A stretch of 37,048 bases of DNA from Oscillospiraceae bacterium (lineage in GTDB: Bacteria; Bacillota; Clostridia; Oscillospirales; Oscillospiraceae). Numbering within the stretch: the stretch's first letter is position 1; every line of letters begins with the position of its first letter. The notes beneath the pieces are model-generated. The model did not search any database. It was not told the DNA's origin and saw nothing but the letters and a program-made list of their open reading frames with translations. The position numbers and the translations under genes were made by a program. The stretch covers positions 1 through 37,048 of the forward strand of contig CACYLC010000010.1 of the NCBI GenBank assembly GCA_902775105.1, in the 5' to 3' direction. Below are positions 1 through 37,048 of the stretch, piece by piece.

Positions 1-62
1 GCACGCCCGCAAAGAGCACTGGCACCTGAAGCCAGCGAGTCTACCAATTCCACCACTCGTGC
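1..62 (-). tRNA. tRNA-Leu (anticodon CAG), 3' end outside the window
   Basis: Read on the minus strand, the sequence starts with an acceptor strand GCACGAG and has a D-arm containing GGTAGAC. Its anticodon stem is CTGGC/GCCAG around the loop TTCAGGT, which gives anticodon CAG. The start of a long variable arm, as expected for a class II leucine tRNA, is also present. The T-arm and 3' acceptor strand lie beyond the left edge, so this copy is cut by the window and is not shown to be broken. Confidence 0.93.
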
Positions 63-89
63 ATATCTCTGGTGTCGGACGCAAGAGAT

Positions 90-118
90 AATATAGCACG
101 GTGTCGGATAAAAGTCAA
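90..118 (-). promoter_or_regulatory. Promoter of the tRNA-Leu gene
   Basis: On the minus strand there is a -35 box TTGACT (113-118), a 17-base spacer and a -10 box TATATT (90-95). They lie about 28 bases upstream of the mature tRNA 5' end. A nine-base direct repeat, GGTGTCGGA as read on the plus strand (71-79 and 101-109), flanks the -10 box; its meaning is unknown. Confidence 0.75.
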
Positions 119-158
119 GGGCAAATATGGATTGATGGGGCTTTTTTGCCCGTTGCCT

Positions 159-1322
159 TTATTTCGCCATCTTCCCTCGAATCCCCTCCAGCCGATTCAG
201 CGCCTCGTTCAAAGTCTGGTCCTTCTTGGCAAAGTGGAAGCGAATGAGATGATTCACCGGCTCCCGGAAGAAACTGGAGCCGGGAACAGCGCCCACCCCC
301 ACCTTTTCCGCCAGCTCCTCGCAGAATTTCAGGTCGTCATCATAGCCGAACTCGGAGATATCCATCATAATGTAATAGGCACCCTCCGGGACGTTGTGTC
401 GGAGTCCAATGGCATCCAGCCCCTTGCAGAACAACTCCCGCTTATGGGCGTATTTGCTCAGCAGCCCGTCGTAATAATCCTGCCCAAACCGCAGACCAGG
501 AATCACCGCCTCCTGCAGAGGCGCGGCGGCGCCCACCGTCAGAAAGTCGTGTACCTTCTTGATCCGCTCGGTGATCTCCGCGGGAGCGATGGTATAGCCC
601 AGCCGCCAGCCGGTGATGGAATAGGTCTTGGAGAGGGAGCTGCAGGAGATCGTCCGCTCCCACATCCCCGGAAGGGCGGCAAAGTAGGTGTGGACATGGG
701 GGGCATAGACGATGTGCTCATAGACCTCGTCAGTGATGACGTAGGTGTCGTACTTCGCCGCCAGCGTGGCAATATACTCCAGCTCCTTGCGGGTAAACAC
801 CTTACCGCAGGGGTTGGAAGGATTACATAACACCAATGCCTTGGGATGCTGCTTAAATGCGTCCTCCAGAACAGCAGGATCAAAGTCAAATGTCGGCGGC
901 ACCAGGGGTACATAAATCGGCTCTGCGCCGGACAGGATCGTGTCTGCGCCGTAATTTTCGTAGAAGGGAGAAAAGATGACCACCTTGTCTCCGGGGTTGG
1001 TGACTGTCATCATGGCCGCCATCATGGCCTCCGTGCTGCCGCAGGTGGTAACAATCTCAGAATCCGGGTCGATGGTGCGGCCCATATAATGGGACTGTTT
1101 TGCCGCCAGCGCCTCCCTGAAATTCTGGGCGCCCCAGGTGATGGAATACTGGTGGAAATCCTCATGGGCGACCTCGGTAAGTCTGTCCAGAATCTCACGG
1201 GGCGGGTCGAAGTCTGGAAAGCCCTGAGACAGGTTCACCGCCCCGTAACGGTTGGAAATGCGGGTCATGCGTCGGATGACGGAATCGGTAAAATCCGCCG
1301 TACGGCGGGAAAGCTGCTGCAT
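159..1322 (-). CDS. Pyridoxal-phosphate aminotransferase, class I/II (fold type I)
   Basis: The 387-residue protein is a cytosolic transaminase of the aspartate aminotransferase superfamily. Visible landmarks are the N-terminal substrate segment NLSQGFPDF (about residues 30-38), NPSNPCGK (about 168-175), the PLP-pyridine aspartate in ITDEVYEH (about 196-203), the Schiff-base lysine in SSLSKTYSITGWR (Lys about 232) and a C-terminal RFHFAKK that supplies the substrate-carboxylate arginine. The pattern resembles the methionine/kynurenine/aromatic aminotransferase branch, but the amino donor cannot be assigned. ATG at 1322 was chosen because AAGGAG sits eight bases upstream. A GTG three codons earlier (1331) overlaps that ribosome site and is unlikely to be the start. 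The gene is divergent from the NUDIX gene and followed by tRNA-Leu. Confidence 0.9.
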   Translation of the reverse strand: MQQLSRRTADFTDSVIRRMTRISNRYGAVNLSQGFPDFDPPREILDRLTEVAHEDFHQYSITWGAQNFREALAAKQSHYMGRTIDPDSEIVTTCGSTEAMMAAMMTVTNPGDKVVIFSPFYENYGADTILSGAEPIYVPLVPPTFDFDPAVLEDAFKQHPKALVLCNPSNPCGKVFTRKELEYIATLAAKYDTYVITDEVYEHIVYAPHVHTYFAALPGMWERTISCSSLSKTYSITGWRLGYTIAPAEITERIKKVHDFLTVGAAAPLQEAVIPGLRFGQDYYDGLLSKYAHKRELFCKGLDAIGLRHNVPEGAYYIMMDISEFGYDDDLKFCEELAEKVGVGAVPGSSFFREPVNHLIRFHFAKKDQTLNEALNRLEGIRGKMAK

Positions 1323-1353
1323 ACGGTTCACTCCTTAGGGCGTCAATTTGCCC

Positions 1354-1382
1354 TTGTGTTGTTCTCTTTTCCCTATTATAAT
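1354..1382 (+). promoter_or_regulatory. Promoter of the NUDIX hydrolase gene
   Basis: A -35 box TTGTGT (1354-1359), a 17-base spacer and a perfect -10 TATAAT (1377-1382) lie about 60 bases before the ATG at 1443. The resulting transcript would start close to a perfect seven-base inverted repeat, GCTGTCC-AGA-GGACAGC (1396-1412). Confidence 0.7.
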
Positions 1383-1395
1383 AGTGGGGAAAAGT

Positions 1396-1412
1396 GCTGT
1401 CCAGAGGACAGC
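1396..1412. repeat. Perfect small hairpin in the NUDIX 5' leader
   Basis: Seven-base arms GCTGTCC and GGACAGC are separated by AGA. The repeat sits just downstream of the predicted transcription start, so it could be a 5'-UTR stabilising hairpin or an operator. No T-run follows, so it is not a terminator. Confidence 0.45.
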
Positions 1413-1442
1413 GGGAATTTTTTGCGGACAGGAGCAATCAGC

Positions 1443-1988
1443 ATGGATTTGAGAGAAGAGCAGGTCTCCTATGAATACAAATTTCAGGGAAAAATCATCA
1501 AGGTTCGGCTGGATCAGGCCCGGCTGCCCGATGGAAAGATCGCCGGCCGTGAGGTGGTGGAGCATCCCGGCGGCGTGACAGTGGCAGCGCTCACGGAGAA
1601 CGAGGAGCTGCTCTTTGTCCGTCAGTTCCGCTATCCCTATATGCAGGAGTTGCTGGAACTGCCCGCCGGCAAGCTGGAGCCGGGAGAGGATCCCTTCGAG
1701 GCCATGCGCCGGGAGCAGCGGGAGGAGACGGGCACATTTGCCGATGAGTACACCTATCTGGGAGAAATCTACCCCTCCCCCGGCTACTGCGGCGAAATTC
1801 TGCGGCTCTGGGCCTGCCGGATCAGCGGCACCTGCGAGATGGATCTGGACGAGGATGAGTTTCTGGAGGTCTTGAAAATTCCGTTGGAGGATGCCTATCA
1901 GATGGCACTCCGGGGCGAACTGCCCGACGCCAAGACCCAGATCGGGGTGCTGAGAGTGTATGTGCTGGTAAAGGCTGGGAAAATTTAA
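1443..1988 (+). CDS. NUDIX hydrolase, ADP-ribose pyrophosphatase-like
   Basis: The 181-residue cytosolic enzyme probably cleaves ADP-ribose or a related nucleoside diphosphate sugar to AMP plus a phospho-sugar. The NUDIX box is complete at about residues 76-98: Gly-x5-Glu-x7-Arg-Glu-x2-Glu-Glu-x-Gly, seen as GKLEPGE ... RREQREETG. The hydrophobic position after REU is Gln here. FVRQFRYPYMQELLELPAG, just before the box, and the later YPSPGYCGE loop (about 111-119) are typical of the ADP-ribose pyrophosphatase (NudF/YqkG) group, not MutT. ATG at 1443 has CAGGAG upstream. A longer reading frame reaching back to 846 only shadows the opposite-strand aminotransferase. In Clostridia this family often neighbours xerD/spo genes, but here it stands alone. 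Confidence 0.88.
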   Translation: MDLREEQVSYEYKFQGKIIKVRLDQARLPDGKIAGREVVEHPGGVTVAALTENEELLFVRQFRYPYMQELLELPAGKLEPGEDPFEAMRREQREETGTFADEYTYLGEIYPSPGYCGEILRLWACRISGTCEMDLDEDEFLEVLKIPLEDAYQMALRGELPDAKTQIGVLRVYVLVKAGKI

Positions 1989-2040
1989 GCTATGGACGAG
2001 TTACGCCCTACGGCAATGCCGCAGGGCATTTCGCTTTAGA

Positions 2041-2155
2041 GGCGGGCCGTTTGTGAACGGCCCCTACGGGCAATGATCAAAATTCCGTCCGTAGGGCGAT
2101 TCACGATCAGGAGCCACGAAGTGGCGGGCGTACCCCTTGCGGGTAATCGCCCGTT
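2041..2155. repeat. Intergenic palindromic repeat, two-part copy
   Basis: The first part is GGGCCGTT-TGTG-AACGGCCC (2044-2063) followed by CTACGGG. The second part has arms GGGCGATT (2094-2101) and AATCGCCC (2145-2152), with GTTTTTT directly after, so it could also terminate the NUDIX transcript. Near-identical first parts recur at 23764-23788, and related arms occur at 17319-17395. No coding sequence is seen here. Confidence 0.65.
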
Positions 2156-2179
2156 TTTTGCGCCCCCTGCAACGCACCC

Positions 2180-2207
2180 AAAACCCCCGCAGCCTTCGCT
2201 GCGGGGG
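2180..2207 (-). terminator. Rho-independent terminator of cysK
   Basis: Ten-base GC-rich arms CCCCCGCAGC and GCTGCGGGGG surround a four-base loop. A TTTT run follows on the minus strand, about 40 bases past the cysK stop codon. Confidence 0.85.
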
Positions 2208-2244
2208 TCTCGGTATGAAGAGAAGATTGGGAGATAATCGAATT

Positions 2245-3177
2245 TTAGTCCGCAAACAGTGCAGTGGAGAGATAGCGGTCGCCGGTGTCGGGGAGCAGGG
2301 CCACAATGGTCTTGCCCTCGTTCTCGGGGCGCTTCGCCAGCTCAATGGCAGCCCAGACGGCAGCGCCGGAGGAAATGCCCACCAGAACGCCCTCGCTCTT
2401 GCCGATCTGCTTGCCAGTGGAGAAGGCGTCCTCGTTGGCGACGGGGATGATCTCGTCATAGATCTTAGTATTCAGCACATCAGGGACAAAGCCTGCGCCG
2501 ATGCCCTGGATCTTGTGGGAACCGGAGACGCCCTTGCTCAGCACGGGAGAGCCGGCGGGTTCGACAGCGACCACCTTGACGTCCGGGTTCTGGTTCTTGA
2601 GATACTCGCCCACGCCGGTGACCGTGCCGCCGGTGCCCACGCCGGCCACAAAGATGTCAACCTTCCCGTCGGTATCCGCCCAGATCTCCGGGCCGGTGGT
2701 GGCCTTGTGGACAGCAGGGTTCGCGGGGTTGACAAACTGGCCGGGGATGAAGCTGTCAGGGATCTCCTTTGCCAGCTCGTTGGCCTTGGCAATGGCGCCC
2801 TTCATGCCCTTGGCGCCCTCAGTCAGCACCAGCTCAGCGCCGTAGGCCTTCATCAGCTGACGGCGCTCCACGCTCATGGTCTCCGGCATGACAATGATGA
2901 TGCGATAGCCCCGGGCAGCAGCCACAGAGGCCAGACCAATGCCGGTATTACCGGAGGTGGGCTCGATGATGACGGAGCCCTCCTTCAGCTGACCCTTGGC
3001 CTCGGCATCGTCGATCATGGCCTTGGCAATACGGTCTTTCACAGAACCGGCGGGATTAAAATACTCCAGCTTGCCCAGAAGGGTCGCCTTGAGACCCAGC
3101 TCCTTCTCAATGTGAGTCAGTTCCAACAAGGGGGTTTTGCCGATCAGCTGGTCTGCAGTGGTGTAAATTTTGCTCAT
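2245..3177 (-). CDS. cysK: Cysteine synthase A (O-acetylserine sulfhydrylase)
   Basis: This PLP enzyme (fold type II, 310 residues, the usual CysK length) makes L-cysteine from O-acetylserine and sulfide in the cytosol. The PLP lysine is in NPAGSVKDR (Lys47), the substrate loop [12 protein letters not shown] is at about residues 72-83, and the phosphate-binding [10 protein letters not shown] is at about 176-185. The serine that contacts the PLP ring lies in [11 protein letters not shown] near residue 265. Start ATG has AGGAGG seven bases upstream. The gene is monocistronic, with its own promoter about 140 bases upstream, a leader that contains a 16-codon ORF and a clear terminator. No serine acetyltransferase gene adjoins it. 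Confidence 0.96.
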
Positions 3178-3241
3178 AACAGGTACCTCCTAAATATATC
3201 AATGAAAACGATTTCTGCCTTCCAATACAGTTGACCGCCGC

Positions 3242-3292
3242 TCAGCGGCAGCTCACTCGGTAACATCGGAACTGCTGTTCAGGTCTTTCCAT
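3242..3292 (-). CDS. Possible Cys-containing leader peptide of cysK
   Basis: This is a 16-codon ORF in the cysK 5' leader, beginning with ATG at 3292 nine bases after GGTGGG. It encodes MERPEQQFRCYRVSCR, with Cys codons at positions 10 and 15. The last codons and the TGA lie in a GC-rich hairpin (CTGCCG-CTGAG-CGGCGG). Placement in front of a cysteine biosynthesis gene suggests regulation by ribosome stalling on Cys codons. No U-run follows the hairpin, so any control would have to be translational or Rho-dependent. Nothing in the sequence proves translation, and chance occurrence is possible at this size. Confidence 0.4.
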   Translation of the reverse strand: MERPEQQFRCYRVSCR

Positions 3293-3326
3293 TTAATTAA
3301 ACCCACCTTTCCCGTATGTTAATGGA

Positions 3327-3355
3327 AGTATAACTCCTTCCGCCCTGTTTGTCAA
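3327..3355 (-). promoter_or_regulatory. Promoter of cysK
   Basis: On the minus strand there is a consensus -35 TTGACA (3350-3355), a 17-base spacer and a -10 TATACT (3327-3332). Transcription would start near 3320, giving a leader of roughly 140 bases before the cysK ATG. No T-box motif or recognisable riboswitch was found in that leader. Confidence 0.85.
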
Positions 3356-3399
3356 TAGGATTTTTGCGGATTCACAAAAAATATCTCGCCCAAAATAAT

Positions 3400-3439
3400 A
3401 GAACAAATGTTTGCATTTCTGCATCATATGTGCTATAAT
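3400..3439 (+). promoter_or_regulatory. lexA promoter with overlapping LexA (SOS) box
   Basis: The operator AGAACAAATGTTTG (3400-3413) matches the Bacillus-type LexA consensus CGAACRNRYGTTYG at every position but the first. It overlaps the -35 box TTGCAT (3411-3416), which is followed by a 17-base spacer and a perfect -10 TATAAT (3434-3439). Repressor bound here would block polymerase, consistent with the known autoregulation of lexA. Confidence 0.8.
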
Positions 3440-3476
3440 CTGATTAGAAAAATATCTTCGGCAGGAGGAATCCTCT

Positions 3477-4073
3477 ATGAAAGCACTGACGCCCAAGCAG
3501 CAGAAGATTTACGATTACATTGTCTCCTACACCGCCGACTTTGGCTATCCCCCCTCCGTCCGGGAGATTGCCGGTGCTGTGGGTCTGAAAAGTCCCTCCA
3601 CTGTCCATTTCCACCTGAAAGCCTTGGAGGAGGCGGGCGCCATCAACCGGGGCACCGGCAAGACCCGCGCGATCACGGCAGCAGAGGACGGCCCGGTGAG
3701 CCACATCAACGAAGTGCCGCTTCTGGGCAACGTCGCCGCTGGCGCACCTATTTTGGCGGAAGAGTGCGTGGAGGAGTACCTGCCCTTTGACACCGCCGGA
3801 CTTACCGGGGAGCATTTTGCCTTGCGCATCCGAGGCGAGAGCATGATCAAGGCGGGCATTCTGCCGGGAGACTGCGTCGTCGTCCGCCAGCAGTCCGACG
3901 CCTACAACGGAGAGATCGTCATTGCCCTCATCGGGGACGAGGCCACCTGTAAGCGGCTGGATCGCCGGAGCGGGCAGACTTGGCTGCTCCCCGAAAACGA
4001 CGACTATGAGCCGATCGATGGCAGTGAGGCCACGATCTTGGGCAAGGTTGTCGGTCTGATCCGCAGGTACTGA
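3477..4073 (+). CDS. lexA: LexA repressor, SOS response regulator
   Basis: The 198-residue protein is a DNA-binding repressor that self-cleaves when RecA filaments form on damaged DNA. The N-terminal winged helix-turn-helix (residues 1-65) includes YPPSVREIAGAVGLKSPSTVHFHL. The cleavage bond is Ala88-Gly89 in NVAAGAPI. The peptidase dyad is Ser122 in RGESMIKAG and Lys159 in ATCKRL. Start ATG is preceded by AGGAGG. The gene carries a LexA box over its own promoter and ends in a terminator at 4121-4155, so it is a single-gene unit. The ung, mpg, recO, mutS2 and uvrC genes elsewhere in the window show no comparable box immediately upstream that I could find by eye. Confidence 0.97.
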   Translation: MKALTPKQQKIYDYIVSYTADFGYPPSVREIAGAVGLKSPSTVHFHLKALEEAGAINRGTGKTRAITAAEDGPVSHINEVPLLGNVAAGAPILAEECVEEYLPFDTAGLTGEHFALRIRGESMIKAGILPGDCVVVRQQSDAYNGEIVIALIGDEATCKRLDRRSGQTWLLPENDDYEPIDGSEATILGKVVGLIRRY

Positions 4074-4120
4074 GCCGACAGATCGTCCGATGACGATGCG
4101 CAAGCTTCATTTTTCTTCCA

Positions 4121-4155
4121 AGCAGGGCAGCCCGGATGACTGCTCTGCTTTTCTT
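4121..4155 (+). terminator. Terminator after lexA
   Basis: Arms AGCAGGGCAG and CTGCTCTGCT (ten pairs with one G-T wobble) flank a nine-base loop and are followed by TTTTCTTT. The hairpin lies about 50 bases after the lexA stop. Confidence 0.75.
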
Positions 4156-4199
4156 TGAGAAAAGGCGGCGCTGATACGAAATATTTCTGGGCAAAGCTA

Positions 4200-4227
4200 T
4201 TGACAAGGACGCAAAAATGGATATAAT
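4200..4227 (+). promoter_or_regulatory. Promoter of the tRNA-Gln gene
   Basis: A perfect -35 TTGACA (4200-4205), a 16-base spacer and a perfect -10 TATAAT (4222-4227) lie about 30 bases ahead of the tRNA. Confidence 0.85.
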
Positions 4228-4256
4228 AATATAGGTCGTCAGACGAAACTGAATAT

Positions 4257-4330
4257 AGCGGGATTGTGTAAGGGTAGCACAGCAGACTCTGACTCTGTAT
4301 GTGAGGGTTCGAATCCTTCTCCCGCTGCCA
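4257..4330 (+). tRNA. tRNA-Gln (anticodon CTG)
   Basis: The acceptor arms AGCGGGA and TCCCGCT pair fully. The anticodon stem GCAGA/TCTGT encloses CTCTGAC, giving anticodon CTG for CAG codons. The T-arm is GAGGG-TTCGAAT-CCTTC. The discriminator G and an encoded CCA complete the 3' end. It has its own promoter and terminator. Confidence 0.95.
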
Positions 4331-4331
4331 G

Positions 4332-4360
4332 AAAAGCACTTGCATTTGCAGGTGCTTTTT
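4332..4360 (+). terminator. Terminator after tRNA-Gln
   Basis: The stem AAGCACTTGCA pairs with TGCAGGTGCTT, with one G-T pair, and is followed by a run of T. It begins two bases after the CCA end of the tRNA. Confidence 0.85.
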
Positions 4361-4469
4361 CATTACGCAATCCTTCCCTCCTCCGCCTATGGGAAGGCCA
4401 GAGCTTCTTCTAAATAAACTCGAATTGATCGTTCGCATTTTCTCATATTTTGGCAGGAAATCATTACAT

Positions 4470-4498
4470 TTGCATTTCAAACACAGATATGTTATTCT
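4470..4498 (+). promoter_or_regulatory. Predicted promoter of the Cys-rich mini-ORF and LysM-CAP unit
   Basis: A -35 TTGCAT (4470-4475), a 17-base spacer and a -10 TATTCT (4493-4498) are seen. The first ORF starts about 40 bases after the predicted transcription start. No better promoter is visible between here and the LysM-CAP gene. Confidence 0.5.
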
Positions 4499-4542
4499 AC
4501 ACTTGTCCTCGCGAGACGAATACTGAACAGGAGGTCAAGCAT

Positions 4543-4608
4543 ATGTGTAATTTTGATTGCAACTATATCTGGCAGCTTCTGTGCCGGCTGTGCGGCTGCG
4601 GCTGCTGA
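4543..4608 (+). CDS. Cys-rich 21-residue peptide, leader or standalone
   Basis: I do not recognise this peptide. The ORF has an ideal ribosome site (AGGAGGT, seven bases, then ATG) and encodes 21 residues, six of them Cys. It begins MCNFDC and ends LCRLCGCGC, so four Cys codons fall in its last eight. After the stop come a weak hairpin (CGTTGA/TCAACG, 4614-4630) and a strong terminator (4651-4684) ending 15 bases before the LysM-CAP ATG. This layout looks like a transcription attenuator, with ribosome progress through the Cys run deciding readthrough. It could instead be a small metal-binding or redox peptide whose own terminator happens to precede the next gene. The strong Shine-Dalgarno supports real translation; function is unknown. 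Confidence 0.55.
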   Translation: MCNFDCNYIWQLLCRLCGCGC

Positions 4609-4650
4609 GGAACCGTTGATATCTTCAACGCTCCCTGATTGATGCAATTC

Positions 4651-4684
4651 GGCGGCCATGCGCTTTTGCGTGGCCGCCTTTTTT
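4651..4684 (+). terminator. Terminator or attenuator before the LysM-CAP gene
   Basis: Arms GGCGGCCA and TGGCCGCC, extended by CGC-TTTT-GCG after a two-base bulge, are followed by TTTTTT. The U-run ends only 15 bases before the next ATG, leaving just the ribosome site between them. This makes it an intrinsic terminator that transcripts must pass to express the downstream gene. Confidence 0.85.
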
Positions 4685-4699
4685 ACAAGGAGGTCATCC

Positions 4700-5305
4700 A
4701 TGAAGAAATTCCTCTCCCTCTGTCTCTCCCTGCTTCTCTGCGGGGCACTCTTTCTGCCCGCCGCCGCTGCGGACACCACCCACACCGTAGCAAAAGGCGA
4801 CACCATGTGGAAGCTGGCGGTCAAGTACCAGATCGGCATCAGCGAGATCATCGCCGCCAACCCCCAGATCAGCAATCCCAACCTGATCTACCCCGGCCAG
4901 GTGCTGACCATCCCCGGCAAGGATGCCACCGCCGATGCCTACGAAGCGGAGGTCATCCGTCTGGTCAACGAGATCCGGGTACAGAACGGCCTGCAGCCCC
5001 TCAAGACCAACTGGGAGCTGTCCCGGGTGGCTCGGTACAAGTCTCAGGACATGGTGGATCAGCACTATTTCTCCCACACCAGTCCCACCTACGGCTCTCC
5101 CTTCCAGATGATGAAGTCCTTCGGCATTTCCTACCGCACTGCCGGCGAGAACATCGCCTACGGCCAGCGGACGCCTCAGGAAGTGGTGAACGCCTGGATG
5201 AACTCCAGCGGACACCGTGCCAACATTTTGAATAGCTCCTACACCCAGATCGGGGTCGGCTATGTGGCAAACGGCAACTACTGGACGCAGATGTTCATCG
5301 GATAA
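4700..5305 (+). CDS. Secreted LysM-CAP domain protein (SafA/YkwD-like)
   Basis: The 201-residue exported protein has a signal peptide at residues 1-24 (KK, hydrophobic core, AAAA then Asp). One LysM domain follows at about 26-72 (HTVAKGDTMWKLA ... YPGQVLTIP) and should bind peptidoglycan or chitin-like glycans. A CAP/SCP domain at about 83-200 shows FSHTSP (His126), GENIAYG (Glu150) and SSGHRANIL (His172), the residues that line the CAP pocket. In spore formers this pairing appears in YkwD/SafA-like envelope or spore-coat proteins; the exact role here is not determined. ATG has AAGGAGG upstream. The unit appears to depend on readthrough of the terminator just upstream and ends in its own terminator. 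Confidence 0.9.
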   Translation: MKKFLSLCLSLLLCGALFLPAAAADTTHTVAKGDTMWKLAVKYQIGISEIIAANPQISNPNLIYPGQVLTIPGKDATADAYEAEVIRLVNEIRVQNGLQPLKTNWELSRVARYKSQDMVDQHYFSHTSPTYGSPFQMMKSFGISYRTAGENIAYGQRTPQEVVNAWMNSSGHRANILNSSYTQIGVGYVANGNYWTQMFIG

Positions 5306-5310
5306 CAGTT

Positions 5311-5338
5311 ACCGCCGCTCGTTTGAGCGGCGGTTTTC
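5311..5338. terminator. Bidirectional terminator between convergent genes
   Basis: Arms CCGCCGCTC and GAGCGGCGG around GTTT are followed by TTTT on the plus strand. The hairpin lies between the convergent LysM-CAP and rhomboid-like genes. The minus-strand side lacks a good T-run, so it probably serves mainly the plus strand. Confidence 0.8.
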
Positions 5339-5339
5339 G

Positions 5340-6185
5340 TTATGATTCCGTGATATGCTCGTGGTTGTTGATGTGGTCGATGCAGTAGCAGTGGTACCCG
5401 GCGCACTTGGAGCAATACCGGAATTCCAAATCGGGGTAGTCCGCATCCGTCCGTCCGCAGACGTCGCACTTGTGGATGTAGTCCCGACGCTTGAAGTCCC
5501 GGGCAGCCTTTTTAAATTGGATGACGTTGCTCCGCTGGGAATACTTCCCCTGCCCTCTCAGGCGCCTGGCGTGGTACATCAGCTCCGGCCAGAAGAAGAT
5601 CAGGTAGTTCAGCAGCGCCACCACGATGAGCAGCGCGTCGATCCAGTTCAGATGGATCAGGCAGGACACAAAGGAGATCGCCAAGAGCCCCCCGTCCACC
5701 CATGCCAGCCACTTGGCCTTGATGGGGATGATGAAAAACAGCAAAAACTGAGTGTCCGGGAACAGCGTGGCATAGGCCAAAAACAGAGACATATTCAGGT
5801 ATCCCGTACTGGCAGTGCCTCCGCAGAAGCCCACCACAACGGCAAGAAGCAACCCCAATCCGTAGTAGCAGGTAAATTTCGCCGTTCCCCACTCCCGTTC
5901 CAGACTGACGCCCAGCATCCAGAGGAAGTACATAGCAAGGATAAAGAAAAAGACATTTTGTCCCCAGGTAGTAAAGAGAAAGGTAACAATCCGCCAGACC
6001 TGTCCCTGGAGAATCAGTGTCCGATCAAATTCCAGCAGGCTGGAGACCGCCACTCCGGAATAGGTAATGATGTCCAGTACGTAAACAAGGGCTTTACCGC
6101 CGATGAGAAAATAGATCAGATTGGGGATGCCGAACCGAGGATGCGTCAGGCAGAACCGCTCGATCCATGTATTCAGTTTGTTCAC
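5340..6185 (-). CDS. Rhomboid-like membrane protein with C-terminal zinc ribbon, probably catalytically inactive
   Basis: The 281-residue protein has about six hydrophobic segments in residues 18-205. They include the rhomboid family segment LQGQVWRIVTFLF (about 59-71) and LGVSLEREWG (about 90-99). The cytosolic tail (about 235-281) has Cys pairs CDVC and CSKC plus further Cys/His, which look like a zinc-binding ribbon. Where active rhomboids carry the catalytic GxSG, this protein reads TGYLNMSLFLAYATLFPD, so the nucleophilic Ser seems absent, although a His occurs in SCLIHLNW. It is therefore best called a rhomboid-fold pseudoprotease or adaptor, with client unknown. GTG start at 6185 follows GGAGGAGG. 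It has its own predicted promoter and is convergent with LysM-CAP. Confidence 0.75.
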   Translation of the reverse strand: MNKLNTWIERFCLTHPRFGIPNLIYFLIGGKALVYVLDIITYSGVAVSSLLEFDRTLILQGQVWRIVTFLFTTWGQNVFFFILAMYFLWMLGVSLEREWGTAKFTCYYGLGLLLAVVVGFCGGTASTGYLNMSLFLAYATLFPDTQFLLFFIIPIKAKWLAWVDGGLLAISFVSCLIHLNWIDALLIVVALLNYLIFFWPELMYHARRLRGQGKYSQRSNVIQFKKAARDFKRRDYIHKCDVCGRTDADYPDLEFRYCSKCAGYHCYCIDHINNHEHITES

Positions 6186-6223
6186 GGAATAACCTCCTCC
6201 GAGGAAAAAATTACAACAAGGCT

Positions 6224-6252
6224 ATTGTACCCACAATTCAAAGGGAAGTCTA
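6224..6252 (-). promoter_or_regulatory. Promoter of the rhomboid-like gene
   Basis: On the minus strand there is a -35 TAGACT (6247-6252), a 17-base spacer and a -10 TACAAT (6224-6229). A small dyad TCAC-N6-GTGA lies just upstream of the -35 and could be an operator. Confidence 0.55.
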
Positions 6253-6268
6253 TCACGAAATTGTGAAT

Positions 6269-6964
6269 TTACCGCTCCACCGCCCAGCGGATGGGCCGCT
6301 CCCCATGCTCCTCCAAAAACCGGTTCACCCGGCTGAAGGGTCTGGAGCCGAAGAATCCCCTTCGGGCGGAGAGGGGGCTGGGGTGGGCGGATTCGATCAC
6401 CAGCCGGGGATAGGGGCTGTCCGTGATTTTGGCTGCCTCCCCCTTGGTCTGGGCGCCTCTCCCCCACAGGACAAAGGCGATGGGGCGGGGCTGATTTTGC
6501 AATGCCAGCAGCAGCCGGGCGGTAAACTCCTCCCAGCCCCAGCCCTTGTGGCTGTTGGCCTCGCCGCCGTAGACAGTGAGCACATTGTTAAGGAGAAGCA
6601 CCCCCTCCTCCGCCCACGAAGTCAGGCTGCCCGTCCCGGCAGGAGGAACGCCCAGATCCGACTCCAGCTCCTTGTAGATATTGTTCAGCGACCTTGGAAT
6701 CGCCACGCCCGGCCGTACAGAGAAGGCCAGCCCGTGAGCCTGTCCCTCGCCGGGGTAGGGATCCTGCCCCAGAATGACGCAGCGCACCTGTTCCGGCGGC
6801 GTCAGCCGCAGGGCGGTAAATAAATCCTCTCTGGGCGGATAGACCGGCTTTTCACCCTGATAGGCGTCTTTCACCCGCTCCGTCAGTGCCCGGCACCAAG
6901 ACTCTCCCAAAAAGGAGGCAGCAACCTCCTCCCAACTGCCCAGTTCTGCGCTCCAATCTGCCAT
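6269..6964 (-). CDS. ung: Uracil-DNA glycosylase, family 1
   Basis: The 231-residue cytosolic base-excision repair enzyme removes uracil from DNA. The water-activating motif GQDPYPGEGQAHGLAFS carries Asp68. The minor-groove intercalation loop HPSPLSARRGFFGSRPFS carries the catalytic His194. LLLNNVLTV and KGWGWEEFT complete the family 1 signature. The start was set at ATG 6964 because GGAGG lies nine bases upstream; two earlier in-frame ATGs (6985, 6973) lie before or overlap this ribosome site. It is transcribed away from the alkyladenine glycosylase gene, so two base-excision enzymes share one intergenic region. Confidence 0.96.
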   Translation of the reverse strand: MADWSAELGSWEEVAASFLGESWCRALTERVKDAYQGEKPVYPPREDLFTALRLTPPEQVRCVILGQDPYPGEGQAHGLAFSVRPGVAIPRSLNNIYKELESDLGVPPAGTGSLTSWAEEGVLLLNNVLTVYGGEANSHKGWGWEEFTARLLLALQNQPRPIAFVLWGRGAQTKGEAAKITDSPYPRLVIESAHPSPLSARRGFFGSRPFSRVNRFLEEHGERPIRWAVER

Positions 6965-7025
6965 ATCCAACATCCTCCCTGCCATTTTGCTTCATTCTAC
7001 CACATTCCGCCCCCTTCGACCAGCG

Positions 7026-7055
7026 TTGACTTGACCTTTGCTCTGCTGATATACT
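7026..7055 (+). promoter_or_regulatory. Promoter of the mpg-HAD unit
   Basis: A -35 TTGACT (7026-7031), an 18-base spacer and a -10 TATACT (7050-7055) lie about 24 bases before the ATG at 7079. Confidence 0.65.
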
Positions 7056-7078
7056 AGGAGAAAAGAGAGGTGTGTATC

Positions 7079-7702
7079 ATGGCGGTTCTGTCTCACGATT
7101 TTTACAACGGCGACACGGTGGAGATCGCCCGCAGTCTGCTGGGCAAGTACCTTGTCCGGCGATATGAGGACGAGCTGCTGGCGGTGCGCATCACCGAGAC
7201 GGAGGCCTATGTAGGCCGCTGTGACAAGGCCTGTCATGCCTACGGCTACCGCAAGACCGCCCGGAACGAGACCATGTTCGGCCCGCCGGGACACGCCTAC
7301 ATCTACCTCATCTACGGGATGCATCACTGTCTGAATCTCGTCACCGAGCCTGAGGGCGAGCCGTCCGCCGTGCTGATTCGAGGCGGGGAGGCTGTGCTGG
7401 GTATGGAGACCATCACCCGGTTTCGATACGGGAGAAAACCGGGCGAACTGACCTCCTATCAGAAAAAGCACCTGCTGGACGGCCCCGGCAAGCTGTGCAG
7501 GGCGCTGGCGCTGACCAGAAACGAGGACGGGATCGATCTCACCGGAGACACCCTCTGGGTGACGGACGAGCCGGCCGAGCTGGGGCTGGCGCTCCCCCGG
7601 GAGGCTCCACCCGTTTGGCGGACCAGGCGCATCGGCATCGACTACGCAGAGGAGGCAAGGGACTTTCTCTGGCGGTTTACCTACGAGGAGCAGACACGAT
7701 GA
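7079..7702 (+). CDS. 3-methyladenine/alkyladenine DNA glycosylase (AAG/MPG family)
   Basis: The 207-residue protein matches the AAG family, which flips out and excises alkylated purines such as 3-methyladenine and hypoxanthine. Diagnostic segments are ARSLLGKYLVRR (about 17-28), the catalytic ITETEAYVGRCDKACHA (about 38-54), RNETMFGPPGHAYIYLIYGMHHCLN (about 62-86) and the late DGPGKLCRAL (about 134-143). Start ATG 7079 follows GAGAGG; a GTG at 7070 overlaps this site and was rejected. Its TGA overlaps the ATG of the HAD gene (ATGA), so the two are translationally coupled. It faces ung back to back. Confidence 0.93.
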   Translation: MAVLSHDFYNGDTVEIARSLLGKYLVRRYEDELLAVRITETEAYVGRCDKACHAYGYRKTARNETMFGPPGHAYIYLIYGMHHCLNLVTEPEGEPSAVLIRGGEAVLGMETITRFRYGRKPGELTSYQKKHLLDGPGKLCRALALTRNEDGIDLTGDTLWVTDEPAELGLALPREAPPVWRTRRIGIDYAEEARDFLWRFTYEEQTR

Positions 7703-8325
7703 AATTATTTGACCTGGACGGTACCTTGCTGGACTCCAACGGGCTCTGGCGGGAGATCGACGTCCAATTTTTGAAAAAACGGGGCATAACCTGGACAGAG
7801 GAATATAACAAGGGGGTCATCCACGCGATTTTCCCCACCGCCGCACAATTTACAAAGGATTTCTGCCATCTGGAGGAACGTCCGGAGGAGATCATGGCAG
7901 AGTGGTTGGAAATGGCGAAGGAGGGCTATGCCCGGACGCTGCCGGTCAAAGACGGCGTCATGGACTATCTGGCCAAGTGCCGCGGGGAGGGGGAACGGAT
8001 GGCGCTTTTCACCTCTGCCGAGCCCTCTCTCTGTCAGGCGGCGCTGGCTGACCGGGGCTTTGACAAATACCTCACCGAGGTGGTCTTTGCTCAGCAGTTG
8101 GGGATGGAGAAGCGCTCCCCCGCCGCCTTTCGGGAGGCTGCCCGCAGATTGGGCGTAGAGCCGGGGGAGATCACCTTTTACGACGACTCCCCCGTGGCCT
8201 GCCGGGGCGCCAGAGAGGCGGGCTTTTCCGTCATCGGCGTCTACGATTCCTGCTTTGCGGAATATGAGGACGAGATGCGGGGATTTTGTGACGGGTATAT
8301 CCGGTCGTTCGGTGAGTTGTTATAG
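7699..8325 (+). CDS. HAD-superfamily hydrolase (phosphoglycolate phosphatase-like)
   Basis: The 208-residue cytosolic phosphatase has motif I FDLDGTLLDSNG (Asp5 nucleophile, Asp7 acid/base), motif II FTSAEP (about 110-115), the lysine of motif III in MEKRSPAAF (about 136-144), and motif IV TFYDDSPVACRGAREAG (about 157-173). The helical cap between motifs I and II places it in HAD subfamily IA with the Gph/YjjG-like enzymes. The substrate cannot be read from sequence. It overlaps the glycosylase stop by four bases, so it may be a house-cleaning phosphatase co-expressed with repair, though that is only suggested by position. Confidence 0.88.
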   Translation: MKLFDLDGTLLDSNGLWREIDVQFLKKRGITWTEEYNKGVIHAIFPTAAQFTKDFCHLEERPEEIMAEWLEMAKEGYARTLPVKDGVMDYLAKCRGEGERMALFTSAEPSLCQAALADRGFDKYLTEVVFAQQLGMEKRSPAAFREAARRLGVEPGEITFYDDSPVACRGAREAGFSVIGVYDSCFAEYEDEMRGFCDGYIRSFGELL

Positions 8326-8343
8326 GGACGCGCATTCCGATCA

Positions 8344-8381
8344 TAAAAAATTCCCTCCGACCTGTCAAATCGGAGGGAATT
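8344..8381 (-). terminator. Terminator of the BMP-type ABC importer operon
   Basis: Twelve-base perfect arms AATTCCCTCCGA and TCGGAGGGAATT surround a nine-base loop. On the minus strand the hairpin runs into TTTTTT, 14 bases after the last permease gene. It may also stop plus-strand transcripts of the HAD gene. Confidence 0.85.
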
Positions 8382-8394
8382 GTCATATTTGTGC

Positions 8395-9381
8395 TTATCG
8401 CTCTTCTCTGAAATACGGCAGTCCCAACCCGGCAGGAGGCTGATTCTCCCGCTTGTTGCGCATACTGGAGATGATGAGAACGGCGATGGTGACCACATAG
8501 GGCAGCATCTTGTAGATCTCCTTGATGGCCAGATTCATACCGGATGGGATATACATATGCAGAATATACAGTCCGCCAAACAGGAAGGAGGCCGCCACGC
8601 CCACATCAGGCCGCCAAATGGTAAAGATGACGAGGGCGATGGCCAGCCAGCCCCGGTCGCCAAAGGCGTCGCTGGACCAAATACCGCTGGTATAGTCCAT
8701 GATGTAGTACAGTCCGCCGAGGCCGGCGATCATGGAGCCGATCACAGTCGCTCCGTATTTATAGCGCACCACATTGATACCGGCGGCGTCGGCGGTGGCG
8801 GGACTCTCGCCCACAGCGCGGAGATGGAGGCCCGCACGGGTATGCCGGAGGAAATAGGCGGCGGCAAGGGAGATGACCACTGCCAGATAGGCCAAAAAGC
8901 CGTAGGACAGGAAGATGCTCCCGAACCAGCCCAGCTTGCCCGCAAAGGGCAGGGAGGCGCAGAAATAGGAGCTGGTGGCGGAAAGGACGATAGCCGGCAC
9001 CTCACTGCCCGCCAGCTTGATCAGCGAGCCGCCGAAGAAGTTGCCGAAGCCCACACCGAAGGTGGTGAGTGCAAGGCCGGTGACATTCTGATTCGCCCGG
9101 AGCGTCACAGTGAGGAAGCAGTAGAGCAGTCCCATCAGCCCGGAGCCCAACAGGGAGCAGAGCAGAGGGATGGAGACCGCCAGAAAGCCGTTCATTTCTA
9201 CGGCGGACTGCTCATAGAAGAATGCCCCGATGACGCCGCTGATGGCGCCCACGTACATAATGCCCGGGATGCCCAGGTTCAGGTTGCCGGACTTTTCCGT
9301 CAGCGTCTCGCCGGTGCTGCCCAACAGGAGCGGAATGCCCTGGACGATGGCACGGGGGATAAAGGATACAAAATCAAACAT
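8395..9381 (-). CDS. BMP-type ABC importer permease (NupQ/YufQ-like)
   Basis: The 328-residue integral membrane protein has about eight to nine hydrophobic helices. It begins with the family segment ATPLLLGSTGETLTEKSGNLNLGIPG-like (here at about residues 16-41: IPLLLGSTGETLTEKSGNLN), which matches the second permease of nucleoside importers such as Bacillus NupQ. The loop LRAVGESPATADAAGINVVRYK (about 178-199) corresponds to the cytoplasmic coupling helix that contacts the ATPase. It forms a heterodimeric channel with the adjacent permease. Three bases separate it from the upstream gene, and it is the last gene of the operon. Confidence 0.92.
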   Translation of the reverse strand: MFDFVSFIPRAIVQGIPLLLGSTGETLTEKSGNLNLGIPGIMYVGAISGVIGAFFYEQSAVEMNGFLAVSIPLLCSLLGSGLMGLLYCFLTVTLRANQNVTGLALTTFGVGFGNFFGGSLIKLAGSEVPAIVLSATSSYFCASLPFAGKLGWFGSIFLSYGFLAYLAVVISLAAAYFLRHTRAGLHLRAVGESPATADAAGINVVRYKYGATVIGSMIAGLGGLYYIMDYTSGIWSSDAFGDRGWLAIALVIFTIWRPDVGVAASFLFGGLYILHMYIPSGMNLAIKEIYKMLPYVVTIAVLIISSMRNKRENQPPAGLGLPYFREER

Positions 9382-9384
9382 GGC

Positions 9385-10485
9385 TCAATCCTCCTTTGCC
9401 GCACCGTGGCGGAAGTTGATCTGATAGGTGATGAAGAACTCGCTTCCGATGATGCAAAACAGGATGATGCCGGTCAGAATGTCGGCAAAGGACTGGCTCA
9501 GGCCGTAGTCGGTGGCGATCTGACCGGCGCCCCGCTCCATAAACACGATGAGGAAGCTGGTAAAGATCATCATAAAGGGATTGAACTTGGCAAGCCAGGA
9601 TACCATGACTGCGGTAAAGCCCCGGCCCGAGGTGATGGTGGTAGTCAGGGTATGCTCCGTACCGGCAACCAGCAGCATACCGGCAATGCCGCAGACGGCG
9701 CCGGACAGAAGCATGGTGCGGACGATGACCCGCTCCACTTTGATGCCCACATAGCGGGCAGTGTTCTCGCTCTCGCCGACCACAGAGATCTCATAGCCGT
9801 GTTTCGTATAGCTGAGGTAGATGTGCATAGCAACGCAGACCACTGCCGCCACAGTGATGTTGAGCAGATATTTCTGCCCTCCGATCACCGGAAGCCAGCC
9901 GGCCTCGCTGGACTGGTTGATAATACCGATCTGGCCGGCGCCCTTGGGAACCTCCCACACGATAATAAAAAAGGCGACGAGCTGAGTGGCGATATAGTTC
10001 ATCATCAGGGTAAACAGCGTCTCGTTGGTGTTCCACCTGGCCTTAAAGACGGCGGGGATGCCCCCCCAAACCGCGCCTGCCAGGATGCTGGCCGCCACCA
10101 TAATGACAATAAGCAGCCAGCCGGGGAGCTTGCCGCCCAGCAGGATCATACAGGCGGCAGTGGCAAGGCCGCCCGCCAGCATCTGTCCCTCGCCGCCAAT
10201 GTTCCAGAACCGCATCTTAAAAGCGGGCGTTACGGCCAGAGAGACGCACAGCAGAATGGCAATGTTCTGAAAGAGCACCCACGCCCGGCGGCTGCTCCCG
10301 AAGGAACCTTTGAAGATGGTGATATAGACGTCAATCGGATTCTGTCCGGTGACCAGCGTCGTCACCAGAGCGCAGAGCAGCAGCGCCAGAATCAGGGCTC
10401 CGCCCCGGATCGCCCATGCCGCATACCAGGGCAGAGCGCCCCGCTTGGATATGTGGAACAGAGGCGTATGCGTTTTGTTATTCAT
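9385..10485 (-). CDS. BMP-type ABC importer permease (NupP/YufP-like)
   Basis: The 366-residue integral membrane protein has about ten hydrophobic segments after a short basic N-terminus. FWNIGGEGQMLAGGLATA (about 94-111) and SVVGESENTARYVGIKVERV (about 224-243) are hallmarks of the first permease of nucleoside-type importers, the latter being the ATPase coupling helix. The ATG lies inside the end of the ATPase gene (eight-base overlap), which shows co-translation. With the second permease it should form the channel; substrate is likely nucleosides or a related ribose compound, inferred only from family. Confidence 0.92.
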   Translation of the reverse strand: MNNKTHTPLFHISKRGALPWYAAWAIRGGALILALLLCALVTTLVTGQNPIDVYITIFKGSFGSSRRAWVLFQNIAILLCVSLAVTPAFKMRFWNIGGEGQMLAGGLATAACMILLGGKLPGWLLIVIMVAASILAGAVWGGIPAVFKARWNTNETLFTLMMNYIATQLVAFFIIVWEVPKGAGQIGIINQSSEAGWLPVIGGQKYLLNITVAAVVCVAMHIYLSYTKHGYEISVVGESENTARYVGIKVERVIVRTMLLSGAVCGIAGMLLVAGTEHTLTTTITSGRGFTAVMVSWLAKFNPFMMIFTSFLIVFMERGAGQIATDYGLSQSFADILTGIILFCIIGSEFFITYQINFRHGAAKED

Positions 10486-12007
10486 CGGCAGAACCTCCCA
10501 GCTTTGTCATCATAAGTCCGACCTCCCGCTTGTCTGCGTCCCGGCCGGAGACGATGCCGCTGACCTTGCCGCCGCAGAGCACAAGGATGCGGTCGCACAG
10601 CTCCAGCAGCACATCCAGATCCTCGCCCACATAGATCACGGCGACGCCGGCGGCCTTCTGGCGGTTAATCAGGTCGTAGATGGTATAAGAAGAATTGATG
10701 TCCAGTCCCCGGACAGCGTAAGCGGTGAGCAGGACGGTGGGGCTGGAGGCGATCTCACGGCCCACCAGAACCTTCTGGACATTGCCGCCGGAGAGGCGGC
10801 GAACCGGCGTCTCAATGCTGGGCGTCACCACCTCCAGCTCCTCCACCACTTCTTCCGCCAGCTTGTGGGGCCCCTTGCGGTCGGCAAACGGGGAGTGCCC
10901 GCTGCGGAAGGAGCGGAGCATCATATTGCCCGCCAGATCCATATTGCCTACCAGCCCCATGCCGAGACGATCCTCCGGTACAAAGGAAAGCGTCACGCCC
11001 ATATCGGCGATGCTCAGAGGATCCTTGCCCACCAGCTCTTCCCGGGTGCCGTCGTCAGAGACAAAGCGGATGCTGCCCCCGTCCACGGGCTGCAGGCCGG
11101 CGATGGCCTCCAGAAGCTCCTTCTGTCCGCAGCCGGAGATGCCCGCCACGCCCAGGATCTCCCCTGAGTTTGCAGTAAAGGACACATTGTCCAGCTTGAG
11201 GATGCCGTCTGCGCTGTGTACCGTCAGACCCTTTACCTCGATGCGCGGCTTGGGATCCACCGCGTCGGGCCGTTGGATGTTCAGCGCTACGCTCCTGCCC
11301 ACCATCATGTCGGTGAGCTTCTGGGCATCCGCCTGGCCGGTGGCCATGTCACCGATGTACTCGCCCTTGCGCAGGACTGCCACCCGGTCGGAAATGTCCA
11401 GCACCTCCTGCAGCTTGTGGGTGATGATGATAATACTCTTGCCGTCCGCCTTCATATTGCGCAGCACGGCAAAGAGCTTGTCCGTCTCCTGAGGCGTCAG
11501 CACAGCGGTGGGCTCGTCCAGGATCAGGATATCCGCACCCCGGTAAAGCACCTTGACGATCTCCACGGTCTGTTTCTGAGACACAGACATATCGTAAACC
11601 TTCTGATTGGGATCGACCTCAAAGCCGTAGGCGTCACAGATCGCCCGGATCTTCTCCGACGCTGCCTTCAGATCCAGCTTTCCCTTTAAGCCGAGGACGA
11701 TGTTCTCCGCGGCGGTGAGCACGTCCACCAGCTTAAAATGCTGGTGGATCATGCCGATGCCCAAATCAAAGGCGTCCTTGGGAGAGCGGATGACCACCTC
11801 TTTGCCGTGAATGAAAATCTCGCCCTCGTCCGGAAAATAGATGCCGGAGAGCATATTCATGAGCGTCGTCTTTCCGCTGCCGTTTTCGCCCAGCAGCGAC
11901 AGGATCTCGCCCCGATAGATCTCAAGAGAGACCTTGCTGTTTGCTGTGATAGAACCAAAGGTCTTGGTGACGTTCCGCAGCTTTACTGCGGGGATCTGTT
12001 CGCCCAT
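10478..12007 (-). CDS. ABC importer double ATPase (NupO/YufO-like)
   Basis: The 509-residue cytoplasmic protein has two nucleotide-binding domains in tandem, as in sugar and nucleoside importers. Domain 1 has Walker A GENGSGKTT (about 38-46), signature SVSQKQTVEI (about 142-151) and Walker B ILILDEPTAVLTP (about 161-173). Domain 2 has a Walker A-like GVAGISGCGQKE (about 288-299), signature LSGGNVQKVLVGREI (about 401-415) and a strongly altered Walker B, VLLTAYAVRGLDI, without Asp-Glu, so it is probably hydrolytically weak. ATG 12007 follows AGGAG. The open frame extends 132 codons further upstream, but that part is only antisense-like intergenic and lipoprotein-gene sequence. Confidence 0.93.
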   Translation of the reverse strand: MGEQIPAVKLRNVTKTFGSITANSKVSLEIYRGEILSLLGENGSGKTTLMNMLSGIYFPDEGEIFIHGKEVVIRSPKDAFDLGIGMIHQHFKLVDVLTAAENIVLGLKGKLDLKAASEKIRAICDAYGFEVDPNQKVYDMSVSQKQTVEIVKVLYRGADILILDEPTAVLTPQETDKLFAVLRNMKADGKSIIIITHKLQEVLDISDRVAVLRKGEYIGDMATGQADAQKLTDMMVGRSVALNIQRPDAVDPKPRIEVKGLTVHSADGILKLDNVSFTANSGEILGVAGISGCGQKELLEAIAGLQPVDGGSIRFVSDDGTREELVGKDPLSIADMGVTLSFVPEDRLGMGLVGNMDLAGNMMLRSFRSGHSPFADRKGPHKLAEEVVEELEVVTPSIETPVRRLSGGNVQKVLVGREIASSPTVLLTAYAVRGLDINSSYTIYDLINRQKAAGVAVIYVGEDLDVLLELCDRILVLCGGKVSGIVSGRDADKREVGLMMTKLGGSADE

Positions 12008-12125
12008 AGACTCCACGCTCCTGTTTTTACATGATTCGCCGTAATTCGCTATGTCAAGTGTAGCACAAAATGCCCCAAAGGGCAACGCAAAAGCGGGCTT
12101 CCCGTTTTTTCTTTCCAATAAATTC

Positions 12126-12155
12126 CAAAAGCTCCCGGCAAGCCGGGAGCTTTTG
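12126..12155 (-). terminator. Hairpin between lipoprotein and ATPase genes (partial terminator)
   Basis: The stem CAAAAGCTCCCGGC pairs perfectly with CCGGGAGCTTTTG, with the T-rich 3' arm acting as the U-run. It lies directly after the binding-protein stop. Such a hairpin commonly lets a binding protein be made in excess over the membrane parts by partial termination or 3'-end protection. Confidence 0.75.
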
Positions 12156-12167
12156 AAGTTAAAGTGA

Positions 12168-13463
12168 TTAGAACGCGGTATCCAGCAGCGTAATGCCGTC
12201 GATCTGGATGTCGAAGTAAGGAGCGGAGCGGAACTCAGACTCATGGAAGTAGCCGTCCGCAATGACCTCGGTGTCAGACTCATAGGCGGGATCGGTGTCC
12301 ACGTCGGCCAGATAGCTGTCCAGAGTGGCGCCGTCCACGGTGAAGGCGGAGGTGTCAAACACGTGCAGGCTGCCGTCCTCGAGAGCGGCCTCTGCCTCGG
12401 CAATGGCCTCAGCGGTGCCCTCGGCAGCCACAGCGCCGTTGACGTCGGTCAGCTCCACAGAGCCGGTGGACAGGGTGCCGGTCCAGTCGTCGGCAATGGC
12501 CTCGCCGTTCTGGACGGAGGTGATGATGTACTCAAAGTAGGGCTCCCAGTTGATGCGGGAGGACACGATAAAGGTGTTGGGGCCGGCATCAATGGTGCTG
12601 CCGTTGTAGGAGACGTTGGGAACACCGGCGGCCTCGCAGGCAGAGGGAGCGCCGAGAGAGTCAGCGTGCTGGCTGATGAGGACACAGCCGTCGTCGATCA
12701 GCTTCTGAGCGCCCTCGGTCTCCAGGGCCATATCATACCAGGAGCCGGTGAAGGTGACTTCCATAGTGGCCTCGGGAACAACAGAGCGGACGCCCAGGAA
12801 GAAGGCGGTGTAGCCGGAGATGACCTCGGCGTAGGTGAAGGCGCCGACATAGCCGAGCTTGGCCTGATCTGCGGTGATCTCGCCGCTGTCGATCATGTCC
12901 TTGACCTTCAGGCCGGCAGCGATACCGGCAAGGTAACGGCCCTCATAGATGGAAGCGAAGGCGTTGTGGTAGTTGGCAAGACCCTCGGTGTGCGCCTTGG
13001 TGCCGGTAGCGTGGCAGAACTCCACATCGGGGCATTCCTTGGCAGCCTGGATCAGGTAGTCCTCATGGCCGAAGCTGTCGGCAAAGACAAGGTTGCAGCC
13101 CTCGTCCACCAGATCCATAGCGGCCTCATAGCACTCCTGGCCCTCAGGAACGCCCACCTTCTGAACGTACTCGATGCCCAGAGCCTCACAGGCCTCCTTG
13201 GCGGCGTTCATGAAGTTCAGGTCGTAGGTGGACTGCTCGTCGTGCAGGTAAATGAAGCCGACCTTGACGTCAGCGGCGGCAGGCGCCTCAGTCTCGTCAG
13301 CGGGAGCCTCGGTCTCCTCCTCGGCAGCGGGGGCTTCGGTCTCGTCGTTGGCAGAGGTGTTGTCTGCAGCGGGCTCAGCGGTAGTATCATTGCTGCTGCC
13401 GCCGCAGGCCACCAGAGACAGGGACATAACCAGAGCCAGAATCAGAGCGAGTAACTTTTTCAT
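12168..13463 (-). CDS. BMP-family substrate-binding lipoprotein
   Basis: The 431-residue exported lipoprotein has a signal peptide ending in the lipobox LSLVAC, with Cys20 for lipidation. A low-complexity acidic linker follows (about 25-66), rich in Thr-Glu-Ala-Pro-Ala units, before the periplasmic-binding fold starts at VKVGFIYLHDE. The BMP (PnrA/Med-like) domain shows GCNLVFADSFGHED (about 118-131), EGRYLAGIAAGLK (about 173-185) and GYVGAFTYAEVISGYTAFFLG (about 204-224, split around the pocket). It captures the substrate outside the cell for the importer downstream; guanosine and other nucleosides are the known substrates of related systems. Start ATG has AAGGAGG nearby. Confidence 0.93.
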   Translation of the reverse strand: MKKLLALILALVMSLSLVACGGSSNDTTAEPAADNTSANDETEAPAAEEETEAPADETEAPAAADVKVGFIYLHDEQSTYDLNFMNAAKEACEALGIEYVQKVGVPEGQECYEAAMDLVDEGCNLVFADSFGHEDYLIQAAKECPDVEFCHATGTKAHTEGLANYHNAFASIYEGRYLAGIAAGLKVKDMIDSGEITADQAKLGYVGAFTYAEVISGYTAFFLGVRSVVPEATMEVTFTGSWYDMALETEGAQKLIDDGCVLISQHADSLGAPSACEAAGVPNVSYNGSTIDAGPNTFIVSSRINWEPYFEYIITSVQNGEAIADDWTGTLSTGSVELTDVNGAVAAEGTAEAIAEAEAALEDGSLHVFDTSAFTVDGATLDSYLADVDTDPAYESDTEVIADGYFHESEFRSAPYFDIQIDGITLLDTAF

Positions 13464-13546
13464 GGTTTTCCTTCCTCCTTGTATTCGATTGGGTTGATGC
13501 TTGGCGTTTTTCAGTCTCTCTTCATCACAAAAAACGCTTCATGGTT

Positions 13547-13575
13547 ATTGTAACGCAAACCCCATTCGGAGACAA
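13547..13575 (-). promoter_or_regulatory. Promoter of the BMP importer operon
   Basis: On the minus strand there is a -35 TTGTCT (13570-13575), a 17-base spacer and a -10 TACAAT (13547-13552), about 85 bases before the lipoprotein ATG. The rest of the 271-base gap to trmB is A/T-rich, with no other ORF that I can support. Confidence 0.6.
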
Positions 13576-13674
13576 TCAACAAAAAAAGAGTAAATCCGTC
13601 CGGATTTTTTTCTTTTTTTGTGTGTTTTGACCGTCCTGAACCATCTCCTTCTCTTTTCTTTCCGCTTTCTTTGC

Positions 13675-13703
13675 TTGCGGGAGGGCATATCTTGTGATAT
13701 GAT
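13675..13703 (+). promoter_or_regulatory. Weak candidate promoter of trmB
   Basis: A -35-like TTGCGG (13675-13680), a 17-base spacer and TATGAT (13698-13703) lie about 32 bases before the trmB ATG. The -35 box is poor. Confidence 0.4.
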
Positions 13704-13734
13704 GGGAAAAACAAAGAAAACGAGGATAATCGTT

Positions 13735-14451
13735 ATGCGAATGAGAAGAAAAAAGAACCTGATCCCCCGGATGGAGCGCTGCGCCGCCTTTCAGGTGAGG
13801 GAGCCTGAGACGATGCGCGGCCGCTGGCGTACCCTGTATCCGGAGGCAAAGGAGGTCTGGATCGAGATCGGCTGCGGAAAGGGCACCTTTACCGCCGAGA
13901 CCGCCCGGCGCAATCCCAACATTCTCCTCATCGCCGTGGAACGGGTGGCGGACGCCATGGTGATGGCCATGGAAAAGGCGGCGGCGCTGGAGCTGAACAA
14001 CGTCTTTTTCATCTGCGCCGATGCTGCCAAATTGGGGGAGATCTTCGCCCCCGGTGAGGCTGACCGCATCTTTTTGAACTTCTCCGACCCCTGGCCCTCC
14101 AAGCGGCACTGCAGACGGCGGCTGACCCATGCCGGCTTTCTCCTGTCCTACCGGGAGGTGCTGCGGGACGGAGGTCAGATCCACTTCAAGACGGACAACC
14201 GTCCCCTCTTTGACTTCTCTCTCACCCAGTTTCCCGCTGCAGGATATCGGCTCAGCGAGGTCACAAACGACCTTCACGCAGACGGGGTGCAGGGGGTCAT
14301 GACGGACTATGAAGCCAAATTCCACGCCGAAGGCGTGCCCATCAACCGCTGTGTGGCGGCCAAGGGCGCATTGCCCGATCCCTTTGTCCTGCCGGAGGAC
14401 GTGTCGCTGATTCCCTTCGGTTATGTGGAGGGGACGAAGTACGGGCGGTGA
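13735..14451 (+). CDS. trmB: tRNA (guanine-N7-)-methyltransferase
   Basis: The 238-residue SAM-dependent enzyme methylates G46 in the variable loop of many tRNAs. The start MRMRRKKNLIPRM is typical of the family and fixes ATG 13735, with GAGG upstream; the frame is open 39 codons further back without support. The SAM-binding motif is EIGCGKGTF (about 44-52), and the family signature NFSDPWPSKRHCRRRL (about 112-127) carries the catalytic Asp. FKTDNRPLFDFS (about 151-162) and a C-terminal TDYEAKFHAEG (about 190-200) complete it. It starts the plus-strand block, and a long palindrome separates it from era. Confidence 0.95.
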   Translation: MRMRRKKNLIPRMERCAAFQVREPETMRGRWRTLYPEAKEVWIEIGCGKGTFTAETARRNPNILLIAVERVADAMVMAMEKAAALELNNVFFICADAAKLGEIFAPGEADRIFLNFSDPWPSKRHCRRRLTHAGFLLSYREVLRDGGQIHFKTDNRPLFDFSLTQFPAAGYRLSEVTNDLHADGVQGVMTDYEAKFHAEGVPINRCVAAKGALPDPFVLPEDVSLIPFGYVEGTKYGR

Positions 14452-14476
14452 GCAGCACATGATGCAAAACGATGCG

Positions 14477-14553
14477 TACGGGACGGCGTCCCAGACGTCC
14501 CGCCGTTGATTGCCGAAGTTCCGAAACGGGACGTCGAGGACGCCGTCCCATAC
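14477..14553. repeat. Long imperfect intergenic palindrome between trmB and era
   Basis: Outer arms ACGGGACGGCGTCC and GGACGCCGTCCCAT and inner arms ACGTCCCG and CGGGACGT enclose a short loop, giving a foldback of about 77 bases. It is purely GC-rich with no T-run, so it is not a classical terminator. It looks like a miniature palindromic element comparable to, but distinct in sequence from, the GGGCGA/CGCCCCTAC repeats elsewhere in the window. Confidence 0.6.
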
Positions 14554-14603
14554 GAATTGCAATTTTGCCATGCGTCCCTAATCATAATCGCCGAGGTATT
14601 ACC

Positions 14604-15500
14604 ATGGAAAACACAACCTGCAGCATGATCGCCATTGTAGGACGCCCCAATGTGGGCAAGTCTACCCTCTTAAACGCCCTTGTGGGTGAGAATGTGGCCA
14701 TTGTCTCCGACAAGCCCCAGACCACCCGCAACCGGATCACCGGCGTTGTGACAAAGGGCAAGGCGCAGTATATCTTTCTCGACACTCCCGGCCTCCATCG
14801 TGCCCGCACCCGCCTGGGCGAATATATGGACAACGTCTCCCGCTCCAGCGTGGCGGACGTGGACGTGGCGGTTCTGGTGGTGGAACCCATCCCTAACCCC
14901 GGCGACCCGGAGCAGGAACTGATGCGGCGAATGACACAGCTGGGCGTCCCCTCCATTCTTGTCATCAATAAGGTGGACAAGGTGGAGCAGAAGGAGCGGC
15001 TTCTGGCCGTCATTGACGCCTATCAGAAGTGCCACCAATTTGACCACGTCGTTCTCATCTCCGCCAGGCAGAAGGACGGCATCGACCAGCTCTTTGACCT
15101 GCTGGAGTCCTATCAGGCGGAGTCCCCGTGGTACTTCCCGGAGGACGCCTTCACGGACCAGCCGGAGCGTCAGATTGTGGGCGAGATGCTGCGGGAGAAG
15201 ATGCTCCGCCGGCTTGACAAGGAGATCCCCCACGGCACGGCGGTCTCCATTGAGAAATTCCACGAGCGTCCCAACGGGGTCATCGACATCGAGGCGGTCA
15301 TCTACTGCGAAAAGGAGAGCCACAAGGGCATCATCATCGGCAAAAAGGGCGCCGCGCTGAAACAGATCTCCTCCGAGGCGAGAGCGGACATGGAGGCATT
15401 TCTGGACGCCAAGGTCTATCTGCAGACCTGGGTGAAGGTGAAGGAGAACTGGCGGGACAACCCCGGCCTCATCCGTTCCTTTGGCTTTACGGAGGACTGA
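14604..15500 (+). CDS. era: Era GTPase, 16S rRNA/30S maturation factor
   Basis: The 298-residue essential GTPase helps assemble the 30S subunit. G1 GRPNVGKST is at residues 13-21, G2 includes QTTRNRITG (about 38-46), G3 is DTPGLH (about 58-63) and G4 is NKVDKVEQ (about 122-129). A C-terminal KH RNA-binding domain carries IIIGKKGAALKQI (about 244-256) and binds the 3' end of 16S rRNA. ATG 14604 is preceded by GAGGT; an upstream open frame is only the palindrome. The era-yqzL-recO order downstream is the conserved Firmicutes arrangement, with a TraX-like gene inserted three bases after era. Confidence 0.97.
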   Translation: MENTTCSMIAIVGRPNVGKSTLLNALVGENVAIVSDKPQTTRNRITGVVTKGKAQYIFLDTPGLHRARTRLGEYMDNVSRSSVADVDVAVLVVEPIPNPGDPEQELMRRMTQLGVPSILVINKVDKVEQKERLLAVIDAYQKCHQFDHVVLISARQKDGIDQLFDLLESYQAESPWYFPEDAFTDQPERQIVGEMLREKMLRRLDKEIPHGTAVSIEKFHERPNGVIDIEAVIYCEKESHKGIIIGKKGAALKQISSEARADMEAFLDAKVYLQTWVKVKENWRDNPGLIRSFGFTED

Positions 15501-15503
15501 GCC

Positions 15504-16328
15504 ATGCCCACGACTGAGAGAAAGGGGCTGACCGGCAATGCCCTGAAGTGGATTGCCATTGTCACCATGCTCATCGACCACGTGGGGGCGACGCTGGTTT
15601 TGCAGATGTACTACGCAAACTCCACCAACGATATGCTGATGACCTACTACCACGTCCGCTCCGTGGGCCGAATCGCTTTTCCCATCTTTTGCTTTTTGCT
15701 GGCAGAGGGATTCTGCCACACACGGAGTCGGGGAAAGTATCTGCTGCGGCTGGGGCTGTTCGCCCTCATTGCGGAAATCCCCTTTGACCTCGCCTTCAAC
15801 TGGCCGGAGCGCAGTCCATACAGTCTGGGCGGCATTTTGGAGTTTACCAGTCAGAATGTGTTCTTCACCCTGTTTCTCGGTCTCTGCGCCCTGTGGCTGT
15901 GGGATGCGCTGGCAAGGCGTCTGCCCCGCTGGGCGGAGTATCCTGCCGCCGTGGTCGCCGCTCTCCCTGCCTGCTTTGCGGCAAACCTCCTCTGTACAGA
16001 CTACGACGTCTCCGGCGTCGCTCTCATTGTCGCCCTCGGCATCGGCAGAGGGCTTCCCTGCCGTACGGAGTCCGGGGCGGACGGCACTGCGGCAGTCCGG
16101 CAGGAGCCGGACAAAATGCGCCGCCTGTTTCAGTGTCTCATGGGCTGCCTTGCCATTGTAGGTCACTGCTATTTCAGAGACAACTGGATCGAGATTTTTG
16201 CCATCATCGGTCTGCTGCTCACCCTACTCTACAACGGCAAGCGGGGCCGGGGCGGAAAGTGGTTCTTCTACATCTTCTACCCGGTGCATTTGCTGGTGTT
16301 GGGGATTTTGGTACGGGCGCTGTTTTAA
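15504..16328 (+). CDS. TraX-family membrane protein (putative acyltransferase)
   Basis: The 274-residue multi-span membrane protein has about seven to eight hydrophobic helices. The TraX hallmarks are GNALKWIAIVTMLIDHVGA (about 10-28) and RIAFPIFCFLLAEGF (about 54-68), followed by TRSRGKYLLRLGLFALIAEIP. In F plasmids TraX acetylates pilin, but chromosomal homologues in Clostridia are common and their acceptor is unknown. No conjugation gene is nearby, so transfer functions should not be assumed. A hydrophilic loop at about 183-205 separates the last helices. It follows era by three bases and is probably co-transcribed. Confidence 0.85.
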   Translation: MPTTERKGLTGNALKWIAIVTMLIDHVGATLVLQMYYANSTNDMLMTYYHVRSVGRIAFPIFCFLLAEGFCHTRSRGKYLLRLGLFALIAEIPFDLAFNWPERSPYSLGGILEFTSQNVFFTLFLGLCALWLWDALARRLPRWAEYPAAVVAALPACFAANLLCTDYDVSGVALIVALGIGRGLPCRTESGADGTAAVRQEPDKMRRLFQCLMGCLAIVGHCYFRDNWIEIFAIIGLLLTLLYNGKRGRGGKWFFYIFYPVHLLVLGILVRALF

Positions 16329-16386
16329 ATTTCCAGTCATAAATCGACGCCCTTCGTAACAAACTAAGGTTATGGAGGGCACAACC

Positions 16387-16524
16387 ATGAAAGAAGACCG
16401 TTCTGAAAACTGGAAGCTGTTCCTCGCCACCGGCATGCCGGAGGCCTATACCTATTTAAAGGCAAAGGAGCGGCAGTCCGACCAAAAAGAGAAAAGCTCC
16501 GGCGACAGCGCGCGCCGGGGCTGA
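16387..16524 (+). CDS. yqzL: YqzL-family small protein
   Basis: This 45-residue ORF has a good ribosome site (GGAGGG, seven bases, then ATG). The central NWKLFLATGMPEAYTYLKAKE (residues 8-28) matches the short conserved core of YqzL, a small Firmicutes protein of unknown function encoded between era and recO. That is exactly its position here. The tail is basic and polar. It is followed by recO after 12 bases. Confidence 0.75.
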   Translation: MKEDRSENWKLFLATGMPEAYTYLKAKERQSDQKEKSSGDSARRG

Positions 16525-16536
16525 GCGAGGTACATC

Positions 16537-17310
16537 ATGCACGTCACCACGAAGGCCATTGTCCTGCGGGAGACCAATTACAAGGAGTCGGATAAGATCC
16601 TGACCGTCCTCACCCCCGATCTGGGGCGCATTACCGTACAGGCCAGAGGCTGCCGGAAAAAGGGCAACGGTCTCTCCGCCGCCTGCCAGCTGCTGGTCTG
16701 GTCGGAGATGACCCTCTCCGAGTTCCGGGGTCGCTGGACGGTGACGGAGGCGGCGGTGGAGCTGGAATTCCGCTCTCTGCGCAGCGATTTGGACAAGCTG
16801 GCGCTGGGCTCTTACTTTGCGGAGATATTGGAGAGCGTGGTGCGGGAGGAGAGCCCGGCGGACGAGCTGCTGCCGCTGCTGCTCAACTGCCTCTACGCCC
16901 TCGACCAGCTGGATAAGCCGTTAGGGCAGGTCAAGGCCGCCTTTGAGCTGCGGGCAATGAGTCTCGCCGGATTTGAGCCGCTGCTGGACGGCTGTGCTGT
17001 CTGCGACCGGGAACCGGACGTGCCCCGGCTCAACCTGACCCAGGGCGTGCTCCACTGCGCCGAATGCAGCGGGGAAGCAGGAGACGGCATCTCCATGCCC
17101 CTGTCTCGTGAGGTGCTCTCCGCCATGCGGCATATTTTATCCTGCCCCGGCAAAAAGCTGCTCTCCTTCCGGCTGGACGAGGGTTCTATGACCCAGTTGG
17201 GAGACGTCTGCGAGGCGTATCTGCTGACCCAGACCGAGCGGGGGTACCGGACGCTGGACTATTATAAGGAGCTGCAAGCGCCGATGACCGCATTTCAAAA
17301 TCGCAAATAA
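16537..17310 (+). CDS. recO: DNA repair protein RecO
   Basis: The 257-residue protein is the RecFOR-pathway mediator that loads RecA onto SSB-coated single strands and anneals DNA. The N-terminal OB-fold begins TTKAIVLRETNYKESDKIL (about 4-22). A helical domain follows, including FELRAMSLAGFEP (about 136-148). The zinc module is GCAVCDRE (about 152-159) with HCAECSG (about 173-179), giving two CxxC pairs. Length is typical. It closes the era-yqzL-recO run and is separated from mutS2 by an intergenic palindrome. Confidence 0.95.
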   Translation: MHVTTKAIVLRETNYKESDKILTVLTPDLGRITVQARGCRKKGNGLSAACQLLVWSEMTLSEFRGRWTVTEAAVELEFRSLRSDLDKLALGSYFAEILESVVREESPADELLPLLLNCLYALDQLDKPLGQVKAAFELRAMSLAGFEPLLDGCAVCDREPDVPRLNLTQGVLHCAECSGEAGDGISMPLSREVLSAMRHILSCPGKKLLSFRLDEGSMTQLGDVCEAYLLTQTERGYRTLDYYKELQAPMTAFQNRK

Positions 17311-17318
17311 CGGCAGGA

Positions 17319-17395
17319 CGGGCGATTAAGGATCGCCCCTACCCCATGATTGGTAAATCTTTATAAAACGGGTAGGGGCGACCCGTGGTCGCCCG
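17319..17395. repeat. Intergenic palindromic repeat between recO and mutS2
   Basis: The left half CGGGCGA-N7-TCGCCCCTACCC is inverted to the right half GGGTAGGGGCGA-N7-TCGCCCG, with about 25 A/T-rich bases between them. Each half is itself a small palindrome. The CGCCCCTAC core is shared with the copies at 2041 and 23764. No gene lies in this 148-base gap. Confidence 0.7.
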
Positions 17396-17458
17396 CCGAT
17401 AACAAAAATTTGACAATCATCCAACGTAAATTTACCACAACAAATAGGATATACAACC

Positions 17459-19834
17459 ATGACCGAACGATTTGAAAAATCCATCTGCACATTGGAGCTG
17501 CCCCGTGTGCTGGAGCTGTTATCCCACGAGGCGGTGAGTCAGGAGGCGAAGGAGCGGGCGCTCTCCCTCCGCCCCTCCACCGATTTGGAGGACGTACAGC
17601 ATCTTCAGGCAGAGACCGCCGCCGCTGTCGCCATGTCCAACCGGGGCAATGCCCCCGGCTTTGGGGACTTAAAGCCCGTAGCGGCCGCCCTTCAGCGGGC
17701 AGGTCTGGGCGGTGCCCTGAACCCGAGGGAGCTGCTGGACATTGCAAGTGTCCTCCGCTGCGCCAGAGAGACCCAGTCCTGCCAGAGTGAGCAGGAGGAG
17801 ACGGACTGTCTCGCTCCCCTGTTCCGCTCCCTCCGGGTCAATCCGTATCTGGAGGGCAAAATCTTCGGCGCCATCCTCTCCGAGGAGGAGATCGCCGACA
17901 ACGCAAGCTCCGAGCTTGCCGACATCCGCCGGAAGATCCGTCTCTCCTCCGGCAAGGCGAGAGAGGTTCTGCAGCATCTGATCGCCTCTTCCTCCGCAAA
18001 ATATCTGCAAGAGCCCATTATTACCATCCGCTCCAACCGGTTCGTGGTTCCAGTAAAGGCGGAGTGCAAGGGCAGCGTGCCGGGGCTGGTACATGACATC
18101 TCCGCCTCCGGCTCCACCCTCTTTGTGGAGCCCATGGGGGCGGTGAAGGCCAACAACGAGCTGCGGGAGCTGTACGCCAGGGAGGAAAAGGAGATCGCCC
18201 GGATTTTGGCGGAGCTTTCCAACGAGGCCGCCGCTATCCGGGAGGACATTCTGGACGATTACGGTCTGCTGGTCTCCCTCGACCTCATCTTTGCCAAGGC
18301 GAAATTGGCCTGCCAAATGGAGGCGCTGCCGCCTCAGCTGACGACGGACGGCTCCCTCCGCTTCATCAAGGCACGGCACCCCCTGCTCCACGCAAAAAAA
18401 GCAGTGCCCATTGACGTCAATCTGGGTCTGACCTTCGATACCTTAGTCATTACCGGCCCCAACACCGGCGGCAAGACGGTAACGCTCAAGACCATCGGCC
18501 TTCTGGTGCTGATGGCTCAGTGCGGCCTCCAGCTTCCGGTGGCGGACGGCAGCCTTTGCCCCGTCTACGGCAGCGTGCTGGCGGATATTGGCGACGAGCA
18601 GTCTATTGAGCAGTCGCTCTCTACGTTTTCCTCCCACATCACCAATATCGTGGACTTTTTGGAGGAGACGGACGAGCGCACCCTCATTCTCTTTGACGAG
18701 CTGGGCGCCGGTACCGACCCGGTGGAGGGCGCGGCGCTGGCTGTGGCCATCATCGAGGAGGCCCGGAGTCTGGGGGCAAAGGTGGCCGCCACCACCCACT
18801 ACGCCGAGTTGAAAACCTACGCCATGACAGAGCCGGGAGTGGAAAACGCCTCCTGCGAATTTGACGTAGAGACCTTAAAGCCCACCTATCGCCTGCTCAT
18901 TGGCATCCCCGGCAAGTCTAACGCCTTTGCCATCTCCCGGCGATTGGGACTGCCGGAGCATATCATTCGAAACGCCGCCGGCCGCATCGACCGCAACAAC
19001 GTCCAATTTGAGGACGTCCTCTCCCGTCTGGAACAGCAGCGGCAGGAGATGGAGCAGGCCAAGCTGGAGACGGAGCAATTAAAACGCTCCATGGAATCCG
19101 ATGCCGCCAAGGCTGCGGAATACCGCCGGGAGATGGAGTCTCAGCGGCTTAAAATGACAGAATCCGCCCGGAAAGAGGCGGAGGAGATTTTGCAGGAGGC
19201 CCGTACCGTCTCCAATCAGGTGTTCCACCAGCTGGACGAGATGAAAAAGCGCCAGCGGAAGGAGGGCGCCGCCGAGGACGAGAACCAGCGCCGGGCAGAC
19301 CTCCGCCGGAACATCAACAAGGCGGAGGAAAAACTCTCCCGCACCCAAAAGGAGTCCCTTCCCCCCACCCGCCCGGCGGAGGCAGGCGATACCGTGGAGC
19401 TTTTGAAGGTCGGCACGAAGGCGCAGGTCATCTCGGTAAATAAAGACGGCACCTTGCGTCTCCAGGCGGGCATTCTGACCGTTACCGCCAAGCAGGATGA
19501 GGTTCGGGTCATCGAACAGCCCAAGACCAACGCCAAGGTGCAGGCTCAGGTCATGGTCAGCCGCATCCAGCGTCAGGTACGTTCAGAAGGGGCAAGCCCG
19601 GAGCTGGATATCCGGGGCATGATGACCGACGAATGTGAGGGGCTGATCGACCGTTTTTTGGACGATGCGGTGATGGCACGGCTGAAATCTGTCACCATTA
19701 TCCACGGCAAGGGCACCGGGGCGTTGCGCAAGGCGGTACAGCAGCATCTCCGCACCAGCAAATACGTCAGGAGTTTCCGCCCCGGCCGCTTCGGCGAGGG
19801 AGAAAACGGCGTGACGATCGTGGAGCTAAAATGA
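17459..19834 (+). CDS. mutS2: MutS2 endonuclease/ribosome-collision ATPase
   Basis: The 791-residue protein lacks the mismatch-recognition domain of MutS. The clamp/core region is followed by ATPase Walker A GPNTGGKTVTLK (about 332-343) and Walker B TLILFDELGAGTDP (about 407-420). A long coiled coil rich in Glu, Arg and Lys (about 515-640) includes a KOW-like stretch downstream. The C-terminal Smr nuclease domain (about 715-791) has LDIRGMMTDE and IIHGKGTGALR. In Bacillus, MutS2 limits recombination and rescues collided ribosomes. Length matches the family. ATG 17459 is the first codon of the conserved N-terminus (FEKSICTLELPRVLELLS). Confidence 0.96.
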   Translation: MTERFEKSICTLELPRVLELLSHEAVSQEAKERALSLRPSTDLEDVQHLQAETAAAVAMSNRGNAPGFGDLKPVAAALQRAGLGGALNPRELLDIASVLRCARETQSCQSEQEETDCLAPLFRSLRVNPYLEGKIFGAILSEEEIADNASSELADIRRKIRLSSGKAREVLQHLIASSSAKYLQEPIITIRSNRFVVPVKAECKGSVPGLVHDISASGSTLFVEPMGAVKANNELRELYAREEKEIARILAELSNEAAAIREDILDDYGLLVSLDLIFAKAKLACQMEALPPQLTTDGSLRFIKARHPLLHAKKAVPIDVNLGLTFDTLVITGPNTGGKTVTLKTIGLLVLMAQCGLQLPVADGSLCPVYGSVLADIGDEQSIEQSLSTFSSHITNIVDFLEETDERTLILFDELGAGTDPVEGAALAVAIIEEARSLGAKVAATTHYAELKTYAMTEPGVENASCEFDVETLKPTYRLLIGIPGKSNAFAISRRLGLPEHIIRNAAGRIDRNNVQFEDVLSRLEQQRQEMEQAKLETEQLKRSMESDAAKAAEYRREMESQRLKMTESARKEAEEILQEARTVSNQVFHQLDEMKKRQRKEGAAEDENQRRADLRRNINKAEEKLSRTQKESLPPTRPAEAGDTVELLKVGTKAQVISVNKDGTLRLQAGILTVTAKQDEVRVIEQPKTNAKVQAQVMVSRIQRQVRSEGASPELDIRGMMTDECEGLIDRFLDDAVMARLKSVTIIHGKGTGALRKAVQQHLRTSKYVRSFRPGRFGEGENGVTIVELK

Positions 19835-19908
19835 AAAGCTGTCCCCCGTTTTATACACAAAAACTCCCCTCCACGGCGGAAACCACAGATAATTTGGTAA
19901 AAATGACG

Positions 19909-19938
19909 TTGACGTGAGAATTAAAAATCTGTTACAAT
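19909..19938 (+). promoter_or_regulatory. Promoter of the HPr-like gene
   Basis: A -35 TTGACG (19909-19914), an 18-base spacer and a -10 TACAAT (19933-19938) are seen. Transcription would start about 30 bases before the ATG at 19976. Confidence 0.7.
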
Positions 19939-19975
19939 GTTTTATCATTTGTAATGGAAGGCTAGGGTGTTTCTT

Positions 19976-20239
19976 ATGACCGTGAAGGAAGCCGTTGTCA
20001 ATAATCAAGTTGGCCTCTATGCCCGTCCCGCCACGTTCTTTATCCAGAAGGCCAATGAGTTCAAAAGCTCTATCTGGATGGAAAAGGACGAGCGCCGTGT
20101 CAACGCCAAGAGCCTGCTGGGCGTCCTGTCTCTGGGCGTCGTTCAGGGCACCACGATCAATCTGATCGCCGACGGTGTCGATGAGGTCGAGGCTGTGGAC
20201 AGTCTGGTCGAGCTGCTGGCCAATGGGCTGGATCGCTAA
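19976..20239 (+). CDS. HPr-like protein with Tyr at position 15 (Crh-type regulator)
   Basis: The 87-residue protein has the HPr fold. Canonical HPr carries the PEP-dependent phosphorylation site His15 in GLHARPA; here the segment reads GLYARPAT and residue 15 is Tyr (codon TAT at 20018-20020). The regulatory Ser46 is kept in NAKSLLGVLSLG. Loss of His15 with retention of Ser46 is the situation in Bacillus Crh (Gln15), which cannot transfer phosphate to sugars but, phosphorylated by HPrK, co-represses with CcpA. By analogy this should be a regulator, not a PTS carrier. ATG 19976 is preferred to GTG 19967. It is a single-gene unit with promoter and terminator. Confidence 0.85.
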   Translation: MTVKEAVVNNQVGLYARPATFFIQKANEFKSSIWMEKDERRVNAKSLLGVLSLGVVQGTTINLIADGVDEVEAVDSLVELLANGLDR

Positions 20240-20257
20240 TTTTTGACAGAGCAACCC

Positions 20258-20288
20258 AAAGAGCACCGCAAAGCTGCGGTGCTCTTTT
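20258..20288 (+). terminator. Terminator after the HPr-like gene
   Basis: Perfect ten-base arms GAGCACCGCA and TGCGGTGCTC around AAGC are followed by TTTTCT. The hairpin lies 24 bases upstream of the uvrC ATG with no evident promoter between, so uvrC may depend on readthrough. Confidence 0.85.
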
Positions 20289-20311
20289 CTCCATATAGAT
20301 GAGGCTACGAT

Positions 20312-22150
20312 ATGACCAGAGAGGAACTGAAACAAAAGGCTCACTCCCTTCCCCTGGGGCCGGGAGTCTATATTATGATGGACGAAACCGGAGAGGTCAT
20401 CTATGTGGGCAAGTCCCGGGCGCTGAAAAACCGGGTCAGCCAATACTTTGCCGACCTTGCCAGCCACAACGCCAAAACCAGAGCCATGGTCGCCCAGATC
20501 GACCACTTTGACTATTTGCTGGCCTCCAGCGAGTTTGAGGCGCTGGTGCTGGAAAACTCCCTGATCAAGCGGCACAAGCCCCGTTATAACATCCTCCTCA
20601 AGGACGACAAGGGCTATCCCTATATCCGGCTGTCCAGCGAAGCCTACCCCCGCTTTTCCATGGCCTCCAAGCCGGCCAAGGACAGCGCCCGCTACTTCGG
20701 CCCCTATGGGGGACGCTCTGCCACGGCAGAGAGCATCAAGGCCATCTGCAACGCCCTGCGCCTCCCCACCTGCCGCAGGCAGTTCCCCCGTGACATTGGC
20801 AAGGAGCGTCCCTGTCTCAACCACCATTTGGGCATCTGCGACGGCTGGTGCATGGGAAAGCTGACGGAGACCGACTACCGGGAGCGCATCGGACAGGCCG
20901 TCCGGCTGCTGGAGGGCAAATTTTCTCAGGTAGAGCAGGAGCTGACTGCCGAGATGCTGAAAGCCTCGGAAGAGCTTCGCTTTGAAGCGGCGGCAGAGCT
21001 GCGGGACCGCCTGCAGGCCATCCGGCTGCTGGGTACCCGTCAGCGGGTGGTGGCCTCCTCCCGGGCAGATACCGATGTGGTTGGCTTTTATCGAGGCACC
21101 GCCAAGAGCTGCTTTGTGGTGCTCCACTTCCTGAAAGGCTCCCTCACCGACCGGGACACCGAGATCATGCCCACCCCGGCGGAGGCGGCCACAGAGGAGA
21201 TCGTCTCTGCCCTTGTCAAGCAGTATTATCTGAACAAAAGCGTCCTGCCCCGGGAGATTTTGCTGCCGAGCGCTTTTGAGGACGCCGGGGAGCTGGGGGA
21301 GCTGCTCACCCAGCGGGCAGAGCACAAGGTCGCTTTTACCGTTCCCAAGCGTGGCGACCGGGTGAATCTGGTGCAATTAGCTGAGCGGACAGCGCTGGAT
21401 GAAGCAGAGCGGGCCACCTCCGCCCAGGAGCGGCAGAGCAAGCTGATGGAGCTGCTGGGACGCACCTTAAGTCTGAAAAATGCCCCCAAGCGCATTGAGG
21501 CCTACGATATCTCCAACACCGGCTCCAGCAATATCGTGGCCTCCATGACGGTGTTTGTGGACGGAAAACCCCTGAAGCGGGATTATCGCCGGTTTAAACT
21601 CCGGGACATGGAGCACCCCGACGACTACGCCTCCATGGAGCAGGTTTTGACCCGGCGCTTTAAGCGCTATCTGGACGGCGACGAGAAATTTGGCGATCTC
21701 CCCGACCTCATCCTCATGGACGGCGGTCTGGGCCAGGTGCATGTGGCAGTAGCGGTCATTGAGGGTATGGGACTTTCTGTCCCCGTCTTTGGCATGGTCA
21801 AGGACGACCGGCACCGGACGAGGGCACTGGTGGCTCCCAGCGGCAATGAGATCGGTATTCAGCAGAATCAGGCGCTGTTCAGCCTGATCGGCCGCATTCA
21901 GGAGGAGACCCACCGTTTCGCCATCACCTTCCACCGGGAGAGCCACGCCAGACAGACCATCGCCTCCGCTTTGGAGACCATTCCCGGCGTGGGCGAGGTG
22001 CGGCGTCAAAAGCTGATGAAACACTTTAAGACGGTGAAGGCCATCCGCAGCGCCACGGAAGCCCAACTGGGAGAGGTCATTCCGAAAAATGCCGCACGGG
22101 AGGTCTATCTGCACTTTCACCCTGACGACAAAGGAGAGGACGCAACATGA
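20312..22150 (+). CDS. uvrC: Excinuclease ABC subunit C
   Basis: The 612-residue nuclease makes both incisions around bulky DNA lesions after UvrAB loading. The N-terminal GIY-YIG domain (about 15-95) begins GPGVYIMMDETGEVIYVGKS and makes the 3' cut. A Cys cluster (CRRQF ... CLNHHLGICDGWC, about 152-190) and the UVR motif LRFEAAAELRDRL (about 227-239) bind UvrB. The RNase H-like half (about 380-545, with AYDISNTGSSNIVASM and LILMDGGLGQV) makes the 5' cut, and helix-hairpin-helix repeats end the protein. It overlaps rsmD by four bases. No LexA box is evident upstream. Confidence 0.97.
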   Translation: MTREELKQKAHSLPLGPGVYIMMDETGEVIYVGKSRALKNRVSQYFADLASHNAKTRAMVAQIDHFDYLLASSEFEALVLENSLIKRHKPRYNILLKDDKGYPYIRLSSEAYPRFSMASKPAKDSARYFGPYGGRSATAESIKAICNALRLPTCRRQFPRDIGKERPCLNHHLGICDGWCMGKLTETDYRERIGQAVRLLEGKFSQVEQELTAEMLKASEELRFEAAAELRDRLQAIRLLGTRQRVVASSRADTDVVGFYRGTAKSCFVVLHFLKGSLTDRDTEIMPTPAEAATEEIVSALVKQYYLNKSVLPREILLPSAFEDAGELGELLTQRAEHKVAFTVPKRGDRVNLVQLAERTALDEAERATSAQERQSKLMELLGRTLSLKNAPKRIEAYDISNTGSSNIVASMTVFVDGKPLKRDYRRFKLRDMEHPDDYASMEQVLTRRFKRYLDGDEKFGDLPDLILMDGGLGQVHVAVAVIEGMGLSVPVFGMVKDDRHRTRALVAPSGNEIGIQQNQALFSLIGRIQEETHRFAITFHRESHARQTIASALETIPGVGEVRRQKLMKHFKTVKAIRSATEAQLGEVIPKNAAREVYLHFHPDDKGEDAT

Positions 22151-22698
22151 GAGTCATCACAGGAACCGCCAGAGGAAAGCGTCTGGCAGAGCTGGAGGGC
22201 ATGGAGACCCGCCCCACCACCGACCGGGTGAAGGAGGGTGTCTTTAACGCCATCCAGTTTGACATTGAGGGCAGAAGGGTACTGGATCTCTTTGCCGGTA
22301 CGGGTCAGTTGGGCATTGAGTGCCTCAGCCGGGGCGCAGAGCAGTGCCTTTTTGTAGATCAGCGCCGGGACGCCATTTCCGTCATCCGCAAAAATGTACA
22401 GTCCACCCATCTTGCCGACCGGGCAAGGGTGGTGCAGGGAGACTCCCTCCAGTGCCTGAAAAGTCAGCGGCAGAAGTTCCACCTCATCTTTTTAGACCCT
22501 CCTTACGACACGGATCTGCTGGAAAATGCATTAAAAACCATCGCTGAGATTGACATACTGTCCGAAAATGGTATAATCATCTGTGAAAGCAGGGTGGAAA
22601 AGGAATTGCCGCCCCTTTCCCCTCCATATCGCAAAGACAGATCCTATCGGTATGGAAAGATCAAAGTGACGCTATACCGGAAGGATGGAACAGAATGA
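22147..22698 (+). CDS. rsmD: 16S rRNA (guanine966-N2)-methyltransferase
   Basis: The 183-residue SAM-dependent enzyme methylates G966 of 16S rRNA. MRVITGTARGKRL is the family start, RPTTDRVKEGVFN (about 22-34) is a family block, LDLFAGTGQLGIE (about 46-58) binds SAM, and the catalytic LDPPY is at residues 116-120. Its ATG overlaps the uvrC stop and its stop overlaps the coaD ATG, each by four bases, so uvrC, rsmD and coaD form one translationally coupled string. The rsmD-coaD pairing is widely conserved in bacteria. Confidence 0.96.
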   Translation: MRVITGTARGKRLAELEGMETRPTTDRVKEGVFNAIQFDIEGRRVLDLFAGTGQLGIECLSRGAEQCLFVDQRRDAISVIRKNVQSTHLADRARVVQGDSLQCLKSQRQKFHLIFLDPPYDTDLLENALKTIAEIDILSENGIIICESRVEKELPPLSPPYRKDRSYRYGKIKVTLYRKDGTE

Positions 22699-23189
22699 GT
22701 ATCGCCATTTATCCCGGCAGCTTTGACCCGGTAACCCGGGGACATCTGGATATTATCAAGCGGGCCGCCGCCCAGTTTGACCGGCTCATCGTCTGTGTCA
22801 TGGTGAACTCGGAGAAAACGGGACTTTTCACCCACGAGGAGCGGGTGAAGCTGCTTGAAAAGGTGACAGCAGATCTCCCCAATGTGGAGATCGACGCCTC
22901 CTCCATGCTGCTGGCGGAGTACGCCAAGACGAAACATGCCAGCTGCGTGGTCAAGGGACTGCGGGCGCTTTCCGACTTCGAAAAGGAGTTTCAGATGGCG
23001 ATGATCAACCGCAAGCTGAATCCCGGTCTGGAGACCATGTTCCTTTCCGCCCGTCAGAACTACACCTATCTCAGCTCCAGCATCACCAAAGAGCTGGCTA
23101 TGTACCATGTACCCCTCACTGACTTCGTCCCCGACGAGATCGCAGAAGAGGTACAGACTCGAATGGAAGATCAACTGGGGCGGAGATAA
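22695..23189 (+). CDS. coaD: Phosphopantetheine adenylyltransferase
   Basis: The 164-residue cytosolic nucleotidyltransferase makes dephospho-CoA from 4'-phosphopantetheine and ATP, the penultimate step of CoA synthesis. The start YPGSFDPVTRGHLDII contains the TxGH motif (residues 14-17) that binds ATP phosphates. VVKGLRALSDFEKEFQMAMINRKL (split at about 88-111) lines the pantetheine site. The end segment YLSSSITKELA (about 125-135) contains the SSS/T-x-x-K/R motif. It is the standard CoaD length of about 160 residues and is followed by a coiled-coil gene after 31 bases. Confidence 0.97.
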   Translation: MSIAIYPGSFDPVTRGHLDIIKRAAAQFDRLIVCVMVNSEKTGLFTHEERVKLLEKVTADLPNVEIDASSMLLAEYAKTKHASCVVKGLRALSDFEKEFQMAMINRKLNPGLETMFLSARQNYTYLSSSITKELAMYHVPLTDFVPDEIAEEVQTRMEDQLGRR

Positions 23190-23220
23190 CCGACCCAGAC
23201 CACAGAAAGGATGAAAACCG

Positions 23221-23751
23221 ATGGCAAATGGAGTAACCGATCTGCTGGACAGCCTCTATCGTATGATCGACGACGCAAGAGGCGGTCTTGGCGGTACCTG
23301 CCGCATCAACCGTGATGACGCTCTGGATCTGCTGGACGAGATCCGCAACAAGTTCCCCGCGGAACTGAGTGAGGCCAAGAAGCTCATCACCCAGCGCAAC
23401 GAGTATCTGGACGGCGCCAAGACTGACGCTGAGCGCATCCGTCAGCAGGCGCTGGATCGTGCCAAGCAGCTGATCGACGAGCATGAGATCGTCCGTCAGG
23501 CTCGTGCCGAGGCCGCCCGCACCACCGCCGAGGCGGAGAAGCGGGCAAATGACCTGAAGGCTGCCGCCAACACCTACTGTGAGGACGCCATGCGCCGCAC
23601 CGAGGACGCTGTCAACGTCGCCCTCAATGAGATCCGTCAGTCCCGGGCCAAGTTCCGCTCTGTGGCCGGCATGGGCGCAGGTACTGCCGCCTCCACCGCT
23701 CGCCGCTCCTCCCCTGTGATGTATGATGCGGCAAAGGAAGAGGACGATTGA
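23221..23751 (+). CDS. Coiled-coil protein, ATPase/DivIVA-like, unknown function
   Basis: The 176-residue soluble protein has a long charged helix (about 35-140). Heptad-like Ala/Glu/Arg/Lys/Gln content resembles ATP synthase b-type or DivIVA-like coiled coils, and homologues are often labelled ATPase only by this resemblance. No Walker motif, transmembrane segment or signal peptide is visible. The N-terminus (GVTDLLDSLYRMIDDARG) is a separate short helix pair, and the tail is low complexity. Its place directly after coaD recurs in Clostridia, to my knowledge. Start ATG has AAGGATG upstream. A structural or scaffolding role is plausible but not shown. Confidence 0.75.
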   Translation: MANGVTDLLDSLYRMIDDARGGLGGTCRINRDDALDLLDEIRNKFPAELSEAKKLITQRNEYLDGAKTDAERIRQQALDRAKQLIDEHEIVRQARAEAARTTAEAEKRANDLKAAANTYCEDAMRRTEDAVNVALNEIRQSRAKFRSVAGMGAGTAASTARRSSPVMYDAAKEEDD

Positions 23752-23763
23752 TTTTAACGTCAC

Positions 23764-23788
23764 GGGCCGTTCGTGAACGGCCCCTACG
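23764..23788. repeat. Short intergenic palindrome, copy of the 2044 element
   Basis: GGGCCGTT-CGTG-AACGGCCC followed by CTAC differs from 2044-2067 only in the loop. It lies 12 bases after the stop of the coiled-coil gene, so it could help end that transcript, but no T-run follows. Confidence 0.65.
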
Positions 23789-23836
23789 CCTATCTCACGA
23801 AACATCGCCCGTCCCTCCCATAGCGCAGTTCTATTG

Positions 23837-23883
23837 CAAACCACCCTCCGATCCCCATTTGGGTCGATCGGAGGGTGGTTTTG
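23837..23883. terminator. Terminator between convergent coiled-coil gene and hydrogenase operon
   Basis: Fifteen-base perfect arms AACCACCCTCCGATC and GATCGGAGGGTGGTT surround a 12-base loop. Plus-strand TTTTG follows; on the minus strand only TTTGC follows. It is the only hairpin after the last gene of the hydrogenase operon, so it probably serves both sides. Confidence 0.8.
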
Positions 23884-23893
23884 TGTTCCCGCC

Positions 23894-24277
23894 TCAGTTG
23901 AGGTTGTTCTGCTCCCGCAGCACGTTGATGGGCGTGACCAGAATCTGTCCCTGACCGTCCAGCATGTTGTCCGGCAGGAACAGACGCTCACTGGTGTCCA
24001 GCCCCTCAAAGGTGAAGCCCAGCAGCTCCGTGATCTCCCGCTCCGCCCACTCAGCGGCGGCGGAGTAGATCGGTTCGATGGAGGGGACAACGGACTCGCC
24101 CACCACCTCGTAGGAGGCCACTTCGGCGCCCAGAGAGTAGTCATAGGTGATGACGGGCTGGTTCTCCTTGTTCAGATGGCCGTGGATCATAATGAGGAGT
24201 CGGCCCTCGTCCCGCATCTTCTGCGCGGTGGGAATGATCTCGTCCTTGGTGATGGAAATTTTCGTGTTGGTTTGCAT
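23894..24277 (-). CDS. NuoC-like hydrogenase subunit (MbhK/EchD type)
   Basis: The 127-residue protein belongs to the 30-kDa subunit family of complex I, found in group 4 hydrogenases as MbhK/EchD. It packs against the NiFe large subunit on the cytoplasmic side. The family block AEWAEREITELLGFTFEGL (about 77-95), followed by RLFLPDNM, is clear. It is shorter than NuoC, about the size of EchD. ATG 24277 has AAGGCGGTG upstream. It lies 17 bases after hypE at the far end of the operon, separated from all other structural subunits by the hypFCDE genes, which is unusual. Confidence 0.85.
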   Translation of the reverse strand: MQTNTKISITKDEIIPTAQKMRDEGRLLIMIHGHLNKENQPVITYDYSLGAEVASYEVVGESVVPSIEPIYSAAAEWAEREITELLGFTFEGLDTSERLFLPDNMLDGQGQILVTPINVLREQNNLN

Positions 24278-24294
24278 GATTGACACCGCCTTAT

Positions 24295-25296
24295 TTAGCA
24301 TATTCTGGGGAGTTGGGCTCCCGTCAATTTACTCAGCACCCGGCCTCCGCCGAGGAAGGTGTTTAAGATCACTTTCCCGGGGGCTCTCCGGGTGATACGG
24401 CCGATGACCGCCGCCTCCGCCCCGCCGGGGGTATTCCGCAGGGCATTCCGCACAGCCTCCGTCTTGTCCGGAGCGACCACCGCCAGCAGCTTGCCCTCGT
24501 TGGCACAGTAAAGCGGATCCAAACCCAGAAGGTCACAGGCCGCCTGCACCGGGGCGTGGATGGGAAGGTCGTCGGATTCCAGCTCCACAGAAAAGTCTCG
24601 CGCCTCCGTAAACTCGTTCAGCGTCGTGGCAACACCGCCCCTGGTGGGGTCTCTCAGCACCCGGACACCGCCGCAATCGAGGGCTGCCTGCGCCAGCTTG
24701 TGAAGGGGCTGGCAATCGGAAGTGAGGGGACTGCCCTCCAAAAGGCCGTTTCGAGCCATCATCACCGTGGCTCCATGGTCGCCGATGGAGCCGGAGATCA
24801 CCACTGCATCCCCCTCTCGGATGTTGTCGGGAGACAGGCCGGGGCAGGCCAGCGTGCCGATACCGGAGGTGTTGATATAGATGCCGTCTCCCCTGCCCCG
24901 CTCGACCACTTTCGTGTCGCCGGTGACGATCTCCACCCCTGCTTTTTGCGCTGTTTCCGCAATAGAGGTCACAATACGTCTCAAATCCTCCACCGGAAAA
25001 CCCTCCTCAATGATAAAGGAGAGGCTGAGATACCGGGGAATGCCGCCGCACATGGCAAGGTCGTTCACCGTGCCGCAGACGGACAGTTTTCCAATGTCTC
25101 CACCGGGGAAAAAGAGGGGGCTGACCACAAAGCTGTCGGTGGAAAAGACCAGATCGCCGCCCAGATGCAGCACCGCCCCGTCGCCCAGGGCGTTGAGGGC
25201 TTCGCTCCGAAAGGCGGGGAGCAACAGTTCTTCAATAAGCTGGCTGGTCTTGCGACCGCCGCTGCCGTAGTCCAGTGTAATAATGTCCTGCGTCAT
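24295..25296 (-). CDS. hypE: Hydrogenase maturation protein HypE
   Basis: The 333-residue cytosolic ATP-dependent dehydratase converts the thiocarboxamide on its C-terminal Cys into a thiocyanate. This gives the cyanide ligands of the NiFe centre. The C-terminus ends LPRIC, the required acceptor Cys. The N-terminal GSGGRKTSQLIEELLLPAF (about 10-28) and ATP-binding segments VFSTDSFVVSPLFFPGGDIG and DPTRGGVATTLNEF are typical of the PurM/HypE fold. ATG 25296 lies four bases after the hypD stop. The longer frame to 25491 only shadows hypD. It partners with HypF just upstream. Confidence 0.97.
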   Translation of the reverse strand: MTQDIITLDYGSGGRKTSQLIEELLLPAFRSEALNALGDGAVLHLGGDLVFSTDSFVVSPLFFPGGDIGKLSVCGTVNDLAMCGGIPRYLSLSFIIEEGFPVEDLRRIVTSIAETAQKAGVEIVTGDTKVVERGRGDGIYINTSGIGTLACPGLSPDNIREGDAVVISGSIGDHGATVMMARNGLLEGSPLTSDCQPLHKLAQAALDCGGVRVLRDPTRGGVATTLNEFTEARDFSVELESDDLPIHAPVQAACDLLGLDPLYCANEGKLLAVVAPDKTEAVRNALRNTPGGAEAAVIGRITRRAPGKVILNTFLGGGRVLSKLTGAQLPRIC

Positions 25297-25300
25297 ATGG

Positions 25301-26395
25301 TTACTCGATTCTTCGATAATGATAGGCCGCCGCACACGCACCCTCGCCGGAGACCATACAGGGGCCGACGGGGTGATCCGGCTGACAGCGCCTGCCGAAC
25401 AGCGGGCAGTCCTGAGGCCGGAGCTGACCGCAGATAATCGCGCCGCAGCGGCAGCCGGTGGTGTTCTCCCGGTTCTGCGGCCGGAAGCCAAACCGCTTGG
25501 CGGCGTCGTAGTCCTGAAATTCTGTCCTCAGGCCCAGGCCGCTCTCCGGAATGTTCCCCAGCCCCCGCCAAATGTCAGCGGTCGGCTCCAACACATCGGC
25601 CATGAGCCGCTGGGCGGCGGTGTTGCCCTGTGGCGAGACCGCCCGAATGTACTCGTTTTCCATTGCCGGTCTGCCGTCCCGAATCTGGCAGAGCAGACGG
25701 TAGATGGCAGAGAGCAAGTCCCCCGTCTCAAATCCGGAGACCACGGCGGGAAGTCCGTACTCCTCCGGCAAAAACCGAAAGGCGTCCGCTCCCAGAATCG
25801 TTGCCACATGGCCGGGGCAGAGAAAGCCGTTCACCCGGAAGTCCGGACGCTCAATCAATGCCCGGAGGGCAGGTTCTGTCCGTTTCAGCAGGCAGAGCAT
25901 GGAGAAATTCCGCAAGCCCCGGCGTTTTGCCTCCAGCACCGACAGCGCAGTTCCGGGTGCGGTGGTCTCAAAGCCGACCCCAAGAAAAACCACCTGTCTC
26001 GACGGGTTTTCTTCCGCAATGTCCAGACTGTCCATGGGAGAATAGACCCAGCGGACGTCCGCCCCCAGTGCCTTGCGGCGCTGCAAGCTGTCCTCCGGAT
26101 CCGACCCCGGCACCCGCATCAAATCGCCGTAGGTGGTGAGGATGAGACCGGGGATCTCACTGAGGCGCAGAATCTCGTCCATCACCCCGGAGGGCGTGAC
26201 GCAGACGGGGCAGCCGGGGCCGGAGAGAAGCCGGATATGGGGCGGCAACACCTGACGGAGGCCGGACTTGGCAATGGCCATGGTGTGGGTGCCGCAGACC
26301 TCCATGAGCCGGGTCTCGGGTAAGTCCATCTCCCGGATGGCGGAGAGCAGCTTCTCCGCTCCCTTTGGGCGGCGGAAGGCGGCCTCAGAGAGCAT
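25301..26395 (-). CDS. hypD: Hydrogenase maturation protein HypD
   Basis: The 364-residue [4Fe-4S] protein, with HypC, is the scaffold on which Fe(CN)2CO is assembled. Conserved cysteine blocks are MEVCGTHT (about 32-39), GPGCPVCVTP (about 60-69), CPGHVATI (about 194-201) and the C-terminal cluster-binding set TGCRCGAIICG ... DCPLFGRRC ... GPCMVSGEGAC (about 307-355). GVGFETTAPG (about 136-145) is another family signature. Its ATG overlaps the end of hypC by 11 bases, showing tight translational coupling. Confidence 0.97.
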   Translation of the reverse strand: MLSEAAFRRPKGAEKLLSAIREMDLPETRLMEVCGTHTMAIAKSGLRQVLPPHIRLLSGPGCPVCVTPSGVMDEILRLSEIPGLILTTYGDLMRVPGSDPEDSLQRRKALGADVRWVYSPMDSLDIAEENPSRQVVFLGVGFETTAPGTALSVLEAKRRGLRNFSMLCLLKRTEPALRALIERPDFRVNGFLCPGHVATILGADAFRFLPEEYGLPAVVSGFETGDLLSAIYRLLCQIRDGRPAMENEYIRAVSPQGNTAAQRLMADVLEPTADIWRGLGNIPESGLGLRTEFQDYDAAKRFGFRPQNRENTTGCRCGAIICGQLRPQDCPLFGRRCQPDHPVGPCMVSGEGACAAAYHYRRIE

Positions 26396-26603
26396 CGGCC
26401 ACCTCCTGAATGGCTTTCAGGTTTTCCAGCGCCTGCTTTTCGTTCAGTTTTTCAATGGCGAAGCCGGCGTGAGCAATGACGTAGTCCCCCAGCTGGGGGT
26501 TGTGGAGAAAATCCACCCGGATTTTGCGGCGGACGCCCTCCAATTCGCCGATGGCGTCGTTGCCGTCAATTTTCGTCAGCTTCAACGGTACTGCTAAACA
26601 CAT
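26385..26603 (-). CDS. hypC: Hydrogenase maturation chaperone HypC
   Basis: The 72-residue protein begins MCLAVPLKL, with the essential Cys2 exposed after Met removal to bind the iron fragment and pass it to the large subunit. The core HNPQLGDYVIAHAGFAIEKL (about 34-53) is the standard HypC/HupF signature. It overlaps hypF by ten bases and hypD by 11. Only one hypC copy is seen in the window, consistent with one hydrogenase client. Confidence 0.96.
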   Translation of the reverse strand: MCLAVPLKLTKIDGNDAIGELEGVRRKIRVDFLHNPQLGDYVIAHAGFAIEKLNEKQALENLKAIQEVADAL

Positions 26604-28840
26604 GGAATTCCGCCTCCTCCGGCGGCAATCAGCGTCTGCCCCAGGGCGATGCCCTGATCGTTGGGAGACACCTGGGTATGGTAATAAGGCACGAATCCTG
26701 CCTCCGTCAGTACGTCCGACACGCGGGACAGGAGATAACGGTTTTGAAACACGCCGCCGGAGAGGACGACTCGGCAGAGTCCGGTTTTCTCTCTGGCAAA
26801 TGCTGCGTGGGCGACCGCCAGGGAGACAAGGCTCTCCATAAAACGGACGGCGATGGACGCGGGTTCCATTCCCTCCGCCCGATCCGCCATGATTGCGGCA
26901 ATGAGCGGCCGGGTGTCCAGCGTCCGGCGCTCGTCCTCCTCGTAAAAGGTGAGGTCGTAGGGCGGCAGCTTTTCCTCCGAGGCCATGGCCTCCAACAGGA
27001 CGGCGCCCTGCCCCTCGTAGGTGACGGTCTGCCGCCCGGTCACAAGGGCATACACGCCGTCAAAGAGCCGTCCCATGCCGGAGGATCCGGGAGAGTTCAA
27101 GTCAGATGTCAGCATTTGTGTGAGCTGGTTTGCAAGCGGATGCCGACTTTGTTCGCCCAGCCCGGCGTCCCACAAGAGACTGTGGGCGATGCGGCCGATC
27201 TCCCTGGCGCACTTGTCGCCGCCGGGGAGTTTGATCGGCCGAATGGAGCCGGTTCGCTGAAACCCGGCATAGCCGCCCACGAGACATTCCGCTCCCCAGA
27301 TGGTTCCGTCCGTGCCGTAGCCGGTGCCGTCCCAGATGAGGCCGATGCAGTCTCCGTCAAGGCCGTTATCTCCCATACAGGCGGCCATGTGGGCGTGGTG
27401 GTGCTGGACTTGGACAAGGGGCAGTCCTCCCTCCCGACTGCGCCTGCGGGCGTATTCCGCGGAAAGATAGTCCGGGTGGAGATCGCAGGCAAGGCGTCTC
27501 ACCGCCACGCCAAAGCGCTGTTCAAAGCGCTCGATCTGCTCCTCGTAGAACCGAACCGTCTCCCAGTCCTTCAGGTCTCCGATGTGCTGGCTGAGGAAGG
27601 CGCTCTGCCCCCGGCTGAGGGCAAAGCTCCCCTTCTGCTCCGCTCCGCAGGCCAGAATGCCGGTACAGTCCGCATTCAGGTGAATCGGCTCCGGGGCATA
27701 GCCCCGGCTGCGGCGGAAGAAATAGTCACGTCCCCGAAAGACCCGGAGAAGTGTGTCGTCACAGCGATTCACGATCTCCCGGTCATGGGTCAGGACGGCA
27801 TCCGCCAGCCTCCGCCACGGAAACTGTTCGACGTCACACCGCACCGGCTGGTCAGAGACATTCATGCTGGTCATGACCAGCAGATCATATGGCTCCATCA
27901 ACAGATGGTGAATGGGGGTGTAGGGTAACATAACACCCAGTTCTCTTGTCTCGCTGAGCAGTTCGGGCGCTTCGGGGCGCTTTCTCAGCAGGACGATGGG
28001 CGCTCTGGGGCTGCCCAATCTCGCCTCCTCGTCTGGGGAGACAAGGCAATATTGCCTTACAACGGATAGATCCCGGCACATGAGGGCAAAGGGGCGCTCA
28101 TCCCGCCGTTTGCGGCGGCGCAATTCCGCTACGGTCCGGGGCAAATCGGCCCGGCAGGCCAAATGATAGCCGCCCAGACCCTTAACCCCCACGATGCCGC
28201 CATCTTGCAAAATCTGCTGAGCGGCGGCGATGGGGTCGCTGTGCTCCTCTCCCTCAGGGGTGAGGAGTTTTAATTGCGGGCCGCAGTTGGGGCAGCAGTC
28301 CGGTTGGGCGTGATAGCGGCGGGTCTCGATGTTCTCATACTCCGCCTGACAGACCGGACACATCTGAAACCTCCTCATGGAGGTCAGCGCCCGGTCGTAG
28401 GGAAGCTCTCTGATGATGGTAAATCGAGGGCCGCAATTGGTACAGTTGATGAAAGGATAGCGATACCGCCGATCTCCGGGAGTACGCAATTCCCGGAGAC
28501 AATCCGGACAGGTGGCGATATCCGGGCTGATGAGGGTGTCGGGGCTTCCCGCTCTGCGGCTTTGCAGGATATGAAAGCCCGGTTCCCCTGTGGGGGCGGC
28601 ACCGTCCGTCATCCGCACCTTACTGACGCGGGCAAGGGGCGGCGGCTCCCGGGTCAGGGCGGTGCAAAACTGCGTCAGGGCATCAGGCGCGCCCTCCAGC
28701 TCCAGCTCCACCCCAAACACCGTGTTTCTGCACCAGCCGGCAAGGTCATATCTGCTCGCCAGCCGGTGGAGAAAGGGGCGAAAACCCACCCCCTGCACAA
28801 TGCCCTCGATCTCCAGATGGATGCGGCAGAGGTCAGGCAT
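26594..28840 (-). CDS. hypF: Carbamoyltransferase HypF
   Basis: The 748-residue enzyme turns carbamoyl phosphate into carbamoyl-AMP and loads it on HypE as the source of CN ligands. Domain order is complete. An acylphosphatase-like domain (about 1-90) has IVQGVGFRPFLHRLA. Two zinc fingers with CxxC pairs (about 105-185) include CPDC, CTNCGP, CPVC and CPNCGP. A YrdC-like domain (about 200-385) begins near GGIVGVKGLGGYHLAC. A Kae1-like domain has VQHHHAHMAACM (about 470-481). Length is the usual 750 residues. Its ATG overlaps the ferredoxin subunit gene by eight bases. Confidence 0.97.
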   Translation of the reverse strand: MPDLCRIHLEIEGIVQGVGFRPFLHRLASRYDLAGWCRNTVFGVELELEGAPDALTQFCTALTREPPPLARVSKVRMTDGAAPTGEPGFHILQSRRAGSPDTLISPDIATCPDCLRELRTPGDRRYRYPFINCTNCGPRFTIIRELPYDRALTSMRRFQMCPVCQAEYENIETRRYHAQPDCCPNCGPQLKLLTPEGEEHSDPIAAAQQILQDGGIVGVKGLGGYHLACRADLPRTVAELRRRKRRDERPFALMCRDLSVVRQYCLVSPDEEARLGSPRAPIVLLRKRPEAPELLSETRELGVMLPYTPIHHLLMEPYDLLVMTSMNVSDQPVRCDVEQFPWRRLADAVLTHDREIVNRCDDTLLRVFRGRDYFFRRSRGYAPEPIHLNADCTGILACGAEQKGSFALSRGQSAFLSQHIGDLKDWETVRFYEEQIERFEQRFGVAVRRLACDLHPDYLSAEYARRRSREGGLPLVQVQHHHAHMAACMGDNGLDGDCIGLIWDGTGYGTDGTIWGAECLVGGYAGFQRTGSIRPIKLPGGDKCAREIGRIAHSLLWDAGLGEQSRHPLANQLTQMLTSDLNSPGSSGMGRLFDGVYALVTGRQTVTYEGQGAVLLEAMASEEKLPPYDLTFYEEDERRTLDTRPLIAAIMADRAEGMEPASIAVRFMESLVSLAVAHAAFAREKTGLCRVVLSGGVFQNRYLLSRVSDVLTEAGFVPYYHTQVSPNDQGIALGQTLIAAGGGGIPCV

Positions 28841-29318
28841 CTGCCTTGGGTTCCTCTGCTTTGGCGGCAGCCTTTGCCGCCTTGGCGGCCTCCGCCTTGG
28901 CCTTCATCTCGGCGATCTGCTCCGGGGTCAGCTTGGGTTTGGGTGGGGGCGCTTTTTTGATAAAGGAGCCGGTGACGATAAAGTCCTCAGGCTGGGTGCC
29001 CACCATCATATAGTCATCTGTCAGGGTGATGGAATGACGGGAGCAGAAATCGGCGCACATACCGCAGAAGGTGCAGCTGGTAAGGTCAAAGGTAAAGGTG
29101 ATCTTCTGATCGCCGTTTTCCAGCGTCTCGATGTCCCGGTGCATACACTGAGGGGCGCAGACCCGCATACACATACCGCAGTTGACGCAGACATCCGGGT
29201 TATAGGAGATACGCCCACGATACCGCTCGGCGGCCTGAGGAGCGTCTCCAACGGGAAACTTCTCCGTGCTGGGCTTGCGGAACAGGTTCGTCATGGCTTT
29301 TCCGAGATAGGGAAGCAT
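28833..29318 (-). CDS. Ferredoxin-type hydrogenase subunit (NuoI/MbhN-like) with Ala/Lys-rich tail
   Basis: The 161-residue protein has two [4Fe-4S] motifs, CVNCGMCMRVC (about 44-54) and CTFCGMCADFC (about 79-89), each CxxCxxCxxxC with the distal Cys supplied as CAP or CSR. It should relay electrons from external reduced ferredoxin to the small subunit. After the family domain ends (about residue 115) there is a Pro-rich hinge (APPPKPKLTP). A helix built almost only of Ala, Lys and Glu follows (about 130-161), which I do not know from archaeal MbhN. Start ATG 29318 overlaps the upstream stop (TGATG); a GTG one codon earlier is a possible alternative. Confidence 0.88.
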   Translation of the reverse strand: MLPYLGKAMTNLFRKPSTEKFPVGDAPQAAERYRGRISYNPDVCVNCGMCMRVCAPQCMHRDIETLENGDQKITFTFDLTSCTFCGMCADFCSRHSITLTDDYMMVGTQPEDFIVTGSFIKKAPPPKPKLTPEQIAEMKAKAEAAKAAKAAAKAEEPKADA

Positions 29319-29764
29319 CACTTTCGCATCTCCTTTCTCTTTTCTTTCAAAATCTCCGTCGCTTTGGCAAGGGCGGCTACGATGGCCTCCGGCTTGGGCG
29401 TGCAGCCTGCCACGGACACATCCACATGGGTCCACTTGTCCAGGGGACCGTCGATGGAATAGCTGCCCTTAAAGACATTGCCGGACTTAGGGCAGGAGCC
29501 AAGGCTCACCACCACGTAAGGCTCCGGCACCTGCTCCAGCACCCGCCTGAGACGGTCACGGGTCTGGAGGGTGATGGGGCCGCTGACGACGACGATATCC
29601 GCCTGACGGGGCGTTCCGGTGAGGCGGAAACCGAATCGTTCGGCGTCGTACCGGGGGGTCAGCACGCTGACCAGCTCAATGTCGCAGCCGTTGCAGGAGC
29701 CGGCGTTGACGTGAAAGATCCAAGGGCTTTTCGCCATGCTGTTGTCAATCAGTTTTTCAAACAT
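29318..29764 (-). CDS. [NiFe] hydrogenase small subunit (NuoB/MbhJ-like)
   Basis: The 148-residue electron-transfer subunit holds the proximal [4Fe-4S] cluster next to the NiFe site. The four ligands are visible: two in SCNGCDIELVS (about 21-31), one in SLGSCPKSG (about 88-96) and one in VAGCTPKPEAI (about 116-126). As in complex I and group 4 hydrogenases, it is the short NuoB form without the extra clusters of uptake hydrogenases. The start is set at ATG 29764 because AGGAGG lies upstream; a TTG at 29773 overlaps that site. It follows the NuoH-like gene by 15 bases. Confidence 0.93.
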   Translation of the reverse strand: MFEKLIDNSMAKSPWIFHVNAGSCNGCDIELVSVLTPRYDAERFGFRLTGTPRQADIVVVSGPITLQTRDRLRRVLEQVPEPYVVVSLGSCPKSGNVFKGSYSIDGPLDKWTHVDVSVAGCTPKPEAIVAALAKATEILKEKRKEMRK

Positions 29765-29779
29765 TGGGCTCAAACCTCC

Positions 29780-30748
29780 TTACAGCCCCAGCCAGACCAG
29801 AATCAGGCTGATCAGCGCCAATCCTGCCACAAAAGTCCAGTAGAACTGAAAGACCTGTTCTACCTTGAACCGGGCGCAGGCGGCGTGGGGCAGGCTCATG
29901 GTGATAAAGGTGAGCAGGACGCAGACCAGAATGAAGATTACCACATCCACCGCCACGATGCCAGTGGAAATGCCTCCCAGGAAGAGGACATAGAACAGGG
30001 CGGTCATGATGTACATCTTCACCATGTGGGTGAGCCGGAATACCGCCAGAGGAGGTCCGCTGTACTCGGAGAGCGTGCCCTCGCAGATCTCTGTCTCCGC
30101 CTCGGCAATGTCGAAGGGATGCATCCCCACCTCACAGGGGATGACGAAGAGCAGGGCAATGGCGGCGGGGATCAGACTCCAGTGGGCGATCAGCGGGCCG
30201 TTGACCGTCTGATAGTCCCAAATCGCCTGAAGGGAGAAGGTCATGGGAAGGCCGGAATCGGCGGTCAGCGTCACCTTGCTGATGGCCAAAATGACGAGGA
30301 CGAAGGGCAGCTCATAGGAGATCATGGCCACCATCTCACGGCTGAGACCTACGCCGGCAAAGGGAGATCCGGAGGCGGCGGCGCCCACGATCATGCAGAC
30401 GCTGACCAGCGTGAGCAGATAGAGGATGACCACCAGATCGGCAGTGCCGGAGAAGGCAGGCTTTCCGCCCACTACGGGGAGGAACAGGGCAATGGTAATG
30501 AGGGCAGCGAAGCCCACCACCGGGGCAGCGAAATAGACCGCCTTTTTCGCGTGGCGGGGGACAATGGTCTCCTTGCCGCAGCATTTGAGGAAGTCATACC
30601 AGCCCTGCAGCAGGGGTGGACCCACACGGCGCTGCATCCGGGCCACCCAGATCCGGTCGAGGCCGGAGAGCAGGATACCCATGAGGATGCAGAAGAACAG
30701 GCCGGGGAAAATCAGAACGTAAAACAGGTTCCAAAGCAGTGCAGTCAT
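29780..30748 (-). CDS. Membrane-anchor hydrogenase subunit (NuoH/MbhM/EchB-like)
   Basis: The 322-residue integral membrane protein has about eight helices. It belongs to the NuoH family, which bridges the NiFe module to the ion-pumping arm. GLDRIWVARMQRRVGPPLLQGWYDFLK (split at about 30-56) is the characteristic first loop, and IPCEVGMHPFDIAEAETEICEG (about 201-222) is the acidic loop at the quinone-site equivalent. ATG 30748 has AGGAGGGG at seven bases. It lies 15 bases after the large antiporter subunit. Confidence 0.94.
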   Translation of the reverse strand: MTALLWNLFYVLIFPGLFFCILMGILLSGLDRIWVARMQRRVGPPLLQGWYDFLKCCGKETIVPRHAKKAVYFAAPVVGFAALITIALFLPVVGGKPAFSGTADLVVILYLLTLVSVCMIVGAAASGSPFAGVGLSREMVAMISYELPFVLVILAISKVTLTADSGLPMTFSLQAIWDYQTVNGPLIAHWSLIPAAIALLFVIPCEVGMHPFDIAEAETEICEGTLSEYSGPPLAVFRLTHMVKMYIMTALFYVLFLGGISTGIVAVDVVIFILVCVLLTFITMSLPHAACARFKVEQVFQFYWTFVAGLALISLILVWLGL

Positions 30749-30763
30749 CTCTTTTCCCCTCCT

Positions 30764-32704
30764 TTACAGTACGATCACACAGACCAGCAGGACAAGGGCA
30801 ATGGCCACCACGCCGTAGAGGGTGTAGTCATTGACAATGCCGCTGTGCCAGTCGTGCATAAAGCTGAAATACTTGCGCCAGCTGTGCTTGAAGCCCCAGA
30901 ACAGGTCGCTGCCGCCCACCTGAGAGTAGAGGGCCTCCTCGCCGGAGAAGAAGGACTCATACTTATCATCCCGTTCTTCGGCAGTTTCATCCTTGGAAGA
31001 AATGTGCAGCTTGCTGTTGTCGTTGGGGCTTGCCAGCAGGGCGACAATAGCCACGCCGCAGGTGACGCAGAACAGGAGCAGCAGCCAGGAGACCGGGTTC
31101 CACACGCCGGTAATGGGGACCTCTGTCAGTCCGCTCACATAGATCCCGTGCGCGGCGGCGTAGCCTGCGCCCATGGCGGAGTCGATATAGGCCGTCAGGT
31201 TGGCTACGGCGCTGACCGCCGGGGTGAGCAGATAGGTCTGGACAAAGTTGGGGAAAAGTCCGGTGACGACGCAGAGCACTGCCAGCACCCACATGGGAAG
31301 GCGCATGGCGAGAGGCACTTCCCTGACCTCCCTGTACTGCTCCGGGAGCTGTCCAAAAAAGACGCTCTGGGACACCTTGACGAAAGAGGCCAGCGTCAGG
31401 ACGCTGGTGATCAGCGCAACGACCGCAACCATGATGTAGAAGAAGTTGCCGTCATAGACGCCCTTGAGGAAGGCCGCCTGATAGATCAGCCACTTGGAGG
31501 CAAAGCCGTTGAAGGGGGGCAGGCCGCTGATGGAGGCGGCGCCGATCAGGAACAGCAGTGTGGTCTTGGGCATTTTCTTGGAAAGGCCGCCCAGACTGTC
31601 CAGATCCAGGCTTCCCGTCTGATGCTGTACCGCGCCGGCAGTCAGGAAGAGAAGTCCCTTGAAGATGGTGTGGTTCATGGCGTGGTAGAGGCCGGCGCTC
31701 AGGCCGAGGGCGGAGCCGAGACCCACCACGGTGATGACATAGCCCACCTGAGAGATGGAGTGGAAGGCCAGCAGCCGCTTGAAGTTGTGCTGGTTAAAGG
31801 CCATGGTGACGCAGACGAACATGCTGACAGCGCCAAAGCCGGTGACCAGATAGCTCACGAAGGGGGTGTTGATGTTCTGATAGAGAACGTAGACCAGCCG
31901 GATGATGCCGTACACGCCGCACTTGGTCAGAACACCGGAAATCATCAAAGAGATGGAGGCGGGCGCCACAGCGTGGGCATCGGCGGCCAGGGGGTGGAAG
32001 GGGAACAGGAACGCCTTGGTGCCAAAGCCCATAAAGAGGAAGGCGAAGGCGGCGATGGTGACGAGGTTGCCTCCCTGGCCGGGGATCAATGCGGCGATCT
32101 GCGCCAGATTCAGGGTGTGCAGCTGGGAGTAGATCATGGCAATGCCCAGCAGCACAGAAGTAGAACCCAGCGAACCGACCACCAGATACTTCAGCGCGCC
32201 TTCCAGCGCACCCTCATAGCTGGTGCGGAAGGCGGTGAGCGCCACGGCGGTGAAGGTCATGATCTCGATCATGACGAAGATGTTAAAGAGGTCGCCGGAG
32301 AGCACCAGACCCAGCACAGAGCCGGAGAGCATGAGAAACAGGGTGTAGTAATTCACCAGGGAATCGTCATGGTTCATATAGGTGAAGGAGTAGATGCCGG
32401 AGACAAAGACAGCCACGGTGACGATGAGTCCGAAGAAGAGACTCAGGGCGTCCACCTCAAGGCTGATGCCGATGGCCCAGCCCTCTACGGGAGTCCAGCC
32501 GCCCAGCCAGTAGGCGACGATCTGGCCGTCCAGCAGGACGGGTTTGATGAGCGCCAGCATCATAGCAAGCGCTCCGGTGACGGAGATCGCCACCACCACA
32601 TTCCGAGCCACGGCGTTGCGGCGGCCCACCAGAGAGGTGACAAAGGCCCCGACAAAAAGCGTCATAATCGCCAGAATGGGGAAGTTTTGCAGAAAGCTGT
32701 TCAT
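30764..32704 (-). CDS. Mrp/NuoM-type antiporter subunit (MbhH-like), extended C-terminus
   Basis: The 646-residue integral membrane protein is of the proton-conducting antiporter family (MrpD, NuoL/M/N). It has about fourteen helices plus an extension. Family landmarks are the Glu-bearing VMIEIMTFTAVALTAF near residues 140-155, the Lys/His-rich KAFLFPFHPLAADAHAVAPASISLMISG (about 223-250) and HSISQVGYVITVVGLG (about 315-330). After about residue 520, a polar stretch rich in Asp/Glu/Lys leads to WRKYFSFMHDWHSGIVNDY and one last helix. This resembles the separate MbhI/lateral-helix element of archaeal Mbh and may be fused here, since no separate gene for it exists in the window. Its ATG overlaps the upstream stop. 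Confidence 0.93.
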   Translation of the reverse strand: MNSFLQNFPILAIMTLFVGAFVTSLVGRRNAVARNVVVAISVTGALAMMLALIKPVLLDGQIVAYWLGGWTPVEGWAIGISLEVDALSLFFGLIVTVAVFVSGIYSFTYMNHDDSLVNYYTLFLMLSGSVLGLVLSGDLFNIFVMIEIMTFTAVALTAFRTSYEGALEGALKYLVVGSLGSTSVLLGIAMIYSQLHTLNLAQIAALIPGQGGNLVTIAAFAFLFMGFGTKAFLFPFHPLAADAHAVAPASISLMISGVLTKCGVYGIIRLVYVLYQNINTPFVSYLVTGFGAVSMFVCVTMAFNQHNFKRLLAFHSISQVGYVITVVGLGSALGLSAGLYHAMNHTIFKGLLFLTAGAVQHQTGSLDLDSLGGLSKKMPKTTLLFLIGAASISGLPPFNGFASKWLIYQAAFLKGVYDGNFFYIMVAVVALITSVLTLASFVKVSQSVFFGQLPEQYREVREVPLAMRLPMWVLAVLCVVTGLFPNFVQTYLLTPAVSAVANLTAYIDSAMGAGYAAAHGIYVSGLTEVPITGVWNPVSWLLLLFCVTCGVAIVALLASPNDNSKLHISSKDETAEERDDKYESFFSGEEALYSQVGGSDLFWGFKHSWRKYFSFMHDWHSGIVNDYTLYGVVAIALVLLVCVIVL

Positions 32705-33054
32705 TATCCGTTCAACCTCCTGATCTCTCTGGTGTCAAGGGTGCCGTACTGCTTTCTCAGCATCATGACAAGGCTGAGGCTCATGGCGGTGGTACAGGCG
32801 CCGATGACGATGGAGGTAAGGGTCAGTGCCTGAGGTACGGGATCCACGAAGAAGCTGGCCCGGGTCAGCTCGGCAATGGTGAAGATGGGGGCGGTGCCGC
32901 CGGCATGGAAGCCGACAGAGACGATGAGCAGGTTGGCGCCGTAGTCCACCAGACCCATGCCGATAATCACTTTGACCAGATTGTGTTTGGCCACCATGCA
33001 GTAAAGGCCGAGCACGATCAGCGCAAAGGAGCCGATAAAGTTGACGATCATCAT
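32704..33054 (-). CDS. mnhC: Mrp subunit C (NuoK/MbhG-like)
   Basis: The 116-residue three-helix protein is of the NuoK/MrpC family and lies next to the large antiporter subunit in the membrane arm. LVKVIIGMGLVDYGANLLIV (about 26-45) is the second helix, where NuoK carries its conserved Glu; here the matching region shows Asp38 (VDYGAN). The segment DPVPQALTLTSIVIG (about 71-85) is the diagnostic MrpC block. It overlaps mnhB by four bases (ATGA) and the next gene by one base. Confidence 0.92.
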   Translation of the reverse strand: MMIVNFIGSFALIVLGLYCMVAKHNLVKVIIGMGLVDYGANLLIVSVGFHAGGTAPIFTIAELTRASFFVDPVPQALTLTSIVIGACTTAMSLSLVMMLRKQYGTLDTREIRRLNG

Positions 33055-33527
33055 TTGGGATCGGCCTCCTTTCCTTCCGCGGAAATTTGGTTCTTTTCGT
33101 CCTCGTCCGGCTCCAGCGTGCTGAGCATCAGAATGAGGAGACAGGCGATACCGGCCATGACGTGATAGCCCACGGCGTCGTTCATCAGGTTACTAGTCTC
33201 GAACCGGTGTCCGGCAAAGACGAAGTTGACAGCGAAGTTCAGACCGGTAAAAATGCCGATCAGGGCAATGACCACATACATGATCTCCGCCACCGTCTCA
33301 CTGCTGTGGAGCATCCGTTCGCTGAAGCTGCCCTTCACCCGGCCCCCGCCGTAGCCCAAAAAGACCAGCAGGATGGCGCTGGCGATCAGCACGCCGCCCT
33401 GAAAGCCGCCGCCGGGACTGGTGTTGCCGTGAAAGACCACATAGCAGCCGAACACGCAGGCTAAGGGCAGGAACAGATCGGCGGCACAGCGGACGATAAT
33501 GTTCTTTTTCCGGAATTTCGACTTCAT
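33051..33527 (-). CDS. mnhB: Mrp subunit B (MnhB/MbhF-like)
   Basis: The 158-residue membrane protein has four predicted helices and the MnhB signature FHGNTSPGGGFQGGVLIASAILL (split at about 32-54). It corresponds to MbhF of archaeal membrane-bound hydrogenases and to MrpB of Na+/H+ antiporters. The cytoplasmic tail after residue 135 is short and highly charged. It overlaps neighbours on both sides by four bases, so stoichiometric translation is likely. Confidence 0.92.
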   Translation of the reverse strand: MKSKFRKKNIIVRCAADLFLPLACVFGCYVVFHGNTSPGGGFQGGVLIASAILLVFLGYGGGRVKGSFSERMLHSSETVAEIMYVVIALIGIFTGLNFAVNFVFAGHRFETSNLMNDAVGYHVMAGIACLLILMLSTLEPDEDEKNQISAEGKEADPK

Positions 33528-33901
33528 GCCTCTTCCTCCTTCCCCTCGGCGGATTCGGTTTGCATCCCCGCCGTCTTGCGGAGGATGACCAGAGAACCGG
33601 CAATGGCGGCGATGAGGATAAAGCTCTCGCCCATGGTGTCGTAGCCGCGGAAGTTAAAGACCACAGAGAACACCACGTTCTCGGCGGCGGTCTTGTCCAG
33701 ATTCTCGTTGACGATGATGGACGCCACGCCGTCGGCATTGGTGTTGTCATAGTCCTGGGGATTTTCGTACAGCGCCACCACGTCGGTCTCGGCGCCGTCG
33801 TAGGTGGGCTCGCTCCCTGCCATGAGAATGGCGGTATAGACACCGCAGGCAAGGAGGATGACCAGCGAAATGGTCAGAAAGAGTTTCTTCCCTGCGCTCA
33901 T
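33524..33901 (-). CDS. MbhE-like subunit (MrpA C-terminal segment)
   Basis: The 125-residue membrane protein has one N-terminal helix (about 5-28) and one C-terminal helix (about 92-112), joined by an extracytoplasmic loop of about 60 residues rich in Asp, Asn and Glu. The block VVFNFRGYDTMGESFILIAAIAG (split at about 80-102) is the conserved end of MrpA and matches MbhE of Pyrococcus-type hydrogenases. The outer loop seems longer than the short MbhE form. It was identified by the motif and by its exact position between DUF4040 and MnhB genes. Confidence 0.8.
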   Translation of the reverse strand: MSAGKKLFLTISLVILLACGVYTAILMAGSEPTYDGAETDVVALYENPQDYDNTNADGVASIIVNENLDKTAAENVVFSVVFNFRGYDTMGESFILIAAIAGSLVILRKTAGMQTESAEGKEEEA

Positions 33902-34164
33902 TGCTCATCCTCCTCTGCTCTCACCTTGTGCAGGGCGATGATGTACAATACGGTGGAGAGGACGGCGCCCACGCTTGCCTCAGCAATGGCCACGTCCGGA
34001 GCCTGGAGCAGAATGAACTCCAGCGCAATAAAGGAGCCGGTGGCGGCCAGCGCAATGACCGAGTCGATCATCTTTTTCGCCTGCACCGCCACGACGGCGG
34101 CGGCGACTGCGCCGACAACGGCAAGGGTATTCAGGACGAATACCAGAATTCCGTTCAGATTCAT
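33898..34164 (-). CDS. DUF4040 subunit (MbhD/MrpA C-terminal domain-like)
   Basis: This 88-residue protein consists of nearly three hydrophobic helices. Helix 2-3 region AATGSFIALEFILLQAPDVAIAEASVGA (split at about 40-67) holds the conserved Pro-Asp-Val-Ala and Glu of the DUF4040/MbhD family, residues linked to ion passage in MrpA and MbhD. It is coupled to its neighbours by ATGA overlaps. In Mrp antiporters this domain is fused inside MrpA; as in archaeal Mbh it is a separate gene here. Confidence 0.88.
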   Translation of the reverse strand: MNLNGILVFVLNTLAVVGAVAAAVVAVQAKKMIDSVIALAATGSFIALEFILLQAPDVAIAEASVGAVLSTVLYIIALHKVRAEEDEQ

Positions 34165-34499
34165 TCCGGATCATCCTCCTTATAGTCGTCAATGGCCAGC
34201 TCCTTAGAAGGCTTCACGCCCATCTTGTAGGCTGCCTTGCACAGAGCGTGGTTGGAGATGGGGTTGGTGCCCATGACCAGCAGCAGGAGCACCGCCAGCT
34301 TAACGTAAGTAACCGTCTCTCCGGCATTTGCGATGGCATAGAGGATACCGGCAATGACGATGGAAATGGTTCCCATGGTGGCGATGCAGGTAGAGGCCTG
34401 CAGTCTGCCGAATACGTCGGGCATCCGATTGACGCCCAGCACACCCACAAGGATGAAAAAGACGCCCAGCCCCAACAGAATATCAATGGCAATACGCAT
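34161..34499 (-). CDS. mnhG: Mrp subunit G (MnhG/MbhC-like)
   Basis: The 112-residue membrane protein has three helices and a charged cytoplasmic tail. GVLGVNRMPDVFGRLQASTCIATMG (split at about 21-45) is the MnhG signature with its RMPD motif. MGTNPISNHALCKAAY (about 78-93) is the second conserved block. It is part of the E-F-G group that opens the membrane module, three bases after mnhF and overlapping the DUF4040 gene. Confidence 0.93.
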   Translation of the reverse strand: MRIAIDILLGLGVFFILVGVLGVNRMPDVFGRLQASTCIATMGTISIVIAGILYAIANAGETVTYVKLAVLLLLVMGTNPISNHALCKAAYKMGVKPSKELAIDDYKEDDPE

Positions 34500-34502
34500 C
34501 GC

Positions 34503-34757
34503 TTACAGCCTCCCTTCCAGATAGCGGGCCACAAAGACGGTACCCACGAAACCCAGAAGCGCCACCACCAGAGCAATATCCAGATAGATCGCCCGTCCGG
34601 TGTAGAGGGAATAGAGCACCAGCGCCAGAGCGGAGACCAGATCCAGTGCATCGGCGGCACACATCCGGTCAGCGGCGGTAGGACCGCGGAAGATACGGAA
34701 GAGCAGGAACAGGTTCAGCACCACGCAAATGATGGCGGCAATCAATAATTCGATCAT
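34503..34757 (-). CDS. mnhF: Mrp subunit F (MnhF/MbhB-like)
   Basis: The 84-residue three-helix protein has RIFRGPTAADRMCAADALDL (about 21-40), the MnhF signature. The start is set at ATG 34757, which overlaps the mnhE stop as ATGA and has GGAGG upstream; a TTG two codons earlier is less likely. The small hydrophobic subunit is required for Mrp complex assembly in known systems. Confidence 0.92.
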   Translation of the reverse strand: MIELLIAAIICVVLNLFLLFRIFRGPTAADRMCAADALDLVSALALVLYSLYTGRAIYLDIALVVALLGFVGTVFVARYLEGRL

Positions 34758-35287
34758 TTCCAAATCCTCCCGATCCAGCGCTCCATCCGGCCCTTAATGG
34801 CCTCGCCCGCCTTTTCCCGGTCGGACTCGGCCACGTTGATCCAGTGGACGTAGTAGTAGTTTTTGCCATCCTCGTCCTCGGCCACATCCATGGTGATGGT
34901 GCCGGGGGTCAGGGTGATGCAGTTGGACACCATGGCAAGGCCGTATTCGCTCTTGATCTTCTCCGAGCCTGGCACCCGGATAATGCCGGCCTCATACTTC
35001 AGCTTGGGGCTGAGCACCAGCTTTGCCATGGAGAGGTTGGCCTTGATGACCTCCCACAGGAAGATGATGGCACAGTAGAAGATCAGGATCACCAGCCGCA
35101 CCGGGTTATATAAGTAGAACGCCTGATGATGGATCAGGAACCTCCCGGAGAAGGCGGCGACGACGGCGCTGACAATCCCGCCCAAAATCAGCTCTCTCGC
35201 CGCTACGGACCAGGTCAGCAGCAGCCAGAACAGAAAGCAGAAGATAAAGGTGGACAGCCAGACGAGAAATTTAGACGGTTTCTGCAC
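34754..35287 (-). CDS. mnhE: Mrp subunit E (MnhE/MbhA-like)
   Basis: The 177-residue membrane protein has two to three N-terminal helices (about 8-85) and a cytoplasmic domain of about 90 residues. The family block SEYGLAMVSNCITLTPGTITMDV (split at about 112-134) is clear, with NYYYVHWINV after it. GTG 35287 was taken as start because AGGAGG lies six bases upstream; the open frame runs 19 codons further back through the ribosome site and the hypB end. It is the first gene of the Mrp module, 17 bases after hypB. Confidence 0.92.
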   Translation of the reverse strand: MQKPSKFLVWLSTFIFCFLFWLLLTWSVAARELILGGIVSAVVAAFSGRFLIHHQAFYLYNPVRLVILIFYCAIIFLWEVIKANLSMAKLVLSPKLKYEAGIIRVPGSEKIKSEYGLAMVSNCITLTPGTITMDVAEDEDGKNYYYVHWINVAESDREKAGEAIKGRMERWIGRIWK

Positions 35288-35304
35288 GTTTTTCCCTCCT
35301 TTTC

Positions 35305-35964
35305 TCATTTCGCAATGGTTTCGTCGATGCGCTTGGACACCCACGCCGTCAGCTCATCCAGCCCCATTCCGTCTCTGCTGGAAACCCGAAAGACTTGAAT
35401 GTCGGGGTTGGCGGCTTTGGCATTTCGCTCCACACGCTGATCGTCGAATCCAAAGTATTCTTTCAAATCGTATTTGTTCATGGCCAGCGCATCCGAGGTG
35501 GCGAAGATCAGGGGGTACTTTTCCACCTTGTCGTCTCCCTCCGGGATGCTCAAAAGCGCCAATCGAAAGCTCTCGCCGATGTTGAACTCGGCGGGGCAGA
35601 CCAGATTGCCGATATTCTCCACAAAGAGGACGTCCAGCTTGTCCAGTTCAAATTCCGTCAGGATATGCTGGATGCTCATGGCCTCGATGTGGCACGCTCC
35701 GTCTGTGTCCAGCTGGACGACAGGGAGACCCAGAGCATGGATTTTGTCGGCGTCGATCTGGCCGGCGATGTCTCCCTCAATGACGCCAATGCGGTATCTC
35801 TCCCGCAGCCGGTCGATGAGGGACACGATGGTGCTGGTCTTGCCTGCTCCGGGGGAGCCCAGCACGTTGATGAGGCACACGTTGTGGCGGGACAGCTCCT
35901 CCTTGACGGCGTCGCTGACGTCCTCGTTCCACTCCATGACCTGATGCATGACTTTGATTTCCAT
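35305..35964 (-). CDS. hypB: Nickel-insertion GTPase HypB
   Basis: The 219-residue GTPase works with HypA to deliver nickel to the hydrogenase large subunit. The P-loop is GSPGAGKTS (about 36-44). IEGDIAGQIDADKI (about 70-83), DTDGACH (about 97-103) with the metal-binding Cys-His pair, VENIGNLVCPAEFNIGE (about 125-141) and the base-specific MNKYDL (about 173-178) follow. It lacks the N-terminal His-rich nickel store and the CxxCGC motif of some homologues, so nickel storage is not expected. It lies six bases after hypA. Confidence 0.97.
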   Translation of the reverse strand: MEIKVMHQVMEWNEDVSDAVKEELSRHNVCLINVLGSPGAGKTSTIVSLIDRLRERYRIGVIEGDIAGQIDADKIHALGLPVVQLDTDGACHIEAMSIQHILTEFELDKLDVLFVENIGNLVCPAEFNIGESFRLALLSIPEGDDKVEKYPLIFATSDALAMNKYDLKEYFGFDDQRVERNAKAANPDIQVFRVSSRDGMGLDELTAWVSKRIDETIAK

Positions 35965-35970
35965 AACTCG

Positions 35971-36312
35971 TCAATCGACCTCCAAGCTCTCTACATAAAA
36001 CTCTCTGCCCTGAAGCAACCTGAGCCGGATCCCGCCGCAGGCGGGGCATTCGATGTGGTGCTTGTCCACCTCGCCCTGCCAGCCGCATTCCTCACAGCGC
36101 ATGAGGATGGGGAGCTTTTCCATCTTCAATTTGGCTCCCTCCGCCACCGTTCCCTTGCTGATGAGGTCAAAGTAATACTGAATGCACTGGGGGACGACGC
36201 CGGAATAGTCACCGATCTTGATGCGTACCTCCCGCACCTTTTTCACACCGTGCTCTCTGGCGGCGTTTTCAGCAATGTCCAAAATGCTCTGGGTAATAGC
36301 CAGCTCGTGCAT
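35971..36312 (-). CDS. hypA: Nickel chaperone HypA
   Basis: The 113-residue protein binds nickel through the N-terminal MHE (His2). It has a structural zinc site formed by RCEECGW (about 72-78) and CPACGG (about 89-94), two CxxC pairs. It passes nickel to the large subunit together with HypB. Its ATG lies three bases after the stop of the large-subunit gene, so maturation and catalytic genes are co-translated. Confidence 0.97.
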   Translation of the reverse strand: MHELAITQSILDIAENAAREHGVKKVREVRIKIGDYSGVVPQCIQYYFDLISKGTVAEGAKLKMEKLPILMRCEECGWQGEVDKHHIECPACGGIRLRLLQGREFYVESLEVD

Positions 36313-36315
36313 GGC

Positions 36316-37048
36316 TCACCGATCCAGGCAGGAGAAGCAGGGGTCGATCGAGGCGACGATCAGTCCGGCGTCCGCCACGGTGTTGCCTTTCAGCATGACG
36401 GGGACGGTGGGCGCCGTCTTAAACGTCGGCACATGGATGCTGATCCGGTGGTTGGTCTGGCCGCCGTCGGTGACGACCTTATAGACCAGATGCCCCCGGG
36501 GCGCCTCGTGCCGGGCGACGAACTCGCCGGCAGGAACCTTGGGCATTTTGTTCCCCAGATTGATGGGGCCTTCCGGCAGCAGATCCACCGCCTGACGGAT
36601 GATCTTAATGCTCTCGTAGATCTCCAGCACACGGATGACCACACGGGCGTAGACATCGCAGGACTGCTGGACGGGGACGGCGAACTCAAAGTCGTTATAG
36701 GAGGAATAGGGAGCGTCCCGGCGGACGTCCATATCCACGCCGGAGGCTCTGGCGTGGGGGCCGACGGTACCCAGCCGGATGGCGTCCTCGGTGGTGAGCA
36801 CGCCCACACCCTTGGTACGCATGGCCAGCGTCTTGTCGCTCGTCAGGTAGTGGGTGATGGGACCCATCTTCTTTTCCAGATCGTCCATGGCAGCCAGGAT
36901 CAGCTTCCGCTTGTCGTCGTCAATGTCCCTCCGGGCGCCGCCGATGGTGTTCATGGCGTAGTTCACCCGGTTGCCGGTGACGGCCTCCAGCGTGTCCATG
37001 GTCTGCTCCCGGTCGTTCCAGATCTGCATAAACATGCTGTCGTGTCCC
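36316..37048 (-). CDS. [NiFe] hydrogenase large catalytic subunit (NuoD/MbhL-like), C-terminal part
   Basis: At least 243 codons of the 3' end are present; the 5' end is beyond the right edge, and the frame stays open to the edge, so the ATG at 37035 is internal. The segment LQIWNDREQTMDTLEA-like near the left of the fragment (here MQIWNDREQTMDTLEAVTGNR) and GPHARASGVDMDVRR are group 4/NuoD signatures. The protein ends DPCFSCLDR, giving the second pair of nickel-binding cysteines (CxxC) followed by Arg. No residues follow, so there is no C-terminal peptide for a maturation protease to remove. The N-terminal RxCGxC pair is not in the window. It opens the visible part of the operon. Confidence 0.93.
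   Translation of the reverse strand, partial: GHDSMFMQIWNDREQTMDTLEAVTGNRVNYAMNTIGGARRDIDDDKRKLILAAMDDLEKKMGPITHYLTSDKTLAMRTKGVGVLTTEDAIRLGTVGPHARASGVDMDVRRDAPYSSYNDFEFAVPVQQSCDVYARVVIRVLEIYESIKIIRQAVDLLPEGPINLGNKMPKVPAGEFVARHEAPRGHLVYKVVTDGGQTNHRISIHVPTFKTAPTVPVMLKGNTVADAGLIVASIDPCFSCLDR

Follow-up and report, generated by a model that had tools for sequence, protein, structure and literature searches.

The window analysed here, the whole stretch of 37,048 nucleotides, carries on its minus strand, at 23894..37048, 19 genes for a Mbh-type [NiFe] hydrogenase together with a full Mrp-like membrane module and the maturation proteins HypABCDEF (Table 1). In all likelihood, this complex evolves H2 with electrons from ferredoxin and couples the reaction to the export of Na+ or H+. 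What can be read from the sequence is the gene content, the active-site and cluster motifs, the conserved charges, the presence of PFOR and, in a genome that is 90% complete, the lack of a match to Rnf, Ech, CO dehydrogenase (CODH) or molybdopterin oxidoreductase; the donor, direction, coupling and ion species of the complex we infer. An earlier interpretation of the operon as a group 4d ferredoxin-coupled hydrogenase is partly supported. The complex is not new in kind: a homologous cluster was already described as Mbh-like in Caloramator celer, and its relatives are abundant.

The operon and its hydrogenase core

The preliminary description had reported a complete Mbh-type operon on one strand, which a Pfam search confirms, as every one of the 19 genes matches its expected family. 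It had also described the junctions as mostly overlaps of 1-11 bases; this is true of 11 of the 18, the other seven being gaps of 3-17 bases. NCBIfam, run on 10 of the 19 genes, returned the expected families, most of them below the curated cut-offs, with HypE and one NuoB subfamily model passing. When the same gene order is sought in other genomes it recurs, and the arrangement is therefore not a matter of chance. Comparison of gene order between genomes indicates that the gene set is kept across distant Clostridia, with some small genes unlabelled. Labels in relatives were accepted at E 1e-4 or better only and overlapping frames compete, which explains why small subunits often lack a label there.

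Table 1. Genes of the hydrogenase operon in order of transcription, with the main evidence for each assignment.
Feature	Coordinates	Strand	Evidence
MbhL/NuoD-like large subunit, C-terminal 243 aa, first gene	36316..37048	-	PF00346 E 7.8e-73; DPCFSCLDR
HypA nickel chaperone	35971..36312	-	PF01155 5.5e-35
HypB nickel GTPase	35305..35964	-	PF02492 1.4e-16
MrpE/MbhA, 177 aa	34754..35287	-	PF01899 4e-38; GTG start after AGGAGG
MrpF/MbhB	34503..34763	-	PF04066 1.1e-16
MrpG/MbhC	34161..34499	-	PF03334 1.8e-19
MbhD (DUF4040-type)	33898..34164	-	PF13244 8.9e-18
MbhE	33524..33901	-	PF20501 3.7e-6, 27.4 bits vs 27-bit cut-off; best solved 6cfw_E E 2.4e-8
MrpB/MbhF	33051..33527	-	PF04039 5.7e-18
MrpC/MbhG	32704..33054	-	PF00420 6.4e-23
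MrpD/MbhH antiporter-like subunit with C-terminal MbhI, 646 aa	30764..32704	-	6cfw_H E 8.1e-88, residues 9-514
MbhM/NuoH membrane anchor	29780..30748	-	6cfw_M 147 bits, next 92
MbhJ/NuoB small subunit, proximal [4Fe-4S]	29318..29764	-	6cfw_J 166 bits, next 107
MbhN/NuoI, predicted electron entry	28833..29318	-	Fer4 families; two CxxCxxCxxxC [4Fe-4S] motifs
HypF	26594..28840	-	five HypF domain families
HypC	26385..26603	-	PF01455 1.4e-21
HypD	25301..26395	-	PF01924 7.8e-141
HypE	24295..25296	-	TIGR02124 416 bits vs 252-bit cut-off
MbhK/NuoC-like subunit, last gene	23894..24301	-	PF00329 2.9e-10; best solved 6cfw_K, E 0.0046

The window spans an entire contig, whose end falls within the large-subunit gene and so truncates it. 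The rest was obtained from a second contig of the same genome (C76), which shares 85 exact bases with the window end and carries the N-terminal 117 aa. The completed large subunit has 360 aa and lacks a C-terminal tail. The nickel CxxC noticed earlier in the window (DPCFSC, within DPCFSCLDR) is joined there by the N-terminal RxCGxC motif, present as RVCGIC, and with both nickel-ligand motifs the [NiFe] active site is real and the protein is therefore a real hydrogenase. According to the available text of PMC6349859, Mrp-linked relatives without nickel ligands exist, and a complex of this kind, related to hydrogenases but devoid of their activity (Mbx-, Mbs- or Ehr-like), would be in line with an MrpC that is closer to the sulfur reductase Mbs (6u8y_G, 110 bits) than to Mbh (6cfw_G, 82 bits), as well as with the NuoD-type models, under cut-off, that NCBIfam ranks best for the cut large-subunit piece. 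We regard such a complex as extremely improbable here: both CxxC motifs are intact in all 31 clostridial-type large subunits examined, our own included (a Thermus Nuo control has neither), and the operon holds the complete HypABCDEF. A NuoD-like non-hydrogenase is ruled out by both nickel motifs, even though the NCBIfam models lean towards NuoD.

The NuoH-, NuoB- and NuoI-like subunits named in the preliminary description are borne out by Pfam and by matches to Pyrococcus Mbh chains; for MbhN, the 6cfw_N match (1.3e-13) ranks second behind a polyferredoxin. The NuoC-like subunit has its Pfam family but matches Pyrococcus MbhK weakly, and is the operon's one weak subunit assignment. All six Hyp proteins are recognised by family matches, in keeping with the full set claimed.

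The eight Mrp-type parts (MrpE, F, G, MbhD, MbhE, MrpB, C and D) are all present by Pfam and stand in the order E-F-G-MbhD-MbhE-B-C-D that had been described for them. PDB matches were found for MrpD, MrpC and MbhE; MbhA, MbhB, MbhC, MbhD and MbhF are assigned by Pfam only, without Pyrococcus chain comparison. The frame listed for MrpE begins at 35344, as against the GTG start at 35287; homologues in four related loci (L033, L034, L038, L039) have 177-178 aa. That MbhI is missing from the operon can be ruled out, as the last 133 aa of the MrpD/MbhH gene match 6cfw_I (E 1.8e-5; runner-up 0.13), and MbhI is, by this match, present as a C-terminal fusion to MrpD. An AlphaFold model of MrpD-MbhI (pLDDT 78, pTM 0.82) shows an antiporter fold, with 6cfw_H second in the Foldseek list at 36% identity; its residues 558-606 have a pLDDT <50, so that the fused MbhI part is assigned by its sequence. 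The charged residues E147, K230, K261 and K404 of MbhH align with those of Pyrococcus and are invariant in 29 sequences.

Electron donor and direction

As the genome is 90% complete, absences in it are provisional. Within it we found no match to Rnf, CODH or molybdopterin oxidoreductase (PF00384), nor a further large subunit of group 4, for instance that of Ech; Rnf, CODH and molybdopterin oxidoreductase are also unmatched in a related genome (G003, 97% complete) whose large subunit is 99% identical. None of the 19 operon genes encodes a module for electron input from formate, CO, NADH or F420. Since the operon holds no other electron-input subunit and neither CODH nor molybdopterin oxidoreductase is matched, ferredoxin is the simplest donor, and a plausible one, as had been proposed for the complex.

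Reduced ferredoxin, for example from the PFOR that is encoded about 9 kb upstream on C76, would be oxidised at the NuoI-like subunit, whose two [4Fe-4S] clusters would take up the electrons; by way of the cluster in the NuoB-like subunit these would reach the large subunit and, at its Ni-Fe site, reduce protons to H2. The NuoH-like subunit would hand the energy to the Mrp-like module (E, F, G, MbhD, MbhE, B, C and the fused MrpD-MbhI), which would export Na+ and/or H+, and a V-type ATPase could draw on the resulting gradient. The sole ATPase ring subunit found in the genome is of V type, a double hairpin that contains LPGTQG, YQG and VVEFY, motifs that we take, after Enterococcus hirae NtpK, to be sodium ligands. 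In the available text of the literature searched, no biochemical data for clostridial Mbh were found.

The same genome encodes a group B1 [FeFe] hydrogenase, and Mbh is therefore probably not its only ferredoxin outlet. The suggestion of a fermenter that gains energy from ferredoxin without Rnf or Ech holds insofar as neither is matched, but has to accommodate this likely second outlet. The group B1 class is reported as a driver of gut H2 production in parts of PMC12578642; if this enzyme evolved the H2, the complex could run in reverse in the gut, with gradient-driven H2 oxidation yielding low-potential ferredoxin for biosynthesis, and a HydDB table describes group 4e as physiologically reversible (PMC5037454, in part). 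However, with Rnf unmatched, no other redox-driven ion pump is found among those searched in the genome, and in Caloramator celer the homologous cluster is credited by its authors, in the text available, with oxidising ferredoxin. We consider the reversed direction unlikely and retain ferredoxin-driven H2 evolution as the preferred reading.

Phylogeny, class and distribution

The large-subunit (L) tree combined 66 selected proteins (our own included; 31 of clostridial type) with three PDB chains, giving 67 different rows, and took 18 of the best 80 related loci; the three-subunit J+M+L tree omits Hyc and Mbs. In the L trees the clostridial large subunits form a clade of their own, our sequence falls in a different clade from the Ech-type rows, and Pyrococcus furiosus MbhL lies outside, among different hydrogenases. 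As it is outside the clostridial clade in the J+M+L tree too, group 4d is not secured by phylogeny, in which a single sequence stands for the Archaea. With this one archaeal reference on a long branch, a joint clostridial and Pyrococcus clade is narrowly kept by the AU test on L (p 0.055) and rejected on J+M+L (p 0.014), while neither J (p 0.56) nor M (p 0.21) by itself rejects it; the grouping, still with that one long-branched reference, appears at 83/52 once CooH rows are omitted.

In the J+M+L tree the clostridial clade adjoins CooH-type CO-hydrogenases (99/97), and on L a grouping with E. coli HycE withstands the AU test (p 0.48); the 99% identical large subunit of G003 scores 279 bits with HycE and 294 bits with its best solved relative, 6cfw_L. 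These observations would suit a formate- or CO-driven hydrogenase of HydDB type 4a, 4b or 4c. Such an enzyme is nevertheless very unlikely, and was rejected, given that its donor genes, for CODH or molybdopterin oxidoreductase, were found neither in the 90% complete genome nor in the operon, and that the CooH-type clusters L227 and L228 have no labelled Mrp E, F, G or B.

Our large subunit may be filed as HydDB group 4g. Mrp-linked Mbh of Cloacimonadota and Omnitrophota have been placed in this group (PMC8542988, in part). The Mbh family is perhaps under-recorded: in the text available, a human gut survey mentions, of the group-4 enzymes in bacteria, 4a and 4e (PMC12578642, 12 of 16 places), and a rumen survey lists groups 4a, 4c, 4e, 4f and 4g, with 4g functionally unresolved and highly transcribed.

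In the best 80 of 500 stretches that encode relatives, however distant, large subunits are 69-92% identical to ours, and among the matches listed Mbh occurs in many gut and rumen relatives. The 32 genomes compared from the genus comprise 21 with Mbh (our own included), seven with an Ech-type complex, four with neither and none with both, which rules out that Mbh is unusual there. Rnf is found in 12 of the 21 Mbh genomes, in 7/7 of the Ech-type and in 2/4 of those with neither; a MutS2 tree built from all these genomes except G005 and G008 (30 of 32) yields just two independent pairs that bear on a link between Mbh and Rnf loss. Titles and abstract openings of the literature searched name no Mrp-linked hydrogenase in the genus, which is not proof of absence.

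If the complex works as predicted, gut and rumen fermenters devoid of Rnf would be able to conserve energy from ferredoxin as an ion gradient, and would at the same time release H2, on which methanogens chiefly feed. We speculate, while leaning against it on balance, that gut and rumen Clostridia might possess a Mrp-linked lineage apart from archaeal Mbh, with the Mrp module set on a core nearer to clostridial CO-hydrogenases, which could constitute 4g or part of it and act as the sole redox-driven ion pump in Rnf-less species like ours. The full gene context offers a concrete hypothesis for sequences called 4g, and a genus with Mbh in some species and Ech-type complexes in others, never both among 32 genomes, is a natural setting in which to compare the two machines.

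Comparison with known systems

Clusters L227 and L228, which from their size and neighbours we take to be CooMKLXUH-like CO hydrogenases, are nearest to our clade in the J+M+L tree, but differ in an antiporter-like subunit of 1274-1331 aa and a CooS-like neighbour of 637-649 aa. HydDB group 4g, compared by description only, shares the Mrp linkage and a predicted coupling to ferredoxin. Ech (HydDB 4e) is compact, with one antiporter-like subunit and without Mrp E/F/G/B, whereas our operon has the full Mrp block. The Ech-type complexes of the same genus (G004, G009, G017, G018, G020, G028, G029) have one group-4 large subunit per genome, 39-41% identical to ours; in the four of seven whose content was read (L036, L041, L048, L049), a ferredoxin-type subunit and adjoining Hyp genes are shared, but no Mrp E, F, G, B or C is labelled.

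The Mbh of Pyrococcus furiosus (PDB 6cfw), which we take to be HydDB 4d, finds a counterpart in our operon for each of its subunits by Pfam or PDB match and is the closest solved complex for our L, H, J, M, E and fused MbhI; its Mrp block, with chain letters as in the PDB, has the same order. Unlike it, our operon fuses MbhH and MbhI, holds the Hyp genes inside, and puts L first, K last and M before J and N; nor are the two large subunits sisters in our L and J+M+L trees.

Closest in content is Caloramator (Thermobrachium) celer (TCEL_00187-00205), presumably, by name, the organism of our locus L137 (Thermobrachium celere): all 19 genes are labelled in L137, and the large subunit is 71% identical. 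Its HypFCDE-NuoC genes precede the large subunit, whereas ours follow NuoI, and its host is an alkalitolerant thermophile. In the available text of two papers from 2013-14, this cluster was called Mbh-like and ferredoxin-dependent (PMC3986597, PMC3715667).

Operon layout and completion of the large subunit

The 19 minus-strand genes of the hydrogenase locus overlap by 1-11 bases at 11 of their 18 junctions and thus constitute one operon by layout. Pfam backs each of the 19 genes. The gene number, common strand and gene content given in the preliminary description are borne out; the earlier observation is sound and the outline of its reading correct. Ten operon genes were also run against NCBIfam and gave the expected families, mostly below the curated cut-offs, with the cut large subunit matching NuoD-type models.

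The window is the entire contig C10 of a draft genome of 1.81 Mb (103 contigs, 90% complete). A search of this genome showed that 28 amino acids of the large subunit recur at the end of contig C76, and the ends of both contigs have 85 identical bases in common. Across this overlap the large subunit comprises 360 amino acids, carries RVCGIC close to the N-terminus and terminates in DPCFSCLDR; the N-terminal nickel motif on which the preliminary hydrogenase reading depended is therefore present. A genome of the same genus, G003, carries the full-length gene on a single contig, 99% identical to both pieces. This is the operon's first gene, and upstream of it lies a divergent gene which we take to be lysA-like. 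About 9 kb from it, C76 encodes PFOR (TIGR02176, 993 bits), the 5' part of which is lost at the contig start.

Location and gene content of features in the Oscillospiraceae genome (G000)
Feature	Location	Content or neighbours
Hydrogenase operon	C10, contig end to 23894, minus strand	large subunit (cut), HypA, HypB, MrpE, F, G, MbhD, MbhE, MrpB, C, D, NuoH, NuoB, NuoI, HypF, C, D, E, NuoC
NuoI-like gene	C10, 28833-29318	two CxxCxxCxxxC motifs
Presumed nucleoside-type ABC importer (named from sequence)	C10, 8395-13463	binding protein, double ATPase, two permeases
Monomeric group B1 [FeFe] hydrogenase	C72, L266:2323-3783	presumably truB- and ribF-like neighbours
Double-hairpin ring subunit with sodium-type motif	C28 (L203, L216)	presumably V/A-type ATPase genes

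Subunit composition

Comparison with solved structures aligns several subunits of the complex with the Pyrococcus furiosus Mbh (6cfw). The large subunit, with the G003 copy as query, scores 294 bits against 6cfw_L, 279 against E. coli HycE and 222 against Thermus Nqo4. The leads are wider for MrpD (6cfw_H, 299 bits; second-best 194), NuoH (6cfw_M, 147; 92) and NuoB (6cfw_J, 166; 107). MbhE matches 6cfw_E and NuoC, weakly, 6cfw_K; for NuoI, 6cfw_N ranks second behind a polyferredoxin, and for MrpC the sulfur reductase Mbs ranks ahead of Mbh. The C-terminal 133 residues of the 646-residue MrpD match one chain, Pyrococcus MbhI (E 1.8e-5; runner-up E 0.13), which indicates, at the level of sequence, that MbhI is fused onto MbhH. 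Once MbhA, B, C, D and F are assigned from Pfam, 13 genes account for the 14 subunits of Mbh (counted after the PDB chain letters). In MrpD, E147, K230, K261 and K404 have identical counterparts at the aligned positions of Pyrococcus MbhH, and all four are invariant in 29 sequences.

The NuoI-like subunit varies in length of its cluster-binding series. Among the 64 loci that could be scored within the best 80 of at least 500 related stretches (16 being cut or not found), 2, 4, 6, 8 and 10 motifs occur in 28, 24, 6, 2 and 3 loci, and 3 in one, a series that reads as stepwise growth into a polyferredoxin. Four Ech-type clusters of the same genus (L036, L041, L048, L049) hold 8-10.

Distribution and phylogenetic placement

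When ten clostridial-type large subunits served as queries against GTDB genomes, at least 500 stretches proved to encode relatives at any distance. In the best 80 of these the large subunits are 69-92% identical, and the system noted in the preliminary description is less exceptional than supposed. Among the 80 are Thermobrachium celere, Caloramator australicus, Pseudoflavonifractor sp. An44, Lachnoclostridium sp. Marseille-P6806 and many rumen and gut MAGs titled Oscillospiraceae, Ruminococcaceae or Lachnospiraceae. Of 394 genomes drawn evenly from the order, 10, our own among them, carry the type at a threshold of 69%. MrpE stands downstream of the large subunit, in the same orientation, in 77 of the best 80 loci, the other three running into a contig edge first. 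Two layouts occur among them: HypFCDE and NuoC after NuoI, as here, versus Hyp genes together with NuoC ahead of the large subunit, the latter in 48 of the 50 loci L118-L167, including Caloramator and Thermobrachium (in the remaining two the contig begins at the large subunit). Three loci titled Lachnospiraceae (L106, L107, L110), whose large subunits share 81-86% identity with the query, fall outside the 17-row subclade containing Caloramator, and none of them shows a labelled HypF in the interval from NuoI to NuoC; this pattern may reflect transfer between families.

A large-subunit tree of 69 rows unites the 31 clostridial-type ones, Thermobrachium and Caloramator included, in a single clade (100/99). 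Pyrococcus MbhL instead groups with hydrogenases having a complex-I-like arm (94/80; 96/86 after removal of the long rows for HycE, the CooH type and L231). A constraint that joins Pyrococcus to the clostridial clade just escapes rejection by the large subunit (AU p 0.055; with HycE or the complex-I-like set in place of Pyrococcus, 0.48 and 0.25) and is rejected by J+M+L (p 0.014), where CooH-type complexes are sister to the clade (99/97). The same union is compatible with M alone (p 0.21) and with J alone, where p is 0.56 and the constrained tree fits even slightly better, and is recovered without CooH rows (83/52). With one archaeal Mbh reference, on a long branch, and neither the L nor the J+M+L tree giving the Pyrococcus grouping, the phylogeny does not show the group 4d assigned at first, and that reading was over-specified. 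HydDB reserves 4d for Mrp-linked enzymes coupled to ferredoxin and treats 4g as a loose grouping of unknown function (PMC5037454). Since Mrp-linked Mbh from other bacteria was previously filed under 4g (PMC8542988), HydDB may by analogy place our enzyme there too.

The complex-I-like set (L217-L226 without the CooH-type, L229, L232-L234), which the large-subunit tree places nearest Pyrococcus Mbh, comprises [NiFe] hydrogenase clusters resembling a complex-I arm. Three MrpD/NuoLMN-like genes stand beside NuoB, the large subunit and NuoH in 11 of 14 loci read, and several clusters hold Hyp genes; the large subunits bear the two nickel motifs and extend past DPCxxC in a C-terminal tail.

Metabolic setting and relation to known enzymes

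The 90% complete genome gave no match to the Rnf-Nqr family and held no second PF00346 large subunit, in agreement with the earlier proposal of a ferredoxin economy without Rnf or Ech; CODH and molybdopterin oxidoreductase likewise had no match there. It encodes one group B1 [FeFe] hydrogenase (TIGR04105, 529 bits; cut-off 450). The sole ATPase ring subunit found is a V-type double hairpin of 162 residues, no F-type one being found in this genome; its LPGTQG, YQG and VVEFY we take to be sodium ligands, by analogy with E. hirae NtpK.

Across 32 genomes of the genus, 21 encode Mbh and 7 a large subunit of the Ech type (four of these clusters were read for gene content), 4 have neither and none has both; in the Mbh, Ech-type and neither groups Rnf is present in 12, 7 and 2 of these, respectively, with only two independent pairs on the MutS2 tree for relating Rnf to hydrogenase type. 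The best MutS2 tree (30 genomes) requires five changes of type, and its well-supported branches alone force two for Mbh, two for Ech and three for "neither"; exchange or loss has therefore occurred within the genus.

In two reports the Caloramator celer cluster TCEL_00187-00205 is described as a ferredoxin-dependent Mbh-like enzyme and regarded as the organism's only ferredoxin outlet (PMC3715667, PMC3986597). A 2019 study points to a candidate Mrp-Mbh of Saganbacteria that is akin to hydrogenases from Pelobacter propionicus and from Clostridia (PMC6349859). The literature passages searched made no mention of the spread through gut and rumen bacteria, the fusion of H with I, the permutation of the operon or doubt over the group label, which may nevertheless be published. 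From the Caloramator and Saganbacteria reports, this kind of Mrp-linked Mbh was already known, and these four points are what the present analysis adds to it.
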